Below, piece after piece: positions 1-64,000 of a stretch of 64,000 nucleotides of DNA. The stretch spans positions 868,001 through 932,000 of the forward strand of contig NZ_CP016312.1 of assembly GCF_001880325.1 (NCBI RefSeq). Reading direction: 5' to 3'. Each line of letters opens with the position of its first letter. Within the stretch, counting starts at the first letter, position 1. A program made the position numbers and the translations under genes. Origin of the DNA: Thermus brockianus (GTDB lineage Bacteria; Deinococcota; Deinococci; Deinococcales; Thermaceae). A model generated the notes under the pieces. The model was not told the origin of the DNA. It made no database searches and saw nothing but the letters and a program-made list of their open reading frames with translations.

Positions 1-788
1 CAGGGGGCAGGAAGGAGCCTCAAAAGAAGGGTTTCCCGGATGCGGGCCGGGTGGGCCACCAGGTAGCGGGCCTTGGGGTTTTCGCTTTCCAGGGCCTTAA
101 GCACAGCCTCCGCTACCCGCTCGGGGGGAAGGCCCCTTTGGGCGTTCCTTTCCGCTAGCCGCCGGGCTACCTCCAGATAGCGGCCATAAACCCCTTCGGT
201 GCCCGGGGGAGGGGGTTCCAGGTAGGCCTCGGCCCGCTTTAGGGAGCGCTCCCAGATGGGGGTGGCCACGGAGCCGGGCTCAATGAGGGAAACCCGGACG
301 CCAAAAGGGGAAAGCTCCACCCTGAGGGCGTCCGCCAGGGCCTCGAGGGCGAACTTGCTGGCGGCGTAGGGCCCCATGAGGGGCAGGGCCACCAGGCCCG
401 AGACCGAGCCCATGAGGACCACCCGCCCCCGGCTTTGGCGCAAGGAGGGCAAAAAGGCCTTCACCGTGGCGAAGGCCCCGAGGACGTTCACCTCCAGAGC
501 CTCGCGAAAAGCAGCCACGGGCACAAGCTCCAAGGGCCCAGCCACCGCCACGCCGGCGTTGGCCACGAGGCCATAGAGCCCCTCCTGCAAGGCCTCCCGG
601 GCCCTCGCCAGGTCCTCCTCCCGGGTCACGTCCAGGAGAAGGGGGGTGATCCCCTCCGCCCTTAGGGCCTCCGCCTCCTCCTCCCGCCGCACCCCGCCGT
701 AGACGCGATAGCCCCTTTGGCAAAGAAGCCTCGCCGTGGCCCGGCCGATGCCGCTTCCCGCCCCGGTGATGAGCACTTGCCTTTCCAT
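1..788 (-). CDS. Short-chain dehydrogenase/reductase, 3' end cut by the window
   Basis: This is a classical SDR-family NAD(P)-dependent oxidoreductase; the substrate cannot be told. The Rossmann cofactor motif TGAGSGIG is at residues 8-15, NAG at 77-79, a catalytic Ser in GSVSG near 128, and the YAASK active site at Tyr141/Lys145. The reading frame is still open at position 1, so the C-terminus lies outside the window. The ATG at 788 is supported by a TATACT box at 797-802 on the minus strand, 8 nt upstream, suggesting a leaderless mRNA. It is divergent from the lactate-type oxidase. The family is certain, the function is not. Confidence 0.85.
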   Translation of the reverse strand, partial: MERQVLITGAGSGIGRATARLLCQRGYRVYGGVRREEEAEALRAEGITPLLLDVTREEDLARAREALQEGLYGLVANAGVAVAGPLELVPVAAFREALEVNVLGAFATVKAFLPSLRQSRGRVVLMGSVSGLVALPLMGPYAASKFALEALADALRVELSPFGVRVSLIEPGSVATPIWERSLKRAEAYLEPPPPGTEGVYGRYLEVARRLAERNAQRGLPPERVAEAVLKALESENPKARYLVAHPARIRETLLLRLLPAP

Positions 789-804
789 TTGGACGGAGTA
801 TAAT
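777..804. promoter_or_regulatory. Overlapping divergent promoters for the SDR and lactate-oxidase genes
   Basis: On the plus strand TATAAT lies at 799-804 with a TTGCCT -35-like box at 777-782 (16-nt spacer). On the minus strand TATACT lies at 797-802. The two -10 boxes share four base pairs, so only one polymerase should be able to open this DNA at a time. Confidence 0.6.
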
Positions 805-816
805 CCGGGCAAACCC

Positions 817-2073
817 ATGTGGGGAAGAAGCGTGCAACAGGCCATCTACCTGCGGGGCTTCCTGGGGGAAAGGCCGCCTTTGCCCCTGCACCCCGAGGCC
901 CTGGAGGAGGCGGCGAAAAAGCGCATGTCCCCCGAGGCCTTCGCCTACGTGGCGGGCGGGGCGGGCGCGGAGGCCACCATGGTGCAAAACCGAAAGGCCT
1001 TCACCGAGATCGCCCTCTGGCCCAGGATGCTCCGGGGGGTCCCGCCCCCGGACCTCAAAACCATCCTTTGGCACAAGACCTGGTCCGCCCCCCTCTTCCT
1101 CGCCCCCATCGGCGTTTTGGAACTCGCCCACCCCCAGGCGGAGCTGGCGGCGGCGCGGGCCGCGGCCCGGAGGGGAATCCCCCTCATGGTCTCCAACCAG
1201 GCCTCTTACCCCTTGGAGCAGGTGGTGGAGGCCGCCAAGGGGGTGAACCCGGAGGCCAGCGTCTTCTTCCAGCTCTACCACTCCACGGACGCCCGCGTGG
1301 TGGAAAGCTTCCTCCGGCGGGCGGAGCAAGCAGGGTGCGCCGGGGTGGTCCTCACCGTGGACACGGTGCAGCTCGGCTGGCGCCCTAGGGACCTCGCCCT
1401 AGGCCACCTCCCCTTCCTCAAGGGGCAGGGCCTGGCCATCTACCTCACCGACCCCGCCTTCCTAAGGGCCTTGGAAGAACCCCTGGAGGGGCCTGCCCTG
1501 CGCCCCAGGCCCACCTTGGCCCTCCTCAAGAACCTCCTCGCCCTCCGGCGGACGGGGAGGCGCTTCGGCCTAAGCCTCACCCAGATGCAAAAGGCGGTGC
1601 GCCGCTTCGTGGCCACCTACTCCTTCCCCGAGCTCTCCTGGGAGGAGGTGCGCCGGGTGCGGGAGGCCACTTCCCTTCCCCTCCTCCTCAAGGGCCTCCT
1701 CCACCCCGAGGACGTGGCCAAGGCGGTGGCCCTCGGGGTGGACGGGGTCTACGTCTCAAACCACGGAGGGCGGCAGGTGGACGGGAGCATAGCCGCCCTA
1801 AAGGCCCTTCCCCTGGCGGTGGAAGCGGCCGAGGGCAAGGTCCCCGTTCTGATGGATAGCGGCGTCCGCACCGGGGCGGACGCGGTCAAAGCCCTGGCCC
1901 TGGGGGCCAAGGCGGTGGGGCTGGGGCGGCCCTACGTCTACGCCCTGGCCCTGAAGGGGGAGGAAGGGGTGGGGGCCCTCTTGGACCACTTCCTGGCGGA
2001 GGTGGAGCTCACCTTGGCCCTCGTGGGGGTGGCCCGCCTCGAGGAGCTCGGCCCAGCCTGGCTGCAAAGCTAA
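817..2073 (+). CDS. FMN-dependent alpha-hydroxy-acid oxidase (lactate 2-monooxygenase / lactate dehydrogenase type)
   Basis: A TIM-barrel flavoenzyme that oxidises L-lactate or a related 2-hydroxy acid. The signature SNHGGRQ with the catalytic base His316 is present, followed by the flavin-phosphate region (MDSGVRTG, LGAKAVGLGRP). The N-terminal stretch and a segment reading LGWRPRDL resemble lactate 2-monooxygenases more than short glycolate oxidases, which is recall and not a search. The start is uncertain: ATG 817 is chosen, but GTG 832 has a better Shine-Dalgarno-like GGGGAAG in front. Length of about 418 residues is normal. It is alone on its strand, with a bidirectional terminator behind it. 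Confidence 0.85.
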   Translation: MWGRSVQQAIYLRGFLGERPPLPLHPEALEEAAKKRMSPEAFAYVAGGAGAEATMVQNRKAFTEIALWPRMLRGVPPPDLKTILWHKTWSAPLFLAPIGVLELAHPQAELAAARAAARRGIPLMVSNQASYPLEQVVEAAKGVNPEASVFFQLYHSTDARVVESFLRRAEQAGCAGVVLTVDTVQLGWRPRDLALGHLPFLKGQGLAIYLTDPAFLRALEEPLEGPALRPRPTLALLKNLLALRRTGRRFGLSLTQMQKAVRRFVATYSFPELSWEEVRRVREATSLPLLLKGLLHPEDVAKAVALGVDGVYVSNHGGRQVDGSIAALKALPLAVEAAEGKVPVLMDSGVRTGADAVKALALGAKAVGLGRPYVYALALKGEEGVGALLDHFLAEVELTLALVGVARLEELGPAWLQS

Positions 2074-2095
2074 AGGGCGGGGCTTCCCCCGCCCT
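2068..2095 (-). terminator. Intrinsic terminator after rplI
   Basis: A 9-bp GC-rich stem (2074-2082 with 2087-2095, loop CTTC) is followed on the minus strand by TTTAGCTTTG. It ends the rpsF-ssb-rpsR-rplI operon and may also stop the convergent oxidase transcript. Confidence 0.7.
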
Positions 2096-2116
2096 GCGGC
2101 CTGCCGGGCTTCGCCC

Positions 2117-2560
2117 CTACTGGGCCACCACGCTCACCTTGAGCTGGATGGGCACCTCGGGGTGGGGCTTGTAGGTGAGGACATACTCCCCGAGTTCCTT
2201 GATGGGCCGCTCCAGGGCGAGGCGCTTGGGGTCAATGGTGATGCCGTGCTGGCGGGCCAGGGCCTCGGCGATGTCCTTGGCGGTCACGGAGCCGTAGATC
2301 TTGTTCTCCCCCGCCCGCACCAGGATGGTGAGGGTGAGGTTTTCCAGGATCTCCTTAAGCCGCTCCGCTTCCGCCTTGCGCTCCGCCAGGCGCTTGGCCT
2401 GGGCGCGGATCTTGGCCTCCAGGGCCTTCAGGTTGCTCTCCGTGGCCAAGACCGCCAGGCCCCGGGGAAGGAGGTAGTTCTTGGCGTAGCCGGGCTTGAC
2501 GTTCACCACCTGGCCCACGTCGCCCAGGTTCTCCAGGGGTTCCAGCAGGATGACCTTCAT
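2117..2560 (-). CDS. rplI: 50S ribosomal protein bL9
   Basis: Ribosomal protein L9 (147 aa) binds 23S rRNA domain V near the L1 stalk. The N-domain begins MKVILLEPLENLG and is followed by the lysine-rich KPGYAKNYLLPRGLA patch, a long connecting helix at about 45-75 and the C-terminal domain ending KVSVVAQ. It matches the T. thermophilus protein almost residue for residue from memory. The ATG at 2560 is chosen over a GTG two codons upstream because GGGGGTGGAG sits just before it. It is last in the operon, 9 nt after rpsR. Confidence 0.97.
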   Translation of the reverse strand: MKVILLEPLENLGDVGQVVNVKPGYAKNYLLPRGLAVLATESNLKALEAKIRAQAKRLAERKAEAERLKEILENLTLTILVRAGENKIYGSVTAKDIAEALARQHGITIDPKRLALERPIKELGEYVLTYKPHPEVPIQLKVSVVAQ

Positions 2561-2569
2561 CTCCACCCC

Positions 2570-2839
2570 CTACTTGCGCACCAGCTTCTCCGTGAAGGGA
2601 AGAAGCCCCAGGATCCTGGCCCGCTTGATGGTCTTGGCCAGGATCCGCTGCTCCTTGGCGGAAAGCCCCGTGCGGCGGCGGGGAAGGATCTTCCCCGTCT
2701 CCGACAGGAACCGCTTCAAAACCTCCACGTTCCGGTAGTCCTTCAGGTCAAACTCTCCCAGGGTGGCCTTCACCTTGGCCTTCCGGGAGGGGCGCCGCTG
2801 CGCCTCCTTCTTGGTGGGTTTAGCGGTTTTCGTGCTCAA
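2570..2839 (-). CDS. rpsR: 30S ribosomal protein bS18
   Basis: Small basic protein of the 30S platform that pairs with bS6 there. The conserved core [17 protein letters not shown] and the end [14 protein letters not shown] identify it. Length is 89 aa, as in T. thermophilus. It starts with TTG, and this TTG overlaps the ssb stop codon in the string TTGA, so translation is probably coupled to ssb. Confidence 0.96.
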
Positions 2840-3636
2840 AACGGCAGATCCTCCTCCGGCGGGAAGTCCTCGAGTCCCTCGTCAATGTCCACCCCACCCG
2901 TCTGGACCGGTTGGGGCCTGCTTCCGCCGGTCTGGGCAGGCCCACGGGTGGGTCGCTCCAAGCGGAGGGCTTCCACGCGGGTCTGGAAGCGCCTTTCCCC
3001 GCTGGAGCTCGTCCAGGAGTCGTTCACCAAACGTCCGATCACCAAAAGCCCGTCGCCCTTCCTGAGCTCCCCGGCCCACTCGGCCAGTTCGCGCCAGGCC
3101 TGAACCTCTATGAAATGGGTTTTTTCCTCCTCGGCCCCCGGCCCCCGGCGGCGCTCGTTCACCGCCAGGCCCAGCCGGGCCACCGCCGTCCCCTGGGGGG
3201 TGTAGCGGAGCTCGGCGTCGCGGGTGAGGTTGCCCATGAGGACCACCTGGTTCAGGGCGTGGCGGAGGCGGGGCTGGCTCTTGGCGTCCTCCTGGGTTTC
3301 CCGCCCGCGGGCGTCTAAGGGGTCAATGAAGTCGGCCCGCACCTGGAGCTCGCTCCGCTTCTCCCCGTCCCGCTCCCACTGGCGGTATTCCAGCCTTCCC
3401 TCCACGAAGAGGAGCTGGCCCTTCTCCAAAACATCCCCCCACATCTCCGCCTGGCGGCCCAGAAGCCGCACCCGGTGGTACCAGGGGAGTTCCCGCTCCT
3501 GGCCGGACTCGTCCCAAAGGGTGTCCTGCCCGGCCAGGTTGAGCTCCAGGATGGCGAGCCCCCCCGGGGTGTAGCGCATGTCGGGCCGGGAGGTGAGGGA
3601 GCCGATGAGGTATACGCGGTTCAGGCCTCTTGCCAT
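2836..3636 (-). CDS. ssb: Single-stranded DNA-binding protein with two OB folds
   Basis: SSB protects single-stranded DNA in replication, repair and recombination. Unlike E. coli SSB, this 266-aa protein carries two OB folds in tandem, about 1-110 ([12 protein letters not shown]) and 125-225 ([20 protein letters not shown]), the Deinococcus-Thermus arrangement that works as a dimer. The acidic tail ends PPEEDLPF, the docking tip for partner proteins. It lies between rpsF and rpsR, which is the usual bacterial order. Confidence 0.97.
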
Positions 3637-3645
3637 GTCAAAAGT

Positions 3646-3951
3646 TTACGCCTTGCTAAGGAGGGGCTCCTGGGCCTTGACCACCATGACCCGGCGCACG
3701 TTGTCGCGGATGCGGAGCTCCCGGGCCAGGTCGTTCACCCGGTCCTCGGGCATCTCCACCTGGTAGAAGAGGAAATACCCTTGGGGGTCCTTGGCGATGG
3801 GGTAGGCCAGGCGCCGCACCCCCCACTCTTCCACCTTCAGCACCTGGGCCCCGTAGGCCTCGAGGGCCTTCCCGATGATCTCCTTCTCCAGGGCGAGCTG
3901 GCTTTGCTCCAGGCTGGGGTTAAGGATGATGTTCACCTCGTACCTGCGCAT
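3646..3951 (-). CDS. rpsF: 30S ribosomal protein bS6
   Basis: Ribosomal protein S6 (101 aa), partner of bS18 in the 30S platform. It begins MRRYEVNIILNP and contains WGVRRLAYPI and GYFLFYQVEMPEDRV, matching the well-studied T. thermophilus S6. ATG 3951 is preceded by GGAGGTG at good spacing, which rules out the longer frame upstream. It is the first gene of the rpsF-ssb-rpsR-rplI operon, 9 nt before ssb. Confidence 0.97.
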   Translation of the reverse strand: MRRYEVNIILNPSLEQSQLALEKEIIGKALEAYGAQVLKVEEWGVRRLAYPIAKDPQGYFLFYQVEMPEDRVNDLARELRIRDNVRRVMVVKAQEPLLSKA

Positions 3952-3992
3952 CTTCACCTCCTCTCCGGGCCCGGCAGGCCGCACGAGGAAAG

Positions 3993-3998
3993 ATTATA
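3993..3998 (-). promoter_or_regulatory. Likely -10 box of the rpsF operon
   Basis: A perfect TATAAT lies on the minus strand about 42 nt before the rpsF start. No good -35 box is seen at 17 nt. The box lies just downstream of the tRNA-Asn terminator. Confidence 0.6.
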
Positions 3999-4014
3999 CC
4001 CTTTCCCCTCCCCC

Positions 4015-4045
4015 AATAAAAGACCCAGGGGGCCCTTAGGCCCCC
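4015..4045 (-). terminator. Intrinsic terminator of tRNA-Asn
   Basis: A 7-bp stem GGGGGCC/GGCCCCC with a 4-nt loop (4028-4045) is followed on the minus strand by TCTTTTATT. It begins 3 nt after the tRNA CCA end. Confidence 0.7.
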
Positions 4046-4048
4046 ATC

Positions 4049-4124
4049 TGGCTCCGCGGGCAGGACTCGAACCTGCGACCAACCGGTTAACAGCCGGCCG
4101 CTCTACCAGCTGAGCTACCGCGGA
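4049..4124 (-). tRNA. tRNA-Asn (anticodon GTT), CCA encoded
   Basis: The minus strand folds as a 76-nt tRNA with acceptor TCCGCGG/CCGCGGA, the D-arm sequence TAGCTCAGCTGGTAGAG, anticodon loop CTGTTAA and T-arm GGTTCGAATCC, ending in an encoded CCA. Anticodon GTT reads Asn codons. Confidence 0.96.
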
Positions 4125-4139
4125 CCGACCGCAGGATGC

Positions 4140-4168
4140 ACTATACCAAGAGGCGGGGAAGGCGTCAA
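4140..4168 (-). promoter_or_regulatory. Promoter of tRNA-Asn
   Basis: TTGACG (4163-4168) and TATAGT (4140-4145) are separated by exactly 17 nt on the minus strand, about 16 nt before the tRNA 5' end. This is one of the strongest consensus promoters in the window. Confidence 0.85.
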
Positions 4169-4177
4169 GATGGCCCT

Positions 4178-6175
4178 TTAGCGCTTCCTCCGCTTCCGCT
4201 TCCCCGGCACGGGCTCGGGGGTCCTAAGCCCTTGGAGGTGGGCCTCGAGGGCCCGAAGCTCATCCCTAAGCCGCGCCGCCCGCTCAAAGTCCAAGGCCTC
4301 CGCCGCCTGCCACATGGCGAGTTCCAGCTCGGCGATGCGCTCCTTGAGGTCCTCTTCCGCCAACGAAGGCGCCAAGGGGGCTTCCTCGTACCCCTCCGGG
4401 CGGATCACCGCCCGCACCTCCTTCCGCACCGTCTCCGGCACGATGCCGTGCTCCCGGTTGTAGGCCTCCTGGAGGGCCCGCCGCCGATGGGTCTCGGCAA
4501 TAGCCCTCGCCATGGCCTCGGACACCTGGTCGGCGTAAAGCCACACCTCCCCCCGGGCGTTCCGCGCCGCCCGGCCGATGGTCTGGATAAGGCTTCTTTC
4601 GCTCCTTAGGAAGCCCGTCTTGTCGGCGTCCAGGATGGCCACCAGGGAAACCTCGGGGATGTCCAGGCCTTCCCGCAACAGGTTGATGCCCACCAGGCAA
4701 TCGTAGTGGCCTAGCCTAAGGTCCCGGATGAGGGCCTGGCGCTCAAAGGCGTCCAGCTCGTGGTGGAGGTAGCGGGCACGGATGCCGTGCTCCACCAGAA
4801 AGCTCGTGAGTTCCTCCGCCATGCGCACGGTGAGCACCGTGACCAGGGTGCGCTCCCCCCGCTTCGCCCTTTCCCGGATCCCCTCCATGAGATCCAGGAT
4901 CTGGTTCTCCGTGGGCTTCACCACCACCAAGGGGTCCAAAAGCCCCGTGGGGCGGATGATCTGCTCCACCACGCGGCCCGAGTGGGCGAGCTCAAAGGGT
5001 CCCGGGGTGGCGGAGACGAAGACCACCTGGGACACCCGCTCCAAGAACTCCTCAAAGCGCAAGGGGCGGTTGTCCAGGGCGCTGGGCAGGCGGAAGCCGT
5101 AGTCCACCAGGGTCTTCTTGCGGGCGTAATCCCCCCGGTACATGCCCTGGAGCTGGGGCACGGTCACGTGGGACTCGTCCAGGAAGACCAGGAAGTCCTC
5201 GGGGAAGTAGTCCAGAAGGGTGTAAGGGGGCTCCCCCGGGGCCTTGCCCGTGAAGTAGCGGGCGTAGTTCTCCACCCCCGGGCAGGTGCCCATGACCCTG
5301 AGCATCTCCAGGTCATAAAGGGTGCGTTCCTTGAGGCGCTGGGCGTAGAGGACCTCCCCCCGCTCCTCAAAGTAGCGGACCCGTTCCTCCAATTCCTTGC
5401 GGATCTCGGCCAGGATCTCCTCCATGCCCTCCGGGGAGAGGTAGTGGGTGGCGGGGAAAAGCACGAAGCCGGGAAGATCCCGAAGCCTTTCCCCGGTGAC
5501 GGGGTGGACCTGGCTGATGCGCTCCACCTCGTCGCCCCATAGCTCCACCCGGATGGGCTCGGTGTCATAGGCGGGGAAGATCTCCAGGATCTCCCCCTTG
5601 GCCCGAAAGCGCCCGGGGGCAAGGTCTATATCGTTCCGCTGGTAGCCCAGCTCTAAGAGGCGCTCCAAGAGCGCCTCCCGCGGGTAGACCGCCCCCCGCT
5701 CCACCACCAGGTTCCGCGCCCGGTACTCCCTGGGATCCCCCAGGCCGTAAATGGCGGAAACCGAGGCCACCACGATCACGTCCCGCCGGGTGAGGAGGCT
5801 TCGGGTGGTGGAGTGCCTTAAGCGCTCAATCTCGGGGTTGATGCTGGCGTCCTTCTCTATGTAGAGGTCCTTCCCCGGCACGTAGGCCTCGGGCTGGTAG
5901 TAGTCGTAGTAGCTGATGAAGTACTCCACGGCGTTCTCCGGGAAAAGCTCCCGGAACTCCGCGGCGAGCTGCGCCGCCAGGATCTTGTTGGGGGCGAGGA
6001 CCAAGGCGGGGCGGCCCAGGGCCTCTATGACCTTGGCCATGGTCACCGTCTTCCCCGTGCCCGTGGCCCCGAGGAGGGTCAGGTAGCGCTCTCCATCTCT
6101 TAAAGCTGCCACCAGCTCCCCGATGGCCTTGGGCTGGTCCCCCTTGGGTTCGGGACCCCGGTAGCGGAAGGTCAT
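4178..6175 (-). CDS. uvrB: Excinuclease ABC subunit B
   Basis: UvrB is the DNA-damage-verifying helicase of nucleotide excision repair, loaded by UvrA and followed by UvrC cleavage. Seen: Walker A GATGTGKT (36-43), the damage-probing beta-hairpin region [10 protein letters not shown] near 93, the DESH box, the helicase motif QTIGRAARN, and a C-terminal UVR coiled coil ([17 protein letters not shown]) that binds UvrC. Length of 665 aa is normal. ATG 6175 has TAAACT 6 nt upstream, so it probably has its own leaderless transcript right after the slpA terminator. The slpA-uvrB pairing is the one I recall from T. thermophilus HB8. Confidence 0.98.
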
Positions 6176-6191
6176 CCCCTTAGTTTAGGGC

Positions 6192-6222
6192 AAAGGAAAA
6201 CCCCCCGCCCAGGGGCGGGGGG
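6192..6222 (-). terminator. Intrinsic terminator of slpA
   Basis: CCCCCCGCCC pairs across a very short loop with GGGCGGGGGG (6201-6222), followed on the minus strand by TTTTCCTTT. It lies between slpA and uvrB. Confidence 0.8.
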
Positions 6223-6239
6223 AAGGGCCCAAGGAGCCC

Positions 6240-9080
6240 TTAGAACTTCACGGTGTAGCTCACACGGAAGGCCTTGGCCACGGTGTCCACCGTGCCCCCG
6301 AAGGGGGAGTTGGCCTGGCCCTGGCGGAGGCGGAAGTAACCGCCCGCCACAGAGAGGTCGTAGTACTTAAGCTCCCCGTAGAGGCCTTCCACAGAGCCCG
6401 AGTTGCTGCCGAAGGAAGCCGTGGGAGCACCCGTGCCACCCGGGCTGGCGAAGAGGCGGTCGCGGTCGTAGGAGAAGGCGTTCTCCCCAGCGCCCACGGT
6501 GATGAGACCCCCCGCACCCTGGGCCACGTTCCAAGCCCCGTAGATGGCCCCCGCCACGGTGAAGCTGAGGCCAGGAGCGAAGAGCTCATTCAGGGTGAGC
6601 CCAGCCCGGCCGTAGACCTCGCCCGCGCGGGCACCGCCGCCAAAGCGGGTGGAGCGGTAAGCAGCGTCGGCGCTCAAGCTTGGCTTGAAGGGCAGGGCCA
6701 AGGGGTCGGTGCTGAGCCGCACGCCCGCCTTAAGGGCGCTGTAGTCCGCATTGCCGCCGCCGGTGCCATCGTCAAAGTAGTGGAAGCGGACCCCAGGCTG
6801 AGCCTTGATGGGGCCAAGGGCCATGGGCTGGGCGAAGAAGGCGGCCACCTGGAAGTCGTTGTGGTTGCTCACGGTGAAGCGGGTGTACTGGGCCACCACG
6901 GAAAGCCCCTTGATCAGGGCATCCTCGGCGTCGGCCTGATGCTCCAAGCGGGCGCCGAAGCTGGAGGAGTAGCGCTGGGTAGGGTTGTTGAGGAAGTAAT
7001 CCGAGCCAGAATTCAAGAAGTCCCTCTGGGTACCGCCCGTGCAGCCGAAGGCGGTGGGGCTGGTGGCGTTGTCGCAAGCCCGGTTGAAGTAGCCCGTGAG
7101 GCTGAAGCCGCGGAAGAGGGAAACCTCGGCCGCAAGGCCGAAGGCGATGTCGTTGTTCGCCGAGTTGGCAGCGTCGTTGTAGCCCCGCTTGCTGTCAAGG
7201 TAAGCCTCCACCCCCACCGGGCCCACGCTGGCCTTGGCCTCCACGCCGAAGCCCCGGGTGTTGTAGCCGTAGGGGACCGTGGAGATATTCTCGCCGTAGT
7301 AGTTGGCGTCCTCGTTCTCGGACATGCTGGCCTGGCCGTCGGCGTACTCGGTGTCCACGGCCCGGTAGTTGGCGGAGAGGTTCACGGAGCCCAGGTTCAC
7401 CTCGGCCTCGCCGTAGTAGGCCCAGCTGGAGCGGTTCCTGTCAAAGTAGGCGGTGAAGGGTTCGCCGAGGCCCAGGGTCTTGGAGCTCACCCAGAGCCCG
7501 GAGAGCTTAGCAGGGCCAAGCTCCAGGCTGGCATCGGCCCCAATGGCGGAGCGGATACCCACGTTGAGGGCGTAGTTCAGGCCAAGGCTTGCGCCCTGGA
7601 GGGGCTTGAGCACCGTGCGAATGCCGAAGTAGTTGCCGTTGATGGCAGGCGCTGCGTCCGCCGGAGAGCCCGGCCCCGCCACACCCCCCACGAGGGTGAC
7701 TTCAGGGCTAAAGGGCAGGTTGGTGCCCGAGAAGGTGGCCACCACGCCCTGGCGGTAGTGGGCCACACCACCCTCAGCGTCGTTGGCTAAGAGGTAGTCG
7801 TTGAATTTGAACTTGCTAGCCACCCGGCTATAGGTCACGCTAAAGGGTTGGCCGTCCACTTGACCCTTAATCGCAACCCCGTCCAGGCGCACGGTGGGGG
7901 TGGAAACAAGGCTCGTGTCATACACACGAACCCCAAAGGTGGCCGAGGCCTCTGCCACCGCCACACCGCTAGCGGCAGGGGCGTTGTTCTTCACCCCCAA
8001 GGTAAGCGTGGCATCCCCCCGGAAGAGGTTACCGGCCCCCTCAGCCAACCCTACCCTGCTAGCAGCGTACGAAGCAGTACCTGTTTGCCCCGTAGAAAAG
8101 ACGCTCCCAGGGAAGAGGCGGTCCCAGTCAAAGGCCGTGCTGCCTTGGGTGAAGTAACGGAGGCCCGCCGTGGCCGTGAGGCTACCCGAAATGGAGTACC
8201 GCACCTTGGAGAGCTCCGCCACCTGGGACTCCAGCTTGGACACCTTCTCGGAAAGCCCCACCAGGTCGGAGCGGAGGGCGGCGGCGAACTCCTGGACGGC
8301 GGCCACGTCCTCCTTGGAGGCGAACTGCTCCAGGTCAGGGAGCTCGGCCCCACCGGAAACCATCTTCTCCAAGGCGGTCACCCGGTCCTGGAGGGCCAGC
8401 ACGTCCTGGTTGAGGAGGACGGCGAGCTCGTTCAGGGCCTGGATGGCCTGGGCGTTGGCCTCCACCTGGGTGCCGAGGGCGGAGAGGTCGCCCTTCACAC
8501 CCTCCACGTCCTGGGCCAGGGCGTCCAGCTGCTCGGCAAGCTGCTGCGCCTGGGCGAGGGCGGTGTCGGCAGCGATGGAGGCAGCCTCCACCCGGTCAGC
8601 GAGGTCCTGGAGGGCGGCGGCGTCCATGCCGGGCTCGGAGGCCGGCTGGGCCTTGAGCTCCTCAATCAGGGCCTCGAGGCGGGCGATGTCCTCCTTGGTG
8701 GCGGCGCTGTCCTCCAGGGCGGAAACCCGAACGCCCAAGGCGGCGAGCTCAGCGGCGAGCTCCTGCACGGCATTCTTAAGGGCTTCCAGGTCCTCGGAGG
8801 ACATGGCCTCCATGGTGGGGGACTCGCCCTTGGCCTTCAGCTCCTCCTCAATCTGCTGCAGGAGGCGGTAGATGATGAGGGCCGCCTGGTAGCGGGTAAG
8901 GGTCTCGTTCCCCCGGTAGGTGCCGTCGGGGAAGCCCACGATGATGCCCTTGGCCGCCAGGCTCTCCACCGCCTCCTTGGCCCAGTGCCCTGCGGGCACG
9001 TCGGAGAACTGGGCTAGACCGAAGCCCATGGAGAGCACGGTCAAGAGCCCTGCCAGAAGTACCACTAGCCTTTTCTTCAT
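6240..9080 (-). CDS. slpA: S-layer protein SlpA (SLH domain, coiled coil, outer-membrane barrel)
   Basis: Major cell-envelope protein of Thermus. From the N-terminus: a signal peptide (MKKRLVVLLAGLLTVLSMG, cut near AQFSDV), one SLH domain at about 22-80 (FSDVPAGHWAKEAVESLAAK) that anchors to pyruvylated wall polymer, a long alanine/leucine-rich coiled coil at about 85-285, then some 650 residues of alternating glycine- and aromatic-rich strands typical of a porin-like barrel, ending with a terminal aromatic in VSYTVKF. Two cysteines (CDNATS, GCTGG) may form a disulfide. ATG 9080 is chosen over GTG 9092 because the signal peptide starts there and AAGGGGG lies before it. Confidence 0.95.
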   Translation of the reverse strand: MKKRLVVLLAGLLTVLSMGFGLAQFSDVPAGHWAKEAVESLAAKGIIVGFPDGTYRGNETLTRYQAALIIYRLLQQIEEELKAKGESPTMEAMSSEDLEALKNAVQELAAELAALGVRVSALEDSAATKEDIARLEALIEELKAQPASEPGMDAAALQDLADRVEAASIAADTALAQAQQLAEQLDALAQDVEGVKGDLSALGTQVEANAQAIQALNELAVLLNQDVLALQDRVTALEKMVSGGAELPDLEQFASKEDVAAVQEFAAALRSDLVGLSEKVSKLESQVAELSKVRYSISGSLTATAGLRYFTQGSTAFDWDRLFPGSVFSTGQTGTASYAASRVGLAEGAGNLFRGDATLTLGVKNNAPAASGVAVAEASATFGVRVYDTSLVSTPTVRLDGVAIKGQVDGQPFSVTYSRVASKFKFNDYLLANDAEGGVAHYRQGVVATFSGTNLPFSPEVTLVGGVAGPGSPADAAPAINGNYFGIRTVLKPLQGASLGLNYALNVGIRSAIGADASLELGPAKLSGLWVSSKTLGLGEPFTAYFDRNRSSWAYYGEAEVNLGSVNLSANYRAVDTEYADGQASMSENEDANYYGENISTVPYGYNTRGFGVEAKASVGPVGVEAYLDSKRGYNDAANSANNDIAFGLAAEVSLFRGFSLTGYFNRACDNATSPTAFGCTGGTQRDFLNSGSDYFLNNPTQRYSSSFGARLEHQADAEDALIKGLSVVAQYTRFTVSNHNDFQVAAFFAQPMALGPIKAQPGVRFHYFDDGTGGGNADYSALKAGVRLSTDPLALPFKPSLSADAAYRSTRFGGGARAGEVYGRAGLTLNELFAPGLSFTVAGAIYGAWNVAQGAGGLITVGAGENAFSYDRDRLFASPGGTGAPTASFGSNSGSVEGLYGELKYYDLSVAGGYFRLRQGQANSPFGGTVDTVAKAFRVSYTVKF

Positions 9081-9208
9081 ATTCCCGTACACCCCCTTCA
9101 GGGATTTTGGGGAAGACGGGACGGGCGAGTTGCCGCGTTTCCTCTCCGAACCGCCTTTCCCCTAAGATGCAGGGTTAGCCAGCACAAAGGCTTTTTTTCC
9201 CTGCATCC
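9081..9208 (-). promoter_or_regulatory. Structured 5' leader of slpA
   Basis: About 128 nt separate the likely transcription start from the slpA ATG. Near its 5' end GATGCAGGG (9199-9207 read on the minus strand) pairs perfectly with CCCTGCATC (9166-9174); the loop holds an A7 run and an inner AGCC/GGCT hairpin. From the literature I recall that T. thermophilus slpA has a leader of about this length that takes part in its control. The ribosome site AAGGGGG lies near 9092-9098. Confidence 0.65.
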
Positions 9209-9214
9209 GCAGGT

Positions 9215-9244
9215 ATCATAAAAGGCTCACACAGGCCGTGTCAA
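9215..9244 (-). promoter_or_regulatory. slpA promoter
   Basis: TTGACA (9239-9244) and TATGAT (9215-9220) are 18 nt apart on the minus strand. The -35 is perfect, as expected for one of the most strongly expressed genes of the cell. Confidence 0.85.
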
Positions 9245-9263
9245 GCCCTAGCGCCTTTAGGCC

Positions 9264-9272
9264 TGCTATACT
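9264..9272 (+). promoter_or_regulatory. Extended -10 promoter of glmS
   Basis: TGCTATACT is an extended -10 element; no convincing -35 lies at the right spacing because that DNA is taken by the slpA -35. Transcription from here would give a leader of roughly 270 nt carrying the ribozyme. Confidence 0.55.
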
Positions 9273-9324
9273 CCCCCGAGGGGGGTGGGAGCCTGGCCTG
9301 AAACGGCTCTTGGGAAGGCGGGAA

Positions 9325-9490
9325 GCGCAGGGGGTCCTATAGGACCTCACGAGGTGGCGGACCCCGCAAGGGGATTACCGGCAAGGCCGGGAAAGATCGA
9401 GGAATCCGCGGATGCCGCCCGGGGTGTGCCCGCCCCGCCCGCCTGAGCAAAGCCCCTCGGGAAAGCCAGCCCCGCGAGGGGGGGACAACC
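9325..9490 (+). ncRNA. glmS ribozyme/riboswitch (glucosamine-6-phosphate activated)
   Basis: A self-cleaving RNA that cuts the glmS leader when glucosamine-6-phosphate accumulates, lowering GlmS synthesis. Blocks seen in the right order: the cleavage context A|GCGC with the scissile bond between 9324 and 9325; a P2-like hairpin GGTCC-TATA-GGACC (9333-9346); the core ACGAGGTGG (9349-9357); GATCGAGGAATCCGCGGATGCC (in 9395-9417), which fits the conserved ATCGA...CGGCGGATG core; CCCGG after it; and GGGGACAA near 9481-9488, the usual 3' end. Small GC-rich hairpins are inserted between blocks. The gene downstream is glmS. The match is by eye and the 3' boundary is approximate. Confidence 0.85.
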
Positions 9491-9547
9491 GGGGGGCAGG
9501 GCGTACCCCAAAGGGGGCACTTTGCCCTCGCTAGCAAGGAGTAAAGC

Positions 9548-11362
<1,815 letters not shown>

Positions 11363-11363
11363 T

Positions 11364-12944
11364 CTAGATTATCTCCACAAACTTCGCCACCACTTCCGGG
11401 TCCAGGCCCTTCCCCGCCTGGGCCCGAAGCTCTTCTAAAGCCTCCTCCTTGCTCCAGGCCCGCTTGTAGGGGCGTTCCGAGATAAGGGCATCGTAAACGT
11501 CCACCACGGCGAAGATGCGGGCCTCGAGGGGAATGGCCTCCCCCTTCAGGCCAAAGGGGTAACCCGAGCCGTCAAAGCGCTCGTGGTGGTAGAGGACCAC
11601 GTTCAAAGCGGTCTGGGGCAAAAAGGGCAAGTTTCGCAAGATTTCCAAGCCCACCTCGGGGTGGGTTTTCACCACCTTCCACTCCCCCGTGGAAAGGGCG
11701 GTGGGCTTGCGCAGGATCTCGTCGGGCAAGGCCAGCTTGCCCAGGTCGTGGAAGTAGGCCCCCAGGCGGAGGCCCTCGAGGTCGGAAAACCCCAAAGCCT
11801 GGCCCAAGCGCAAGGAGAGCTCCGCCACCCGCTCCGTGTGCCCTTGGGTTTCCAGGTCCCGGTACTCCAGCACCCGGGAAAGGGCCCGCAGGGCCGCCTC
11901 ACGGGTGCTCTTGAGGACCCGGAGGTGGAAAAGCCGCTCTAAAGCCTCCTCCAACCGCTTGGCCACCACCCGCAAAACCGCCTCGTCCTCCCGGCGGTGG
12001 GGCACCTTTTCCCCAAACGAGCCCAAGGCCAGCACCCCGTACCGCCGCCCTTCGGGTTTTAGGGGAACCAAGAGGGCTGAACGCAACCCCGCTTCTACAT
12101 AGGGCCTCAGGGCCCCAGGAAAGGTGGCGTAATCCTCCACGTAAATGGGGCCTTCCCACAGCCGGGGGTGGCCCAGGAGCCCCTCGCCAAAGCGGATAGG
12201 ATGCTCCACGTAAAGCCTGGAGAAACCCGAGGGGTAACGGCCCGCCATCACCGCCGGCCGCACCCGCCCCCCCTGGAAGAGGTAAAGGGCCCCCCCATGA
12301 TATGGGGTTAGCCTTAGCAGGGTTTCCAGGGCCTCTTGCGCCATCCCTAAAGGCTCGCGGGCGCTCTCCAGGGAAAGGGAAAGCTCCAAGAGCGCTCGGG
12401 TGCGCTCCGCCTCCTCCCGGGCTTTCTCCAAAGCCTCTATGCGGCCCAAGACCATCCCCGCCGCCTCCGCCAGGGCCTGAAGCCAGAACCGCTCCTCAGG
12501 GAGGATCTCCCCCACCCCCCCAGCGGTGTCCATGGAAAGCACTCCCAAGACCTTCCCCCGCGGATCCCGAAGGGGGACACCCAGGTAAACCCCAGGCTGC
12601 GGCTGGCCTGTTAGGAAAACCACCCGGGGATCTTGGGAAACATCAGGTACGAAAAGGGGCTCCCCGCTTTCCAACACCACCCAAGAAACCCCTTTACCAC
12701 GGGGTAGGCGAAAGCCCACACGCTCCCGAGAAAGACCCTCCGCCGCCACCAGCTCCAAGGCGTCCTCCTCCGGGCGGTAGAGGAAAAGAAGGACCGAGAC
12801 CGCCCGGGTTTGGGCCTTGGCCGCCTGCACCACCTGGCGGAAGACCTCCTCCCGCCGGTCTAAAGGTGCGAGGAGACGCCACGCGCGGACCAGGGCCTCC
12901 AGGCGTTTTAGCTCCAGCACCCCTGAGGCCATGACGCCCTTCAC
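11364..12944 (-). CDS. GAF-GAF-HD-GYP protein, probable cyclic di-GMP phosphodiesterase
   Basis: Two GAF sensor domains, about 25-175 and 200-345, precede an HD-GYP domain at about 350-526. The HD-GYP metal and catalytic motifs are intact: GHTERV, YFHDLGKL, THPEVG and HHERFDGSGYP. Such proteins hydrolyse cyclic di-GMP to pGpG or GMP. There is no membrane segment, so a soluble ligand or redox signal is likely. The start is ambiguous: GTG 12944 overlaps the stop of the upstream gene in GTGA (coupled translation), while ATG 12932 has GAAGGGCG before it. It probably shares a transcript with the DUF4127 gene. Confidence 0.88.
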   Translation of the reverse strand: MKGVMASGVLELKRLEALVRAWRLLAPLDRREEVFRQVVQAAKAQTRAVSVLLFLYRPEEDALELVAAEGLSRERVGFRLPRGKGVSWVVLESGEPLFVPDVSQDPRVVFLTGQPQPGVYLGVPLRDPRGKVLGVLSMDTAGGVGEILPEERFWLQALAEAAGMVLGRIEALEKAREEAERTRALLELSLSLESAREPLGMAQEALETLLRLTPYHGGALYLFQGGRVRPAVMAGRYPSGFSRLYVEHPIRFGEGLLGHPRLWEGPIYVEDYATFPGALRPYVEAGLRSALLVPLKPEGRRYGVLALGSFGEKVPHRREDEAVLRVVAKRLEEALERLFHLRVLKSTREAALRALSRVLEYRDLETQGHTERVAELSLRLGQALGFSDLEGLRLGAYFHDLGKLALPDEILRKPTALSTGEWKVVKTHPEVGLEILRNLPFLPQTALNVVLYHHERFDGSGYPFGLKGEAIPLEARIFAVVDVYDALISERPYKRAWSKEEALEELRAQAGKGLDPEVVAKFVEII

Positions 12945-14158
12945 TCTACCAGGTGAACCGGGGAAGGCAGGGGGACGAGGCTTAACCGAGCCTCAGCCTC
13001 AAAGGAGCGGTGCCAGGGAAAAGCGAGGGCCTTAAGGTCTACCCGGTACCCTTCCCACGCCACGTAGGGCCAAAGGGAGGCCACCCCAAGCGCCTCCTCC
13101 CCCAAGGGCTCGGGAAAACGGCCCCGCACCCAAGGCCTCCCCACCTCCCCCCACCAGTAGGCGAAGTAGGCCTCGGCCAAGCGCTGAAGGCGCCCTTCCC
13201 GGTCCCTTAGAAAAAGCCCCCCTTGGGCCAGGGCGCTCCCCAGGTTGTTGGCCGGGGTGCCCCAAGCGGCGTAGGCGGCGAGCCGGCCGTAAAGCCCCAG
13301 GGCCTGGAGGTAGCCCATGAGCCCCGCATCCCCCCGGTTCACCCGGGAAAGGTCCGCCAAAGCCACGGGGTATTGGGCCATCAGGCGGAGGAGGTCTTGG
13401 GTGGCTCCTCTAGGGCTTTTGCCCCCGTAAACGTAAAGGACCAGGTCCGGAATATTCTCCAGGGCCACCTCCTCCGCCCCGGCGCTTCGCAAAAGCCTCC
13501 TTACCGTCTCCTCTAGGGGCAAGGCCTCATACGGGGTGGTGCGCTCCGCTAAGGCCGCTTCCTCGTGGACCACCGCCACCCTAAGCCCCGGGGAAAGGGC
13601 CCTAAGGAGGAGGACCTGCCCCGCCTCGTCCGCCCCCGGGCGGCTCGGGTAAGGGAGGGCCTGGGCCTCCCTGGGGGCAGGAGAGCCCCGAAGGGCATCG
13701 TCCCAGACCGCTTCCAGGTAAAGTCCCCTCAGGCGGGACCAAGGGGCGAGGACCTGGAGTACCCGGAGGTTGCGTTCCCTTTGGGTGGCGTCAAAGCGGG
13801 GCACCACGCCGAAGAGGAAGACCTCCCCGCCATACCGCGCCTTCCAGGCCAAAAGGGGCCCAAGCCGGGCCAAAGCGTCCTCGGCGGGGAGGTCAAGGTG
13901 GCGGCTTTGCAGGAGCCCGCCATAGGCGAGGGCGTCCAGGCTGGCCACCAACCCCTTCCCCGGGGTGGAAAGAAGCCAGGCCCTAAGGAGGGGGAGGTCC
14001 GCCCCCTCCGGGCCTCGGTAAACCTCCCGGGGAGGACAGCGCACCCCCTCCCAGCCGCACGGGGCCCAGTTGGGCGGGCGGTCGTCCAGGGGGAGGTACA
14101 AAACCCCCGCCCCCAGGGCGAACCCCCAGAGGAGGGCGAGGAACACAAGCCTAGCCAC
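12941..14158 (-). CDS. DUF4127 family exported protein
   Basis: A 405-aa protein with a short N-terminal hydrophobic segment (residues 4-20, probable signal peptide) followed by the family mark YLPLDDRPPN and, later, YGGKSPRGATQDLL and WGTPANNLGSALA. These fit DUF4127, a family of unknown function whose conserved acidic and Asn residues suggest a hydrolase; that activity is only an inference. It starts 7 nt after trxB ends and overlaps the HD-GYP gene by 4 nt, so trxB-DUF4127-HD-GYP looks like an operon. Confidence 0.75.
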   Translation of the reverse strand: MARLVFLALLWGFALGAGVLYLPLDDRPPNWAPCGWEGVRCPPREVYRGPEGADLPLLRAWLLSTPGKGLVASLDALAYGGLLQSRHLDLPAEDALARLGPLLAWKARYGGEVFLFGVVPRFDATQRERNLRVLQVLAPWSRLRGLYLEAVWDDALRGSPAPREAQALPYPSRPGADEAGQVLLLRALSPGLRVAVVHEEAALAERTTPYEALPLEETVRRLLRSAGAEEVALENIPDLVLYVYGGKSPRGATQDLLRLMAQYPVALADLSRVNRGDAGLMGYLQALGLYGRLAAYAAWGTPANNLGSALAQGGLFLRDREGRLQRLAEAYFAYWWGEVGRPWVRGRFPEPLGEEALGVASLWPYVAWEGYRVDLKALAFPWHRSFEAEARLSLVPLPSPVHLVE

Positions 14159-14164
14159 GCCTCC

Positions 14165-15157
14165 TTAAGGCTTGGCGGCTTCCTCGTGGGGTTTGGCTTC
14201 TTGTTCCGCCAGGTACTTCTCCGCGGTCATGGCCGCCCGGGTGCCCGCCCCCACGCTGGTGGTGAGCTGGCGGTAGATGGGGTCGGCCACGTCCCCGGCG
14301 GCGAAGATCCCCGGCACCGAGGTGTAGACCTCGTCCCGCACGGCCACGTAGCCATCGGGCCTGAGCTCCACCACCCCCTTAAGGAAGCCGGTGTTGGGCT
14401 CGTGGCCGATGAAGACGAAGACCCCGTCCGTGGGGTAGACGTACTCCTCTCCCGTCTTCAGGTTCTTGAGCCGCACCCCCGTCACCTGGTCCTCGCCCAG
14501 GATTTCCGTGACCACGTGGGAGAAGAGGAAGTGCATTTTGGGGTTTTGGAAGGCTCGGGTTTGGGCCACCTTGTTGGCCCGAAGCTCATCCCGCCGGTGG
14601 ACCAGGGTTACCTTGCGGGCGAACTTGGTGAGGAATAGACCCTCCTCCACAGCGGCATCCCCCCCGCCCACCACCACCACCTCCTTGTCCCGGTAGAAGA
14701 AGCCGTCGCAGGTGGCGCAGGTGGAAACCCCGCGGCCGTAGAACTTGTCCTCACCCGGCACCCCAAGCCGCCTGGGGTTGGCCCCGGTGGCGACGATGAT
14801 CACCCGGGCGGGGTACGTCCGCTCAAAACCCCGGACCAGGAAGCCCTCCTCCAGAGGCTCTATCCCCAAGACCTCGTCCATGACGATCCGGGCCCCGAAC
14901 TTCTCCGCCTGCTGCACCATGCGGCTTGCCAGTTCGGGCCCGGAAATGCCCTCGGGGAAACCCGGGTAGTTTTCCACCTCCTCGGTTTGGGCGATCTGCC
15001 CTCCGGGCAGGCCCTTTTCCACGATGACCGTCTTGAGCCCCGCCCGGCCCGCGTAGATGCCGGCGGTTAGGCCCGCCGGGCCCCCACCGATAATGACCAC
15101 GTCGTAGCGCTCCCCCGTCTGACCGCTTGCCGCAAGCCCTGCCAAGGAAAACTCCAT
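14165..15157 (-). CDS. trxB: Thioredoxin reductase
   Basis: FAD/NAD(P)H flavoenzyme that reduces thioredoxin. Seen: FAD motif GGGPAG (24-29), redox-active CATC with Cys147 and Cys150, a second nucleotide motif [12 protein letters not shown], and the C-terminal FAD contact FAAGDVAD. Length of 330 aa is normal with a short charged tail. ATG 15157 has AAGGAGGGGGAGG just before it and a real leader. The leader or promoter contains a perfect inverted repeat resembling CsoR/CstR operators, which suggests control by thiol or persulfide stress. Confidence 0.96.
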
Positions 15158-15185
15158 CCTCCCCCTCCTTAGGTTTTAGGCTACA

Positions 15186-15249
15186 CCCCCATATACCTAT
15201 GGGGGGTATATAGCAAGCCCAGTTTGGCCAAAAGCCCCCTGCCTGTCAA
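15186..15249 (-). promoter_or_regulatory. trxB promoter with CsoR/CstR-like inverted repeat
   Basis: CCCCCATA and TATGGGGG (15186-15193, 15198-15205) form a perfect 8-bp inverted repeat around TACC; read as a 17-mer at 15193-15209 it also fits ATACC-(N)-GGGGTAT. A TTGACA box lies at 15244-15249 on the minus strand, with a weak CAAACT 17 nt on. An alternative promoter has TATATG inside the repeat. Either way the repeat covers the start region. Confidence 0.55.
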
Positions 15250-15275
15250 GGGAGAAAAGCAATCCGAGCCGCTCC

Positions 15276-15351
15276 TGGTGACCCCAGGGGGATTCGAACC
15301 CCCGTCTCGGCCTTGAGAGGGCCGTGTCCTAGGCCTCTAGACGATGGGGCC
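15276..15351 (-). tRNA. tRNA-Glu (anticodon CTC), CCA encoded
   Basis: A 76-nt cloverleaf with acceptor GGCCCCA/TGGGGTC (one G-U pair), anticodon loop CTCTCAA, T-arm GGTTCGAATCC and encoded CCA. It is the last of three tRNAs in one transcript. Confidence 0.95.
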
Positions 15352-15372
15352 GCGTGCGGCTCGGATCGCTTC

Positions 15373-15447
15373 TGGTGACCCCAGGGGGATTCGAACCCCC
15401 GCCGCCGCCTTGAAAGGGCGGTGACCTAACCACTAGTCGATGGGGCC
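15373..15447 (-). tRNA. tRNA-Glu (anticodon TTC), CCA encoded
   Basis: A 75-nt cloverleaf with the same acceptor and T-arm as the neighbouring tRNA-Glu but anticodon loop CTTTCAA. Together the two isoacceptors read GAA and GAG. It lies 21 nt upstream of the CTC copy. Confidence 0.95.
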
Positions 15448-15454
15448 AAACGTT

Positions 15455-15528
15455 TGGCTGGGGTGCGTGGACTCGAACCACGACCGGCGGATCCAGAGTC
15501 CGCTGTCCTGCCGTTAGACGACACCCCA
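15455..15528 (-). tRNA. tRNA-Gln (anticodon CTG), CCA encoded
   Basis: A 74-nt cloverleaf with the weak first pair T1-A72 typical of tRNA-Gln, acceptor TGGGGTG/CACCCCA, discriminator G, anticodon loop CTCTGGA and encoded CCA. It is the first gene of the tRNA-Gln-Glu-Glu transcript. Confidence 0.95.
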
Positions 15529-15560
15529 GCGGCGGGCGCCCGATCCCTCGGGCAGAGGTT

Positions 15561-15589
15561 ATGGTACACTCTAAAGGGCGGATTGGCAA
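15561..15589 (-). promoter_or_regulatory. Promoter of the tRNA-Gln-Glu-Glu cluster
   Basis: TTGCCA (15584-15589) and TACCAT (15561-15566) are 17 nt apart on the minus strand, about 32 nt before tRNA-Gln. The -10 overlaps a TACACT (15565-15570) that could serve the divergent plus-strand gene. Confidence 0.65.
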
Positions 15590-15596
15590 GCCCCTG

Positions 15597-16202
15597 ATGC
15601 CTATGGAGGAAAGCCTTTTACAAATCCTGAGCCGGTATATCTCGCCCATGGCCGCGGAGAACCTCTTGCGCCGGGTTCTAGGCTCCAGGAAACCGGCCAC
15701 GCCAGGGGAGTGGGCGCGGCTCATTGAGGCGAACCTTTGGCCCGAGCTTGGCCGGCTCCTCCCTTTTCGCGAGATGCCCCCTGAGCTTAAGGCCTTGGTG
15801 CGGGAGCTCAAGCAGCTCGCCCTCCAGGAGGTAGAGGAAGCCGAGGAAGCGGAGGAAGAGGAAGCCCTTCTGGAGGAGGTAGTGGACCTCGAGGACCCCG
15901 CCGCCCGGGAGCACCTGGCAAGGCGGCTTGCCCGTCTGGAGGGGGTTCTGGGGGTGGTGGTGGCCGGTAGGGGCGGCAAAGAGGAGCTTTTCGCCGGGGA
16001 GCCTATCCCGTTAGAGCTTGTCCACCACCTCCTCGCCCGCCAAGGCTACGGCGTTTTCTATGCCCTTCTCCAGGGAAACCTGGTGGCCCTAAGGCCCTTA
16101 GGCTCGGGTTACGTGGGCCTTCTGGCCCGCAAGGAGACCAACATCGGCCGCCTGCTCCACGCCCTGAGGCGGCTTGTTCCCATCACGGAGGTAAGCGGAT
16201 GA
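15597..16202 (+). CDS. Unrecognised protein with glutamate-rich linker
   Basis: A 201-aa protein I do not recognise. It has an N-terminal part of about 85 residues with helices, a strongly acidic stretch at about 80-100 (EEAEEAEEEEALLEE), and a C-terminal globular part of about 90 residues (LEGVLGVVVAGRGG..., FYALLQGNLVALR) whose strand-helix pattern is reminiscent of Roadblock/LC7 domains; this is a weak guess. There is no signal peptide or membrane segment. The start could also be ATG 15603. It overlaps the next gene by 4 nt (ATGA), so the two are translationally coupled. Confidence 0.6.
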   Translation: MPMEESLLQILSRYISPMAAENLLRRVLGSRKPATPGEWARLIEANLWPELGRLLPFREMPPELKALVRELKQLALQEVEEAEEAEEEEALLEEVVDLEDPAAREHLARRLARLEGVLGVVVAGRGGKEELFAGEPIPLELVHHLLARQGYGVFYALLQGNLVALRPLGSGYVGLLARKETNIGRLLHALRRLVPITEVSG

Positions 16203-17899
16203 GAGGATGGCTTTCCCTGGTTCTGGCCCTTGCCCTTCCGGCCCTAGCCGCTCCCTTGCCCCAGGCGTACGACCGCTTAGAAGAAGCCCTGGCCCAGGTG
16301 GGCCTCGCCAACCCCACCCAGGCCCTGGCCGCCTTGGACCGGGCGCAAAGCCTATTGCGCCAGGAGGCGGAGGGCCTTCCCCCCGTGATCCGGGACGCCA
16401 TTTTGAATAACCTGGAGGGCCTGCGGCAGGCGGTGGTGCAGAAAAGCCGGGCCGACCTGGAGGCCCGCCTCCTCCTCGTCCGCCACCTCCTGGGCAAGGC
16501 GCTTTACGACGGCTTCTTCCAAGCGGGGTCCCAGGATAAACCCACCTACCTAAGCCGCCTGGCCCGGGCCACGGCCCTGCCCCCGTCCCTCGTGCAAGAG
16601 GTCCGAGGCTTAGGAGCCGAGGAGGCCAGGCGCCGCCTCGAGGCCTTCTTCCTCCAAGCCATGGCCGAGGACCTGAACAAAACCCTGGGGGCGGCCTCGA
16701 GGCCCGAGGCCTACTTGGCCCTGGCCCGGGCCTATGCCCGCTTCCTCGTGGTCCAGGATAGCCCGCAAAGCACCCTGAAGGCCCAGGACTTCATCCAGGC
16801 CTTGGCCAAGGTTTCCGCCGGGGAACCTTTCCGCCCCGAGGTAGGGGGGCTTTTGAACCAGGTGGCCACCTGGCGCAAGGCCCTCTTGGCTGTTGGTCCC
16901 CGCACGCAAACCCCATCCCCTCCCGCCGCGCAAACCGCCCCCCCTGCTACGCCAACGCCGCCTGCCCCCAGCGCACCCACCCCGCCTTCCAGTCCTCCCC
17001 AACCCTCCCCCGCCCCGCCCACGGACACGGCCCAGGCCAGCTCCCCCGGGGTGGAAACCTTTTACATCCCTCCCTGGATGGACCGAGCTACGGCAGAAGC
17101 AGTACGGCGCCAGGCCTATACCCTGGGCTATAACTACAACTTTGAGCTGCTAGAGGCCCTCAACCAAATCCAAGCGGAGGTGGGTCTAGCCATCGCCGCT
17201 TTGGGGCGGGGAAACCCGACCGAGGGAAGGTACCACTTGGACCGGGCATTGTGGCAATTCCGCGCCAACCTCGAGCCCGTCTTCGCCGTGATCCACCCTG
17301 CCCTTACCGACCAGATTTCCCGCACCCTTGTGCACCTCTCCGGGGCCACGGGCATCCGGACCCTGGACGCCTTGGTGGTGTACGAGGCCTTAGAGGAGCT
17401 AAGGGGGAGTTTTAGCCAAGGCCCTAGCCCGAACCCGTGGCTCTTCTTGAAACTCCTCCTGGCCCAAACGGCAGGGGTTCCCCGGGCCGTCTTCTTCCTC
17501 CTGGCGGCGGCCCTAAGCCTCTTTCCCCTCTACCTCATCCGCCTCACCTTTGGCGGGCGGAACGTGTACTGGAACCTTTTGGGCCTCGCCTTCCTCTTCC
17601 TCTTTCTGCCCATCCTGGCCGAGGGGCTCTCCTACTTCGGCTCCATCATGGCGGACTACGGCAACCTACCCCTCTTGGGTTTCCTCGCTAACCTCTCCAT
17701 CGGCCAGGGCCTCATCCCCTACCTGGCTTGGGGGCTTACCGTCTTCCTGGTGGTGGCCTTCGCCGGGGCAGGGCTTAGGGGCATTGCCGCCCAGTTCGGC
17801 CTCCTGAAGGAACGGGGGGATGAGGTGGCGGCCACCGCCGAGCGCCCCGCCACCACCCTGACGAGCGAAACCATCGTGGAGTGGGACGAGGAGTTCTAG
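16199..17899 (+). CDS. Unrecognised exported membrane protein with proline-rich linker
   Basis: A 566-aa protein of unknown function. Order of parts: signal peptide (residues 1-18), an outer helical region to about 235 with repeated QALAALDRAQSLL-type helices, a Pro/Thr/Ser/Ala linker at about 238-280, a second helical region to about 410 that repeats features of the first (YHLDRALWQFRANLEPV), then three or four membrane segments between about 420 and 540 and a short acidic cytoplasmic tail ending VEWDEEF. The two helical regions look like a duplication. Coupled to the gene before it; convergent with fmt, the stop codons overlapping by 4 nt. Confidence 0.6.
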   Translation: MRGWLSLVLALALPALAAPLPQAYDRLEEALAQVGLANPTQALAALDRAQSLLRQEAEGLPPVIRDAILNNLEGLRQAVVQKSRADLEARLLLVRHLLGKALYDGFFQAGSQDKPTYLSRLARATALPPSLVQEVRGLGAEEARRRLEAFFLQAMAEDLNKTLGAASRPEAYLALARAYARFLVVQDSPQSTLKAQDFIQALAKVSAGEPFRPEVGGLLNQVATWRKALLAVGPRTQTPSPPAAQTAPPATPTPPAPSAPTPPSSPPQPSPAPPTDTAQASSPGVETFYIPPWMDRATAEAVRRQAYTLGYNYNFELLEALNQIQAEVGLAIAALGRGNPTEGRYHLDRALWQFRANLEPVFAVIHPALTDQISRTLVHLSGATGIRTLDALVVYEALEELRGSFSQGPSPNPWLFLKLLLAQTAGVPRAVFFLLAAALSLFPLYLIRLTFGGRNVYWNLLGLAFLFLFLPILAEGLSYFGSIMADYGNLPLLGFLANLSIGQGLIPYLAWGLTVFLVVAFAGAGLRGIAAQFGLLKERGDEVAATAERPATTLTSETIVEWDEEF

Positions 17900-18810
17900 C
17901 CGATCCGGGTCCCGGGGGTGACCCCGTACCCCCGGGCCCAGTCGGCGGCGGGCATGGGGCGCTTACCCTCCGGTTGAACCTGGAGGAGGCGGATAAGCCC
18001 CTCCCCGGTGCCCACCAAGACCCCCTCCCGGTCCACCGCCTGGACCACCCCGGGCTCCCCCTCCCCGGGTTCGGGCCGCAGGGCGAGGACCTTGACCCGC
18101 TTGCCCCCGTGGAAGAAGTAGCTCCCCGGCCAGGGCTGCACCCCCCGGTGGCGGTTGTAGATGGCCTGGGCGCTTTCCCCAAAGCGGATCCGCCCCTCCT
18201 CCTTGGTGAGGAGGGGGGCGTAGGAAGGCTCGCCCTCCTGGGGGGTGGGGGTGAGGTGGGGGAGGTCCTCCAGCACCTTTAGGAGGAGTTCTATCCCCTT
18301 GTCCCGTAGCCGCTCGGAAAGGGCGAGGGCGTCCTCATGGGGGCCGATCTCCGTGCGCCAGAGGGCGTAAAGGGGCCCGGTGTCCACCCCTTCCTCCGTC
18401 TTCATGATGGCCACCCCCGTCTCCTTCTCCCCCCGGATGAGGGCCCAAGGCACCGGGGCCGGGCCCCGGTACTTGGGGAGGAGGGAGGGGTGGAGGTTGA
18501 GGAAACCCCAAGGGGGCACCTCGAGGACCTCCCGGGGCAGGATCTTGCCGTAGGCAGCGGTAACCGCCACCTCGGGGGCAGCCTCCCGGAAAGCCTTCAG
18601 AAAGGCCTCGTTTCCTTTAAGGCTCTTGGGCTTCCAAAGGGGAAGCCCGTGGGCCTCGGCGTACTGGGCCACAGGGCTTGGCGCAGGCTTTAGCCCCCGG
18701 CCCTTGGGTTTATCCGGCTGGGTCACCACCAGGACCACCTGGTGGTGGCGGTTTAGGGCGTCCAGCACCGGCACCGCCCACTCCGGGGTGCCGAAAAAAG
18801 CCACCCTCAT
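17896..18810 (-). CDS. fmt: Methionyl-tRNA formyltransferase
   Basis: Transfers formyl from 10-formyl-THF to Met-tRNA(fMet) before initiation. Seen: N-terminal Rossmann-like FFGTPEWAVPVLDAL, catalytic region NLHPSLLPKYRGPAPVPWALI, KTEEGVDTGPL, and the C-terminal tRNA-binding domain. Length of 304 aa is normal. Its ATG overlaps the def stop codon (ATGA), so deformylase and formyltransferase are made together, a frequent bacterial pairing. Confidence 0.97.
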   Translation of the reverse strand: MRVAFFGTPEWAVPVLDALNRHHQVVLVVTQPDKPKGRGLKPAPSPVAQYAEAHGLPLWKPKSLKGNEAFLKAFREAAPEVAVTAAYGKILPREVLEVPPWGFLNLHPSLLPKYRGPAPVPWALIRGEKETGVAIMKTEEGVDTGPLYALWRTEIGPHEDALALSERLRDKGIELLLKVLEDLPHLTPTPQEGEPSYAPLLTKEEGRIRFGESAQAIYNRHRGVQPWPGSYFFHGGKRVKVLALRPEPGEGEPGVVQAVDREGVLVGTGEGLIRLLQVQPEGKRPMPAADWARGYGVTPGTRIG

Positions 18811-19382
18811 CGCCCGGAAAGCTCCTTAAGGAGCGCCCTGGCCTCCTTCTGCATGCGGGCCAGCTCCGCCCGGTTCTCCTCCAAAAAGGCCTCCCGCTTG
18901 GCCTTGGGCAGGCGCTCAAAGAAGAGGATCCCGTCCAGGTGGTCCATCTCGTGCTGGAAAACCCGGGCCATGTAGCCCTCCAGCTCCAGGGTGCGGGGGG
19001 TACCCTCCTCGTCCTGGTAGGCCACCCGGATGCGCTCCGCCCGGGGCACCTCCTCGGAGTAGAGGCCGGGAAGGGAGAGGCACCCCTCCGTGCCCTCCAC
19101 CTCCCCCTCCTGGTGGAGGAGGACGGGGTTCGCCACCACGTAGACCCGGCGCACCAGGTCGCGAAGGGGCCGCTCTTCCTCGTCGGGCTCGTCGGCGTAC
19201 TCCACCGCCACAAAAAGGCGCTCGGAAAGCCCGATCTGCGGGGCGGCAAGGCCCACCCCCCGGGCCTCAAACATGGTTTCCAGCATGTCCTCGGCGAGCT
19301 TCTTCACCCGGGAAAAATCCCGCACGGGCTGTGCCTTGCGGCGCAGCACGGGGTCCCCATAGAGGCGGATGGGGTAGATCAT
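18807..19382 (-). CDS. def: Peptide deformylase
   Basis: Iron/zinc hydrolase that removes formyl from new proteins. The three family motifs are intact: GVGLAAPQ (42-49), EGCLS with metal ligand Cys101, and HEMDH with ligands His144 and His148 and catalytic Glu145. Length of 191 aa is normal. ATG 19382 has TACAAT 7 nt upstream (19390-19395), so the def-fmt transcript is probably leaderless. Confidence 0.97.
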   Translation of the reverse strand: MIYPIRLYGDPVLRRKAQPVRDFSRVKKLAEDMLETMFEARGVGLAAPQIGLSERLFVAVEYADEPDEEERPLRDLVRRVYVVANPVLLHQEGEVEGTEGCLSLPGLYSEEVPRAERIRVAYQDEEGTPRTLELEGYMARVFQHEMDHLDGILFFERLPKAKREAFLEENRAELARMQKEARALLKELSGR

Positions 19383-19387
19383 CCTAG

Positions 19388-20203
19388 CTATTGTAGCGCA
19401 AGCCGCACCCTTCCCAAAACCTGGCCCAGGGCCCTCACCCCCGGGGGGAGGTCAAGCAGGAGGGGGCCTTCCACCACCCCGGGGCGGAAACCCCCCTGGG
19501 GCCTCGCCTCCACCTCCTTGAGGCCCTCCAGGGCCTCCTTGGGCCCCACCACCTCGAGGGTTTTGGGGGTATAGTCCTCCACCCGAAACCCCTCCGGGGG
19601 GCGGAAGACCAGGGGCACCTCCTTGCGGAAAAGGGGGGCTTCCCGGGCCACGAGGCGCACCCTTGGCGGGATAAGCTCCACCCCGGGCAAGGGGCCTTCC
19701 GGGCCGAAGGCGGTGAGGGCCACCTCCTCCCCCCCAAGGTCCAGCCCCAAGGCCACCACCGCCCCCTCCACCTGGCTCCGTGGGCCCTTGGCCTCCACGA
19801 AGGCGGGCTCGGTTTCCACCCAAGCCCCCTGGGCCAGGACCTCCACGGGGAGGGTGCGGCTTAAGACCGCCTCCACCCGGCCCTCCACCCGGGCCGGGCG
19901 CACCTCCAGGACCTCCACCCCCTGGGGCACCGCCACCCGCACCTCCCGGGCAAAGGCCCCCTCCACCCCGGAAAGGTCCAGGTAGGCGGAAACCGGGGGG
20001 GTGCCCTCCACCAAGGGGGCCGGCCCCCTAAGGCGCAGGAGGACCTCCTTGGGGACACCCTCCGCCACCTTCTCCCCTTCCAGGCCCACCACCCGCAGGG
20101 GTACGCTCACCGCCCGCTCCACCACCGGGGCCCTTTCCCGCAAGGAGTACCAAAGGGCCAAGGCCGCCAAAAGCGCCAGGAGGAAACCGCCCCACTCACG
20201 CAC
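19388..20203 (-). CDS. cdaR: YbbR-domain protein CdaR, regulator of CdaA
   Basis: A 271-aa protein with one N-terminal membrane anchor (residues 5-20) and repeated beta-rich YbbR domains outside the membrane (marks: LRVVGLEGEKVAEGVPKEV, LPVEVLAQGAW, PKTLEVVGPKEALEGL). In other bacteria CdaR binds and modulates the diadenylate cyclase CdaA. GTG 20203 is chosen because it overlaps the cdaA end by 8 nt and puts the membrane anchor at the N-terminus; the longer frame has a proline/arginine-rich, cdaA-shadow start. Confidence 0.85.
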   Translation of the reverse strand: MREWGGFLLALLAALALWYSLRERAPVVERAVSVPLRVVGLEGEKVAEGVPKEVLLRLRGPAPLVEGTPPVSAYLDLSGVEGAFAREVRVAVPQGVEVLEVRPARVEGRVEAVLSRTLPVEVLAQGAWVETEPAFVEAKGPRSQVEGAVVALGLDLGGEEVALTAFGPEGPLPGVELIPPRVRLVAREAPLFRKEVPLVFRPPEGFRVEDYTPKTLEVVGPKEALEGLKEVEARPQGGFRPGVVEGPLLLDLPPGVRALGQVLGRVRLALQ

Positions 20204-20909
20204 GGATGACCTCCTTAAGCCGCTCCCGCAGGGCCTCGAGGGCCAAAGGGGGCGAAAGCCTCCCCCCCTCCGCAAGCCGGATGGCCCCCGTTTCCTCGCT
20301 CACCACCAGGACCAGGGCGTCGGACACCTCGGAAAGCCCCAAGGCGGCCCGGTGCCGGGTGCCGAGGCCAAGCCGCGCTTCAGAAAGGGGGAAAATGCAC
20401 CCGGCGGCGAAGACCCGGTCCCCCCGGAGGATGGCCCCCCCGTCGTGCAAGGGGGTGCCGGGGTAGAAAAGGGTTTCTAGAAGCCGGGCGGAAAGCCTCG
20501 CCTCCAAAACCTCCCCCGTGGCGGCGTACTCCCCCAAAGGGGTGCGCCGCTCCAGGGCGATCAGGGCCCCGTAGCGCCTTTCGGAAAGGCGGGAAAGGCC
20601 GAGGAGAAGCTCCTCCAGGGCCAAGGAGGGGGCCCTTGGCCCCTGGGCCCGGCCAAGCCGCTCCAAAAGCCCCCTAAGCTCCGGTTGGAAGACCACGATG
20701 AGGGCGAAAGCCCCCAGGGTGGCGGCGTTTCCCAAAAGCCAGGAGAGGGTGGAAAGCCCAAGGAGGCTTGCCAAAAACCAGACCCCAAGGTAGACGAGCA
20801 CCCCGCGGACGAGGTTCAGGGCCCGGGTACCGGCCATGAGCCGGCCCAGGGAGTAGAAGAGCACGGCCACCAGGAGGATGTCCAGGAGGTCGCGCCAGGT
20901 GAAGGGCAT
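20196..20909 (-). CDS. cdaA: Diadenylate cyclase CdaA (cyclic di-AMP synthase)
   Basis: Membrane enzyme that makes cyclic di-AMP from two ATP. Three membrane segments lie in residues 8-75; the DAC domain follows with LHDGG (154-158) in place of the usual LHDGA, and GTRHRAALG with RHR at 185-187. Length of 237 aa is normal for CdaA. It starts 2 nt after deoB and overlaps cdaR, so deoB-cdaA-cdaR may be one transcript. The Ala-to-Gly change in the DGA motif keeps Asp156. Confidence 0.93.
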   Translation of the reverse strand: MPFTWRDLLDILLVAVLFYSLGRLMAGTRALNLVRGVLVYLGVWFLASLLGLSTLSWLLGNAATLGAFALIVVFQPELRGLLERLGRAQGPRAPSLALEELLLGLSRLSERRYGALIALERRTPLGEYAATGEVLEARLSARLLETLFYPGTPLHDGGAILRGDRVFAAGCIFPLSEARLGLGTRHRAALGLSEVSDALVLVVSEETGAIRLAEGGRLSPPLALEALRERLKEVIRA

Positions 20910-20911
20910 GG

Positions 20912-22057
20912 CTAGCGGATGGGCGTCCCCGGGCCCTCCCAGGAAAGGCCAAAGAGCCTCGCCCAGGTGGCCCCGAGGTCGGCGAAGGTCTCCCGGGTGC
21001 CCAGATCCCCCTCCACCCCCGGCCCCACCCAGAGGAGCATCCCGTACTCCCGGGTGTGGTCGGTGCCGAAGAAGGTGGGGTCGTTCCCGTGGTCCGAGAC
21101 CAGGAAGAGGTGGTCCTTAGGCCCCAGGGCCTCCAGGAGGCGGGGGAGGAAGTGGTCCACCTGCGCCAAGGCCTCCCCATAGCCTTGGGGGTTGCGGCGG
21201 TGGCCGTACTTGCTGTCAAAGTCCACCAAGTTGACGAAGAGGAGGCCGGAAAAGGGCTCTTGCATGAGGGCGAGGGTCTTTTCTAGGCCATCGGCGTTGT
21301 CCTCTGTCTTCACCTCCCGGGTGAAGCCCCGGTGGGCGTAGATATCCGGGATCTTCCCCACCCCCACCACCTCGAGGCCCCCCTCCTTCAGGACGTCCAG
21401 GACGTTCCGCGGGGGCTCCAGGGCGAAGTCCTTGCGCAAGGCCTCCAACCGGTAAAAGGCCCCCGGCTCCCCGGCGAAGGGCCGGGCGATGACCCGGGCC
21501 ACCTGGTACTCGCCCACGAGCATCTCCCGGGCCACCTGGCACCAGTGGTAAAGCACCTCCGGGGGCACCACCCCCACGTGGGCCGCCACCTGGAAGACGG
21601 AGTCCGCCGAGGTGTAGACGATGGGGTAGCCCGTCTTCAGGTGGGCCTCGCCGTGGTGGCGGATGGCCTCCGTGCCGGAGTAGGGCCGATTCAAAAGCCA
21701 GCCCTTTACCCCAATCCGCTCGGCCCAGGCCCACAGAAACTCTTCCGGAAAGCCTTCGGGGAAGGTGCGGAAGGGCCTTTCCAGGTGGATGCCCACGAAC
21801 TCCCAGTGCCCGGTGGTGGTGTCCTTCCCCGGGTTCACCTCCCGCATGCGGCCAAACCCCCCTTGGGGGGAGGGGATGCGCTCTAGGGTGTGTACCCCTG
21901 GCACAAGCCCCAAGCCCAGGCGGGCGAAGTGGGGCAGGGCGACCCCCGTCTTCAGCACGGTGTGGTCCAGGGTATCCGCCCCCTCGTCCCCGAAGCTAGG
22001 GGCGTCCGGCAGGTAGCCTAGGCCCACGGAGTCCAAGACGATGGCCGTGACCTTCAT
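20912..22057 (-). CDS. deoB: Phosphopentomutase
   Basis: Alkaline-phosphatase-superfamily mutase interconverting (deoxy)ribose-1- and -5-phosphate in nucleoside salvage. Seen: [14 protein letters not shown] at the N-terminus, [18 protein letters not shown] with the catalytic Thr, and the metal ligands in [19 protein letters not shown]. Length of 381 aa is normal. The ATG shares its A with the stop of the small upstream gene (TGATG), so translation is coupled. Confidence 0.96.
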
Positions 22058-22308
22058 CAGGAGCGAAGCCCCTCCTCGTCCTCCTCCTCCGCCAAGGCCA
22101 TGAGCTCCTCCGGGGTCATCTCGGAAAGGGCCCGCACCGCCTGGAACTCCTCCACAAGATCCTGGATTTCCTCCATGGCCTCCTTCAGGGAAAGCTCCCC
22201 GTCCTTGTACCCGTCCACCACTTCCTCTATGGCCTCGAGGATCCCCACCGCCGCGCTGGCCTGGGAGAGGGCCTGGGCCAACTCCGAAAGCCTTTCCGCT
22301 AGGTCCAT
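22057..22308 (-). CDS. Small acidic helical protein, unknown function
   Basis: An 83-aa protein, very rich in Glu and Leu, predicted to be all helix or coiled coil ([20 protein letters not shown]...). No cysteine, no membrane segment and no known family. A TAGCAT box lies 6 nt before the ATG (22315-22320), so it heads the deoB-cdaA-cdaR transcript as a leaderless gene. The TGATG junction with deoB supports that it is real. Confidence 0.7.
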
Positions 22309-22317
22309 ACTCCCATG

Positions 22318-23288
22318 CTACCCCAAAAGCTCCGCAAGCCGCGAAAGCGCCCGCCCATACTTTTTGGCGAAGGGTCCGTGGCGGTAGCTCTCCGGGAAGA
22401 CCTCCCGAAGGGGTACCCCGGAGGCCCGCAAGGGGAGGCCTAGGTTATAGAGTTGGTCCACGAAGTGCACAAAGCGCAGGGCGTCGTTCTGGTCGGGGAT
22501 GGGGGCGAGGCCCTGAAGATAGACCACCTCCAGATCCCGGAAAAGGTACCGGTAGCGGATGGGGTGGAGGGTGCGGAGGTGGGCGAGGAGCTCGGGGAAA
22601 GCGTCCAGGCTTTTCCGCCTGGGGTCCTCCCGGTAAAGGGCGAGGAGGGCCCCGTCGGAAAGGGGCTCGGGGAGCCGCTCGGGGTCGCGGTGGCGGAAGT
22701 CTTCCCCCTCTATGCGCTCCACGGCGAAGCGCTTGGCCAGGCTTTGGATCTGGTGCCGAAACTGCTCGGCGTTGAACCGCCCCTCCCCAAGGGCCCCGGG
22801 CGGGGTGTTGGAGGTGGTGGCCACCCTGAGGCCCTTCTCCATGGTGAGGGCCAGAAAGTGGGTGATCATCTGGGCGTTACCCGGGTCATCCAGCTCAAAC
22901 TCGTCCAGGAAGAGGTAGCGAAGCCCAGAAAAGCGCCTCGCCCCTTCCCTTAAGCCCATGAGGCCCAGGGTATAGGTGAGCTCCTCAAAGGTGAGGAAGG
23001 CCTTGGGTGGGGGGGCCTCGAGGTAGGCGGCCACCAGGAGGTGGGTCTTCCCCACCCCAAAGCCCCCGTCCAAATAGATCCCCTGGGGCCCCGGCATCCG
23101 CCGCCGGAAAAGCCCCTGGGGACGGTCATGCACCCATCTTCGGAGCCTTTCCTTGGCCAAGGCCTGGGAAGGGTAACGGGGGTCGGGGCGGTAGGCAAGG
23201 AAGGTGGCCCCCCGGAAGCGGGGCGGGGGGCAAAGCCCTGTAGAAGCTCCTCCAGGTCCACCTCGGGGTGGCGTTCCACCAGGCGCAT
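22318..23288 (-). CDS. zapE: ZapE/AFG1-like ATPase, frameshifted near the N-terminus in this sequence
   Basis: P-loop ATPase of the AFG1/ZapE family, linked to cell division in other bacteria. Walker [11 protein letters not shown] and Walker [15 protein letters not shown] are intact. The N-terminal 19 residues ([19 protein letters not shown]) are in a different frame from the rest; adding one C to the C6 run (G6 at 23225-23230 on the plus strand) joins them as [14 protein letters not shown] and gives a normal protein of about 323 aa. ATG 23288 has TACAAT 7 nt upstream, supporting this start. The break is probably a sequencing error. Confidence 0.8.
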
Positions 23289-23340
23289 AGGGAAGATTGT
23301 AAGGGAGGGTGGGAGGGTGGCCCCTGGGGCCGGCCCTCTG

Positions 23341-23357
23341 CTACCCTATAGGGGTAT
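23341..23357 (+). promoter_or_regulatory. CsoR/CstR-like operator and leaderless promoter of the glutaredoxin-like gene
   Basis: CTACCCTATAGGGGTAT is a near-perfect palindrome that runs into the ATG at 23356. It fits the ATACCC-TATA-GGGGTAT operator type bound by CsoR-family repressors. TACCCT inside it (23342-23347) can be the -10 box, so repressor and polymerase would compete directly. Confidence 0.65.
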
Positions 23358-23610
23358 GGTGCGGCTCTACGGCGTCCCCGGGTGCGGCCCCTGCGAGATC
23401 GTGAAGATGTTCCTGGCGCAAAAGGGCGTGCCCTTCACCTTTGTAAACGCCCGGGAGGACCAGGAGGCGGCGAAAAAGGTGGCGGAACTGGCCGGAAGCC
23501 CCACCGCCGGCGTGGTCCTGGAGTGGGACGGCAAGACCGAGGTGATCCGGGGGGTATCCCCCGCCACCCTCAACGCCTGGTACGCCCGCTACCGGGAGAA
23601 GGCCTCCTGA
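23356..23610 (+). CDS. Glutaredoxin-like small thiol protein
   Basis: An 84-aa thioredoxin-fold protein beginning MVRLYGVPGCGPCEIVK; the CGPC redox site is at residues 10-13, as in thioredoxins and NrdH-like redoxins. No glutathione-binding tail is obvious, and Thermus is not known to use glutathione, so reduction by thioredoxin reductase or bacillithiol-like thiols is an inference. The ATG is embedded in a CsoR/CstR-type operator. It overlaps the end of the convergent DinB gene by 22 nt. Confidence 0.85.
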   Translation: MVRLYGVPGCGPCEIVKMFLAQKGVPFTFVNAREDQEAAKKVAELAGSPTAGVVLEWDGKTEVIRGVSPATLNAWYARYREKAS

Positions 23611-24095
23611 AGGGCCTTCAGGTGGTGGGCCTCGTGGTAGGCGGCGGCGCGCACCCAGCCCAGGGCGTTGAGCTCCCCGAAGAAGGGGTGGGGGAAGGTG
23701 GCGGGGTGGTGGGGGTCGGCCTTGGCCGCCTCCTCCAGGAGGAAGCCCCGGGCCCGTTGCAGGAGGTCCAGCACCTCCTCCAGGGATAACCCCCCTTTAG
23801 GCCTCACCCCCTCGGGGGCCTGGGGCTTCCCCTCCTTGTACGTCCCCGGGACGAAGGGCACCGGGGGGAGGCTTTCCCCAGAGGCCAGGCGCCTCAGCCG
23901 CCGGAGCACCCGGGCGGTGGACTCCTCCACCAAGGCGATGTGCTCCGCCACCATCAGAGGGGTCCAGGCCCCTTCCCGCAACGGGGTGGAAAGCCAAGCG
24001 GGCTCTGCCCCTTGCAAAAGGGCCAAAAGGGCCTTCCGGGTCTCACCAAGCCGGGCCAGGGCCTCTTCCCACGTGCCGTAGGCTTCCAGGGGCAT
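23589..24095 (-). CDS. DinB-family four-helix protein
   Basis: A 168-aa DinB/YfiT-type protein, probably a metal-dependent thiol transferase or related enzyme. The histidine pattern fits: MVAEHIALVEESTARVL in helix 2 and AAAYHEAHHLKALQEA near the C-terminus give a three-His metal site. ATG 24095 is chosen because TAAACT lies 5 nt upstream (24101-24106); a longer frame starts inside the promoter. It is divergent from fabI. The substrate is unknown. Confidence 0.8.
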   Translation of the reverse strand: MPLEAYGTWEEALARLGETRKALLALLQGAEPAWLSTPLREGAWTPLMVAEHIALVEESTARVLRRLRRLASGESLPPVPFVPGTYKEGKPQAPEGVRPKGGLSLEEVLDLLQRARGFLLEEAAKADPHHPATFPHPFFGELNALGWVRAAAYHEAHHLKALQEAFSR

Positions 24096-24100
24096 GCCCC

Positions 24101-24119
24101 AGTTTACCAAGGGTATAAT
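24101..24119. promoter_or_regulatory. Divergent leaderless promoters of the DinB gene and fabI
   Basis: TAAACT on the minus strand (24101-24106) serves the DinB gene and a perfect TATAAT on the plus strand (24114-24119) serves fabI, 6 nt before its ATG. Only 30 nt separate the two start codons. Confidence 0.7.
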
Positions 24120-24125
24120 CCCCCC

Positions 24126-24908
24126 ATGCTCACCCTGGACCTTTCTGGCAAAAAAGCCCTGGTCATGGGGGTCACCAACCAGCGAAGCCTGGGCTACGCC
24201 ATCGCCGAAAAGCTAAGGCAAGCGGGGGCCGAGGTGGCCCTAAGCTACCAAGGGGAAAGGCTTCGGCCCGAGGCGGAAAAGCTCGCCGAGGCCCTGGGCG
24301 GGGCCCTCCTCTTCCAGGCGGACGTGACCCAAGACGCCGAGCTGGACGCCCTCTTCGCCGGCCTAAGGGAGGCCTGGGGAAGCCTGGACTACCTGGTCCA
24401 CGCCATCGCCTTCGCCCCCCGGGAGGCCATGGAGGGCCGCTACCTGGACACCAAGCGGCAGGACTGGCTCCTGGCCCTGGAGGTTTCCGCCTACTCCCTG
24501 GTGGCGGTGGCCCAGCGGGCGGAAGCCCTCCTCAACGAAGGGGGTAGCATCGTCACCCTCACCTACTACGCCAGCGAGAAGGTGGTGCCCAAGTACAACG
24601 TCATGGCCATCGCCAAGGCCGCTTTGGAGGCCAGCGTCCGCTACCTGGCCTACGAGCTCGGCCCCAAGGGGGTGCGGGTGAACGCCATCTCCGCTGGCCC
24701 CGTGCGCACCGTGGCCGCCCGGAGCATCCCCGGCTTCACCAAGATGTACGACCGGGTGGCCCAGACCGCCCCCCTCAAGCGCAACGTCACCCACGAGGAG
24801 GTGGGCCACCTGGGCCTGTTCCTCCTCTCCCCCCTGGCAAGCGGCATCACGGGAGAGGTGGTCTACGTGGACGCCGGGTACCACATCATGGGGATGGAGC
24901 TGGAATAG
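24126..24908 (+). CDS. fabI: Enoyl-ACP reductase I
   Basis: NADH-dependent last step of the fatty-acid elongation cycle. SDR fold with the FabI-specific GVTNQRSLGYAIA cofactor loop, DVTQDAELD, and the active site TYYASEKVVPKYNVMAIAK with Tyr and Lys in the Y-x6-K spacing of FabI. Ends with the family-typical VDAGYHIMGM. Length of 260 aa is normal. Leaderless from the TATAAT box 6 nt upstream. Confidence 0.97.
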   Translation: MLTLDLSGKKALVMGVTNQRSLGYAIAEKLRQAGAEVALSYQGERLRPEAEKLAEALGGALLFQADVTQDAELDALFAGLREAWGSLDYLVHAIAFAPREAMEGRYLDTKRQDWLLALEVSAYSLVAVAQRAEALLNEGGSIVTLTYYASEKVVPKYNVMAIAKAALEASVRYLAYELGPKGVRVNAISAGPVRTVAARSIPGFTKMYDRVAQTAPLKRNVTHEEVGHLGLFLLSPLASGITGEVVYVDAGYHIMGMELE

Positions 24909-24947
24909 CGCCTGGCCCCCAAACCGCTCAAGCCTGTTTCCGCTAGC

Positions 24948-26171
24948 ATGGGAGGGATGAGACGGCCCACCCCCACGGTCTGGGTGGGGCGCGTTCCCTT
25001 GGGGGGCGCCCACCCCGTGGCCGTGCAGTCCATGACCAACACCCCCACCGCCGACGTGGAGGCCACCTTCCGCCAGGTGGCGGCGCTCTACCGGGCGGGG
25101 AGCGAGATCGTCCGCATTACGGTGAACGACGAGGCCGCCGCCCAGGCGGTGCCCGAGATCAAGGAGAGGCTTTTGGCCGAGGGCATGGACGTGCCCCTGG
25201 TGGGGGACTTCCACTATAACGGCCACCTCCTCCTCAGGAAGTACCCCCGGATGGCCGAGGCCCTGGACAAGTTCCGCATCAACCCGGGCACCCTGGGCCG
25301 GGGCCGGCACAAGGACGAGCACTTCGCCGAGATGGTGCAAATCGCCCTGGACCTGGGCAAGCCCATCCGCATCGGCGGCAACTGGGGTAGCCTGGACCCC
25401 GCCCTCCTCACCGAGCTCATGGACCAAAACGCCCGGCGCCCAGAGCCCAAAAGCGCCCACGAGGTGGTGCTGGAGGCCCTGGTGGAAAGCGTGGTGCGGG
25501 CCTACGAGGCGGCTTTGGAAATGGGCCTAGGGGAGGACAAGATCGTCCTTTCCGCCAAGGTGTCCAAGGCGCCCGACCTGGTCCAGGTCTACTGGGAGCT
25601 CGCCCGGCGCACCCAGGCTCCCCTCCACCTCGGCCTCACGGAGGCGGGCATGGGGGTGAAGGGCATCGTGGCCTCGGCCGCCGCCCTCGCCCCCCTTCTC
25701 CTAGAAGGGATTGGGGACACCATCCGCGTCTCCCTCACCCCTGCTCCCGGCGAGCCCCGGACCAAGGAGGTGGAGGTGGCCCAGGAGATCCTCCAGGCCC
25801 TGGGCCTGCGCACCTTTGCCCCCGAGGTGACGAGCTGCCCCGGATGCGGCCGCACCACCAGCACCCGCTTCCAGGAGTTGGCCGAAGAGGTATCCCGCCA
25901 CCTTAAGGAAAAACTCCCCGAATGGCGTAAGCGCTACCCCGGGGTGGAGGGGCTCAAGGTGGCGGTGATGGGGTGCGTGGTGAATGGCCCCGGGGAGAGC
26001 AAGCACGCCCACATCGGCATCTCCCTCCCGGGGGCGGGGGAGGAGCCCAAGGCCCCGGTCTACGCCGACGGCAAGCTCCTCACCATCCTCAAGGGAGAAA
26101 ACCTGGCGGAGGAGTTCTTAAAGCTCCTGGAAACCTACGTGAAGGAGCGCTTCGCCCCCAAGGCCCAATGA
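24948..26171 (+). CDS. ispG: 4-hydroxy-3-methylbut-2-enyl-diphosphate synthase (flavodoxin/ferredoxin)
   Basis: Iron-sulfur enzyme of the non-mevalonate isoprenoid pathway. TIM-barrel part with [19 protein letters not shown] and [10 protein letters not shown]; the [4Fe-4S] ligands are in TSCPGCGRT and [11 protein letters not shown]. Length of 407 aa matches the crystallised T. thermophilus enzyme, which I recall as about 90 per cent alike. ATG 24948 and ATG 24957 are both possible starts. The stop overlaps the tgt start (ATGA). Confidence 0.97.
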
Positions 26172-27325
26172 AGCCCTTCGCCTTTTCCGTGGAGGCCCAA
26201 AGCGGCCGGGCCCGGGTGGCCTGCCTTTTCACGCCCCACGGGGTGGTGGAAACCCCCCTCTTCATGCCCGTGGGCACCCAGGGCTCGGTCAAAGGCCTCC
26301 TGCCCAAAGACCTTAAGGAGATTGGGAGCCAGATCCTCCTCGCCAACACCTACCACCTTCTCCTGCGCCCGGGGCCCGAGCGGGTAAGGGCCCTTGGGGG
26401 GCTTCACGGCTTCGCCGGGTGGCGGGGGCCTTGGCTTACGGACTCCGGGGGCTTTCAGGTGATGAGCCTGGGGCACCTAAGGCGCATAGACGAGGAAGGG
26501 GTGGTTTTCCAAAACCACCTGGACGGAAGCCTCATCCGGCTCACCCCGGAAAGGAGCCTCGCGGTCCAGGAAGCCCTGGGGGCGGACATCGTCATGGCCT
26601 TTGACGAGTGCCCCCCCTACCCCGCAAGCCGGGATTACCTAAAAGCCTCCTTGGAGCGCACCCTGCGCTGGCTGGAGCGCTCCCTAAAGGCCAAGACCCG
26701 GGAAGACCAGGCCCTATTCGGCATCACCCAAGGGGGGACGGACCCCGAGCTCAGGCGGCTTTCCACGGAGGAAACCCTCCGCTTTGACCTCCCCGGCTAC
26801 GCCATCGGAGGGCTGGCGGTGGGGGAGCCCAAGGAGGCCATGTTCCGCATGGTGGAGCTCTCCACCCGCCTCCTCCCCGAAGCACGGCCCCGCTACCTCA
26901 TGGGGGTAGGCCATCCCGAGGACCTGGTGGCGGCCATGGGCCTTGGGGTAGACCTCTTTGACTGCGTCTACCCCACCCGCACGGGCCGCTTCGGGAGCGC
27001 CTTGGTGCCCGAGGGCCGCCTCAACCTGAAAAACGCCCGCTTCCTGGAGGAAAAGGGCCCCTTGGAGGAGGGGTGCGACTGCTACGCCTGCCAAACCTTC
27101 AGCCGGGGCTACATCGCCCACCTGGTGCGGGCCGGGGAGATGCTTGGGGGCATCCTCCTTTCCCTGCACAACCTCCGCTACCTCCACCGCCTCACGGAGG
27201 AAGCCCGGAGGGCCATAAGGGAAGGAACCTACGGGGATTTCGCCCGGGCCTTCGCCGAAAGGCGCTTTGGCAAAGAGGTGCCCCGTTGGTTCCGGGAGGC
27301 CTTGGCCGCCGGGGGACACTGGTAA
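26168..27325 (+). CDS. tgt: tRNA-guanine transglycosylase
   Basis: Exchanges guanine-34 for preQ1 in tRNAs for Asn, Asp, His and Tyr. TIM barrel with [13 protein letters not shown] (catalytic Asp), the nucleophile in [30 protein letters not shown], and the zinc site CDCYACQ...H. Length of 385 aa is normal. It overlaps ispG by 4 nt. tRNA-Asn with the wobble G that this enzyme modifies is encoded in the same window. Confidence 0.97.
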
Positions 27326-27337
27326 AATGCCCCTGGT

Positions 27338-28573
27338 ATGACGCCAAGGCACCTTATTTTGGGCCTCCAGCACACGGTGGCCATGTTCGGGGCCACGGTG
27401 CTGGTGCCCCTCCTCACCGGGCTCAACCCGGCGGTGGCCCTCTTCACCGCCGGGGCAGGCACGCTTCTCTTCCACCTGGTCACGGGGCGGATGGTTCCCG
27501 TCTTCTTGGGCTCCAGCTTCGCCTTCATCGCCCCCATCCTGGCGGCCAAGGAGGCGGGGTTTTCCCTGGCGGCGGTGGGCGGGGGCATTGCGGCGGCGGG
27601 GCTCGTCTATGCCCTTTTTGCCCTTTTGGTGCTCCTCATCGGTTCCGAAAGGGTACGGCAGGTCTTCCCCCCGGTGGTCACGGGCCCCGTCATCGTGGTC
27701 ATCGGCCTCACCCTGGCCCCGGTGGCGGTCAGCATGGCGGCCAAGGACTGGCTCCTGGCCATCGCCACCTTTTTGGGCGCGGTGGTGAGCGCCGTCTTCT
27801 TCCGGGGGCTTTTCCAGATGATCCCCGTGCTGATGGGGGTAGGGGTGGGGTACCTTCTCGCCCTCCTCCTGGGCCGGGTGGACCTAAGGCCCCTGGGGGA
27901 GGCCTCCTGGTTCGGCCTTCCCAGCTTCACCCTGGCTTCCTTTGAGTGGGGAGCGGTGCTCCTCATCGCCCCCGTGGCCTTGGTCACGGTGATGGAGCAC
28001 ATCGGGGACATCCTCACCAACGGCCGGGTGGTGGGGAAGGACTTCTTCGCCCGCCCGGGCCTCCACCGCACCCTTTTAGGGGATGGCCTGGCCACCAGCC
28101 TGGCGGGGCTTTTGGGCGGGCCCGCCAACACCACCTATTCGGAGAACACCGGGGTCCTGGCGGTGACCAAGGTCTATGACCCCCTGGTCCTCCGCATCGC
28201 TGCGGTCTTCGCCATCCTCCTTTCCTTCTCCCCCAAGCTCGCCGCCCTCCTCCAGACCCTGCCCCAGGGGGTCCTGGGGGGGATCTCCATGCTCCTTTTC
28301 GGCATGATCGCCTCCGTGGGCATCCGCACCCTGGCGGAGGCCGAGATTGACTTCACCCATAGCCGGAACCTCATCGTGGTCTCCGCCGTTCTGGTCCTAG
28401 GCCTGGGCGGGGCCGTGGCCAACCTGGGCTCGGTGCAGGTGGCGGGGGCAGCGGTGCCCCTCAAGGTGAGCGGGATGGCCCTGGCCGCCTTGGCGGGCGT
28501 GGCCCTGAACCTCCTTTTGCCCAAGCAGCTTGAACCGGAGGAGCTGGCCACGGAGGAGGAACGCCTACCTTAG
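27338..28573 (+). CDS. uraA: Uracil/xanthine permease (NCS2 family)
   Basis: A 411-aa membrane protein with about 12-14 segments that imports a nucleobase with protons. Family marks: [23 protein letters not shown] at the start, [25 protein letters not shown] with the substrate-binding Glu, [20 protein letters not shown] and [12 protein letters not shown]. The pattern is closer to UraA than to xanthine carriers. TAAAAT lies 9 nt before the ATG. It is convergent with the next gene, ends overlapping by 4 nt. Confidence 0.93.
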
Positions 28574-29667
28574 CCCTCCCGGTAAAAACGGCTCCCTTTG
28601 TAGTAGTCCTCCAGGAGGACCTTCAAGAAGGCGGCGGCGGGCACCCCCAAAAGGGCACCCCAAAGGCCAAAGAGGCTCGCCCCGGTAAGGATGGCGGCGA
28701 TGGCCGTCACCGGGTGGAGCCTCGTGGCCCGGCCCACGATGAAGGGGCCGAAGAGGTTCCCCTCCAGCTGGTTGGCGAGCCATAGGACCAGAAGGGCGAG
28801 GAGGACCTTGAGCCAGCCCCCGGTGGCGGCGAGGAGCAGGGCGGGCACCCCGGAGACGATCACCCCCACGAAGGGGATGAGGTTGAACACCCCCGCCAAA
28901 AAGCCCAGGCTGGCCGCCAACGGCACCCCCACGAACCAAAGCCCCACCCCCACGATGAGGCCCACCAAGAAGGCCACGAGGAGCTGGCCCCGGATATACC
29001 CCCCCACGCTCCGGTCCAGCTTGGCGGCGAGCTCCGCCACCAGGGGCTGGTAGGGCTCGGGGAAGGCCAGGAGGAAGGCCCGGCCCAGGCGGGGCAGGTC
29101 GTAGAGGAGGTAAATGGAAAGGGCGAGGGCGGTGAAGAGCTGGAAGATGCCGCCCAGGAGACCGGTGAAAAAGCCCAGGAGATTGCCCCCTTGAGAAAGG
29201 AGGGCCTGAAACCAGCGGACGAGGGTTTCCAAGAAGCCCTGGAGGAGCCCCTGCAGGTTGCGGCTGGCCTCGGCGAGGATGGGGCTCAGGCCCTCGGGCA
29301 CCGGCACCGCCCGCACCCGGTCGGGGAGGGAGAGGAGCCAGGCGAACAAGGGGTCCAGAAGGCGGGGTAGCTCCTGGGCCAGGCGGGACAACTCCAGGAC
29401 CGTTTGGGCGGTGAGGAAGGAGGCAAGCCCCAGGAAAAGCCCTAAAAGAAGGTAGACCAAGGCCACCCCCAAAGCCCGGGGGAGGCGGAGGCCCTCAAAG
29501 AAACGCACCAAGGGGTGGAAAAGGTACGCGAAGGCGAAGGCGAAGAGGAGGACGGAAAGGGCGGGCCAGGCCCGGGCCAGGAGGCGGTAGAGGAGGAAAA
29601 GGAGGAGGAGGTAGACCAGAACCCGCACGTAGGGGTTTTCCCAGACCTTGGCGAAGGCCTCGCGCAT
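28570..29667 (-). CDS. AI-2E family (YdiK/TqsA-like) membrane protein
   Basis: A 365-aa membrane protein with about eight segments: pairs near 15-50 and 60-90, a soluble stretch to about 150, and a block of segments from about 205 to 345. Marks of the family are [20 protein letters not shown] and [20 protein letters not shown]. Members have been proposed as autoinducer exporters or Na+/H+ antiporters; the substrate here is open. TAGAAT lies 6 nt before the ATG (29674-29679), so it is probably leaderless. Confidence 0.85.
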
Positions 29668-29671
29668 GGGG

Positions 29672-30367
29672 CTATTCTAGGCCGAAGAAGGCCTTGGCCT
29701 GGCGCAAAAGGGCCTCGCCCACAAGGCCCTGGAAGAGGAAACGGCCCCGGTCGGGCTCGCCTTCCCAGACCTCCAAGAGAAGCCTGGGGGCCCCGCCCTG
29801 GAGGCCGGTATTCCCCACGTAGCCCAAGGGGTCACCCCGGTGGAGGCGGCTTCCCACCTTTAGGCCCCGGTAGGGGGCAAGGAGGTGGCCGTAGACCGAG
29901 GTGCGGCCGTCGGGGTGGCGGACCCAGACCTCGAGGCCCCTCAACACGTCCATCTCCTCGGGGCCCGCCCCTTCCCTAACCCGCTCCAGAAGGGCCTGGA
30001 AAGCCTCCGGAGAGGGTTCTTGGTAGTCCAGGTCCACCTTCACCACCTCCCCGCTGGCCGCCGCCACCACCCCCATGCCCCGCACCACGGGCACGCAGGC
30101 ATCCCCCCCTTGGAAGACGAAGCCGGCGTTCACCCCCTTGCGGTAGGGGCGGGGGGCGTTGGGCAGGTTCTCGGGCCGGGTGGGGAGGCAAGCCCCGGGA
30201 AGGGGCAGGCGGTAGCCCTCGGGGGCCCAGAGGGCCTGGGCCTTGGCGGCGGCCACCTCCTGGCGGAGGAGGGCAAGCTGCCGCCCCCGGGAGGAAAAGC
30301 CCCAGGTGACCACCAAGGCGTAGAGGGCAAGGACCAGGAGAAGGTAATGCCCCGGCTTCCACCCCAT
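29672..30367 (-). CDS. M23-like (LytM) protein with missing catalytic residues
   Basis: A 231-aa protein with an N-terminal membrane anchor (residues 8-25) and a C-terminal LytM-type beta fold (GMGVVAAASGEVVKV, SVYGHLLA, GDPLGYVGNTG). The peptidase metal motif HxxxD is absent (region reads KGVNAGFVFQGGD) and the final HxH reads LLLEV, so it should not be an active endopeptidase. It may activate or position a wall hydrolase, as EnvC and NlpD do. TAGCAT lies 6 nt before the ATG, just after the rpmB terminator. Two cysteines (GACLP, DACVP) might pair. Confidence 0.75.
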   Translation of the reverse strand: MGWKPGHYLLLVLALYALVVTWGFSSRGRQLALLRQEVAAAKAQALWAPEGYRLPLPGACLPTRPENLPNAPRPYRKGVNAGFVFQGGDACVPVVRGMGVVAAASGEVVKVDLDYQEPSPEAFQALLERVREGAGPEEMDVLRGLEVWVRHPDGRTSVYGHLLAPYRGLKVGSRLHRGDPLGYVGNTGLQGGAPRLLLEVWEGEPDRGRFLFQGLVGEALLRQAKAFFGLE

Positions 30368-30379
30368 GGGGCCATGCTA

Positions 30380-30406
30380 CAAGAAAAGGGGCCCTTTCCG
30401 GGCCCC
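30380..30406 (-). terminator. Intrinsic terminator of rpmB
   Basis: GGGGCCC-GGAAA-GGGCCCC hairpin (30388-30406) followed on the minus strand by TTTTCTT. The -10 box of the next gene starts right behind it. Confidence 0.85.
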
Positions 30407-30422
30407 CGGAGGAGGTTAACGG

Positions 30423-30719
30423 CTAGAGGAGCTTGAGGAGCCTTTCCTTAATCTCCTTGGCGGAAAGGCCCTCCAGCTTAAGGCCCTTGGCCCTTTCCAA
30501 AAGCTCGTAGACCTTGGGGATGTGGCTCGTGGCCACGCGGAAGGTGATCTCCTGGCCGGCCACCTTCACCCGCACCTTCTGCAGGTTGGGGTACTGGCGC
30601 CGCTTGGAAATCCCCGTGGTCTTCTTGCCCACGCCCCCTTCCCGCTTGGCCTTACCCCGCCTCTGGATGCTGTTGGCCACGATGGGCCGCTTTCCGCTAA
30701 TCTCACACACCTTAGCCAT
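30423..30719 (-). CDS. rpmB: 50S ribosomal protein bL28
   Basis: Ribosomal protein L28 (98 aa, as in T. thermophilus). It begins [22 protein letters not shown] and continues with the basic [14 protein letters not shown] region. The cysteine that could pair in a zinc form is single here. ATG 30719 has GGGAGGGTG just before it; the longer frame is rejected. It is a single-gene unit with its own promoter and terminator. Confidence 0.97.
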
Positions 30720-30753
30720 GGCACCCTCCCGTGCCCGAAGGCAAACCCTATGG

Positions 30754-30762
30754 AGTATAGCA
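30754..30762 (-). promoter_or_regulatory. Extended -10 promoter of rpmB
   Basis: TGCTATACT on the minus strand is an extended -10 box, about 35 nt before the rpmB ATG, leaving a short leader with a Shine-Dalgarno site. No clear -35 is seen. Confidence 0.65.
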
Positions 30763-30792
30763 CAAGGGGCCCCATCCGGTAGACTCTTGGGG

Positions 30793-31245
30793 ATGCCCAC
30801 GGTGCTCGTGCCCTTGCTGATGGCCTTTGACCAGATCCTCAAGCTCTGGGCCCTGGAGAACCTCTCCCCGGTGCCGAAGCCCCTCCTGGGCGACCTCCTT
30901 TACCTGACCCTCGTGCATAACAGTGGGGCGGGCTTTGGCCTTTTGCAGGGGAAAGCCCCCCTCCTCGGGTGGCTGAGCCTTTCGGTGGGGACGGTCCTCC
31001 TCTACCTCCTCGCAAGCCGCCGCTACCCCTTAGGCCAAGCCCTCGCCCTCTCCCTCATCGCCGCCGGGGCCTTGGGGAACGGGATAGACCGCCTGGGCCG
31101 GGGGTGGGTGGTGGACTACCTGGACCTGGGCACCTCCATCCCCCTCATCGCCCAGTTCCCCGTCTTCAACCTGGCGGATGTTTGCGTGACGCTCGGGGCG
31201 CTCCTTCTCCTCTTCGCCCCCAGGCGGCGAAAAAGAGGATTCTAA
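30793..31245 (+). CDS. lspA: Lipoprotein signal peptidase II
   Basis: Membrane aspartyl protease that cleaves prolipoprotein signal peptides. The 150-aa protein has four membrane segments; conserved blocks [26 protein letters not shown] and VVDYLDL plus [11 protein letters not shown] hold the two catalytic Asp. TAGACT (30780-30785) lies 7 nt before the ATG, so it is probably leaderless. Its end overlaps the convergent aminotransferase gene by 4 nt. Confidence 0.95.
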
Positions 31246-32398
31246 ACCCTTTCCAGGACCCGGGCGAAGCGCTCCAGGGCCTTCTTCAGGTTCTCCTCGC
31301 TGGTGGCGTAGGAAAGGCGCACGTGGCCAAAGGCGGCGAAGTCCGTGCCCGGGACCACGGCCACCCCCGCCTCCAGGAGGCGCTCCGCCGCCTTCACCTC
31401 GTCCTCGGCGAGGGGGGCGGTGTCCATCAGGACGTAGAAGGCCCCCTGTGGGCGCACCGCCTTCAGGCCGATCTGGGCTAGGCCCGCAAGGAGCAGGTCC
31501 CGCCGCCTCCGGTAGGCCTCCCGGGCCATCTCCACGAAGGCGCGGGAGGCTTCCTGGTTGGTGAGGGCCTCGAGGGTAGCCCACTGGGCGATGGTGTCGG
31601 GGCTCGTGGTGGACTGGCTGGAAACGTCGGCCATGGCCTTGATGACCTCCTTGGGCCCGCAGGCGTAGCCGATGCGCCAGCCCGTCATGGCGAAGGCCTT
31701 GGCCGCCCCGTTCACGGTGATGGTGCGCTCGGGGGCCACGCGCCCCGGGGAGAAGTGGGCCCCCTCGTAGATGAGGTGCTCGTAGATCTCGTCGGAGATC
31801 AGGTAGAAATCGTGGGCCTGGGCCAGTTCGGCCAGGGCCTTAAGGACCTCCTCGGGGTAGACGGCCCCCGTGGGGTTGTTGGGGGAGTTCACCACCAGGG
31901 CTTTGGTGCGGGGAGTGATGGCCCGCCTCACCCGCTCCGGGTCGGGCACGAAGCCCTCTTCCGGCAAGGTCGCCACCTCCACCGGCACCCCCCGGCGAAG
32001 CGCACCATCTCCGGGTAGCTCACCCAGTAGGGGGCCAGGACGATGACCTCGTCCCCGGGGTCCAGGATGGCCTGGAAGAGGTTGAAGAGGGCCTGCTTCC
32101 CCCCCACGGTGACGATGGTCTCCTCCGGGCGCACCTCAAGGCCGTTGTCCCGGCGGAACTTCTCCGCCACCGCCTCCCTCAGCTCGGGGATGCCCGCCGG
32201 GGGGGCGTACTTGGTCTTTCCTTGGGCCAAGGCCCGCCTCGCCGCCTCCTTCACGTGCTCGGGGGTGTCAAAGTCGGGCTCGCCGGCGGTGAGGGCCACC
32301 AGGTCCACCCCTTGGCGCCTGAGCTCCAGGGCGCGGGCGTTCACCGCCACCGTGGCCGAGGGCTTCATGGCCTTGACCCTTTGCGAGAGGCCGCGCAT
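31242..32398 (-). CDS. aspC: Aspartate aminotransferase (class I, PLP), frameshifted in this sequence
   Basis: PLP enzyme transferring amino groups between aspartate and 2-oxoglutarate. The N-part (MRGLSQRVKAMKPSATVAVN to PEMVRFAGG) and the C-part (VEVATLPEEGFVPDP to the end) are in different frames. Adding one base to the C6 run at 31988-31993 (plus strand) restores AGGVPVEVATLP and a 385-aa protein nearly identical to the T. thermophilus enzyme I remember. The PLP lysine is in NGAAKAFAMTGWRIG. TATACT lies 6 nt before the ATG. A sequencing error is the likeliest cause. Confidence 0.88.
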
Positions 32399-32517
32399 GG
32401 CCTAAGTATAGGGCGGAAGGGGTAGGACGGGAACGGGGCCCTGGCCCGGGCGGTGGGTGGGGTGCGAAGGCCGTGCCGCTTGCGGTACCACCTTCCAGAG
32501 CGCCTTCAGGAACCCCT

Positions 32518-33438
32518 CTAGGAAGCCTCCAAAGGGCGCAGGAGGGGCTTACGCCCCTTTGCCCCGGCCCGGCGGCCCACCACCTTAAGGCCCAAGGGCT
32601 CCACCGTGGCCCGGTACACCCTCGCCTCCGGCAAAAGCTCCCCGTCGGCATGGGCAGGCACGGGGTAGGGGAAGTCCAGCTCCACCGCCTTCGCCGAAAA
32701 GGCTTCCACCTGGGGATGGGAGAGGTGCCGGCCCAAAAGGAGCCTGGGCAGGATGAAAACCACCCCGGGCCGGGAAAAGCGCTTGGCCAGGACCACGGAG
32801 AGGAGCCCGTCCTGGGGGTCGGCCATGGGGGCGATGGGGATGCCGCCCCCGTAAGCGGGGCCGTTCATGGCGGCGAGGAGCAACAGGGGGCCTTGGTAGA
32901 CCTCCTGCCCGTCCAAAAGAAGCCGCCCCTCGGGTAGCCGGAGCTCCTTGAGCACGGCAAAGAGGGCGTAGAGGTAGCGGGGCATCCCCCGGAGGAAGGG
33001 GGGGGCGGAAAGGGCCTTTTGGGCCACCAGGGCGTCAAAGCCCACGCCCAAGGAGGCGCCAAAGGGCTCCCCGTTGACCCGGCAGAGGTCCACCGCCTCC
33101 TCGGGGGCGAGGAGGGCGTGCTCCAAAGCCAAAGGCCAGGGAAGCCCCCTTAGGCCTAGCATGCGGGCGAAATCGTTCCCGCTCCCAATGGGCACCACCC
33201 CGAGAACCTTTTCCGTGCCGGCTATGCCCCGGAGCACCTCGTGGACCGTGCCGTCCCCCCCCACGGCCACCACCCGCGCACCCTCGGGGGCCCGTTGGGC
33301 GAGTTCCGTGGCGTGGCCTGGGCCTTCGGTGAGGAAGGCCTTGGCGCCCCTTTCCCGGGCGGCCCTTAAGATGGCCCCAGAAAGCCTCCCCACCTTGCCC
33401 CGGCCCGCCGCCGGGTTCACGATGACCCAACGTTCCAC
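32518..33438 (-). CDS. Diacylglycerol-kinase-type lipid kinase (YegS/BmrU family)
   Basis: A 306-aa soluble lipid kinase of the diacylglycerol-kinase catalytic family. ATP site: VNPAAGRGKVGRL at the N-terminus and AVGGDGTVHEVLRGI; further marks are PIGSGNDFARMLGL and a C-terminal beta domain with DGLLSVVL and HADGELL. The lipid substrate cannot be read from the sequence. It starts with GTG, 6 nt after TAGAAT, so it is leaderless and divergent from the pseudo-phosphatase gene. Confidence 0.88.
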   Translation of the reverse strand: MERWVIVNPAAGRGKVGRLSGAILRAARERGAKAFLTEGPGHATELAQRAPEGARVVAVGGDGTVHEVLRGIAGTEKVLGVVPIGSGNDFARMLGLRGLPWPLALEHALLAPEEAVDLCRVNGEPFGASLGVGFDALVAQKALSAPPFLRGMPRYLYALFAVLKELRLPEGRLLLDGQEVYQGPLLLLAAMNGPAYGGGIPIAPMADPQDGLLSVVLAKRFSRPGVVFILPRLLLGRHLSHPQVEAFSAKAVELDFPYPVPAHADGELLPEARVYRATVEPLGLKVVGRRAGAKGRKPLLRPLEAS

Positions 33439-33443
33439 CCCCG

Positions 33444-33450
33444 TATTCTA
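33444..33450. promoter_or_regulatory. Overlapping divergent -10 boxes
   Basis: TATTCT on the plus strand (33444-33449) and TAGAAT on the minus strand (33445-33450) share five base pairs. Each lies exactly 6 nt from a start codon (ATG 33456 and GTG 33438). Only 17 nt separate the two genes. Confidence 0.7.
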
Positions 33451-33455
33451 GGGCC

Positions 33456-34094
33456 ATGGGCCTTCTCGCCCACTTCCTCCAAGGGCCCCACCCCAAGACC
33501 TCCCTCCTCCTCACCCGGGCCGGGCCGGTGGAAAACCCCCACCACCTCCTCCATAGCCACCCGGGCCTCCCCCTCTCCGGGGAGGGAAGAGAGGCGCTCC
33601 ACAGGCTTGTTCCCCTCCTAAAGCGCTACCCCTTGGTCCAGGTCTACGCCGCCGATAGCCTGGCCGAAGGGGAGGCGGCGGCCCTTTTGGGGGAGGCGCT
33701 CGGAATCCCTTATGCCCTCCTCCCCGCCCTTCGGGAAAGGCGCTGGGGGGCTTGGGAAGGGCTCAGCTTCGCCGAGGTGGAGGCCCGCTACCCCGAGGTG
33801 GTGCGGGCCTGGCTAGCGGACGAGGCGGGCTTCGCCCCGCCCTTGGGGGAGAGCCTGCGGGAAGCGTGGGCGCGGGGGAAGGAGGCGGTAAAGGAGCTTT
33901 TACGCAGGCACTGGGGCCAGGCCATCCTGGTGGTGGGGAACTGCACGGTCAACCGCGCCGCCTTAAGCCTCGCCCTCCCCCTTCCCCCGGAGGAGGGCCT
34001 AAGGCTAGAGCAGGACTACGCCCGGCTCACCGCGGTGGACTTCTACGGGGAAGAAGGGGTGGTGAAGGCCCTCAACCTGGACCCTTGTCCCTAG
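33456..34094 (+). CDS. Histidine-phosphatase-fold protein lacking both catalytic histidines
   Basis: A 212-aa phosphoglycerate-mutase-like protein. The RHG signature reads RAG (Arg21-Ala22-Gly23), and the second conserved His, usually in VSHG, is Asn162 in VVGNCTVNR. The remaining fold marks are present, such as LRERRWGAWEGLSFAEVEARYPE. Without either histidine it cannot use the family mechanism, so a binding or regulatory role is likely. Leaderless from TATTCT 6 nt upstream and divergent from the lipid kinase. Confidence 0.8.
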   Translation: MGLLAHFLQGPHPKTSLLLTRAGPVENPHHLLHSHPGLPLSGEGREALHRLVPLLKRYPLVQVYAADSLAEGEAAALLGEALGIPYALLPALRERRWGAWEGLSFAEVEARYPEVVRAWLADEAGFAPPLGESLREAWARGKEAVKELLRRHWGQAILVVGNCTVNRAALSLALPLPPEEGLRLEQDYARLTAVDFYGEEGVVKALNLDPCP

Positions 34095-34127
34095 CCGCCC
34101 TTGGGGCCATGGGGGTAGACTGAAGGC

Positions 34128-34981
34128 ATGATCCGGCCCGTGGCCCGCCAGGACCTCCCGGGGCTTTTGCAGCTCCTCCGCTTCATGGACGAAAGCCCCC
34201 AAAGGGGGGTTTTGGCCCCGGAGGCGCGGGACCTCGAGGGCCTGGCCGAGGAACTGGAGGACGGCCTCGTCCTCCTCCGGGAGGGGGAGGTGGCGGGGTA
34301 CGTGGGCCTTTACCCCTTCTGGGACGGGGCGGCCCTGGAGGGCCCCTTGGCCTACCGGAAAGAGGACCTCCTCCCCCTCCTCGAGGCGGCGGAAAGGCGG
34401 GCCAGGGAGCTTGGGGTGGACAGGCTTTACGCCTTTCCCCGGGAGGAGAACCGGGAGGTGCGCCAGGCCCTGGAGGAAGCGGGGTACGGCCTCCTCCACG
34501 TCACCTACTTCTTCGTGAAAAACCCGGAGGGCCTGGACTTCCCGCCCCCGAAGGCGTGCGCATCCGGGAGGGCTTCCCGGGGCCCGAGGTGTACCGGGAG
34601 CTCTACCGGGAAAGCGAGGAGGGCTGGGCCCTCCGCCTCAAGTGGACGGACGAGGAGCTTGGGGAGCACTTCGCCGACCCCGCCATCCACCTCCTGGTGG
34701 CCTACCAGGGGGAGGAGCCGGTGGGCATGGCCGAGGTGGAGTTGGAAGACCGGGAGGCCAGCGTGGCCTACATCGGCGTGGTGCCCCGGGCGCGGGGGAA
34801 GGGCATCGGGCGCGCCCTCCTGGCGGAAGCGGCAAGGCTCGCCCAAAGGAAGGGGGCAAGGCTTCTCCGGGTGCGGGCCCACGACCACGAGAAGGGGGCC
34901 TTGGAGCTTTACCGCTCCTTGGGGTTTAGCCTCGAGGAGGCGGTGGCCACCTACGCCAAGGAGCTTAGGGCCAGGCGGTAG
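34128..34981 (+). CDS. Tandem GNAT acetyltransferase, frameshifted in this sequence
   Basis: Two GCN5-type N-acetyltransferase domains. The first (34128 to about 34535) begins MIRPVARQDLPGLLQLLRF and has a weak acetyl-CoA site; the second (from about 34553) has a good one, VVPRARGKGIGRALL, with the end RVRAHDHEKGALELYRSLGF. They are in different frames; adding one C to the C5 run at 34545-34549 joins them as PPPEGVRIREGF, giving about 284 aa. TAGACT lies 6 nt before the ATG. The acceptor substrate is unknown. Its end overlaps the convergent deacetylase gene by 31 nt. Confidence 0.78.
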
Positions 34982-35835
34982 GTCTCCGCATGGGCGGCCA
35001 CGGTGAGGGCGGGGTCCCGGTTATACCCCCCGCCCATGACCACCACCAAGGGCACGCCGAGCCTCTTCACGAAGCGGAAGACGGCGAGGTCCCGCCGCCT
35101 CACCCCTTCGGGGCTTAAGGCCAGGCGGCCGAAACGGTCCCCCTTCAGGACGTCCACCCCGGCGTTGTAGAAGACGAGGCCGGGGCGGAAGTCCTGGGCC
35201 ACCTCGAGGGCGGCCTCGAGGGCGCTCAGGTAGGCCTCGTCCCCCACCCCGTCGGGCAGGCCCACGTCCAGGTCGCTCCGCTCCTTTTTCAGGGGGTAGT
35301 TCCGCTCCCCGTGGAGGGAAAGGGTGAAAACCAGGGGGTCGCTCTGGAAAAAGACGGCGGTGCCGTTCCCCTGGTGGGCGTCCAGGTCCACCACCAAGAC
35401 CCGCCCCCCAAAGCCCCGCTTGGCCCTTAGCCAGTGGATGGCCACGGCCACGTCGTTGAAGAGGCTATACCCTTCGGCCCGGCCCGGGAAGGCGTGGTGG
35501 GTACCCCCCGCAAGGTTAAGCCCAAGGCCCTCCTCCAAGGCGTCCTCCGCCGCCCTTAGGGTCCCCCCAGCGGCGTGGAGGGCCCTTTGGAGGAGGGCTT
35601 GGCTAAAGGGAAGCCCCAAGCGCAGGGACTCCTCCCGGGTAAGGCCTTGGGTGAAGAGCTTTGCCAAGTACTCCCCCTCATGGGCCAGGTAAAGCGCCTC
35701 CCTCGGCACCTCGGGGGCGGGGAGGATGGGAAGAAGCCCCTTTAGGGCCTCCGCCACCCCCCCGTACTTGTAGAGGGGAAAGGGGTGCCCCTCAGGCAAG
35801 GAGAAGGAGAGGTGGGCCGTGGTGTAAGCCCGCAC
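34951..35835 (-). CDS. Histone-deacetylase-fold (class IV/AcuC-like) amidohydrolase
   Basis: Zinc-dependent deacetylase or amidohydrolase of the HDAC superfamily (294 aa). Seen: GGTHHAF (the tandem His), VVDLDAHQGNGT (Asp and His zinc ligands), and YNAGVDVLKGDRFG with the third ligand Asp; the catalytic-loop GGGYN follows near the C-terminus. GTG 35835 is chosen because the family start VRAYTTAHLSF follows it; the longer frame is an arginine/tryptophan-rich shadow. The GNAT acetyltransferase lies next to it, which may be meaningful for acetylation but is only an inference. Confidence 0.85.
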   Translation of the reverse strand: MRAYTTAHLSFSLPEGHPFPLYKYGGVAEALKGLLPILPAPEVPREALYLAHEGEYLAKLFTQGLTREESLRLGLPFSQALLQRALHAAGGTLRAAEDALEEGLGLNLAGGTHHAFPGRAEGYSLFNDVAVAIHWLRAKRGFGGRVLVVDLDAHQGNGTAVFFQSDPLVFTLSLHGERNYPLKKERSDLDVGLPDGVGDEAYLSALEAALEVAQDFRPGLVFYNAGVDVLKGDRFGRLALSPEGVRRRDLAVFRFVKRLGVPLVVVMGGGYNRDPALTVAAHAETYRLALSSLA

Positions 35836-35863
35836 GCCCCTATCCTTGCGCCTTCCTGCCAGA

Positions 35864-36493
35864 ATGAAAAGAAGCGTGCGCCTCCTTCTCCTTTCCGACC
35901 AGGTCCACCCCCACATCCACTCCCCCCGCTTCCCGCAAAACCTGCCCCCCTTTGACCTGGTCCTGGCGGCGGGGGATCTGCCGGGGGAATACCTGGAGTA
36001 CGTGGCCAGCAAGGTGGCGGTGCCGGTGCTTTTCGTGCCCGGCAACCACGGGGAGGAATGGGTGTGGGAAGAGGGGCGGAAGAAACGCCCCGGGGGCGTG
36101 GTGAACCTCCACGGCAGGCTCTACCGCCACCGGGGGCTCCTCTTCTACGGCATCGGGGGGGTGCCCCGGTACCGCGAAGGGGAAGGACAGCTTGCGGAAG
36201 CCGAGCTCTACCGCATGGCCCTCAAACCCTTGCTTCTCCTGCCCCGCCGGTTCCTTAGGGGCCGGGGCGTAGACGTCCTCCTCACCCACGCCCCGCCCCC
36301 GGGACCCACGGCGGGGGAGGACTTCGCCCATAGGGGAAGCGGCGCCTTCCTCCTCTTCCACCGCCTTTTCCGCCCCCGGCTCCACGTCCACGGCCACACC
36401 CCCCTCGTGGGGGCCAACCCCCAAAGGCGCTACCAAACCCCTTTGGGGGTAGAGGTGGTGCACGCCCAGGGCTATGCCCTTTGGGACCTCTAG
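35864..36493 (+). CDS. Calcineurin-like metallophosphoesterase
   Basis: A 209-aa phosphoesterase-fold protein. Metal-site blocks: LLLLSDQVHPHIH (the first motif is SDxH-like rather than the usual D-x-H), LAAGDLPGEY, VPGNHG, LTHAPP and HVHGHTP. The GNH, H and GHxH motifs are intact. ATG 35864 is chosen over TTG 35846; no Shine-Dalgarno site is seen. The substrate is unknown. It is convergent with the MoaD-like gene, with a 4-nt overlap. Confidence 0.83.
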   Translation: MKRSVRLLLLSDQVHPHIHSPRFPQNLPPFDLVLAAGDLPGEYLEYVASKVAVPVLFVPGNHGEEWVWEEGRKKRPGGVVNLHGRLYRHRGLLFYGIGGVPRYREGEGQLAEAELYRMALKPLLLLPRRFLRGRGVDVLLTHAPPPGPTAGEDFAHRGSGAFLLFHRLFRPRLHVHGHTPLVGANPQRRYQTPLGVEVVHAQGYALWDL

Positions 36494-36999
36494 CCACCCC
36501 CGCGGCTTGCGGCGAAGGCGATGCGGTTAAACCAAGCCTCCGCCTCCTCCCCTTCCACCCCGACCCAAAGCTGCGGGATGCTCAGGCTTCCCACCCTTAA
36601 GGGCTCGGCCTCGGCGAAGCGGACCATGGCCCCGGGGAGGGCGTAATGGCCTTCCCCTAGCTTCCTTCCGCCCCAGGAAACCAGGTACTCCTCTAGAAGC
36701 CAGGGGGGAAGTGCCCCGAAGGTGGCCTCCGGCGCCCCGCCCGCCACCGGCGGGAAGAGGTCCAAGGTGGCTTCCGGGGAAAGGGGGGTGGAAAGGCCCT
36801 CCAGGTAGCGCACGTCCCGCCCCTCCAAAAAGACCGAAACCCGCTCCGCCAAGGCCTCCCCCTCAAAAAGCTCCTCCCTTAGCTTGGGGTAGGCCCGGAC
36901 CAGGTTTTCCAACACCTCCCCCACGGTCCTGCCCTCCACCTCCAGGTGGCTTTGCCCCGTGAGGTCGCGGAAAGTGGCGTACAGGTTCACCTTGGGCAT
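36490..36999 (-). CDS. MoaD-related protein with C-terminal DUF1952 domain
   Basis: A 169-aa two-domain protein. Residues 1-88 form a ubiquitin-like MoaD fold (MPKVNLYATFRDLTG) ending in the MoaD-type VAGG at 85-88, and residues 89-169 form a second domain. In ordinary MoaD the Gly-Gly is the free C-terminus that carries sulfur; here it is internal. I recall a T. thermophilus structure of such a protein (MoaD-related, DUF1952). It lies directly behind a tungsten-type oxidoreductase gene, so a role in its pterin cofactor is plausible. TAAACT lies 6 nt before the ATG. Confidence 0.85.
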   Translation of the reverse strand: MPKVNLYATFRDLTGQSHLEVEGRTVGEVLENLVRAYPKLREELFEGEALAERVSVFLEGRDVRYLEGLSTPLSPEATLDLFPPVAGGAPEATFGALPPWLLEEYLVSWGGRKLGEGHYALPGAMVRFAEAEPLRVGSLSIPQLWVGVEGEEAEAWFNRIAFAASRGGG

Positions 37000-37005
37000 A
37001 GGGCC

Positions 37006-37037
37006 AGTTTAAACCCCGGCCCCCTAGAGGGCCGGGG
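37006..37037 (-). terminator. Terminator of the aldehyde oxidoreductase gene, merged with the MoaD-like promoter
   Basis: CCCCGGCCC/GGGCCGGGG hairpin (37014-37037) followed on the minus strand by TTTAAACT. The last part of this T-rich tail, TAAACT (37006-37011), is also the -10 box of the MoaD-like gene. Confidence 0.75.
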
Positions 37038-37050
37038 CTAGGGAGGGGGC

Positions 37051-38877
37051 TTAATCGTCCGCCGCTTGGGAGAGGATGCCGAGCTCGGCGAGCTTCGCCC
37101 TGGGCACCACGCCCTTTTCCCAGCCCCGCTCCCGGTAGTACTCCTCCAGCATGAGGTCCAGCTCCGCGCGTTGCCCCTTGGAGCCGGCGCAGTCCGAGGG
37201 CTCCTCCAGGAAGCGCTTGGGCAGGTAGTCCGAGCCCTCGGCCCAGCCCGCCAGGTTGTTGTAGTAGCGCTCCAGGTTGTAGATGCGCTCGCCAATCTGC
37301 AGGATCTCCTCCGGGCTCACCGGGCGGCCCCAGTAGGCGGCGAGCTGCTTGGCGTACTCCTCGGGCCCTTCGGCGAACTGGCTGAACTTGCAGAGGTCCA
37401 GGGAGTCGGTGAAGGCGGAAAGGTCTTGGAAGAGCTTGGTGAGCTTGCCCTTGCCCTCCCAGGCCAAGGGATCGGTCTTGTAGGGCACCCCCAGGATCTC
37501 CGAGGCGGGGGTGTAGGCCCTAAGGTGGCAGGCCCCGCGGTTGGAGGTGGCGTAGGCGATGCCCATGCCCTTGAGGCCCCGGGGGTCGTAGGCGGGGATG
37601 GACTGGCCCTTCACCTCCAAGGAGATCTCCGGGTGACCGATGGCTTTGGCGAAGCGGGCCGGGCCTTCCGCCAGCATGTCCCCCACCCCCTTGCGGAGGG
37701 CGATGGCCTCGAGGATGCGGATCTCCCCTTCCTTGTCCCCGAAGCGGAGGCCGTCCTCCCCGGTGTAGTAGCCCTTCTCCGTGGCCTCCATGAGGACGGC
37801 GATGGCGTTGCCCGCCTCAATGGTGTCCATGCCGTAGGCGTTGCAGAGGTAGATGGCGTAGCCCGTCCAGTCGGTGTCCGTGTGCCCGGCCTGGGCCCCC
37901 AGGGCCCAGGCGGACTCGTACTCGTAGGACTCAAAGCGGATGGTCTTGCCGTTGATGTGGACCTCCACCATCTTCTTGCAGGCCACGGGGCAGGCGTGGC
38001 AGGTGTTGTCCTTGACGAGGCGGTGCTCCCGGATGTACTCCCCGGAGATGGCCTGCACGCCGTCTATGCAGGTGTGCTGGGCGTTGAAGGTGGGCAGGGC
38101 CCCCATGACGTTGGTGATGTTCATGAGAACGTTGGTGCCGTAGAGGGAAAGCCCGCCCTTCTTGGGGGCGGTGACGTTCTTGGGGTCGTTGATGGTGGCG
38201 GAGGCCAGCCGGTCCGCCTCCCGCCAAAGCTCGGGGTCCTTGGGCTGGGGCATCTGCTCCTGCTTGCCCACCACCACGATGGCCTTGAGCCGCTTGCTCC
38301 CCGCCACCGCCCCAGTGCCCCCCCGGCCCGCCGCCCGCTCGTCGTTGTTGATCCAGTTGGCGAAGCGCACCCGGTTCTCCCCGGCGGGGCCGATGGCCAT
38401 CACGTCCGCCTCCTCCCCGTGCCGCTCGCGGAGGATGCGGTGCACCTCGTGGGTGGTCTTGCCCCAGAGGTCGCTGGCGTCGTGGAGGGTCACCTCCCCG
38501 TCCTTGACCAGGAGGTAGACGGGCTTCTCCGAGGCCCCCTTGATGAGGAGGCCGTCAAACCCCGCCCACTTTAGTTTGGCGGCGGTCCAGCCCCCCATGT
38601 GGCTGTCCGTGACCGTGCCCGTGAGGGGGCTTTTGGTGACCACGGCGAGCCGCCCCGACATCTTGGCCCGGGTACCGGAGAGGGGGCCGTTCATGATGGC
38701 CAGGAGGTTGTCCGGGCTAAAGGGGTCCACCTGGGGGCCGTTCTCAAACACGTACTTCACCCCAAGGCCCCGGCCCCCCACGTACATCTCCAGGTCCTTG
38801 GGGTCGGGGGCGAAGTACTCCACCTTGCCGCTCGTGAGGTCAATACGGGCAATCCTATGGGCATATCCTCCAAGCAT
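37051..38877 (-). CDS. Aldehyde ferredoxin oxidoreductase family protein (tungsten/molybdenum pterin)
   Basis: A 608-aa enzyme of the AOR family, which oxidises aldehydes to acids with a W- or Mo-bispterin and one [4Fe-4S] cluster. N-terminal domain GGYAHRIARIDLTSG with YVGGRGLGVKYVFE; cofactor-binding GRGGTGAVAGSKRLKAI; cluster cysteines CHACPVACKK plus a later DLCKF. ATG 38877 is chosen because GGAGGTG lies just before it. The nearest family branch is not known. It has its own leader and promoter and is followed by the MoaD-like gene. moaC is also in the window, but 18 kb away. Confidence 0.92.
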   Translation of the reverse strand: MLGGYAHRIARIDLTSGKVEYFAPDPKDLEMYVGGRGLGVKYVFENGPQVDPFSPDNLLAIMNGPLSGTRAKMSGRLAVVTKSPLTGTVTDSHMGGWTAAKLKWAGFDGLLIKGASEKPVYLLVKDGEVTLHDASDLWGKTTHEVHRILRERHGEEADVMAIGPAGENRVRFANWINNDERAAGRGGTGAVAGSKRLKAIVVVGKQEQMPQPKDPELWREADRLASATINDPKNVTAPKKGGLSLYGTNVLMNITNVMGALPTFNAQHTCIDGVQAISGEYIREHRLVKDNTCHACPVACKKMVEVHINGKTIRFESYEYESAWALGAQAGHTDTDWTGYAIYLCNAYGMDTIEAGNAIAVLMEATEKGYYTGEDGLRFGDKEGEIRILEAIALRKGVGDMLAEGPARFAKAIGHPEISLEVKGQSIPAYDPRGLKGMGIAYATSNRGACHLRAYTPASEILGVPYKTDPLAWEGKGKLTKLFQDLSAFTDSLDLCKFSQFAEGPEEYAKQLAAYWGRPVSPEEILQIGERIYNLERYYNNLAGWAEGSDYLPKRFLEEPSDCAGSKGQRAELDLMLEEYYRERGWEKGVVPRAKLAELGILSQAADD

Positions 38878-38953
38878 GCTCACACCTCCTGAGGGCGGGA
38901 TGGAAGCGAAGGGCGCCGTGAAGACCGCGCGGGGTTGCCCTGGTTTCGGGGGG

Positions 38954-39001
38954 ATTATACCACTTCCCCTGGGGAAAAATGTGAGGCCTTTCGGGGATAA
39001 T
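38954..39001. promoter_or_regulatory. Divergent promoters for the aldehyde oxidoreductase and the sugar kinase
   Basis: A perfect TATAAT on the minus strand (38954-38959) lies about 77 nt before the oxidoreductase ATG, leaving a leader. GATAAT on the plus strand (38996-39001) lies 6 nt before the kinase ATG, giving a leaderless message. Confidence 0.65.
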
Positions 39002-39007
39002 GGACCC

Positions 39008-39916
39008 ATGCTGGCCCTAACCGGCGAGGTCCTGGTGGACCTCATCCTGGAGGGGGAAGAGCCTTTGCGCTTCACCGGGGTCCTGGGGGGCTCGGCCCTG
39101 AACACCGCCACCACCCTGGCCCGGCTTGGCCTCCCCGTGCGCTTCCTCTCGGAGGTGGGCACGGACTGGCTTTCCCAGTGGAGCGAGGCGGAGATGGCCC
39201 GAAGGGGCTTGGAAGCCCATCTCGTGCGCCACCGGGGCCCCATGCCCCTGGCCCTGGTGCGCCTGGGCGAAGGAGGAAACGCCACCTATAGCTTCCACCG
39301 CCCCTTCCAAGCCCCCTACCGGCCAGCGCCCGGGGGGCTACGGGGAGCCAAGGCCTTCCATTTCGGTTCCCTCTTCGCCCTGGAAGGGCGCACGGCGGAT
39401 GGGGTCCTGGCCCTTTTGGAAGAGGCGGAGGGGGAAGGGGCCCTCCGCTCCTACGACCCCAACCTGCGCCATCCCCCCACGGGGGAGGAAAGGGAGCGCA
39501 TCCAAGCCTACCTAAACCGGGTGGACCTCCTGAAGCTCTCCCTGGAGGACGCCCGCCTCCTCTTCCCGGAAAGCCCCCTGGAAGGGGTCCGGCGGCTTCC
39601 CCCACCCCTCAAGGTCCTCACCCTGGGGGAGGAGGGGGCCTTGGCCTTCCTGGGGGAAAGGGAGGTGCGCCTGCCGGCGGAAAGGGTGGCGGTGGTGGAC
39701 ACCGTGGGGGCGGGGGATAGCTTCACGGCGGGCCTCCTCACCCTCCTCCTCCGGAAGGGCTACACCCGGGCAAGCCTCCCCACCCTCGCTCCGGAGGACC
39801 TGGAAGCAAGCCTAAGGGGCGCCACGGCCCTCGCCGCCCTCGCCTGTACCGTGCGGGGAGCCTACCTGCCGGAGGAGGGCCTTAGGGCCTGGCGGGCCCG
39901 CTTCCTAGGGGATTAG
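39008..39916 (+). CDS. PfkB-family carbohydrate kinase
   Basis: A 302-aa ribokinase-fold sugar or nucleoside kinase. Seen: GGSALNTATTLARLG at the N-terminus, YDPNLRHPPTGEER, and the C-terminal signature DTVGAGDSFTAGLLTLLL with the catalytic Asp. The sugar is not evident; fructokinase or 2-keto-3-deoxygluconate kinase are options. The start is supported by GATAAT 6 nt upstream. The end overlaps the convergent quinone reductase gene by 12 nt. Confidence 0.9.
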   Translation: MLALTGEVLVDLILEGEEPLRFTGVLGGSALNTATTLARLGLPVRFLSEVGTDWLSQWSEAEMARRGLEAHLVRHRGPMPLALVRLGEGGNATYSFHRPFQAPYRPAPGGLRGAKAFHFGSLFALEGRTADGVLALLEEAEGEGALRSYDPNLRHPPTGEERERIQAYLNRVDLLKLSLEDARLLFPESPLEGVRRLPPPLKVLTLGEEGALAFLGEREVRLPAERVAVVDTVGAGDSFTAGLLTLLLRKGYTRASLPTLAPEDLEASLRGATALAALACTVRGAYLPEEGLRAWRARFLGD

Positions 39917-40864
39917 GAGGACCTTCCCCGTGGTCTTCCTCCCCTCCAGGGCCTCGTGGGCCTCCTGGGCCTTTTCCAGGGGGAACTCGGCCCCGATGAG
40001 GACCTTAAGCCACCCTTCCCGCACCGCCTGGAAAACCTCCCCCGCCCGCCAAAGGAGCTCCTTGCGGCTTGCCGTGTAGTGGTGGAGGGTGGGGCGGGTG
40101 AGGAAGAGGCTTCCCTTGCGGTTCAGGATCTGGGGGTCCTGGGGCGGCACGGGACCCGAGGACTGGCCGAAGAGGACCAGGTAGCCCCGGGGGCGGAGGG
40201 CCTCGAGGCTCTCCAGGAAGGTGGCCTGCCCCACCCCGTCGTAGACCACATCCACCCCGCCCCCGGAAAGGGCCTTCACCGCCTGGGCGAAGCCCTCGTA
40301 GGGGAGGGCGTAGTCCGCCCCCAAGGAGCGCGCCAGGGCCCGCTTCTCCTCCGTGCTGGCCGTGGCGTAGACCGTGGCCCCAAGCCGCTTGGCCCACTGG
40401 ACGAGGAGGGTGCCCACCCCTCCCGCGGCGGCGTGCACCAGGACCTGGGTCCCCGGCCCCACGGGGTAGGTGCTCTTCAGGAGGTAGTGCACGGTCATCC
40501 CCTGGAGGAGGACCGCCGCCGCCAGTTTGGGGCTGAGCCCCTCGGGGATGGGCACCAGACGCTCGGCAGGGACGAGCTGGTACTCGGCGTAAGCGCCCTG
40601 CACGTTGGCGAAGGCCACCCGGTCCCCCGGGCGCACGCCCAGGACCCCTTCCCCCACCTGCTCCACCACCCCAGCCCCCTCCTCGCCGAGGGTGAAGGGG
40701 AGGGGCATGGGGTAGAGGCCCTTCCGCTTGTAGGTGTCAATGTAGTTGACCCCGATGGCCTCCAACCGGACCAAAACCTCCCCCGGCCCCGGCTTGGGGA
40801 GGGGAAGCTCCTCTAGCCGCAACGCCTCGGGCCCGCCCACCTCGTGTACCCGGATCGCCCGCAT
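39905..40864 (-). CDS. Zeta-crystallin-type quinone oxidoreductase (NADPH)
   Basis: A 319-aa zinc-free medium-chain reductase. Seen: MRAIRVHEVGGPEALRLEE, PFTLGEEGAGVVEQVGEGV, the cofactor loop VHAAAGGVGTLLVQWAK and YDGVGQATFLESL. It closely resembles the crystallised T. thermophilus quinone reductase as I recall it. TAGACT lies 6 nt before the ATG (40871-40876), so it is leaderless. The 131 nt upstream of its start hold only this box. Confidence 0.93.
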   Translation of the reverse strand: MRAIRVHEVGGPEALRLEELPLPKPGPGEVLVRLEAIGVNYIDTYKRKGLYPMPLPFTLGEEGAGVVEQVGEGVLGVRPGDRVAFANVQGAYAEYQLVPAERLVPIPEGLSPKLAAAVLLQGMTVHYLLKSTYPVGPGTQVLVHAAAGGVGTLLVQWAKRLGATVYATASTEEKRALARSLGADYALPYEGFAQAVKALSGGGVDVVYDGVGQATFLESLEALRPRGYLVLFGQSSGPVPPQDPQILNRKGSLFLTRPTLHHYTASRKELLWRAGEVFQAVREGWLKVLIGAEFPLEKAQEAHEALEGRKTTGKVLLIP

Positions 40865-40995
40865 GGGCCTAGTCTACCCAAGATGGGCGTAGGGACCCTT
40901 AGGCAGCGGTCCGACCGCCCAAGTCCCCAAGCAGGGTAAAAGGCAGGGGGCCCGGACCCAAAGGCCCACCGATAAGCCCTGCCGGACCACCGGGG

Positions 40996-42045
40996 CTAAA
41001 AGGCCCGGGCGTACTGGGGAGGGACCTCCGCCCTGGCCCCCAGGGCCTGGGCCGCCCGCAAGGGGAAGTAAGGGTCGCGGAGGAGGACCCGCCCCAGGAG
41101 GACGAGGTCGGCGCTACCCGCCTGGAGGAGGGTTTCCGCCTGTTCAGGGGCGGTGATGAGGCCCACGGCCCCCGTGCGAAGCCCCACCCGTTTGCGCACG
41201 GCATCGGCGAAGGGCACCTGAAACCCAGGGGCCACCGGCACCCGCACCCCAGGCACCACGCCCCCGCTGGAGCAGTCCAAAAGGTCCACCCCTAGGGCCT
41301 TAAGCCTTTGGGCGAAGGTCAGGGTGTCCTCCAGGCCCCACCCCCCTTCCGCCCAGTCCGTGGCGGAAACCCGCACGAAGAGGGGAACCTCCTCGGGCAG
41401 GGCCTCCCGCACCGCCTGGGCCACCCTTAGGGGGAAGCGCATGCGGCCTTCCAGGCTCCCTCCATAGGCGTCCTCCCGCCGGTTGCTCAGGGGGGAGAGG
41501 AAGGAGGAGAGGAGGTAGCCGTGGGCCATGTGGAGCTCCACCACCTGGAAGCCCGCCCTCAGGGCCCGCCTCGCCCCTTCCACGAAAGCCTCCAAAACCC
41601 TTTCCATCCCCCCCTCGTCCAGGGGCTCGGGCACGGGGTAGCCCTCGGCAAAAGGGATGGGGCTTGGCCCCACCACCCGCCAGCCCAAGGGCTTTCCCCC
41701 TTCCCAGGGCCTCGCCACCCCCGCCTTGCGCCCGGCGTGGGCCAGCTGGATGCCCGGCACCGCCCCCGCCTCCCGGATGCGGCGGGCTAGCTCCGCAAGG
41801 CCCGGGAGGTGCTCCTCCGACCAGATGCCCAGGTCAAAGGGGCTGATGCGCCCCTCGGGGAGGACAGCGGTGGCCTCGAGGAGCACGAGCCCCACGCCCC
41901 CTAGGGCCCGGGTAGGGTAGTGGAGGAGGTGCCAGTCCGTGACCTTCCCGTCCTCCGTGGCCGAGTACTGGCACATGGGGGACATGGCCAGGCGGTTTTT
42001 GAGCCGCACGCCGCGAAGCGCTAGAGGGGTAAAGAGAAGGGACAT
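40996..42045 (-). CDS. Old yellow enzyme family ene-reductase (YqjM type)
   Basis: A 349-aa FMN enzyme that reduces activated C=C bonds with NAD(P)H. Marks: [13 protein letters not shown] with the regulatory Cys of thermophilic-type enzymes, [29 protein letters not shown] with the His pair, and [10 protein letters not shown]. It closely resembles the T. scotoductus chromate reductase as I remember it. ATG 42045 has GATAAT 6 nt upstream (42052-42057), so the longer GTG start is rejected. Confidence 0.93.
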
Positions 42046-42095
42046 GCCCCCATTATCGCCAAGGGACACCCTGCCCCGCATGGTAAGATTTCTCC

Positions 42096-42761
42096 ATGGA
42101 CCCCGGCCTCGAGGCCGCCTTCCGCTACGTGGAGCGCCTCCTCTTTGGCAACGAGGAGCGCCCTGGCCTCACCCTCTACGACCTGGAGCGCCTGGTGGGC
42201 TACCCCGCCAAGGGCGAAGGACCTCTGAGCTACACCCTCCCCCCCACCAAAAGCCTTTCCGGCGTCCAAGCAGTACGCCTTTTCTACTACCCCAAAGACC
42301 TCAACCTCCAGCTCATCGTGGAAATAGAGGACCTGGAGGGGAGAAAGCACCTCCGCCACTTCCGCTGGAACGGCTATACCTGGGAGGTGCCCGAGGGGAA
42401 GCGGGGTGACTTAAGGAGTACCGAGGAAAGCCTGGGTCTGGTCCAAGTGGGGGAGGACTACTTCCTGGGCTTTCCCCGCGAAGAGGCCAAGGAGCTGGCG
42501 GAAGCGGTGCGCAAGGGGGAAGCCCTGGGAGTCAAGTACCTCCTCTGCCCCCGGTGTGGGGCCCGGGTCTTCTATGCCCCCTCGGTGCGGCCGGTAGAGG
42601 TGTCCTGTCCCCGGTGCGGCAACCCCACCCTGCTCTTTAAAACCTTGAGCGGCAACGAGGCGCCCAAGGACCCCCTCGAGGCCCTGGCGGAGGAGCAAAG
42701 GGCCCTAAGGAAAACCTTGGAGGAGCTCCTTAGCTACCTCAAGCGGAAGCTCGGCCCCTAG
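42096..42761 (+). CDS. Unknown protein with zinc ribbon and coiled-coil end
   Basis: A 221-aa protein without a family I recognise. Residues 1-140 are a mixed alpha/beta region; then two CPRCG knuckles ([12 protein letters not shown] and [12 protein letters not shown], about 150-180) form a rubredoxin-like zinc ribbon; the last 40 residues are a charged helix ([22 protein letters not shown]). A nucleic-acid or protein-binding role is possible. TAAGAT lies 6 nt before the ATG. It is divergent from the old yellow enzyme gene. Confidence 0.72.
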
Positions 42762-43225
42762 ACCCGCACCCCCGGTTGGCCCCAGCCGGTGTAGGCGTAA
42801 AACCGCCCCCGCTCCCCGGAGAGGTAATCCAGAAGGGGTTCCTGCAAGGGGCGGTGGCCGGCCAGCTTGGCCGCCACCTCTTCCGGGGTGAAAAAGCGGG
42901 CCTCCACGATGTGCCCATCGGGGTCCTTGGGGTTTAAAAGCCCCTCGTAGCTGGCCTTGAAGGCCATGGCCAGGGTGCGCTCGTTCTTGCGCCGGTCCTC
43001 CACCTGGATCACGTAGGCCAGGTGCTCCACCGCCTTAACCCAAAGCCCCGTCTCCTCCCGCACCTCCCGGGCCAGGGCCTCCAGTACCGTCTCCCCCGGC
43101 TCCACCGTGCCCCCGGGAAGGGTATAGCGCACCTGGCCCTTGCGGCCCCAGTCGTTCCCCACCAAGAGAACCCGGCCCTGGCGGTCCAGGAGGATGGCCG
43201 CCACCACCAGGATCTCGCGGCGCAT
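42758..43225 (-). CDS. Nudix hydrolase
   Basis: A 155-aa pyrophosphohydrolase. The Nudix box is complete, GGTVEPGETVLEALAREVREETG (G-x5-E-x7-REUxEE). The substrate is open. The ATG shares its A with the prfA stop codon (TGATG), so it is translated after prfA by coupling. Its end overlaps the convergent zinc-ribbon gene by 4 nt. Confidence 0.9.
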   Translation of the reverse strand: MRREILVVAAILLDRQGRVLLVGNDWGRKGQVRYTLPGGTVEPGETVLEALAREVREETGLWVKAVEHLAYVIQVEDRRKNERTLAMAFKASYEGLLNPKDPDGHIVEARFFTPEEVAAKLAGHRPLQEPLLDYLSGERGRFYAYTGWGQPGVRV

Positions 43226-44289
43226 CACGCTTCCGTCATGGCCTCCAGCTGGCGCTCCTGGTCAGCCCGCTTGAGGGCCTCCAAAAGGGGCTGGAGGTGG
43301 CCCGAGAGGACGCCCTCGAGGTCGTGGGTGGTGAAGCCGATGCGGTGGTCCGTGACCCGGGACTGGGGGAAGTTATAGGTGCGGATCTTCTCCGAGCGCT
43401 CCCCGGTGCCAATCTGGGCCAGGCGGGTCTGGCGGAGCTTTTCCGCCTCCTCCGCCCGCTTCATTTCCAGGAGGCGGCTCCTTAGGATCATGAGGGCCTT
43501 CTCCCGGTTTTTAATCTGGCTCCGGGAATCCTGGCAGGTGACCATGATCCCCGTGGGCAGGTGCACCACCCGCACGGCAGAGTCCGTGGTGTTCACCCCC
43601 TGCCCCCCAGGCCCCGAGGCCCGCATCACGTCAATGCGGATCTCGTCCATGTTGAGCTGGAAGTCCGCCTCCTCCGCCTTGGGCAAGACGGCCACCGTGG
43701 CCGTGGAGGTGTGGATCCGCCCCTGGGTTTCCGTGGCCGGAACCCGCTGCACCCGGTGGACCCCGCTCTCGTACTTGAAGGTGCCGTAAGCGCCCGGACC
43801 CCGCACCTCAAAAACCACCTTGGAAAAGCCGCCAAGGTCCGTGGGGTTGGAGTCCAGGATCTCCGTTTCAAACCCCATCTCCTCGGCGAAGCGGAGGTAC
43901 ATCTCCAAGAGGTCCCGGGCAAAAAGGGCCGCCTCCTCCCCCCCGGTGCCGGCCCGGATCTCCACGATGGCGTCCCGCTCGTCCATGGGGTCTTTGGGCA
44001 GGAGGTGGCGCTCAAGCTCCCGCTCCAGCTCGTCCTTCCGGGCAAGAAGCCGTTCCTTCTCCGCCTTGGCCTCCTCCTTCAGGTCGGGGTCCTCCAGGAG
44101 GGTTTCCAGGCCCTCGAGGTCCTCCAGCACCTTGCGGTAGTCCCGGATGAGGGCGATGATCTCCCCCATCTCAGCGTAGCGCCGGGAAAGGTTCTGGTAG
44201 CGCCCGGGGTCCTTTAGGACCTCGGGGTCGGCAAGGAGCGCTTCCAGCTCCCGGTACTCTTCTTCTAGGCGCGCGAGCTTATCCAGCAT
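43225..44289 (-). CDS. prfA: Peptide chain release factor 1
   Basis: RF1 reads UAA and UAG and triggers peptide release. Seen: the tripeptide anticodon PAT in HRVQRVPATETQGRIH, the catalytic GGQ in ASGPGGQGVNTTDSAVR, and the RF1-type end HDLEGVLSGHLQ. Length of 354 aa is normal. AGGTAAGG lies before the ATG with TATCCT just upstream, so it has a very short leader. Confidence 0.97.
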   Translation of the reverse strand: MLDKLARLEEEYRELEALLADPEVLKDPGRYQNLSRRYAEMGEIIALIRDYRKVLEDLEGLETLLEDPDLKEEAKAEKERLLARKDELERELERHLLPKDPMDERDAIVEIRAGTGGEEAALFARDLLEMYLRFAEEMGFETEILDSNPTDLGGFSKVVFEVRGPGAYGTFKYESGVHRVQRVPATETQGRIHTSTATVAVLPKAEEADFQLNMDEIRIDVMRASGPGGQGVNTTDSAVRVVHLPTGIMVTCQDSRSQIKNREKALMILRSRLLEMKRAEEAEKLRQTRLAQIGTGERSEKIRTYNFPQSRVTDHRIGFTTHDLEGVLSGHLQPLLEALKRADQERQLEAMTEA

Positions 44290-44354
44290 ACCTTACCTCA
44301 GGATACCCCAAAGCGGGCTTGCCTCGGGGTTTAGGTTTGCCTAAAATCAGGGGC

Positions 44355-45149
44355 ATGGACACCCCGGTCCTCCACGCCCTCCTGGGCGGCCTTTTCACCT
44401 GGGGGCTGACCGCAGTGGGAGCCGCCAGCGTTTTTCTCGCCCAAGAGCCCAGCCGCAAACTTCTGGACGGCATGCTAGGTTTCGCCGCCGGGGTGATGCT
44501 GGCAGCGAGCGTCTTCTCCCTCCTCCTGCCGGGGATGGAGATGGCGGAAGCCCAAGGGCAAAACCCCCTCGTTCCGGCGGTGGTGGGCTTCCTCCTGGGC
44601 GGGGCCTTGCTGCGCCTTTTGGACCGCTTTCTTCCCCACATCCACCTCATGCCGGAGGCCAGGGCGGAGGGCCTCCCCACCCATTGGCGGCGCACCACCC
44701 TTCTCATCCTGGCCATCACCCTGCACAACTTCCCCGAGGGGCTGGCGGTGGGGGTAGCCTTCGGGGCTGCGGACCTGGACCCCACAGGAGCGGCAAGCCT
44801 GGGGGCAGCTATTGCCCTAGCCGTGGGCATTGGGCTGCAAAACCTGCCCGAGGGCCTCGCCGTGGCCTGGCCCCTGCGGCGGGCAGGGGTGGGGGCGGGG
44901 CTCGCCTTCTTCTACGGCCAGCTTTCCGCCATCGTGGAACCCCTGGGAGCGGTCTTAGGAGCGCTTTTGGTGGGGCAGATGATGGCCCTCCTTCCCTACC
45001 TCATGGCCTTGGCGGCGGGGGCCATGGTCTTCGTCATCGTGGAGGAGGTGATCCCGGAAAGCCAGGCGGAAGGGAACGGGGACGTGTCCACCTTCGGGGT
45101 CATGGTGGGCTTCGCCACCATGATGGCCCTGGACGTGGCCTTGGGCTAG
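44355..45149 (+). CDS. ZIP-family metal transporter
   Basis: A 264-aa membrane protein with eight segments, importing or moving Zn2+ or similar divalent metals. The signature pairs are HNFPEGLAVGVAFG in segment 4 and QNLPEGLAVAWPL in segment 5, with a His-containing loop HIHLMPEAR before them. TAAAAT (44342-44347) lies 7 nt before the ATG, so it is leaderless. It is convergent with the EF-hand gene, ends overlapping by 4 nt. Confidence 0.92.
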   Translation: MDTPVLHALLGGLFTWGLTAVGAASVFLAQEPSRKLLDGMLGFAAGVMLAASVFSLLLPGMEMAEAQGQNPLVPAVVGFLLGGALLRLLDRFLPHIHLMPEARAEGLPTHWRRTTLLILAITLHNFPEGLAVGVAFGAADLDPTGAASLGAAIALAVGIGLQNLPEGLAVAWPLRRAGVGAGLAFFYGQLSAIVEPLGAVLGALLVGQMMALLPYLMALAAGAMVFVIVEEVIPESQAEGNGDVSTFGVMVGFATMMALDVALG

Positions 45150-45472
45150 CCCCGGCCCAGGCGCTCCCGAAGGAGGCGGGCGGCCTCCTCCGCCTTGGCC
45201 TTGGCGGTCTCCGCCGCCTTCTTGGCCGCCTCCGCCAAGCCTTTGAGCTGGTCGGGTAGTCCGTCCTGGTCCTGGTCCAACTCCCTCAGGCGGGCCTTCG
45301 CCTCCTCCAGCGCCTTCTTGGCCTCCTCCAAGGCCCGCTCCACCACGTCGGGCCGGCCATCCTTGTCCTGGTCCAGCTTGTCCTTGAGCTCCAAGAGGCG
45401 CTTCTCCGCCTCATCGGCCACGGACCGCACCGTCTCCTTGGTCTTTTCCAAGAAATCTCTGAAATCCGCCAT
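45146..45472 (-). CDS. Helical protein with two EF-hand-like calcium loops
   Basis: A 108-aa soluble protein. Long charged helices rich in Ala, Lys and Glu flank two 12-residue loops, DQDKDGRPDVVE (a complete EF-hand: acidic at 1, 3, 5, 9 and 12, Gly at 6) and DQDQDGLPDQLK (Lys at position 12). No signal peptide is present. The helices recall LEA or apolipoprotein-like repeats. Function unknown; calcium binding by at least the first loop is a fair inference. TAGCAT lies 5 nt before the ATG. Confidence 0.72.
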   Translation of the reverse strand: MADFRDFLEKTKETVRSVADEAEKRLLELKDKLDQDKDGRPDVVERALEEAKKALEEAKARLRELDQDQDGLPDQLKGLAEAAKKAAETAKAKAEEAARLLRERLGRG

Positions 45473-45480
45473 GCTTCATG

Positions 45481-46062
45481 CTACAACAAGGCCCTAAGGT
45501 CCGCCACCACCTTGTCCGTGGCCTCCACCTTGTCCGGGCTGAAGAGGAGGACAAGCTTCCCCCCTTGTACCACGAAGGTGGTGGCGGTGTGGTCCACCAG
45601 GTACTCCCCGGGCCCCCGGTACTGGGTCTTCTGGTAGTAGACGCCAAAGCCCTGGGCCACCTCCCGGATGGCCTCGGGGCTTCCGGAAAGGCCCAGGAAG
45701 CGGGGATGGAAGGCCTTGGCGTAGCGGTCCGCCACCTCGGGCGGGTCCCGCTCTGGGTCCACGCTGACGAAGACCACCTGCACCCTTTCCTGCTCCTTCG
45801 GGGAAAGCTTCTCGTAAGCCCGCTTCAAGGCGAGAAGGGTGGTGGGGCAGACATCGGGGCAGTGCACGTAGCCGAAGAAGAGGAGGACCACCTTGTCCTG
45901 GAAATCGGCCAAGCGCACAGGGTCCCCTGGGCCTTGCAGGGCAAAGTCCACGGGCTTAGGCTGCATGAGCCTGGTGCCGTAGAAGCTATGGCCCTTGGGC
46001 AGGAAAAGGTAGGCCACCCCCAGGAGGGCCAAGAGGGCAAGGGAAAGCCCAAGCCACCTCAT
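45481..46062 (-). CDS. SCO1/SenC-type copper chaperone
   Basis: A 193-aa membrane-anchored thioredoxin-fold protein for assembly of the CuA centre of cytochrome oxidase. One N-terminal membrane segment (residues 3-22); copper ligands Cys68 and Cys72 in HCPDVCP and the distal His in LVDHTATTFV. The ATG overlaps the stop of the PCuAC gene (ATGA), matching the known SCO-PCuAC partnership studied in T. thermophilus. Confidence 0.94.
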   Translation of the reverse strand: MRWLGLSLALLALLGVAYLFLPKGHSFYGTRLMQPKPVDFALQGPGDPVRLADFQDKVVLLFFGYVHCPDVCPTTLLALKRAYEKLSPKEQERVQVVFVSVDPERDPPEVADRYAKAFHPRFLGLSGSPEAIREVAQGFGVYYQKTQYRGPGEYLVDHTATTFVVQGGKLVLLFSPDKVEATDKVVADLRALL

Positions 46063-46478
46063 CGGGCCTCCACGGGCAGGAGCACCTTAAGCTGGGTGCC
46101 GTTTTGGAACTTCAGGACAAGCTCCACCTTTTCCCCCAGCTTGAGGGGCCGCTTGAGGTTGAAGAGCATGAGGTGGTACCCGCCCGGCTTGAGGACAAGC
46201 CTTCCCTTGGGCGGGACCTCCGCGAAGTCCACAGGCCGCATTCCCATGACCATCTTGCCGTCTTTTTCCTGGTGGAAGGTGCCGTGAAGCTCCACCCGCT
46301 CGGCCCACGCCGCCTCCGCCCCCAAAAGGCGCAAAGGGCGTTCACCCGGGTTCTCCAAGGTTAGGTACGCAGCGGTAACGGCCAGGCTAGCCGGGTAACG
46401 GACCCACCCCTCCACCAGCCGCACCTCCTGGGCCAGGGCCAGACCGAGAAGAAAGGGGAGTGCCATCCAACGCCGCAT
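46059..46478 (-). CDS. PCuAC periplasmic Cu(I) chaperone
   Basis: A 139-aa secreted copper carrier that delivers Cu(I) to the CuA site of oxidase subunit II. Signal peptide of about 16 residues; copper ligands follow the H-x10-M-x-x...H-x-M plan: His65, Met76 or Met78, His102 and Met104 (YHLML). ATG 46478 is chosen because TATCCT lies 6 nt upstream and the signal peptide starts there. The next gene is SCO. Confidence 0.93.
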   Translation of the reverse strand: MRRWMALPFLLGLALAQEVRLVEGWVRYPASLAVTAAYLTLENPGERPLRLLGAEAAWAERVELHGTFHQEKDGKMVMGMRPVDFAEVPPKGRLVLKPGGYHLMLFNLKRPLKLGEKVELVLKFQNGTQLKVLLPVEAR

Positions 46479-46556
46479 GGCTACAGGATAGGGGGCCTCA
46501 GGGGGACAAATGTACTTCACCGGGGTAAGATGCCCCCTGGAAGGAGCCTTGGGACT

Positions 46557-47003
46557 ATGCTCCGCTTAGCCGGCATTCTCCTTACCCTCCCCTTCTTCCT
46601 CCAGCTCCTCGGCCTGGGGGATACCCCCTTGGGCGGGGGGCTTTGCGGGGAGGTCTTCCGCCTGAAGGACCCTAGCCTTGCCCTGCAAACCCCGGGCTTT
46701 TGGTACGGCCTCCTCTTCATGCTCCTCCTGGCCTTGGAGCTGGGCTACGGGCTTTCCCTCCTCCTTTTGCCCCTTCTGGAGGTGCGCCTTGGCCCCCCTT
46801 GGCTCCGAGCCGGGCGCCTTTTGGTGGGGGTGCTCCTGGTCCTCTTCCTCCTCACCCGCACCACCGGGCTTCCCATACCCACCCCCGCAGGTGTGGTCCT
46901 GGAACCCGCTCCCTTGGACCCCTTGGGCCTCCTTTTGGTGGGGCTATCCCTTTTGGGTGGGCTTCTTTTGCGCGAGAATGGGGGGCATGGAACGCCTGCT
47001 TGA
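46557..47003 (+). CDS. Small integral membrane protein, unknown function
   Basis: A 148-aa protein with four hydrophobic segments (about 4-20, 48-72, 85-102 and 118-135) and few charges. One Cys lies in LCGEV. ATG 46557 has GGAAGGAG 11 nt upstream; ATG 46530 in the same frame is an alternative. It overlaps mazG by 17 nt and is divergent from PCuAC. No family recognised. Confidence 0.6.
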   Translation: MLRLAGILLTLPFFLQLLGLGDTPLGGGLCGEVFRLKDPSLALQTPGFWYGLLFMLLLALELGYGLSLLLLPLLEVRLGPPWLRAGRLLVGVLLVLFLLTRTTGLPIPTPAGVVLEPAPLDPLGLLLVGLSLLGGLLLRENGGHGTPA

Positions 47004-47571
47004 GGTGATGCGCCGCCTTAGGGGCCCCGGAGGGTGCCCTTGGGACCGGGCCCAGACCCACGAGAGCCTGGTCCCCTACCTCCTGGAGGAGGCCTCGGAG
47101 GCGGCGGACGCCCTCCTGGGCGGGAACCCCAAGGAGATGGCGGAGGAGCTTGGGGACGTCCTCCTCCAGGTGGCCTTCCACAGCGTCATCGCCGAGGAGG
47201 AAGGGCGCTTCGCTTACGAGGACGTGGAAAGGGCCATCGTGGAAAAGCTCATCCGCCGCCATCCGCACGTCTTCGGGGAGGCGGAAGCCAAGACCCCAGA
47301 GGAGGTCAAGGCCCGCTGGGAAGACCTGAAGGCCCAGGAGGGTAAGGGGGAAGACCCCTGCGGCCTGCCCAAGAACCTCCCCACCCTGCTAAGGGCCTAC
47401 GAGCTCCAGCGCAAGGGCATAGACCCCGGAAGCGAGGAGGGGCTTTTGAGGGCGCTGGAGAGGGATGACCTGGAGGAGGCGCTTTGGAACCTGGTGGGGC
47501 TTTTCGCCAAAAGGGGTTTGGACCCCGAGACCGCCTTAAGAAGGCGCTCCCGCAAAGCCTGCCAGAAGTAG
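46987..47571 (+). CDS. mazG: Nucleoside triphosphate pyrophosphohydrolase MazG
   Basis: All-alpha NTP pyrophosphatase that clears odd nucleotides. Marks: GCPWDRAQTHESLVPYLLEEASE and EELGDVLLQVAFHS (metal-binding EExxE...D), with a second, shorter half after KLIRRHPHVF. The start could be ATG 46978 or 46987. Length of 194 aa is shorter than the 260-aa E. coli enzyme, and the C-terminus (RRRSRKACQK) is unusual, so a missing base near the end cannot be excluded. Confidence 0.88.
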   Translation: MERLLEVMRRLRGPGGCPWDRAQTHESLVPYLLEEASEAADALLGGNPKEMAEELGDVLLQVAFHSVIAEEEGRFAYEDVERAIVEKLIRRHPHVFGEAEAKTPEEVKARWEDLKAQEGKGEDPCGLPKNLPTLLRAYELQRKGIDPGSEEGLLRALERDDLEEALWNLVGLFAKRGLDPETALRRRSRKACQK

Positions 47572-48071
47572 CCCTCCCCCAGGGCTTTCGGCTAGCGGCG
47601 GTGGCCGTGCCCCTCCTGGGGGGGCACCTCCTCTTCACCCGGCGTAGCCCCTCCCTCCCCACCCACGCCGGCCAGGTGAGCTTCCCCGGGGGGGTGGTGG
47701 AAGCGGGGGAAGGGGTGGTGGAGGCGGCCTTAAGGGAGGCGGAGGAGGAGGTAGGGCTAAGGGGGGTGGAAGCCTTGGGCTTCCTCTCCCCCGCCCTTTC
47801 CCCCCAGGGGTTTTGGGTGCAGCCCGTGGTGGTCTTTCGGGAAGACCTCCCCCCCCTAAAGCCCAGCCCGGAGGAGGTGGCCGAGGTCCTCCTCGCCCCC
47901 CTGGAGGAGCTTTTGGCCCTTGTTCCCTGGAGCGAGGTGCGCCTAGGGCGCACGGTGTGGCACTTCCCCTGGCGGGGGGTGGACATCTGGGGGGTAACGG
48001 GGAATATCCTGAAGGAGTTCCTGGAGGTGTGGCGTGCGGCGCATCGGGATGCTCCTAGCGGACCTCTTTGA
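47484..48071 (+). CDS. Nudix hydrolase of the CoA-pyrophosphatase type; start uncertain
   Basis: Nudix fold with FPGGVVEAGEGVVEAALREAEEEVG and the upstream LLFTRRSPSLPTHAGQVSFPGG, which fits the UPF0035/CoA diphosphatase mark. The only start before the domain in frame is TTG 47484, deep inside mazG; no ATG or GTG lies at the expected place near 47550-47590. Either an unusual start is used or the mazG end and this gene are joined by a missing base. The end overlaps the next gene by 38 nt. Confidence 0.75.
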   Translation: MEPGGAFRQKGFGPRDRLKKALPQSLPEVALPQGFRLAAVAVPLLGGHLLFTRRSPSLPTHAGQVSFPGGVVEAGEGVVEAALREAEEEVGLRGVEALGFLSPALSPQGFWVQPVVVFREDLPPLKPSPEEVAEVLLAPLEELLALVPWSEVRLGRTVWHFPWRGVDIWGVTGNILKEFLEVWRAAHRDAPSGPL

Positions 48072-48531
48072 CGAGCGGGAGTTCCTCTACCCCTACTACC
48101 GGGTGCAGGAGGCGGGCTACACCCCGGTGGTCCTGGGGCCCGAGGCCCGGGAGTACCGGGCCAAGTCGGGCTTGGCCTGGAAGGCGGAGCTTGGCGCAGG
48201 GGAGGCCCCGGAGCTTGCGGGGCTCCTCATCCCCGGGGGGTTCGCCCCCGACTACCTGCGGCGGAGCGAGGCTGTCTTGGCCTTGGTGCGGAAGGCGGCA
48301 GGGGAAGGCAAGCCCCTGGGGGCCATCTGCCATGCGGGCTGGGTTCTCATCAGCGCCGGGGTGGTGCGGGGCAAGAGGGTCACGGGGTTTCCCTCCATCC
48401 GCGACGACCTGGTGAACGCCGGCGGGCTTTACCAGGAGGAAGGGGTGGTGGTGGACGGCAACCTGGTAACCGCCCAGGGGCCCAAGGACCTGCCCGGGTT
48501 CATGCGGGCCTTTCTGCAGCTTTTGGGGTGA
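48034..48531 (+). CDS. PfpI/DJ-1 family glyoxalase or protease-like protein
   Basis: A 165-aa class I glutamine-amidotransferase-like protein of the PfpI branch. The nucleophile Cys is in AICHAGWVL, with the acidic partner in GMLLADLFDEREF and HIS-type region replaced by PGGFAPDYLRR. Members act as deglycases or intracellular peptidases; which applies is not decided here. Starts at GTG 48034 inside the end of the Nudix gene. Confidence 0.85.
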   Translation: MRRIGMLLADLFDEREFLYPYYRVQEAGYTPVVLGPEAREYRAKSGLAWKAELGAGEAPELAGLLIPGGFAPDYLRRSEAVLALVRKAAGEGKPLGAICHAGWVLISAGVVRGKRVTGFPSIRDDLVNAGGLYQEEGVVVDGNLVTAQGPKDLPGFMRAFLQLLG

Positions 48532-49267
48532 ACAGGGTACCCGCCTCGCCCAAAAGCACCCTCCCCAAAACCCCTAGGCCCCCCTTGGCGATGGCCGCCC
48601 AGGGGGCCCCGGCCCGGAGCGCCGCCAGGGCCGCCTCCACCTTGGGGATCATCCCCCCCTGGATGACCCCTTGGGCTTTCAGGGCCTCCACCTCCTCCGG
48701 GGTGAGGCGGGGGAGGCGGGTCGTGGGGTCCTTGGGGTCCGCATAGACCCCCTCCACGTCGGTGAGGAACACCACCCCCCACCCCAAGGCCCCGGCCACG
48801 GCGCCGGCGGCGGTGTCGGCGTTGACGTTCAAGGGGCCCTCCTCGTCCAGGGCGATGGGGGCGAGGAGGGGGGTGTAGCCCTTCTCCAGGAGGTCCAGGA
48901 AAAGCCCCGCCTCCACCCCCACCACCTCCCCCACCCGGCCGAGCTCGGGCAGGGCCCTGCCCTTTAGGCAAAGGGCGTCCCGCCCGGAAAGGGCCAGGGC
49001 CCTTCTTCCCCTTCGGGAAAGCCCCTCGGCCAGGCGCTTGCCCGTGAGGTAGAGGGCCATCTCCACCGCCTCGAGGTGCTCCTTGGGGGTCACGCGCAAG
49101 CCCCCCACGAAGCGGCTTTCGTAGCCCAGCCGGGCGAGGAGGGCCCCGATCTCGGGGCCGCCGCCGTGGACCAGGACCAGGGGCCCAGGATAGGGGGCGA
49201 GCTCGTCCAAAAGGGCCTCCGCCCCCCTTAGGCTCCCTCCCACCTTCACCACCAGGGCCTCACTCAA
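48500..49267 (-). CDS. argB: Acetylglutamate kinase (or LysW-aminoadipate kinase relative)
   Basis: Amino-acid-kinase family, 255 aa. Marks: [62 protein letters not shown] and [11 protein letters not shown]. The last is the arginine-pathway signature. The LysZ sequence of T. thermophilus as I recall it differs more, so ArgB is preferred. It overlaps the preceding small gene by 8 nt and the convergent PfpI gene by 32 nt. Confidence 0.87.
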
Positions 49268-49751
49268 GGTAGACCACCTCCTCGGGCAAGCCTTCCTCCT
49301 CCTCGGCTTCCAAAAGGTCCAAAAACCCTAGCAGGGCGTGGTCGGGGTGGAGGCCGAAATGGGCAGCGAGGGCCTGGACGGCGCCCATAGGGGGCATCCG
49401 CTTAGCCTCCGCCAGAAGGGGAAGAAGCGCCTCGGGGGCCAAGAGGGCTTCCCCCAGTTCCGGGCCCCGCCTGAGCTCGGCCACCACCTCGCCCCCTTCC
49501 GCCTGGAGGAAAAGGAGGTCCTCCTCGTTCAGGACCATGAAGGCCAAAGCGGGGCCCAGCCGGGAAAGCGCCTTCAGGAAAGCCCGTATGGCCTTGGGGT
49601 CCTCCTCGGCCTCGAGGGCCTCGTGGTAGAGGCTCACCCAGGGCGGGTCGGGCACCAGGTACACCCCGGCCCCTTGGGTGTGGCCTCCCGCCCAGGCCGC
49701 CACCTCCTCCAAGGGGGCTTTGACGTGGAAGGAGAGAAAGCTCCGCACCAC
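49260..49751 (-). CDS. Unknown 163-aa protein upstream of argB
   Basis: No family recognised. Mixed alpha/beta composition, no Cys, no membrane segment; it begins with VRSFLSFHVKAPLEEV and ends in a very acidic stretch ([18 protein letters not shown]). GTG 49751 is the start because TAGTAT lies 5 nt upstream. It overlaps argB by 8 nt, so the two are probably co-translated. Its -10 box overlaps that of dnaX. Confidence 0.65.
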   Translation of the reverse strand: MVRSFLSFHVKAPLEEVAAWAGGHTQGAGVYLVPDPPWVSLYHEALEAEEDPKAIRAFLKALSRLGPALAFMVLNEEDLLFLQAEGGEVVAELRRGPELGEALLAPEALLPLLAEAKRMPPMGAVQALAAHFGLHPDHALLGFLDLLEAEEEEGLPEEVVYLE

Positions 49752-49755
49752 GCCC

Positions 49756-49762
49756 TATACTA
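49756..49762. promoter_or_regulatory. Overlapping divergent -10 boxes of dnaX and the argB unit
   Basis: TATACT on the plus strand (49756-49761) serves dnaX, with GTG 7 nt on; TAGTAT on the minus strand (49757-49762) serves the gene at 49751, with GTG 5 nt on. The boxes share five base pairs. Confidence 0.7.
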
Positions 49763-49768
49763 GCCCTT

Positions 49769-51382
49769 GTGAGCGCCCTCTACCGCCGGGTGCGCCCCCT
49801 CACCTTCGCCGAGGTGGTGGGCCAAGAACACGTGAAAGAACCCCTCCTTCGGGCCATCCGGGAAGGGAGGCTGGCCCAGGCCTACCTCTTCTCCGGCCCC
49901 CGCGGGGTGGGAAAGACCACCACCGCCCGCCTCCTGGCCATGGCCGTGGGGTGCCAAGGGGAGGAGCGCCCCTGCGGGGCCTGCCCCCACTGCCAGGCGG
50001 TGCAAAAGGGGAGCCACCCCGACGTGGTGGAGATAGACGCCGCCAGCAACAACTCCGTGGAGGACGTGCGGGAGCTAAGGGAGAGGATCCTCCTCGCCCC
50101 CCTTTCCGCCCCCAAGAAGGTCTTCATCCTGGACGAGGCCCACATGCTCTCCAAAAGCGCCTTCAACGCCCTCCTCAAGACCCTGGAAGAGCCCCCTCCC
50201 CATGTCCTCTTCGTCTTCGCCACCACGGAACCCGAGAGGATGCCCCCCACCATCCTCTCCCGCACCCAGCACTACCGCTTCCGCCGCCTCACGGAGGAGG
50301 AGATCGCCGGCAAGCTGGAGCGCATCCTCCAGACCCTGGGGCGCAGGGCAGAGAAGGAGGCCCTCCTCCTGGTGGCCCGCCTGGCAGACGGGGCCATGCG
50401 GGATGCGGAAAGCCTCCTGGACCGCCTCCTCCTCCTGGAGGACCCCCTCACCCGGGCCAAGGTGGAGGAGGCCCTGGGCCTCCCCCCCAAGGAGGCCCTC
50501 TTCGGCCTGGCCCAGGCCCTGGGCGAGGGCCGGCTTAAGGAAGCCTTGGAGGCGGCCCGGAGGCTCTACGGCCAAGGCTTCGCCCCGAGGAGCCTGGTGG
50601 GGGGGCTTATGGAGGCCTTGCGGGAAGCCCTCTATGCCGCCTACGGCCTCCCGGGTAGGCCCCTTCCCCTTTCCCCCGAAGCCCTCCTTTCCGCCCTCAC
50701 CCGGTTGGACGAGGCCTCGGAGCGGCTGGGCAAGCGTTCCGACCTCCTCTCCCTCGAGGCGGCCCTCCTCTCCGCCTTCGCCCCCACCCCCAAGGCCCAA
50801 GGGGAAGCGCCCAGGGTCCAACCCCCAGAACCCCCCTTGCCCGAGTTTGACCCTCTCGCCCCCCCACCCGCGCCGCGCCGGGAGGAGGGGGCTCGGCCGG
50901 AACCCAAGGGGGGAGAAGACCTGGCACCCCGCTTCCGCGCCTTTTTGGAGGCCCTCAGGCCCACCCTACGGGCCTTCGTGCGGGAGGCCAGGCCCGAGGT
51001 GGTGGGGTCTACCCTCTACCTCCGCTTCCCCGAGAGCAAGGCCTTCCACCACAAAAAGGCCGAGGAGCAAAAGGGGGCGCTTCTGCCCCTGGCCCAGGAG
51101 CACTTCGGGGTGGAGGAGATCCTCCTCGTCCTGGAAAAAAAAAGCCCTGAGCCCGTAAGCCCCCCTCCCAAACCCACTCCCCGTACCCCCGCCCCGGCGG
51201 CCCCGCCCAAGGAGGACCCGGAAGAAGCCCCCAAGGACGAGGCGCCTACCGAAGACCCCGAAGCCCGCCTTCACCAAATCACCCGCCTCCTGGGGGGAAG
51301 GCTCCTTTGGGTGCGCAGGCCCAAGGCCCCGGAATCTGAGGAACCCATGAGCGAAGACGCCATAGGGGGTAGTGGTATATAA
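49769..51382 (+). CDS. dnaX: DNA polymerase III tau subunit (and gamma by slippage)
   Basis: Clamp-loader ATPase of the replicase. AAA+ part: Walker A GPRGVGKT (43-50), a zinc site with Cys62, 69, 72 and 75, DEAH box, and the SRC-type motif SRTQ. The tau-specific C-terminus, proline-rich, runs to residue 537. At 51135-51143 lies a run of nine A. One extra A leads to KKKP-stop (460 aa); one fewer A leads to a stop four codons later. Either gives the short gamma form. T. thermophilus dnaX is known to make gamma by transcriptional slippage here. Starts with GTG, probably leaderless. Confidence 0.97.
   Translation: MSALYRRVRPLTFAEVVGQEHVKEPLLRAIREGRLAQAYLFSGPRGVGKTTTARLLAMAVGCQGEERPCGACPHCQAVQKGSHPDVVEIDAASNNSVEDVRELRERILLAPLSAPKKVFILDEAHMLSKSAFNALLKTLEEPPPHVLFVFATTEPERMPPTILSRTQHYRFRRLTEEEIAGKLERILQTLGRRAEKEALLLVARLADGAMRDAESLLDRLLLLEDPLTRAKVEEALGLPPKEALFGLAQALGEGRLKEALEAARRLYGQGFAPRSLVGGLMEALREALYAAYGLPGRPLPLSPEALLSALTRLDEASERLGKRSDLLSLEAALLSAFAPTPKAQGEAPRVQPPEPPLPEFDPLAPPPAPRREEGARPEPKGGEDLAPRFRAFLEALRPTLRAFVREARPEVVGSTLYLRFPESKAFHHKKAEEQKGALLPLAQEHFGVEEILLVLEKKSPEPVSPPPKPTPRTPAPAAPPKEDPEEAPKDEAPTEDPEARLHQITRLLGGRLLWVRRPKAPESEEPMSEDAIGGSGI
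51135..51143 (+). other. A9 slippery run in dnaX
   Basis: Nine consecutive A, read GAA-AAA-AAA-AGC in the tau frame. Both other frames hit a stop within about five codons (TGA at 51147-51149; TAA at 51156-51158), the arrangement needed to make gamma by slippage. Confidence 0.9.
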
Positions 51383-51383
51383 T
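51378..51383 (+). promoter_or_regulatory. Leaderless promoter of the CsoR/CstR-family gene
   Basis: A perfect TATAAT lies 6 nt before the ATG, inside the last codons of dnaX. The flanks contain GGGGGTAGTGGTAT (51364-51377) and GCCCCC, which may be part of an operator half-site; a full palindrome is not evident. Confidence 0.65.
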
Positions 51384-51389
51384 GCCCCC

Positions 51390-51671
51390 ATGACCAAGAC
51401 CACCGAGCTGGGACAGGACACCGTGGAGAACATCCTGAAGCGTCTACGGCGCATTGAGGGCCAGGTTCGGGGCCTGCAGAAGATGGTGGCCGAGGGCCGT
51501 CCCTGCGATGAGGTCCTCACCCAGATGACCGCCACCAAGAAGGCCATGGAGGCGGCAGCCACCTTGATCCTCCACGAGTTCCTCAACGTCTGCGCCACGG
51601 AGGTTTCCGAGGGCAAGGTGGACCCCAAGAAGCCCGAGGAAATCGCCAACATGCTCAAGAAGTTCATCTAG
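51390..51671 (+). CDS. CsoR/CstR-family repressor, cysteine-pair (persulfide-sensor) type
   Basis: A 93-aa all-helical repressor of the DUF156 family (ENILKRLRRIEGQVRGLQKMV). The copper sensor CsoR uses Cys, then His-x3-Cys. Here Cys39 and Cys68 are present with the canonical spacing of 29, but the residue four before Cys68 is Phe64, not His; the only nearby His is at 62. Cys-Cys without His is the pattern of CstR, which senses persulfides. Operators of this family's type lie before the glutaredoxin-like gene and trxB. It is followed immediately by an HD-domain gene. Confidence 0.88.
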   Translation: MTKTTELGQDTVENILKRLRRIEGQVRGLQKMVAEGRPCDEVLTQMTATKKAMEAAATLILHEFLNVCATEVSEGKVDPKKPEEIANMLKKFI

Positions 51672-51672
51672 C

Positions 51673-52134
51673 TTGGCCAAGCGCCTCTTCCGCCTCCTCG
51701 AGGCCTTCTTCCCCCCCAAAACCCCTCCCGACGACGCCTTTGCCCTGGCCTTCCTGGAGGGGGAAGAAGGGGCGCTTTACCTCGCCATGGACCCCCGGGA
51801 CCGGGCCCATGCGGTGCGGGTGGCCCGCCGCCTCCTCAGGGCCCACCCCGAGGCCCCCAAGGAGGTGGTGCGGGCCGCCCTCCTCCACGACGCCGGCAAG
51901 GCCCTAAGGCCCTACCGCCCCCTGGAGCGCATCCTCACGGGGCTTTTCGCCCCGCCCCTACCCCCTTACCCCCTGCGCCGGGGGCTCTTGGGCGCCTTCC
52001 AGGTGCGCCGCCACCACCCCCTTTACGCCGCCGAGCGCATCCAAGACCCCTGGGTGCGGAGCCTAGTCCTAGAGCACCACGCCCCCCAAAGCCCCTGGGG
52101 CAAAAGGCTCCACCAAGCGGACCAGGAGGAGTGA
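51673..52134 (+). CDS. HD-domain phosphohydrolase-like protein
   Basis: A 153-aa protein with HD marks: HAVRVARRLLRAHP, AALLHDAGKAL (the metal-binding HD) and LVLEHHAPQ. Small HD proteins hydrolyse nucleotides or phosphate esters; no substrate is indicated. It starts with TTG one base after the repressor stop, so the two are co-transcribed. The C-terminus is short (LHQADQEE). Confidence 0.75.
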   Translation: MAKRLFRLLEAFFPPKTPPDDAFALAFLEGEEGALYLAMDPRDRAHAVRVARRLLRAHPEAPKEVVRAALLHDAGKALRPYRPLERILTGLFAPPLPPYPLRRGLLGAFQVRRHHPLYAAERIQDPWVRSLVLEHHAPQSPWGKRLHQADQEE

Positions 52135-52201
52135 TTTGGGCAAATGCCCCTAGCCAACCCGAGGCATAAGGAGTAGGGTAGTCCTGGACCAAGGAGGGCT
52201 T

Positions 52202-54052
52202 ATGGAGGAGTTCACTTGGCGCGTGGGCGGCCCCCAAGGGGGCGGGATAGAAACGGCGGCCACCCTCTTCGCCCGGGCGGTGGCCAAGGGGGGGTGGTGG
52301 GTGGCCACCAAGCGGGAGTACCACTCCAACATCATGGGGCGGCACTCCTACCTGGACGTGCGCCTAGGGCGAAAACCGGTGGGGGCTTTCCGGGGCAAGG
52401 TGGACTTCCTGGTGGCCCTGGACGGGGAGACCCTGGCCCGCCACCTGGACGAGGTGCGGCCCGGGGGGGTGCTCCTTTACGACCCCAAGGTGCTGGACCT
52501 AACGGTCCACAAGCTCCCCATGCTGGACCACCGGGTGCAGGAGGCCCTCGCCGAGCGCTTCGGCAAGGCGGACCCGAGCCTAAAGGAAATCCTCGCCGCC
52601 TACGCCGAGGCGGGGGTCCAGCCCCTACCCTACCCTTACGAGGAGGTGGCGGACCGCATCGGGGCGGAGCTCGGCGTGCCCTCCCTGCAGGCCCGGCGCA
52701 CGCTGAACACCATCGCCGTGGCGGCGAGCCTCCACCTCTTGGGCTTCCCCCTAAAGCCCCTTCTGGAGGCCCTGGCCCTGCAGTTTAGGGGCAAGGTGCT
52801 GGAGCTGAACGAGAAGGTGGCCGAGGCCGTCTACCGCGAGGAGGTGCCGAGGCTTTCCTTCCAACTGCACCTCAACGGCTACGAGCCGGGCCGGGTCTAC
52901 CTCACCGGGGCCCAGGCCGCCGCCCTGGGGAAGCTAGCCGGGGGCCTCCGCTTCCAGACCTACTACCCCATCAGCCCCGCCACGGACGAAAGCGTCTACC
53001 TCGAGGCCCACACCGCCTTCCCAGGGGCGGACGTGGCCGTGGTGCAAACGGAGGACGAGATCGCCGCCGTGACCATGGCGGTGGGGGCGGCCCTCGCCGG
53101 GGCCAAGGCGGCCACGGCCACGAGCGGCCCCGGCTTCAGCCTCATGGCCGAGGGGATGGGCTTCGCCGGGATGATTGAGGCCCCCCTGGTGGTAACCCTT
53201 TACCAGCGGGGCGGGCCCTCCACGGGGCTTCCCACCCGCACGGAGCAGGGGGACCTCCTCTTCGCCATCCGGGGCGGGCACGGGGAGTACCCGAGGCTCG
53301 TCCTCGCCTCCGGGGACATCCTGGACGCCTTCCTGGACGCCCAGAAGGCCCTGGCCTGGGCCTGGCGGTACCAGACGGTGGTGGTCCACCTCCTGGACAA
53401 GTTCCTGGCCTCCATGGCGCAAAGCCTCCCCAAGGAGGCCCTGAAGGTCCTCTCCCTAAACGGGGAAAAGCGCCTAGCCCCACGGGAAGGCTTTGGCCCC
53501 TACGAGCGCTACGCGCCCGCGGAGGACGGCATCTCCCCCTTCATCCCCTTGGGAACCCCGGGGGGGGTCTACTGGATGACCTCGGACGAGCACGACCTCG
53601 AGGGGCACATCACGGAAGACCCCGTCCTCCGGGAATACCAGATGGAAAAGCGCATGCAAAAGCTCCTCACCGCAAGGCGGGAAATCCCCCTGGAGGACCA
53701 GTACACCCTCTATCGGGACGGGGACGTTCTGGTCCTGGGCTTCGGCACGGTGAAGGGGACCCTTCTGGAGGCCTTAGACCACCTTCCCGGGGTAGGCTAC
53801 CTCCACCTTAGGCTCCTCTGGCCCTTCCCCGAGATCGGCCCCCTCCTGGAGGGGAAGCGGCTCGTCACCGTGGAGCACAACTACTCCGGACAACTCGCCG
53901 ACCTGGTGCAGCAGGAAACCCTGAAGAAGGTCCACCACCGGGTGGTGAAGTACAACGGCCGCCCCATCACCCTGGACGAGGCGGTGGAGGCCCTTAAGGC
54001 GGTGCTTTCCGGGGAAGCCCCCGCGCGCTTGGTGTTGCGGAAGGGAGTCTAG
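52202..54052 (+). CDS. korA: 2-oxoacid:ferredoxin oxidoreductase alpha subunit (gamma-alpha fusion)
   Basis: A 616-aa subunit of a two-subunit 2-oxoacid:ferredoxin oxidoreductase, probably 2-oxoglutarate- or pyruvate-type. The gamma-like domain is first (about 1-190, [15 protein letters not shown]), then the alpha domain with [11 protein letters not shown] and [20 protein letters not shown]. The YPISPAT motif matches the conserved YPITPxx mark that contacts substrate. AAGGAGG lies before the ATG. The beta subunit starts 2 nt after the stop codon. Confidence 0.93.
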
Positions 54053-54053
54053 C

Positions 54054-54968
54054 ATGGTGGAGCTTAAGCTTCAGGACTACAAGGCGGAAAAGCAGCCCGA
54101 CTGGTGCCCGGGTTGCGGGGACTTTGGCATCCTCTCGGCCCTCCAGATGGCCCTCTTTGAGCTTCGGAAGGACCCGAGCCAAACCGTGGTCTTCTCCGGC
54201 ATCGGCTGCTCGGCCAAGACCCCCCACTACTTGAACGTCTACGGGGTCCACACCCTTCACGGCCGCGTCCTCCCCGTGGCCCAAGGGGCCAAGCTGGCCA
54301 ACCCCCACCTCACCGTGGTGGCCGTGGGCGGGGACGGGGACGGGCTTGGCATCGGGGCCGGGCACTTCGTGGCCGCCGGCCGCAGGAACGTGGACATGCT
54401 CTACATCCTCCACGACAACGAGGTCTACGGCCTCACCAAGGGCCAGGCGGGACCCACCTTGGGCCTGGGGGAGAAGACCAAAAGCCTGCCCAAGCCCAAC
54501 CCCCAAGGGCGCATCAATCCCCTTCTCCTGGCCTTCGCCTCCGGGTACACCTGGATTGCCCGGGGCTACGCCTACGACGTCAAGGGCCTGAAAGAGCTCA
54601 TCAAGGAAGGCATAAACCACAAGGGCCTCGCCTTCCTCCACGTCCTCCAGCCCTGCCCCACCTACAACGACCTGCACACCAAGGAGTGGTTCGCCCCAAG
54701 GCTTTACAAGCTCCAGGAGGAGGGCTACGACCCCTTTGTCCCGGAAGGGCTTCCTCCCGAGGAGCTGGACCGGAAGATGGCCCAGTTCCAAGAGAAAGCG
54801 GCGGAGTGGGGGGAAAGGATCCCCATCGGGGTCTTCTGGAAGGCGGAGGTGCCCACCTTTGAAGAACGGCTTAAGGCCTACCTCCCCCGCTACCCCGAGG
54901 TCTACCCCGCCTTGGGGCAGCGGGAAAGCCTGGACCTAGAAGGCCTCCTAAAGGAGTTCGCCCTTTAA
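54054..54968 (+). CDS. korB: 2-oxoacid:ferredoxin oxidoreductase beta subunit
   Basis: A 304-aa TPP- and [4Fe-4S]-binding subunit. Cluster cysteines lie in [17 protein letters not shown] and [11 protein letters not shown] binding is in [16 protein letters not shown] with [11 protein letters not shown]. This two-subunit form passes electrons to ferredoxin. It forms one operon with korA. The stop overlaps the convergent FAD oxidase gene by 4 nt. Confidence 0.94.
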
Positions 54969-56244
54969 AGCTGCGCCCGGGCCGCCGCCCCTTGGGGGCG
55001 GCGGCCAGGGTCTTTGTAGCGGCTAGGCAGGAAGCCCCAGGCCCAGGAAGGGAGGTCCTCCCCCGCCACCATCCGGGCCAGGGCCTCCCCCGCCCCCAAG
55101 GCGGCCATAACCCCATAACCGGAAAAGGCCCCGAGGAGGTAAACCCCTTCGGCCACCGGACCCAGTAGGGGCAGGTTCTCTGGGGTGCGCACGTAGTACC
55201 CCCCGTCCACCCGGGGCCGCACCCCCAGGTAGGCCCGAAGGCCAGGAAGCATGGGGAAAAGCCCCCTAAGGGCCACCTCCCCCGCCCACGGAGGCGGGGT
55301 AGGGCCGCAAGCCCAGGGGAATTCCGTCTGAGGCCATGGGTTGTAAAGGGCGAGGAAGCCTTCCCCCTCGGGCCTACCGTGGGCTCCGGGAGGCAAAGGG
55401 CCAAGGAGGGGGGCAAAGGCCGCCTCGTCCCGCAGGAGGGCCTGTTCCTCCGGGGTGAAAATCTCCTGGCCTTCGTTCCAGATGAGAAGGGGGGTCTCCC
55501 GGGGAAGAGGCCCAAGGGGTCGGGGAACCAGGCCTTGAAGTGGGGCTCGGCCGCCACGGGGAGGGTGGGGTCCAAGGCGGCAAGGAGGGCGGGAAGCCCA
55601 GGCCCCGGGGCGAGGACCAAGGCGGCGAAAGGCCAAAGCGCCTCCTCCTCCCCCCGCCGCACCCGGGCGTAGCGGGGCCTACCCCCTTCCCGCTCCAGGC
55701 CCAAAAACGCCCCCGCTACCAGCCTACCCCCCGCCTTCCTCAGGGCCTCCAGGAGGGCCATCCCCAGGCCGTGGGCGGAAAGCCAGCCCGCCTTGCGCAC
55801 GTGGAGCCCGGCCTTGCCCTTCAGGTGGGCCAGATAGGGGAAAACCTCGCCCAAGGCCCCGGGGAGGACGAGGTCCATCCCCTCTTCCGCCCCCGACGGG
55901 TAGGTGGCGGCTTTGGGGTGAACCCGCAAGGGCCCGGCGTGGGGGGCAGCCTGGGCCAGGGCGAAGAGGCTTTCCGCCTCGCCCACGTAGAGGTAGCCCC
56001 TCGGCCTAGGCCGGGCCGCTTCCCCAAAGGGGCCGAGGAGCTCGAGGCTTCGCCCGACCAAGGAGGCCAAGGCTTCCTCCCCTGGCCAGAAGACCCGGTA
56101 GCACTCCGTGGACTTGTCGCTGGTGCAGGCGAGGGGGGCCTCCCGCTCCAGGACCAAGACCGGGAAGCCCCTCTGGGCCAGGAAGTAGGCGGCGGAAAGC
56201 CCCAAGATTCCCGCCCCCACCACCAAGACGTCCCCTTCGGGCAT
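54965..56244 (-). CDS. FAD-dependent amino-acid/glycine oxidase type protein, frameshifted in this sequence
   Basis: DAO-fold flavoprotein; nearest by eye to glycine or sarcosine oxidases. The FAD site [19 protein letters not shown] and [19 protein letters not shown] are near the N-terminus. After LGLFP the frame breaks; adding one base around 55501-55504 gives [17 protein letters not shown] and restores the rest, including [20 protein letters not shown] and [19 protein letters not shown]. The repaired protein is about 426 aa. TACCCT lies 8 nt before the ATG. The substrate is unproven. Confidence 0.8.
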
Positions 56245-56252
56245 TTGCCCTC

Positions 56253-56265
56253 AGGGTACTACACT
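56253..56265. promoter_or_regulatory. Divergent leaderless promoters of the FAD oxidase and moaC
   Basis: TACCCT on the minus strand (56253-56258) serves the oxidase, 8 nt before its ATG; TACACT on the plus strand (56260-56265) serves moaC, 6 nt before its ATG. The start codons are only 27 nt apart. Confidence 0.65.
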
Positions 56266-56271
56266 AAGGCC

Positions 56272-56745
56272 ATGGACCTCACCCATTTCAAGGATGGCAG
56301 GCCCCAGATGGTGGACGTGACGGAAAAGCCAGCGACCTTCCGCACCGCCACCGCCGAGGCCTTCGTGGAGCTTACGGAGGAAACCCTTCTGGCCCTGGAA
56401 AAGGGCGGGGTGGGCAAGGGGGACCCCTTGGTGGTGGCCCAACTCGCCGGCATCCAGGCGGCCAAGAAGACGGCGGACCTCATTCCCCTCTGCCACCCCC
56501 TTCCCCTCACCGGGGTGGAGGTGAGGGTGGACCTGGAAAGGGAGGCCAAGCGGGTGCGCATTGAGGCCACGGTGCGCACCAAGGCGGAAACCGGGGTGGA
56601 GATGGAGGCCCTCACCGCCTGTGCCGTGGCCGCCCTCACGGTTTACGATATGCTCAAGGCGGCCTCCAAGGGGCTTGTCATCAAGGAGGTGCGCCTCCTC
56701 CACAAGGCGGGGGGCAAAAGCGGGGAGTGGCGGCGGGAAGGGTAG
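56272..56745 (+). CDS. moaC: Cyclic pyranopterin monophosphate synthase MoaC
   Basis: Second step of molybdenum/tungsten pterin synthesis. The 157-aa protein has [16 protein letters not shown], the active-site [14 protein letters not shown], and [21 protein letters not shown] with KSGEWRR at the end. Length and motifs are normal. TACACT lies 6 nt before the ATG. It supplies cofactor that enzymes such as the tungsten-type oxidoreductase in this window need. Confidence 0.97.
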
Positions 56746-56774
56746 CCTTTACCCTGGGGGTGTATTCTAGGACC

Positions 56775-57104
56775 ATGCGCGTCGCCATCGCTTTGGACAA
56801 GGAGGAGGGCCGGGTCTACCCAGGCCCCTTCGGCCACGCTCCCCGGTACGCCATCTACGAGGTGGGGGAGGACGGGAGCCTGCGCCTCCTGGAGGTCCGG
56901 GAAAACCCCCACGCCAGGGAACACGGCGAGGAGAAGCACGCCAAGATGCGGGCCCTTCTCCAGGACGTGGCCCTCAAGGTGGGGGCCCGTTTCGGCCACG
57001 GGGGAAGCCAGGGGGCCTTCCCGGTGGCGGGGCGCCTCGAGGTGGGCCCGGTCTCCCTAGAGGAGGCCTTGGCCCTCCTCAAGGCGCGGCGAAATAGCGC
57101 CTGA
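56775..57104 (+). CDS. NifX/NifB-C-type dinitrogenase FeMo-cofactor-binding fold protein
   Basis: A 109-aa protein of the NifX/NafY fold: MRVAIALDKEEGRVYPGPFGHAPRYAIYE, HGEEKHAKMRALL and FGHGGSQGAF. No nitrogenase genes are near, so a general metal-cluster or Mo-binding role is likelier than nitrogen fixation. TATTCT lies 6 nt before the ATG, which rules out the longer upstream start. Its end overlaps the convergent membrane-protein gene by 26 nt. Confidence 0.83.
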   Translation: MRVAIALDKEEGRVYPGPFGHAPRYAIYEVGEDGSLRLLEVRENPHAREHGEEKHAKMRALLQDVALKVGARFGHGGSQGAFPVAGRLEVGPVSLEEALALLKARRNSA

Positions 57105-57924
57105 GGAGCTCCCGGGCTTCCGGGGCAAGGGGGGTCTTCTCCAGGTAGACCTCCACCCCCCGGCGCACCCTCTCGGGGGGCCTACCCGCGGGCCAAGGGG
57201 AAGGCAAGCCCTCGCCTTCCCCCTCCCCCGGGGGAAGGAGACCCGCTTCCTCCCCTTGGGGCGTCGGGGGAAGGACGGGGGGACCCTGTTGGACGTCCCC
57301 CGTGCCCGAACCCACCCCTCCCCTAGGGCCCGGGGAAGCCCCGCTGGCGCCCTCCCCTTGCGAAGGGCCCACCTCTCCCGAAGTGCCGCCCTGGGAAGCG
57401 GGGGCCTCCCCTTCCCTCCGGAAGGAGCCCCCACCCTGGCCCGGGGAAGAGCCCCTCTCCGAAGCCCCATCCCTCCCCGTCTCCTCCCCCCTAGCTTGCG
57501 AGGCACCCTCTTCCCTCCCCGAAGCCCCTTGGGGCGTGGCGGGCCGCTCCAGGCGTGGGAGGGCCCACCCGCCCCCCGCCCCTTCCGCCCGCCAGGCGGC
57601 GAGGAGGAGGGCTAGCACCAGGGCCAAGAGGTAGAGGAAGAGAAGGCCAAGGGGAAAGGGCGGAAGCCTAAGGGGGGCCTTCCTTGCCTCCGCCCAAAGC
57701 CGCTCCTCCCCGTAGGCGAGGGCGGTGGGGTAGGCGAGGCTCACCCGGCTGATCTCCCAAAGAGCCCTCCCCTCCCACAGGCGGGTGGGAAGGAGGAGGC
57801 CCAAGGGGGAAAGGAGGGCGAAAAGGGGGTGGGAAAGGCCCAAGAGGGCGAGGGCCAGGGCCAAAAGGAGGCGGTAGCGCCAGGCGAGGCGGCTGGCGTA
57901 GGCGCGGTGGAAACTGGGGCCCAC
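57079..57924 (-). CDS. Membrane protein with long low-complexity Gly/Ser/Pro/Glu segment
   Basis: A 281-aa protein of unknown function. Two or three membrane segments (about 18-45 and 90-108), then about 120 residues of low complexity (repeats of Gly-Glu, Ser-Gln-Gly, Pro-Arg), then a short ordered end, RRGVEVYLEKTPLAPEARELLRRYF. GTG 57924 is chosen because CATAAT lies 6 nt upstream; TTG 57942 is possible. It starts 8 nt inside the preceding gene's end region. Confidence 0.6.
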   Translation of the reverse strand: MGPSFHRAYASRLAWRYRLLLALALALLGLSHPLFALLSPLGLLLPTRLWEGRALWEISRVSLAYPTALAYGEERLWAEARKAPLRLPPFPLGLLFLYLLALVLALLLAAWRAEGAGGGWALPRLERPATPQGASGREEGASQARGEETGRDGASERGSSPGQGGGSFRREGEAPASQGGTSGEVGPSQGEGASGASPGPRGGVGSGTGDVQQGPPVLPPTPQGEEAGLLPPGEGEGEGLPSPWPAGRPPERVRRGVEVYLEKTPLAPEARELLRRYFAAP

Positions 57925-57931
57925 AAGGGGA

Positions 57932-59387
57932 TTATGGCGCAAAAAGGGCCAGGGCGTTCACCACGGGCCTGGGGCTCCCTTGGTAAGGGCTTCGCAACAC
58001 CCCCTTCACCCAAAGCTGGGCCGAGCCGCCCCCGTCCATCCGGAGGGCGTTCCAGGCCCCCCGGGCGAGGAGGGCCCGGGCCAGGACCCCGGGGGTGGTG
58101 GGCTCGGAAACGAGGAGCCATAGCCGCCCCTCCCTCGTCCAGGCCACCGCCGCCTGGGGGCCACGGCCTGGAGGGGCCTTGGATCCTTGAAGTTCTCCTT
58201 GGCCGGGTCAAAGGCGTACTGGCCCTCCCAGAGGAGCAGGGGCCCCCCTTCCAGGGCGTAGCGGAAGGGGGGTCTAGCCGCCCGTAGAGGCTTAGGCGTT
58301 CCCCCACCGCCAAGGGGAAGGGCGGGGCCCCCTTGGGGAAAGCGAGGGCCCAGGCCCCGGCGGGAAGCTCCGCCGGGGCGGGGAAGAGGGCCTCCACCCG
58401 GTCCCCCCGCACCAGGGCCACCTCCTCCCCCTCCCGCCCCACGGGGCCCGGCACGGTGTGGGCGGTGTAGCGGGCCCGGGAGGCGTTCACCCCCACCCGC
58501 ACCCTTTCCCCCCTGGGCCCCGCCACCACCGCTTCAAAGCGGGGCAGGCCCAGGAAGAAGGTAAATCCATCCCAAAACAGGGCGGCGCGGCCGAAGGGGT
58601 AGGAGACCGTGACCCCGTCCTGGACCCAAAGCCCGATGGGGGTGCCGGTCTTGGGGTCAAAGTAGCCCCCGTTGAGGACGGCCAAGGCCCCTGGGGCCAG
58701 GTCCTTGGGCAAAGCCCGCTTCCCCGGGGTGCCCACGGGCAGAAGCCTCCCCCTTTCCGCCTCCACCAGGTAGAGCCTTAGGGGCTCCGGGGCGAAAGCC
58801 CAGACCTCGCGGTAGCGCACCCCTGGGGCCAGAACCTCCTCCACCTCCGGGGCCAGGGGGTAGAGGTCCAGGACGAGGCGGGGAGGGTCATTCAAAGGAA
58901 ATAGCCGGTAGCGGAGGAGCTTCCCGGGGGCGGAAAGCGTTAGCTCGGTACCCTGGGGAAGAAGCCGCACCGAGGCCGAAACCCCCTTGGGCCAGGGGGC
59001 CTCGAGGGCCTTCGGCGCCAGGTAGGGTAACCGGAGGCGCAGGCCCTCCCGCGCCATGCCCTCCTGAGGGGGCATGGCGGCAGGGCCGGGAAGGTCCAGG
59101 ACAAGGCGGAAGGCCCGCCCCTGGCTCCCAAAGCGGGCCGAGGCCTCAGGTACCTGGAAGTAGCCCAAATCCCTCAGTACCCCCAAGGGGAGCCGCTCCC
59201 TTTCCGGGGCCGGCCAGTCCCCCAAAGGCTCCGCCCACCCCACCCCGGGCACGTACACGAGCCGGACGCCCTCTCCCTCGTACACCCAGGCCCCCCCTTC
59301 CTCCCGGAAGGCGAGGCCAAAGACCCCTGCGGGGAAGCCCTGCCCTAGGGCGAGGCCGAGGAGGAGGAGAAGGGCAAGAAGCCTCAT
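57932..59387 (-). CDS. Exported phosphodiester glycosidase (NAGPA-domain) type protein, frameshifted twice in this sequence
   Basis: Signal peptide (MRLLALLLLLGLALGQG), a beta-rich N-terminal region to about 210, then the NAGPA domain (ALAVLNGGYFDPKTGTPIGLWVQDG; later NALRMDGGGSAQLWV). Two missing bases break it: in the C6 run at 58267-58272 (plus-strand G) and the C5 run at 58156-58160. With both restored the protein reads RLDPPFRYALEGGPLLLWEGQ... and ends NALALFAP, about 485 aa. Both gaps are in C/G runs, so errors are likelier than decay. Function in the envelope is an inference. Confidence 0.75.
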
Positions 59388-59421
59388 CCCCCCATGAAAG
59401 CAAAGCCTCGTGAGAAAGGCC

Positions 59422-62297
59422 TTAGCCCTTCACCACGATGAGGGGCCGGAGGCGGGCCACCTTCTTGCCAATCCCCGCCCCCTCCACCGCCTCCACCACC
59501 AGGGACACGTCCTTGTAGGCCTCGGGCATCTCCTCGTCCACCGTGGCCCGGGTGGCAGCCCTGACCAGGATGCCCCTTTCCGCAAGCTCCTTGACCAGGT
59601 TCCGCTCCCTGGCCACCCGCTTCGCCTGGTGCCGGCTCATTTTCCGCCCCGCCCCGTGGCAACTGGAGCCGAAGGAAACCTCCATGGCCCTAGCCGTACC
59701 CGCCAGAACGTAGGAGTAGCGGCCCATATCCCCCGGCACCAGGACGGGCTGGCCCACCTTCCGGTACTCCGGGGGGATCTCCAGGTGGCCAGGCCCAAAG
59801 GCCCGGGTGGCCCCCTTGCGGTGGACCAGGACCCGGCGCCCCCTGTGCTCCTCAAACTTGGCGTTGTTGTGGGCGAGGTCGTAGAGGACCCGGAGGCCGT
59901 GGTCCCGAGGGGCGTAGCCCACCGCCTCAAAGGCCTCCCGCACGAAGTGGGCGATGAGCTGGCGGTTGGCGAAGGCGAAGTTGGCAGCAGCGGCCATGGC
60001 CTGGAGGTAGTCTTCCCCCTCGGGGCTTCGTATGGGGGCAGCGGCGAGCTGCTTGTCCACGAGCTCAATCCCGTACCGAGGGGCTACCTTGAGGAAGCGC
60101 TCCACGTAGTCCTGGCAGACCTGGTGGCCTAGGCCCCGGCTTCCCGTGTGGATGAGGACGGTGATCTGGCCCCTAAAAAGCCCGTAGGCCTCGGCGGCCT
60201 CGAGGTCGTACACCTCGTCCACGTACTGCACCTCCAAGAAGTGGTTGCCGCTTCCCAAGGTGCCGATCTGGGGGGTTCCCCGCTCAAAGGCCCTTTCCGA
60301 GACCTTGTCGGGGTTGGCCCAAGGGAGGCGGCCTTCGGACTCAATGAAGCGCACGTCCTCCGGGTAACCGAAGCCCCGCTTTACCAGCCACCCCGCCCCC
60401 TCCTTAAGGATCTCCTTGAGCTCCCGCTTGCTAAAGCGCACGTCCCGCCTTTCGCTCCCCACCCCGGAGGGCACCAGGCGGTAGAGGGCGTCGGCGAGCT
60501 CCCGCTGGCGGGGGAGGAGGTCTTCCAAGGTGAGGTGGGAGGTCAAAAGGCGGACCCCGCAGTTGGAAACCACGAACCCTTCTGCCACAAAGTTGTGGTC
60601 TGGATGGGCCATGGAAAGGTCGTAAACCCTACCCCCATAGGGCACCCGTTCCACGGCCACCACCCGGTCAAAGAGCATGCCCTCGCAAGCCGCCACGAAC
60701 TCGGGAAAGGTGGGAAAGCCTTGGGGACGGAAGGAACGGCGCTCCTCGTAAAGGGTGCGCTCCACAAAGCGGCGTGAGACCCCAAGCCCCTGGGCGATGG
60801 CCTTCACCGAATAGCCCGCCTTCCGGAGCGCCCAAGCCTTCTTGGCCAGGGCCTCCCGCTCGGCCAGGTGCGCCTCCTTCTTCCGAAGGTAAAAGGCGGC
60901 CAGAAGGGCCAGCCGGGCCTTGGTGGGGGCGTAGGCGTAGCCTATTTCCTCGTAAAGCCGGGCCAGGTTTTCCGGGGTGGATCGGAGGATGAGCTTGAAG
61001 CGGTGGGAAGGGTCCTCCGGCTCCTCCCAATCCGCCTCTTCCCGCAGGTCCTGCACCTCTAATCCCACGGAGGCCAGCAACCGGGCGAGGTCCTGCATAA
61101 AAGCACGTCCCTCTTCCAAGGCGCTTCTGCGCTTGGACTGGGAAAGGACTGGGGGCAGGAGGTTGTAGCCGTGGCCACTCACGGCCCTGGGCGCAGAGAG
61201 TTCCGCCCCGAAAAGCCCCGCTAGAAAGTTGGCCTTAAGCCAAGGGGGAAGGGCAAAAAGCCAAGGCGGGAGCCTAAATCCCTGCTTGGCCCTGGCCCCC
61301 TCGGGAAGCCCGAGGGCGCGGAGAAGGAGAAAGAGGGCGCGGGAGGATATCTTCAGGCTAGCCTCCTCCGCGGAAAAGGCCCGGCCCCGGAAGCTGTGGC
61401 GGCGCCAGCGCAGATAAGGGCCCCCCGCCCGGAAGCCTAGACGCTCCAGATCGGCCTTGGCCTCCAGGAGGCCTTCCCTTGCCCCGTAGAGCACGAGGTA
61501 GGCCTTTCCCCCAGAGCGGTACAGGGTCCCATCCCCCAGGGAGTACCCCATCAAGCGCAAAAGGGCTGGCAGGTGGGGATGGTCTGCCCTAAGAGGGAGA
61601 AGCCCCCGCGCCCGGAGCTCCAAGGGGGCCCGGGGAAAGCCCAGCTCCTTAGCCCAAGCCTCCGCCGCCTCCTCCCCCACAAGGGTCAGGGGAGGAGGCG
61701 GTTCGTAAGGGAGCCCCCGGAAAGGGTGAACCGCCACTTGGTCGCCCGGCCGCAGTTCGCCCAGGGGGCGCATTCCTGCAGGGGTATAGACCGGGTGGTC
61801 GGGGGTGGCCTCGAGGACAAAACCCCCTTCGGTGCGGAGGCGCACCAACTCCTCCCCTTCCCGGGAAAGGAGGAAAAGGGCGCGCGCCGCCTCGGGGCGC
61901 TCCCCTAAGCGCCAGGCCACCAAGAGGGGATCTCGCTCTTGGGCGAGCTCCTCAATGGGCCGCGTGTAGCGGTCGTGGGCTAGGACACGGGTTCCCGGGG
62001 GCAAGCAGTTGATGTCAAACCCCACCCCCCCGGGCTCACCACCCCGCCCACCTCGGGGTCAAAGGCCGCCACCCCCCCGATGGGAAAGCCGTAGCCCCAG
62101 TGGATATCCGGCATGGCCAGGGCCGGCTCCACGATGCCGGGCAGGGTGGCCACGTTCATCAGCTGCTGCAAGGAAGCGTAGTTCTCCGTTTCCAGGTCCC
62201 TTAGGATCTCCTCGGAAGCGAAGAAGATAGCGTCCACCCGCATCTTCCCCTGCCGGGGGATGCGGTAGGTGTAGGGGGCGATCTTTTCAAAGCGCAT
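59422..62297 (-). CDS. rtcB: tRNA-splicing ligase RtcB with an intein; single-base frameshift in this sequence
   Basis: RNA 2',3'-cyclic-phosphate/5'-OH ligase, repairing cut RNAs with GTP and Mn2+. N-extein of 97 residues ([13 protein letters not shown] to VGFDIN), C-extein of 379 ([10 protein letters not shown] to LIVVKG), total about 476, a normal RtcB. Active-site marks: D95-I-N-C98, [21 protein letters not shown], and the guanylylated His in [14 protein letters not shown] 62297 has GGGAGGG before it. The G7 run (C7, 62025-62031 on the plus strand) needs an eighth base to keep frame into the intein. It is the only RNA-ligase gene seen and sits divergent to 23S rRNA. Confidence 0.9.
60562..62007 (-). 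other. RtcB intein (482 aa) with LAGLIDADG-type endonuclease and a helix-turn-helix
   Basis: Begins with Cys in [12 protein letters not shown] right after GFDIN (block A); block B is [15 protein letters not shown] with the TxxH pair; block F is [18 protein letters not shown]; it ends FVVSN before the +1 Cys of the extein. The penultimate residue is Ser instead of His, as in Npu DnaE. In between, [12 protein letters not shown] and [10 protein letters not shown] are the two LAGLIDADG helices, so a homing endonuclease is present; near its end [21 protein letters not shown] looks like a DNA-binding helix-turn-helix. Whether the endonuclease is still active is open. Confidence 0.9.
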
Positions 62298-62307
62298 GGC
62301 GCCCTCC

Positions 62308-62377
62308 CAAAACAAAACCGCCGGGCTTTGGGGCCCGGGCTTATTCTCAAGCTACGCCGATATGCGGTATGCGTCAA
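62308..62377 (-). promoter_or_regulatory. rtcB promoter and possible leader attenuator
   Basis: TTGACG (62372-62377) and TAGCTT (62349-62354) are 17 nt apart. In the short leader, CCGGGC-CCCAAA-GCCCGG (62321-62338) is followed on the minus strand by CGGTTTTGTTTT, which is the form of an intrinsic terminator, and then by the Shine-Dalgarno site and ATG. Confidence 0.6.
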
Positions 62378-62486
62378 GGTTATGCGGGCCATGACCCTTG
62401 CAGTCCTCACCGCGCCTGGGTGTCCGGCGTGCTAACGGGGTGCAAGGAGCACCAAAGCCCTTGGCCCGAGGAAGCCCTGGGGGTAC

Positions 62487-62515
62487 TTGACACGTTCTAG
62501 GGGTCCTGGTAGTCT
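62487..62515 (+). promoter_or_regulatory. Promoter of the 23S rRNA gene
   Basis: TTGACA (62487-62492) and TAGTCT (62510-62515) are 17 nt apart. The -35 is perfect. The transcript would start about 86 nt before the mature 23S end. Confidence 0.75.
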
Positions 62516-62524
62516 TTTCTTTGC

Positions 62525-62602
62525 GCTGCCTGGTAGGCGGCGGGGGATCTTGAAAGCTGGGGTGGATGGTTGAGGATGTGAGGCCATGCGGGAGCGTGGC
62601 CT
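62525..62602 (+). promoter_or_regulatory. 23S rRNA leader with two hairpins
   Basis: GCTGCC-TGGTA-GGCGGC (62525-62541) and AGGCCA...TGGCCT (62581-62602) are two hairpins in the precursor leader. The second lies just before the mature 5' end and may belong to the processing stem. The rest of 62298-62606 holds no gene; it is filled by the divergent rtcB and 23S control elements. Confidence 0.5.
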
Positions 62603-62607
62603 TTGAG

Positions 62608-64000
<1,393 letters not shown>

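Follow-up and report, generated by a model that had tools for sequence, protein, structure and literature searches.

A GC-rich glmS ribozyme in the glmS leader of Thermus, missed by the standard Rfam model

The window, a 64,000-nucleotide stretch of the Thermus brockianus genome, contains glmS and, divergent from it, the S-layer gene slpA (Table 1). The back-to-back arrangement of the two genes, pointed out in the preliminary description, is real and conserved. It is present in the Thermus loci reaching far enough and in the Thermaceae relatives, with weaker matches in the sister family f4. A good promoter match for slpA, TTGACA-18-TATGAT, lies on the minus strand at 9244-9215. The likely -10 element of glmS was not picked up by the consensus promoter scan, which needs a -35 box. 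Further upstream, UvrB (4178-6175) aligns over its full length to chain 1d2m from T. thermophilus, in keeping with a Thermus near to that species but distinct from it.

Table 1. Predicted elements of the glmS leader, with neighbouring genes and matches at other loci. Positions refer to the window unless a locus (L) is named.
Feature	Position	Strand	Remarks
slpA, S-layer protein	6240-9092	-	one SLH domain; Pfam SlpA_C and SLH; divergent neighbour, arrangement conserved
Likely glmS promoter -10, TGC-TATACT	9267-9272	+	extended -10, read by eye; TATACT recurs before the ribozyme in relatives
P0 5' strand AGGCGGG	9316-9322	+	upstream of cleavage site; pairs with 9438-9444; predicted fold, compensatory changes, permutation test
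Predicted cleavage site A(-1)/G(+1)	9324-9325	+	AGCGC in all Deinococcota and Bacillota examples compared
P2.2 5' strand C2 G3 C4, A5 bulged, G6 G7	9326-9331	+	pairs with 9406-9410
P1 hairpin, short	9332-9337 : 9342-9347	+	compensatory changes, four pairs (helix 3)
ACGAGG core block	9349-9354	+	C9350 G9351 A9352 form the first strand of P2.1; near-invariant
P2 5' strand GGCGG	9356-9360	+	pairs with 9415-9419; C-G to U-A compensatory change
Inserted hairpin H1, CCCC-GCAA-GGGG	9362-9373	+	100% paired, compensatory changes; absent from canonical ribozymes
Inserted hairpin H2, CCGGC-AAG-GCCGG	9378-9390	+	compensatory changes; GCAG-CUGC in Meiothermus-like leaders
AUCGA	9396-9400	+	U9397 C9398 G9399 form the second strand of P2.1; UCGA invariant in Thermus and sister family
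UCCGCGGAUG	9405-9414	+	P2.2 3' strand (9406-9410) and conserved GCGGAUG; invariant
P2 3' strand CCGCC	9415-9419	+	
P3 hairpin	9420-9437	+	predicted fold and covariation
P3.1 pseudoknot, 5' side GCCC	9428-9431	+	in P3 loop; pairs with 9499-9502; covariation
P0 3' strand CCCGCCU	9438-9444	+	immediately 3' of P3
P4	9452-9460 : 9489-9497	+	encloses internal loop and P4.1
P4.1, GNRA loop GCGA	9470-9481	+	predicted fold and covariation
GACAA	9484-9488	+	part of P4 internal loop; near-invariant
P3.1 pseudoknot, 3' side GGGC	9499-9502	+	covariation
Shine-Dalgarno AAGGAG of glmS	9536-9541	+	sequence reading
glmS, glutamine-fructose-6-phosphate aminotransferase	9548-11362	+	604 aa; Pfam SIS and GATase (glutamine amidotransferase) domains
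R1 match, Bacillota	L081 1297-1485		E 2.3e-8
R1 match, Bacillota	L066 1330-1480		E 1.1e-7
R1 match, Bacillota	L082 1318-1462		E 4e-5
R1 match, Bacillota	L099 1304-1462		E 2e-4
Repeat/TIGR02436 region of G049	L035 679-738, 978-1036, 1048-1437, 1441-1483		

The element in the leader spans about 9314-9505 on the forward strand, ahead of the glmS start at 9548, and the same 5' leader position is seen in the Thermus genomes. The complete architecture of the glmS ribozyme class is present in 5' to 3' order: A9324/GCGC, P1, ACGAGG, P2, the UCG of P2.1, the GCGG of P2.2, P3, the P3.1 pseudoknot, P4/P4.1 and GACAA. The GNRA-capped P4.1 (GCGA) and the GACAA block are both present in the window. The blocks named in the preliminary description were found in the place and order it gave (GCGC at 9325-9328, GCGGAUG at 9408-9414, the others as in Table 1), and its extra GC-rich hairpins correspond to H1 and H2. 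Its extent of 9325-9490 has the right place but too narrow limits, since P0 starts 5' of the cleavage site and P4 and P3.1 finish near 9502. Furthermore, the hairpin directly 3' of GCGC, there called P2, is P1, and P2 is formed by 9356-9360 with 9415-9419.

In terms of distribution, the pattern ACGAGGTGGCGG-N25..55-TCGA-N3..8-CCGCGGATGC is found exactly once per genome in all 27 Thermus genomes, whereas the reversed control contains it nowhere, so its occurrence is not due to chance. By pattern and covariance model, each of the 27 genomes has one copy only, ahead of glmS.

The Rfam model of the class, RF00234, has a gathering threshold of 37 bits. With standard cmscan settings it gives no glmS-ribozyme match across the whole 64-kb window, and permissive cmscan with E up to 10 gives none in 8000-11000 or in 9290-9547. 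There is no match at E<1 in any of the 27 Thermus genomes, and the cut-off is passed by none of 50 genomes of the same family. Four genomes of the same order exceed it, with 49.4, 45.1, 42.8 and 40.2 bits, each directly upstream of glmS. At the glmS leader of a Meiothermus-like genome E reaches 8e-5; we use this label on grounds of kinship and because one named locus, L042 (Meiothermus sp.), has the same leader. From the genomes passing RF00234, through the Meiothermus-like leaders and the sister family f4, to Thermus, the leaders change step by step while keeping the blocks and their order. We rejected RF00234 as the sole test of the class: its miss is not decisive, since relatives exceed the cut-off at this locus and are tied to Thermus by a reciprocal model. 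The RF00234 match anticipated in the preliminary description is thus absent in the window, which we read as a limit of the Rfam model: non-detection reflects where one model sets its cut-off rather than how the RNA is built. The standard model misses the Thermus leader because extra GC-rich helices hide the ribozyme.

The reciprocal covariance model, R1, was made from alignment A1, which holds 25 Thermus and nine f4 leaders. It scores 208.9 bits on the glmS leader of the window. It matches at glmS in 27 of 27 Thermus genomes, in all Meiothermus-like genomes but one, which lacks a GlmS match, in many f4 genomes and in some of f2 and f3. R1 also matches canonical Bacillota glmS leaders at the RF00234 coordinates, with 21.6-36.1 bits. 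Weak R1 matches elsewhere in the window, of at most 18.6 bits, were dismissed as GC noise, and only scores above this level count in such a GC-rich window. The GlmS protein search of genome contigs gave mainly other phyla, which served as canonical controls only, and Bacillota L099 and L081 were left out of the core-numbering comparison.

The minimum-energy fold of 9314-9505 contains P0, P1, H1, H2, P3, P4 and P4.1 together, with a shifted register of P2. This RNAfold register (9353-9359 with 9413-9419) was rejected, the pairing of 9356-9360 with 9415-9419 being the one with C-G to U-A compensation. For P2.1 we used the CGA:UCG pairing seen in crystal structures (PMC11602151, PMC7125110) instead of the hairpin inside UCGA...UCCG that the Rfam consensus draws. 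The gain of the single-sequence fold over shuffles is modest (z -2.0), as expected at 71% GC. In alignment A1, 89.7% of cells are paired versus 84.1% in shuffles, with 0 of 500 shuffles as high, and 19 pairs have both sides changed versus 10.3 in shuffles. When partners are slid by 1-3 columns, pairing falls to 35-55%. The 15 Meiothermus-like leaders reach 95.1%, versus 89.8% in shuffles and 37-48% when slid. Shuffles lose the relatedness of the sequences, and the slid control and the independent lineages therefore weigh more. P3.1 is 85% paired in Thermus and the sister family and 94% in the Meiothermus-like leaders, where it covaries between GAACCC:GGGUUC, GAGCCC:GGGCUC, GGGCCC:GGGCCC and GAAUCC:GGAUUC. 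P2.1, P2.2 and most of P0 are invariant within Thermus, so their support comes from the sister lineages.

As for variation in the periphery, some Thermus species (L018, L019, L022, L023, L026, L027, L029) have a shortened P4.1 without GNRA loop, and the L4-P1 docking of canonical glmS ribozymes must therefore be lost or replaced there. Two leaders (L136 and L137, from G020 and G021) have a hairpin-like insertion of about 100 nt inside H2.

In the published core numbering, P2.1 is CGA(28-30) with UCG(43-45) and P2.2 is 2-5 with 53-56 (PMC7125110; PMC11602151). The base triple 27-(28-45) and residues 43-45 help to form the active site and the pocket for the cofactor (PMC7125110), and the equivalent triple in B. 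subtilis is A37-(C38-G55) (PMC11602151). In the window, the three pairs of P2.1 join C9350 G9351 A9352 to U9397 C9398 G9399. Pairs 2-4:54-56 of P2.2 join C9326 G9327 C9328 to G9408 C9409 G9410 and are invariant. AGCGC stands at the predicted cleavage site in 64 Deinococcota leaders. In G003 and G004, ACGAGG has become ACGCGG and AUCGA has become AGCGA, a compensatory change of P2.1 from A-U to C-G.

Residue 5 is A and residue 53 is C in all Thermaceae and f4 leaders. The 5-53 pair cannot form there because A5 faces C53, and G-C pairs are possible at 6-53 and 7-52. Mutation A6G is known to rescue G53C about 60-fold, from which residue 5 was inferred to be bulged (PMC7125110). Read from its sequence, the Thermus P2.2 is a natural instance of the bulged-5, 6-53-paired arrangement proposed there, and natural sequences thus back what was inferred from the published mutants (PMC7125110). 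The leader of Mitsuokella (L066) has A5 together with U6-A53.

Crystal structures of canonical glmS ribozymes are those of Thermoanaerobacter tengcongensis and Bacillus anthracis. With the canonical Bacillota members of RF00234, the Thermus element shares the core (A/GCGC, ACGAGG, UCG(A), GCGGAUG and the P1-P2-P2.1-P2.2 double pseudoknot) and the periphery (P3/P3.1 pseudoknot, P4 with GACAA loop, GNRA P4.1 and position before glmS). However, the P2/P2.1 joiner is about 3 nt in the canonical form and about 36 nt in Thermus, where it forms H1 and H2. The fourth pair of P2.2 is C-G at 5-53 in the canonical form and G-C at 6-53, with A5 bulged, in Thermus. Compared with the canonical form, Thermus also has a very short P1 of six pairs, P0 across the cleavage site (none was seen in the Bacillota examples), 71% GC and no detection by RF00234. 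The f2 and f3 leaders of the same order (L154-L167) are like Thermus in the core and have P0 in a short form. They carry GCGCA with U53, and four of them exceed the RF00234 cut-off. Unlike Thermus, they have no H1/H2 pair and less GC, and those of f3 have an extra hairpin elsewhere.

P0 has seven pairs in the window, between a strand 5' of the cut and a strand following P3. To count it, P3 was located in each of 64 leaders, which gave 33 distinct strand pairs, with two 3' strands hand-set from sequence; this recount was made because MAFFT had misplaced the sister-family P3 by a single column, lowering the P0 and P3 counts in A1. P0 could lie outside the ribozyme, as chance GC complementarity or as a helix formed only after cleavage or in misfolded RNA. 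Such a coincidence concerns P0 alone and is compatible with the ribozyme assignment. It would agree with the G/C-rich strands, which pair easily, and with the fact that P0 barely varies within Thermus. It would also agree with the reduction of P0 to 3-4 contiguous pairs in some f3 and f2 and several Meiothermus-like leaders, and to two in G067 (f4). Within the Meiothermus-like group, G006 has a perfect P0, GCGAG:CUCGC, and the rest is bulged or shorter. In the Bacillota examples, inspection by eye showed no partner of this kind for the strand 5' of the cut. Against coincidence, the contiguous pairing total is 147, versus 102.9 (sd 5.9) after the 3' strands have been permuted across lineages, with none of 20000 permutations as high. 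Excluding the Meiothermus-like group it is 111 versus 92.2 (0/20000), and for the outer four positions alone 65 versus 50.3 (17/20000). The changes are also coordinated, the first pair being G-C, G-U or A-U and the fifth going from G-C to U-A or A-U. We therefore regard a P0 outside the ribozyme as unlikely.

Gene context, conserved core, covariation, reciprocal covariance models and the RF00234 matches of relatives support the assignment of the leader in the window to the glmS ribozymes, as the preliminary description had suggested from the sequence. The Thermus leader RNA is a genuine, strongly conserved member of this known class, missed by Rfam, and that it is a glmS ribozyme working by the GlcN6P mechanism proposed here has in our estimate a probability of about 0.92. 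Accumulated GlcN6P would bind a preformed pocket formed by the P2-P2.1-P2.2 double pseudoknot. It would act as acid/base cofactor, with cleavage between A9324 and G9325. The 3' part of the mRNA would bear a 5'-hydroxyl and then be degraded, probably by RNase J, and the GlmS level would drop. P0, which adjoins P3, would probably keep the scissile strand positioned when the temperature is high and would retain the short 5' product of about 45 nt after cleavage. That the RNA is catalytic, that it depends on GlcN6P, that the mRNA decays and what P0 does are inferred; homology makes cleavage with GlcN6P at high temperature a well-founded expectation. In B. subtilis, the cleaved glmS mRNA is reportedly degraded by RNase J1 (work of Collins et al. 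in 2007), and a single clear member of the RNase J family (529 bits) is encoded in the genome of the window. The leader could also be the descendant of a glmS ribozyme, no longer catalytic and serving either to structure the mRNA or as a switch that does not cleave, as the short P1 and the Thermus P4.1 forms without GNRA loop might indicate. But the cleavage dinucleotide, the residues of P2.1 and P2.2 and the GACAA loop show little or no variation, the pseudoknots are maintained by compensatory changes, and retention of AGCGC would be unexpected in a relic, and we consider this reading very improbable. An unrelated leader RNA, resembling the glmS motifs by chance and controlled by something other than GlcN6P, would accord with the missing RF00234 match in Thermus, but hardly with a graded series of homologues that leads to RF00234 members with the same gene, element order and pseudoknots; its probability is close to nil.

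For the glmS ribozyme assignment of Thermus, P0 may be an undescribed detail of the class. Tentatively, and at less than even odds, we propose that a shared P0 in the glmS ribozymes of Deinococcota clamps the scissile phosphate and retains the leader, and that P0, H1, H2 and the bulged P2.2 are an adaptation of Thermus to temperatures near 70 C. If true, the scissile phosphate would sit between two helices and the cut-off leader would remain bound through P0. P0, together with H1, H2 and the bulged P2.2, would then allow a cofactor-dependent ribozyme to work near 70 C. With P0, a glmS ribozyme would also include sequence lying 5' of its cut, which would be rare.

McCown, Roth and Breaker (RNA 2011) are said to have reported glmS variants of Deinococcus-Thermus with additional stems in the catalytic core and changes in the parts supporting it. 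These variants would resemble that of Thermus in phylum, in added core stems and in altered core-supporting parts, so this kind of variant is reportedly already known. In the other literature searched, no description of Thermus glmS ribozymes was found. All Thermus glmS genes examined carry the ribozyme, and since the curated Rfam model misses every one of these copies, the genus is incompletely annotated for riboswitches. Structural studies could also make use of the element, a glmS ribozyme that is GC-rich by nature and probably thermostable.

Lastly, two observations concern relatives of Thermus. In G049, of a genus next to Thermus, tandem repeats of the TGAAGCGG type form a long hairpin that enlarges the P1 loop. 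A gene for a four-helix-bundle protein (TIGR02436), flanked by repeats of the same type, lies between ribozyme and glmS. Repeats and gene look like a mobile element that invaded the leader, with the ribozyme core intact. In family f5 (G072-G110), most genomes have glmS without a detectable glmS ribozyme. One of them, G073, is matched by both RF00234 and R1, which suggests loss or strong divergence in the other members of f5.

Follow-up and report, generated by a model that had tools for sequence, protein, structure and literature searches.

A probable homing intein at the Cys98 site of RtcB in Thermus

Results

An interrupted rtcB gene

The window, by which we mean the whole 64,000-nucleotide stretch of Thermus DNA that was analyzed, carries on its minus strand an rtcB gene interrupted by 482 codons without a stop (60562-62007). 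The translation of this insert starts with CLPPG and ends with VVSN, and the residue after VVSN is the cysteine of the RtcB sequence CGVRLL, equivalent to Cys98. A long frame (59422-62025) continues past the insert as RtcB (PF01139, E 7.6e-147), and a second frame (61980-62315) holds the N-terminal part of RtcB before the insert. The locus consists of the following features:

59422..60561, minus strand: RtcB C-extein, 379 aa plus stop, starting with Cys98 (PF01139, E 7.6e-147; phmmer to TTHA1785 (2epg), E 1e-240)
60562..62007, minus strand: RtcB intein, CLPPG...VVSN (open frame; PF14890 above cut-off; TIGR01445 and TIGR01443 above cut-off; NF038162 positions 95-578; Hint fold, Z 20.1)
62008..62297, minus strand: RtcB N-extein, one base out of frame with the rest (PF01139 positions 1-46; 290 bases against 97 codons in relatives)
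62025..62031, minus strand: G run with the reading-frame break (homopolymer comparison; frame intact in 13 other Thermus copies)

In relatives with an open frame the insert is placed after RtcB residue 97, and the +1 residue is Cys98. The frame of the nearest open relative has 958 aa (97 + 482 + 379), which gives a predicted spliced product of 476 aa (97 + 379). An earlier sequence-only reading of this DNA had arrived at about this product size and had described a 482-residue insert with all splicing blocks, directly before Cys98; its exact coordinates and its placement both hold. T. thermophilus TTHA1785 (2epg) is a 487-residue RtcB without an intein, to which the window C-extein is nearly identical throughout. 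A search of the whole genome of the window found no second RtcB, and the sole archease match in that genome is far from rtcB. A 23S rRNA gene (window 62608-64000) lies on the opposite strand and starts about 310 bases upstream of rtcB; we found no tRNA genes beside the rtcB of a relative.

The site itself has a precedent. According to a passage of PMC4150793, the RtcB of the archaeon Pyrococcus horikoshii (PH1602) is a splicing product with Cys98 at the junction, the insertion lying directly before this residue; therefore the placement given by the sequence-only reading is right and already known from an archaeon, as is its statement that archaeal RtcB hosts an intein at the same site. The hosts differ in domain, and the comparison covers the site of insertion. 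Asp95 and Cys98 had also been named as metal ligands of the archaeal enzyme, and a section of PMC10630183 on P. horikoshii RtcB bears this out: Cys98 ligates both Mn ions and Asp95 one. In the precursor, 482 residues would split Asp95 from Cys98 in the metal site, so splicing should have to precede function, and we can soundly infer that RtcB would be inactive until the intein is excised.

The frame break in the deposited record

In the deposited record rtcB is not one open frame, because the N-extein is one base out of frame at the G run 62025-62031; as the record stands, the gene would yield no complete RtcB. The 13 further Thermus copies whose frame is open are all intact at this run; the T. 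parvatiensis copy (G016) is broken elsewhere, inside the endonuclease. When 62 kb of the window was aligned with one close relative (G010), the only genome used for this comparison, 12 homopolymer runs of at least five lacked one base in the window and 0 had an extra one. In the same alignment, runs of four were short in 5 cases vs long in 5, and the corresponding counts outside runs were 52 vs 44. The gene after rtcB (window 57741-59387) is broken, in comparison with a relative, by two one-base homopolymer deficits near 58156 and 58267.

Because the homopolymer deficits are one-sided, the next gene is broken likewise and the relatives are intact, we read the frame break as probably a sequencing error. 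The same three observations tell against a strain whose rtcB is truly broken, or rescued by slippage in the G run, with RtcB absent or low. The break is present in the record and sits in a homopolymer, and slippage at homopolymers has a precedent in Thermus (dnaX), but we consider this explanation unlikely.

Splicing domains of the intein

The two parts of the splicing domain are as follows:

61693..62007, minus strand: Hint splicing domain, N-terminal half (residues 1-105), with Cys1 and block B Thr68 and His71 (phmmer to the Mtu RecA intein; alignment; block names from PMC4031507)
60562..60690, minus strand: Hint domain, C-terminal part (residues 440-482), with block F Asp463 and His471 and block G Ser481-Asn482 (TIGR01443; alignments)

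Hint profiles were found at the two ends of the insert: Pfam Intein_splicing (PF14890) matched residues 11-482 with 43.9 bits (cut-off 35.8), and NCBIfam TIGR01445 (N-terminal region) and TIGR01443 (C-terminal region) both exceeded their cut-offs. Intein residues 1-95 also matched the Mtu RecA intein (phmmer, E 1.5e-09). The frame and the alignment together contain all class 1 residues, namely Cys1, Thr68, His71, Asp463, His471, Asn482 and the +1 Cys; the roles of the splicing blocks are set out in parts of PMC4031507.

An AlphaFold2 model of the intein, built from a 19-row alignment (mean pLDDT 92.2, pTM 0.91), contains a Hint fold, an endonuclease with two LAGLIDADG motifs and a putative helix-turn-helix (HTH). 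The Hint part resembled mini-inteins at Z of about 20 (DnaB mini-intein: Z 20.1, 1.9 A over 135 residues), and the nearest Foldseek matches of the full chain were the endonuclease-bearing inteins TliVMA (E 1.8e-16), PI-PfuI (5.8e-14) and PI-TkoII (2.1e-13). These three, the best full-length structure matches to the model, occupy other host sites, and their whole-chain rmsd of 13-15 A may mean either that the domains are placed differently or that the alignment mixes domains.

Two RtcB-related systems share the site. NCBIfam NF038162 (RtcB_rel_intein) aligns to the window intein (E 1.6e-101) and, over the long frame, to the exteins as well (E 9.2e-282). Its curated cut-off is 1150 bits; the long frame of the window scored 937.4, and none of the 27 Thermus genomes scored above it (open copies, 999-1074). 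Among 14 non-Thermus genomes 5 exceeded it, as did 1 of the 14 controls. Since its score lies below the cut-off, we file the window intein as a same-site relative and not as a member by that rule. The RtcB intein of Natrinema thermotolerans (CP031304.1) shares with it the site, the VVSN end, the endonuclease and the HTH segment, but its identity to the window intein is 33-34% and an archease gene adjoins it. Judged by its sequence, then, the insert is an intein of an already known kind, lodged at the known RtcB Cys98 site.

Endonuclease, helix-turn-helix and the penultimate serine

Between the two parts of the Hint domain lie these features:

60928..61605, minus strand: LAGLIDADG homing endonuclease domain, about residues 135-360 (PF14528 narrowly under its cut-off, E 0.00046; Foldseek to TliVMA, PI-PfuI and PI-TkoII)
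61528..61554, minus strand: LAGLIDADG motif 1, ...GDG, acid Asp159 (alignments; Asp in 13 of 14 open Thermus copies)
61198..61224, minus strand: LAGLIDADG motif 2, LAGLFGAEL, acid Glu269 (alignments; Glu in 13 of 14 open Thermus copies)
60745..60927, minus strand: predicted helix-turn-helix accessory domain, residues 361-421 (model helices; weak Pfam HTH matches below cut-off)

The Pfam model LAGLIDADG_3 scored 20.8 against a cut-off of 22.5. In the alignments each endonuclease motif has its own acid, Asp159 and Glu269, and both acids are kept in 13 of the 14 open Thermus copies. For the HTH region, the confident whole-intein model gave three helices (361-396, 401-408 and 412-421), and the matches of the whole-intein search to HTH_23, HTH_58, HTH_38 and HTH_7 were all below cut-off. 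HTH-like accessory domains have been described in TliVMA and PI-TkoII, where they extended cleavage to a second site (PMC8966425).

The sequence-only reading had singled out an extra HTH (residues 405-428 of its frame, intein residues 399-422) and a penultimate Ser in place of His. Each description stands as far as it goes: the HTH is predicted by the model in the endonuclease part, and the residue is Ser. Neither is peculiar to the window copy, however. An HTH-length segment occurs in 61 of 64 distinct members of the family, and Ser is penultimate in 14 of 14 open Thermus copies and in 54 of 65 members (His 6, Gly 4, all of them in ribosomal protein uS12, Lys 1), a count biased by the 11 of these 54 Ser rows that came from a scan with a pattern containing AEGFVVSN; outside these rows it is 43 of 54. 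The family-wide alignments thus rule out Ser and HTH as special to the window copy, and the penultimate Ser characterizes most of the RtcB-type intein family. Protein splicing without a penultimate His is reportedly the title subject of a published paper.

Between the window and T. brockianus, dN/dS (Nei-Gojobori estimates throughout) was 0.16 for the endonuclease and 0.21 for Hint. The Thermus copy in G021, in which both acids are lost, gave 0.38 for the endonuclease and 1.22 for the HTH against the window, and shows relaxed change. The HTH value exceeded that of the endonuclease in many pairs, and exceeded 1 in G021 and in the pair G006/G026 (tiny dS); HTH constraint is therefore modest. In a second Thermaceae genus (G049) both acids and the HTH are lost. 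Among the 64 distinct members, the HTH was absent from 2 of the 11 that lack an acid and from 1 of the 53 that have the two acids (Fisher p 0.074; L080 was scored as HTH-keeping by length, though its segment is not HTH-like by eye), a result that is suggestive only of HTH loss going with loss of the endonuclease acids.

Distribution of the intein

Fifteen of 27 Thermus genomes carry the intein, 14 with an open intein frame and one with a broken copy (G016), and 12 are without it; the junction of the empty rtcB site was read in 11 Thermus genomes. Across the phylum Deinococcota, 20 of 111 genomes matched at E 1e-20: the 15 Thermus genomes, G049, a genome with the intein in an RtcB paralog (G029), and three genomes from another family of the same order (G065, G068 and G070). 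A contig scan yielded 19 loci, and in every one RtcB follows the intein; the species include T. brockianus, T. arciformis, T. composti, T. scotoductus, T. caliditerrae and T. parvatiensis. The passages of PMC4071816 that list other Thermus inteins do not contain the term rtcB.

The family is scattered over heat-loving bacteria and archaea. Outside the phylum, the archaeal phylum of G115 gave matches in 27 of 300 genomes, the phylum to which the Anaerolineales genome G111 belongs gave 5 of 301, and the phylum represented by G117 gave 8 of 389. The matched places were RtcB in 25 of 29 cases in the 300-genome archaeal search and in 6 of 8 in the search of 389 genomes, and most junctions were readable. 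We found no copy in phage records, and in viral contigs 14 pattern stretches gave 0 confirmed copies; plasmids yielded a single RtcB intein, that of Natrinema, and a weak match to DnaE.

Some relatives lie in other hosts. The G029 protein, from another Thermaceae genus, is a divergent RtcB-family paralog with a related intein (L084) at the matching site, ending in VVVHN and containing an HTH-like segment. More distant relatives recognized by eye (L135 in G741 and L136 in G837) are apparently in replication factor C and a helicase-like protein. As a by-product, we also observed the RtcB-type intein family in ribosomal protein uS12 (KPNAAVRK/C...LVTGN/CVRVQL). This uS12 intein is present in 4 of 300 genomes of the archaeal phylum (L117, L118, L119 and L121, in G282, G240, G174 and G376). 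Within the archaeal order of G240, 6 of 45 genomes have it, which adds a match in G1110 and a G1119 fragment at a contig end. The intein-bearing uS12 is the sole uS12 in the 4 genomes examined, and NCBIfam puts uS12 and the RtcB-intein model in one protein (E 2.6e-90 for the latter). G282 and G376 also have the RtcB intein, and the uS12 copy of G376 has lost both acids and the HTH, as in G049. A small literature search found no published report of an intein in ribosomal protein S12.

History and transfer

In the intein tree, 18 Deinococcota RtcB copies formed one clade (100/99), which was adjoined by bacterial Anaerolineales and Elusimicrobia copies (81/95), and a wider quick tree (58 rows, seven near-copies left out) again placed the Deinococcota copies together (SH-aLRT 86). 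The host-gene tree of the C-extein, which may be disturbed by conversion around the site, likewise united Deinococcota RtcB (100/100), and its neighbor there was Anaerolineales (88/76); this tree was built without G016 and the G020 fragment, and all trees without the partial L077 and L079. The trees point to long residence in the order and to no recent archaeal gift.

The sequence-only reading had seen a hint of transfer from archaea into Thermus and had called for a tree with archaeal RtcB inteins. In these trees the Deinococcota copies group apart, next to bacterial copies, with no sign of an archaeal donor. Relatives at the same RtcB site in archaea, as counted above, are what would speak for a recent entry into Thermus from an archaeon; with a clade that also takes in a further genus of Thermaceae and three genomes from a different family of the order, and with a nearest outside copy that is bacterial (Anaerolineales, 44-45% identity), we regard such an entry as highly improbable. 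An ancient transfer, in either direction, may still have taken place.

Within the 29-sequence host-gene tree, intein presence and absence required 8 changes (7-8 over bootstrap trees), of which starred branches make at least 5 unavoidable. When the labels were shuffled 500 times, 150 of the shuffles needed as few or fewer; intein presence is therefore unclustered by host. The dS of the intein was 0.10 vs 0.42 for the host gene in G004/G017, and 0.05 vs 0.21 in G022/G007. Values of about one quarter of the host's point to recent transfer or conversion in these two pairs. By point estimates of dS, the intein was lower than the host gene in 14 of 91 pairs and not lower in 77 of 91, so that old residence and loss would account for the greater part of the distribution, and few pairs show clear transfer.

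Discussion

Taken together, the evidence makes it very probable that the element is a class 1 intein with a homing endonuclease of the LAGLIDADG type and a predicted HTH as DNA-binding accessory domain, and that in Thermus it is selfish and in a homing cycle. Splicing and cutting are what we infer for the window intein. After translation, Cys1 would attack the N-terminal junction, the N-extein would be passed to Cys98 of RtcB, and Asn482 would cyclize, here without the usual penultimate His, to release a 476-aa RtcB with its metal site intact. Because of its motifs, the constraint on them and its distribution, the free intein would act as a homing endonuclease, cutting an intein-less rtcB allele and then being copied in by repair. 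In Thermus the cycle would run from entry, through selection for as long as cutting pays, to decay and loss.

The position of the intein invites a second explanation, in which it serves as a switch: splicing at Cys98 would be gated by metal, redox or temperature, and RtcB would be active only when RNA repair is called for. Cys98 is both the +1 nucleophile and a ligand of both Mn ions, and the genome has a single RtcB. Precedents are described in two papers, one in which zinc reversibly blocks the mycobacterial DnaB intein (PMC7360933) and one in which the RadA intein is gated by temperature and ssDNA (PMC5790916). Against this, 12 of 27 Thermus genomes do without the intein, its presence tracks host clades no better than labels shuffled at random, and in most copies the endonuclease remains under constraint, as a selfish element requires. 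Nothing here favors a switch, the patchiness speaks against host dependence, and we think gating quite unlikely. The Thermus pattern suits an element that homes, decays and is lost better than a switch that serves its host.

A broader proposal treats the RtcB-type intein as a homing element of wide range that is helped by its HTH to reach new essential sites, such as the RtcB paralog of G029 and uS12, and adds that the shared cysteine makes RtcB splicing dependent on metal or redox, with activation on demand. As a whole, we judge this very unlikely.

Read as a selfish intein in a homing cycle, the Thermus copies would form a natural series of that cycle at one site: empty, constrained, with both acids lost, and with the HTH lost too. 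The use of one cysteine for both splicing and RNA ligation would make a direct test of metal effects on splicing possible. If the uS12 intein is spliced where it was found, ribosome assembly in those archaea would wait on protein splicing.
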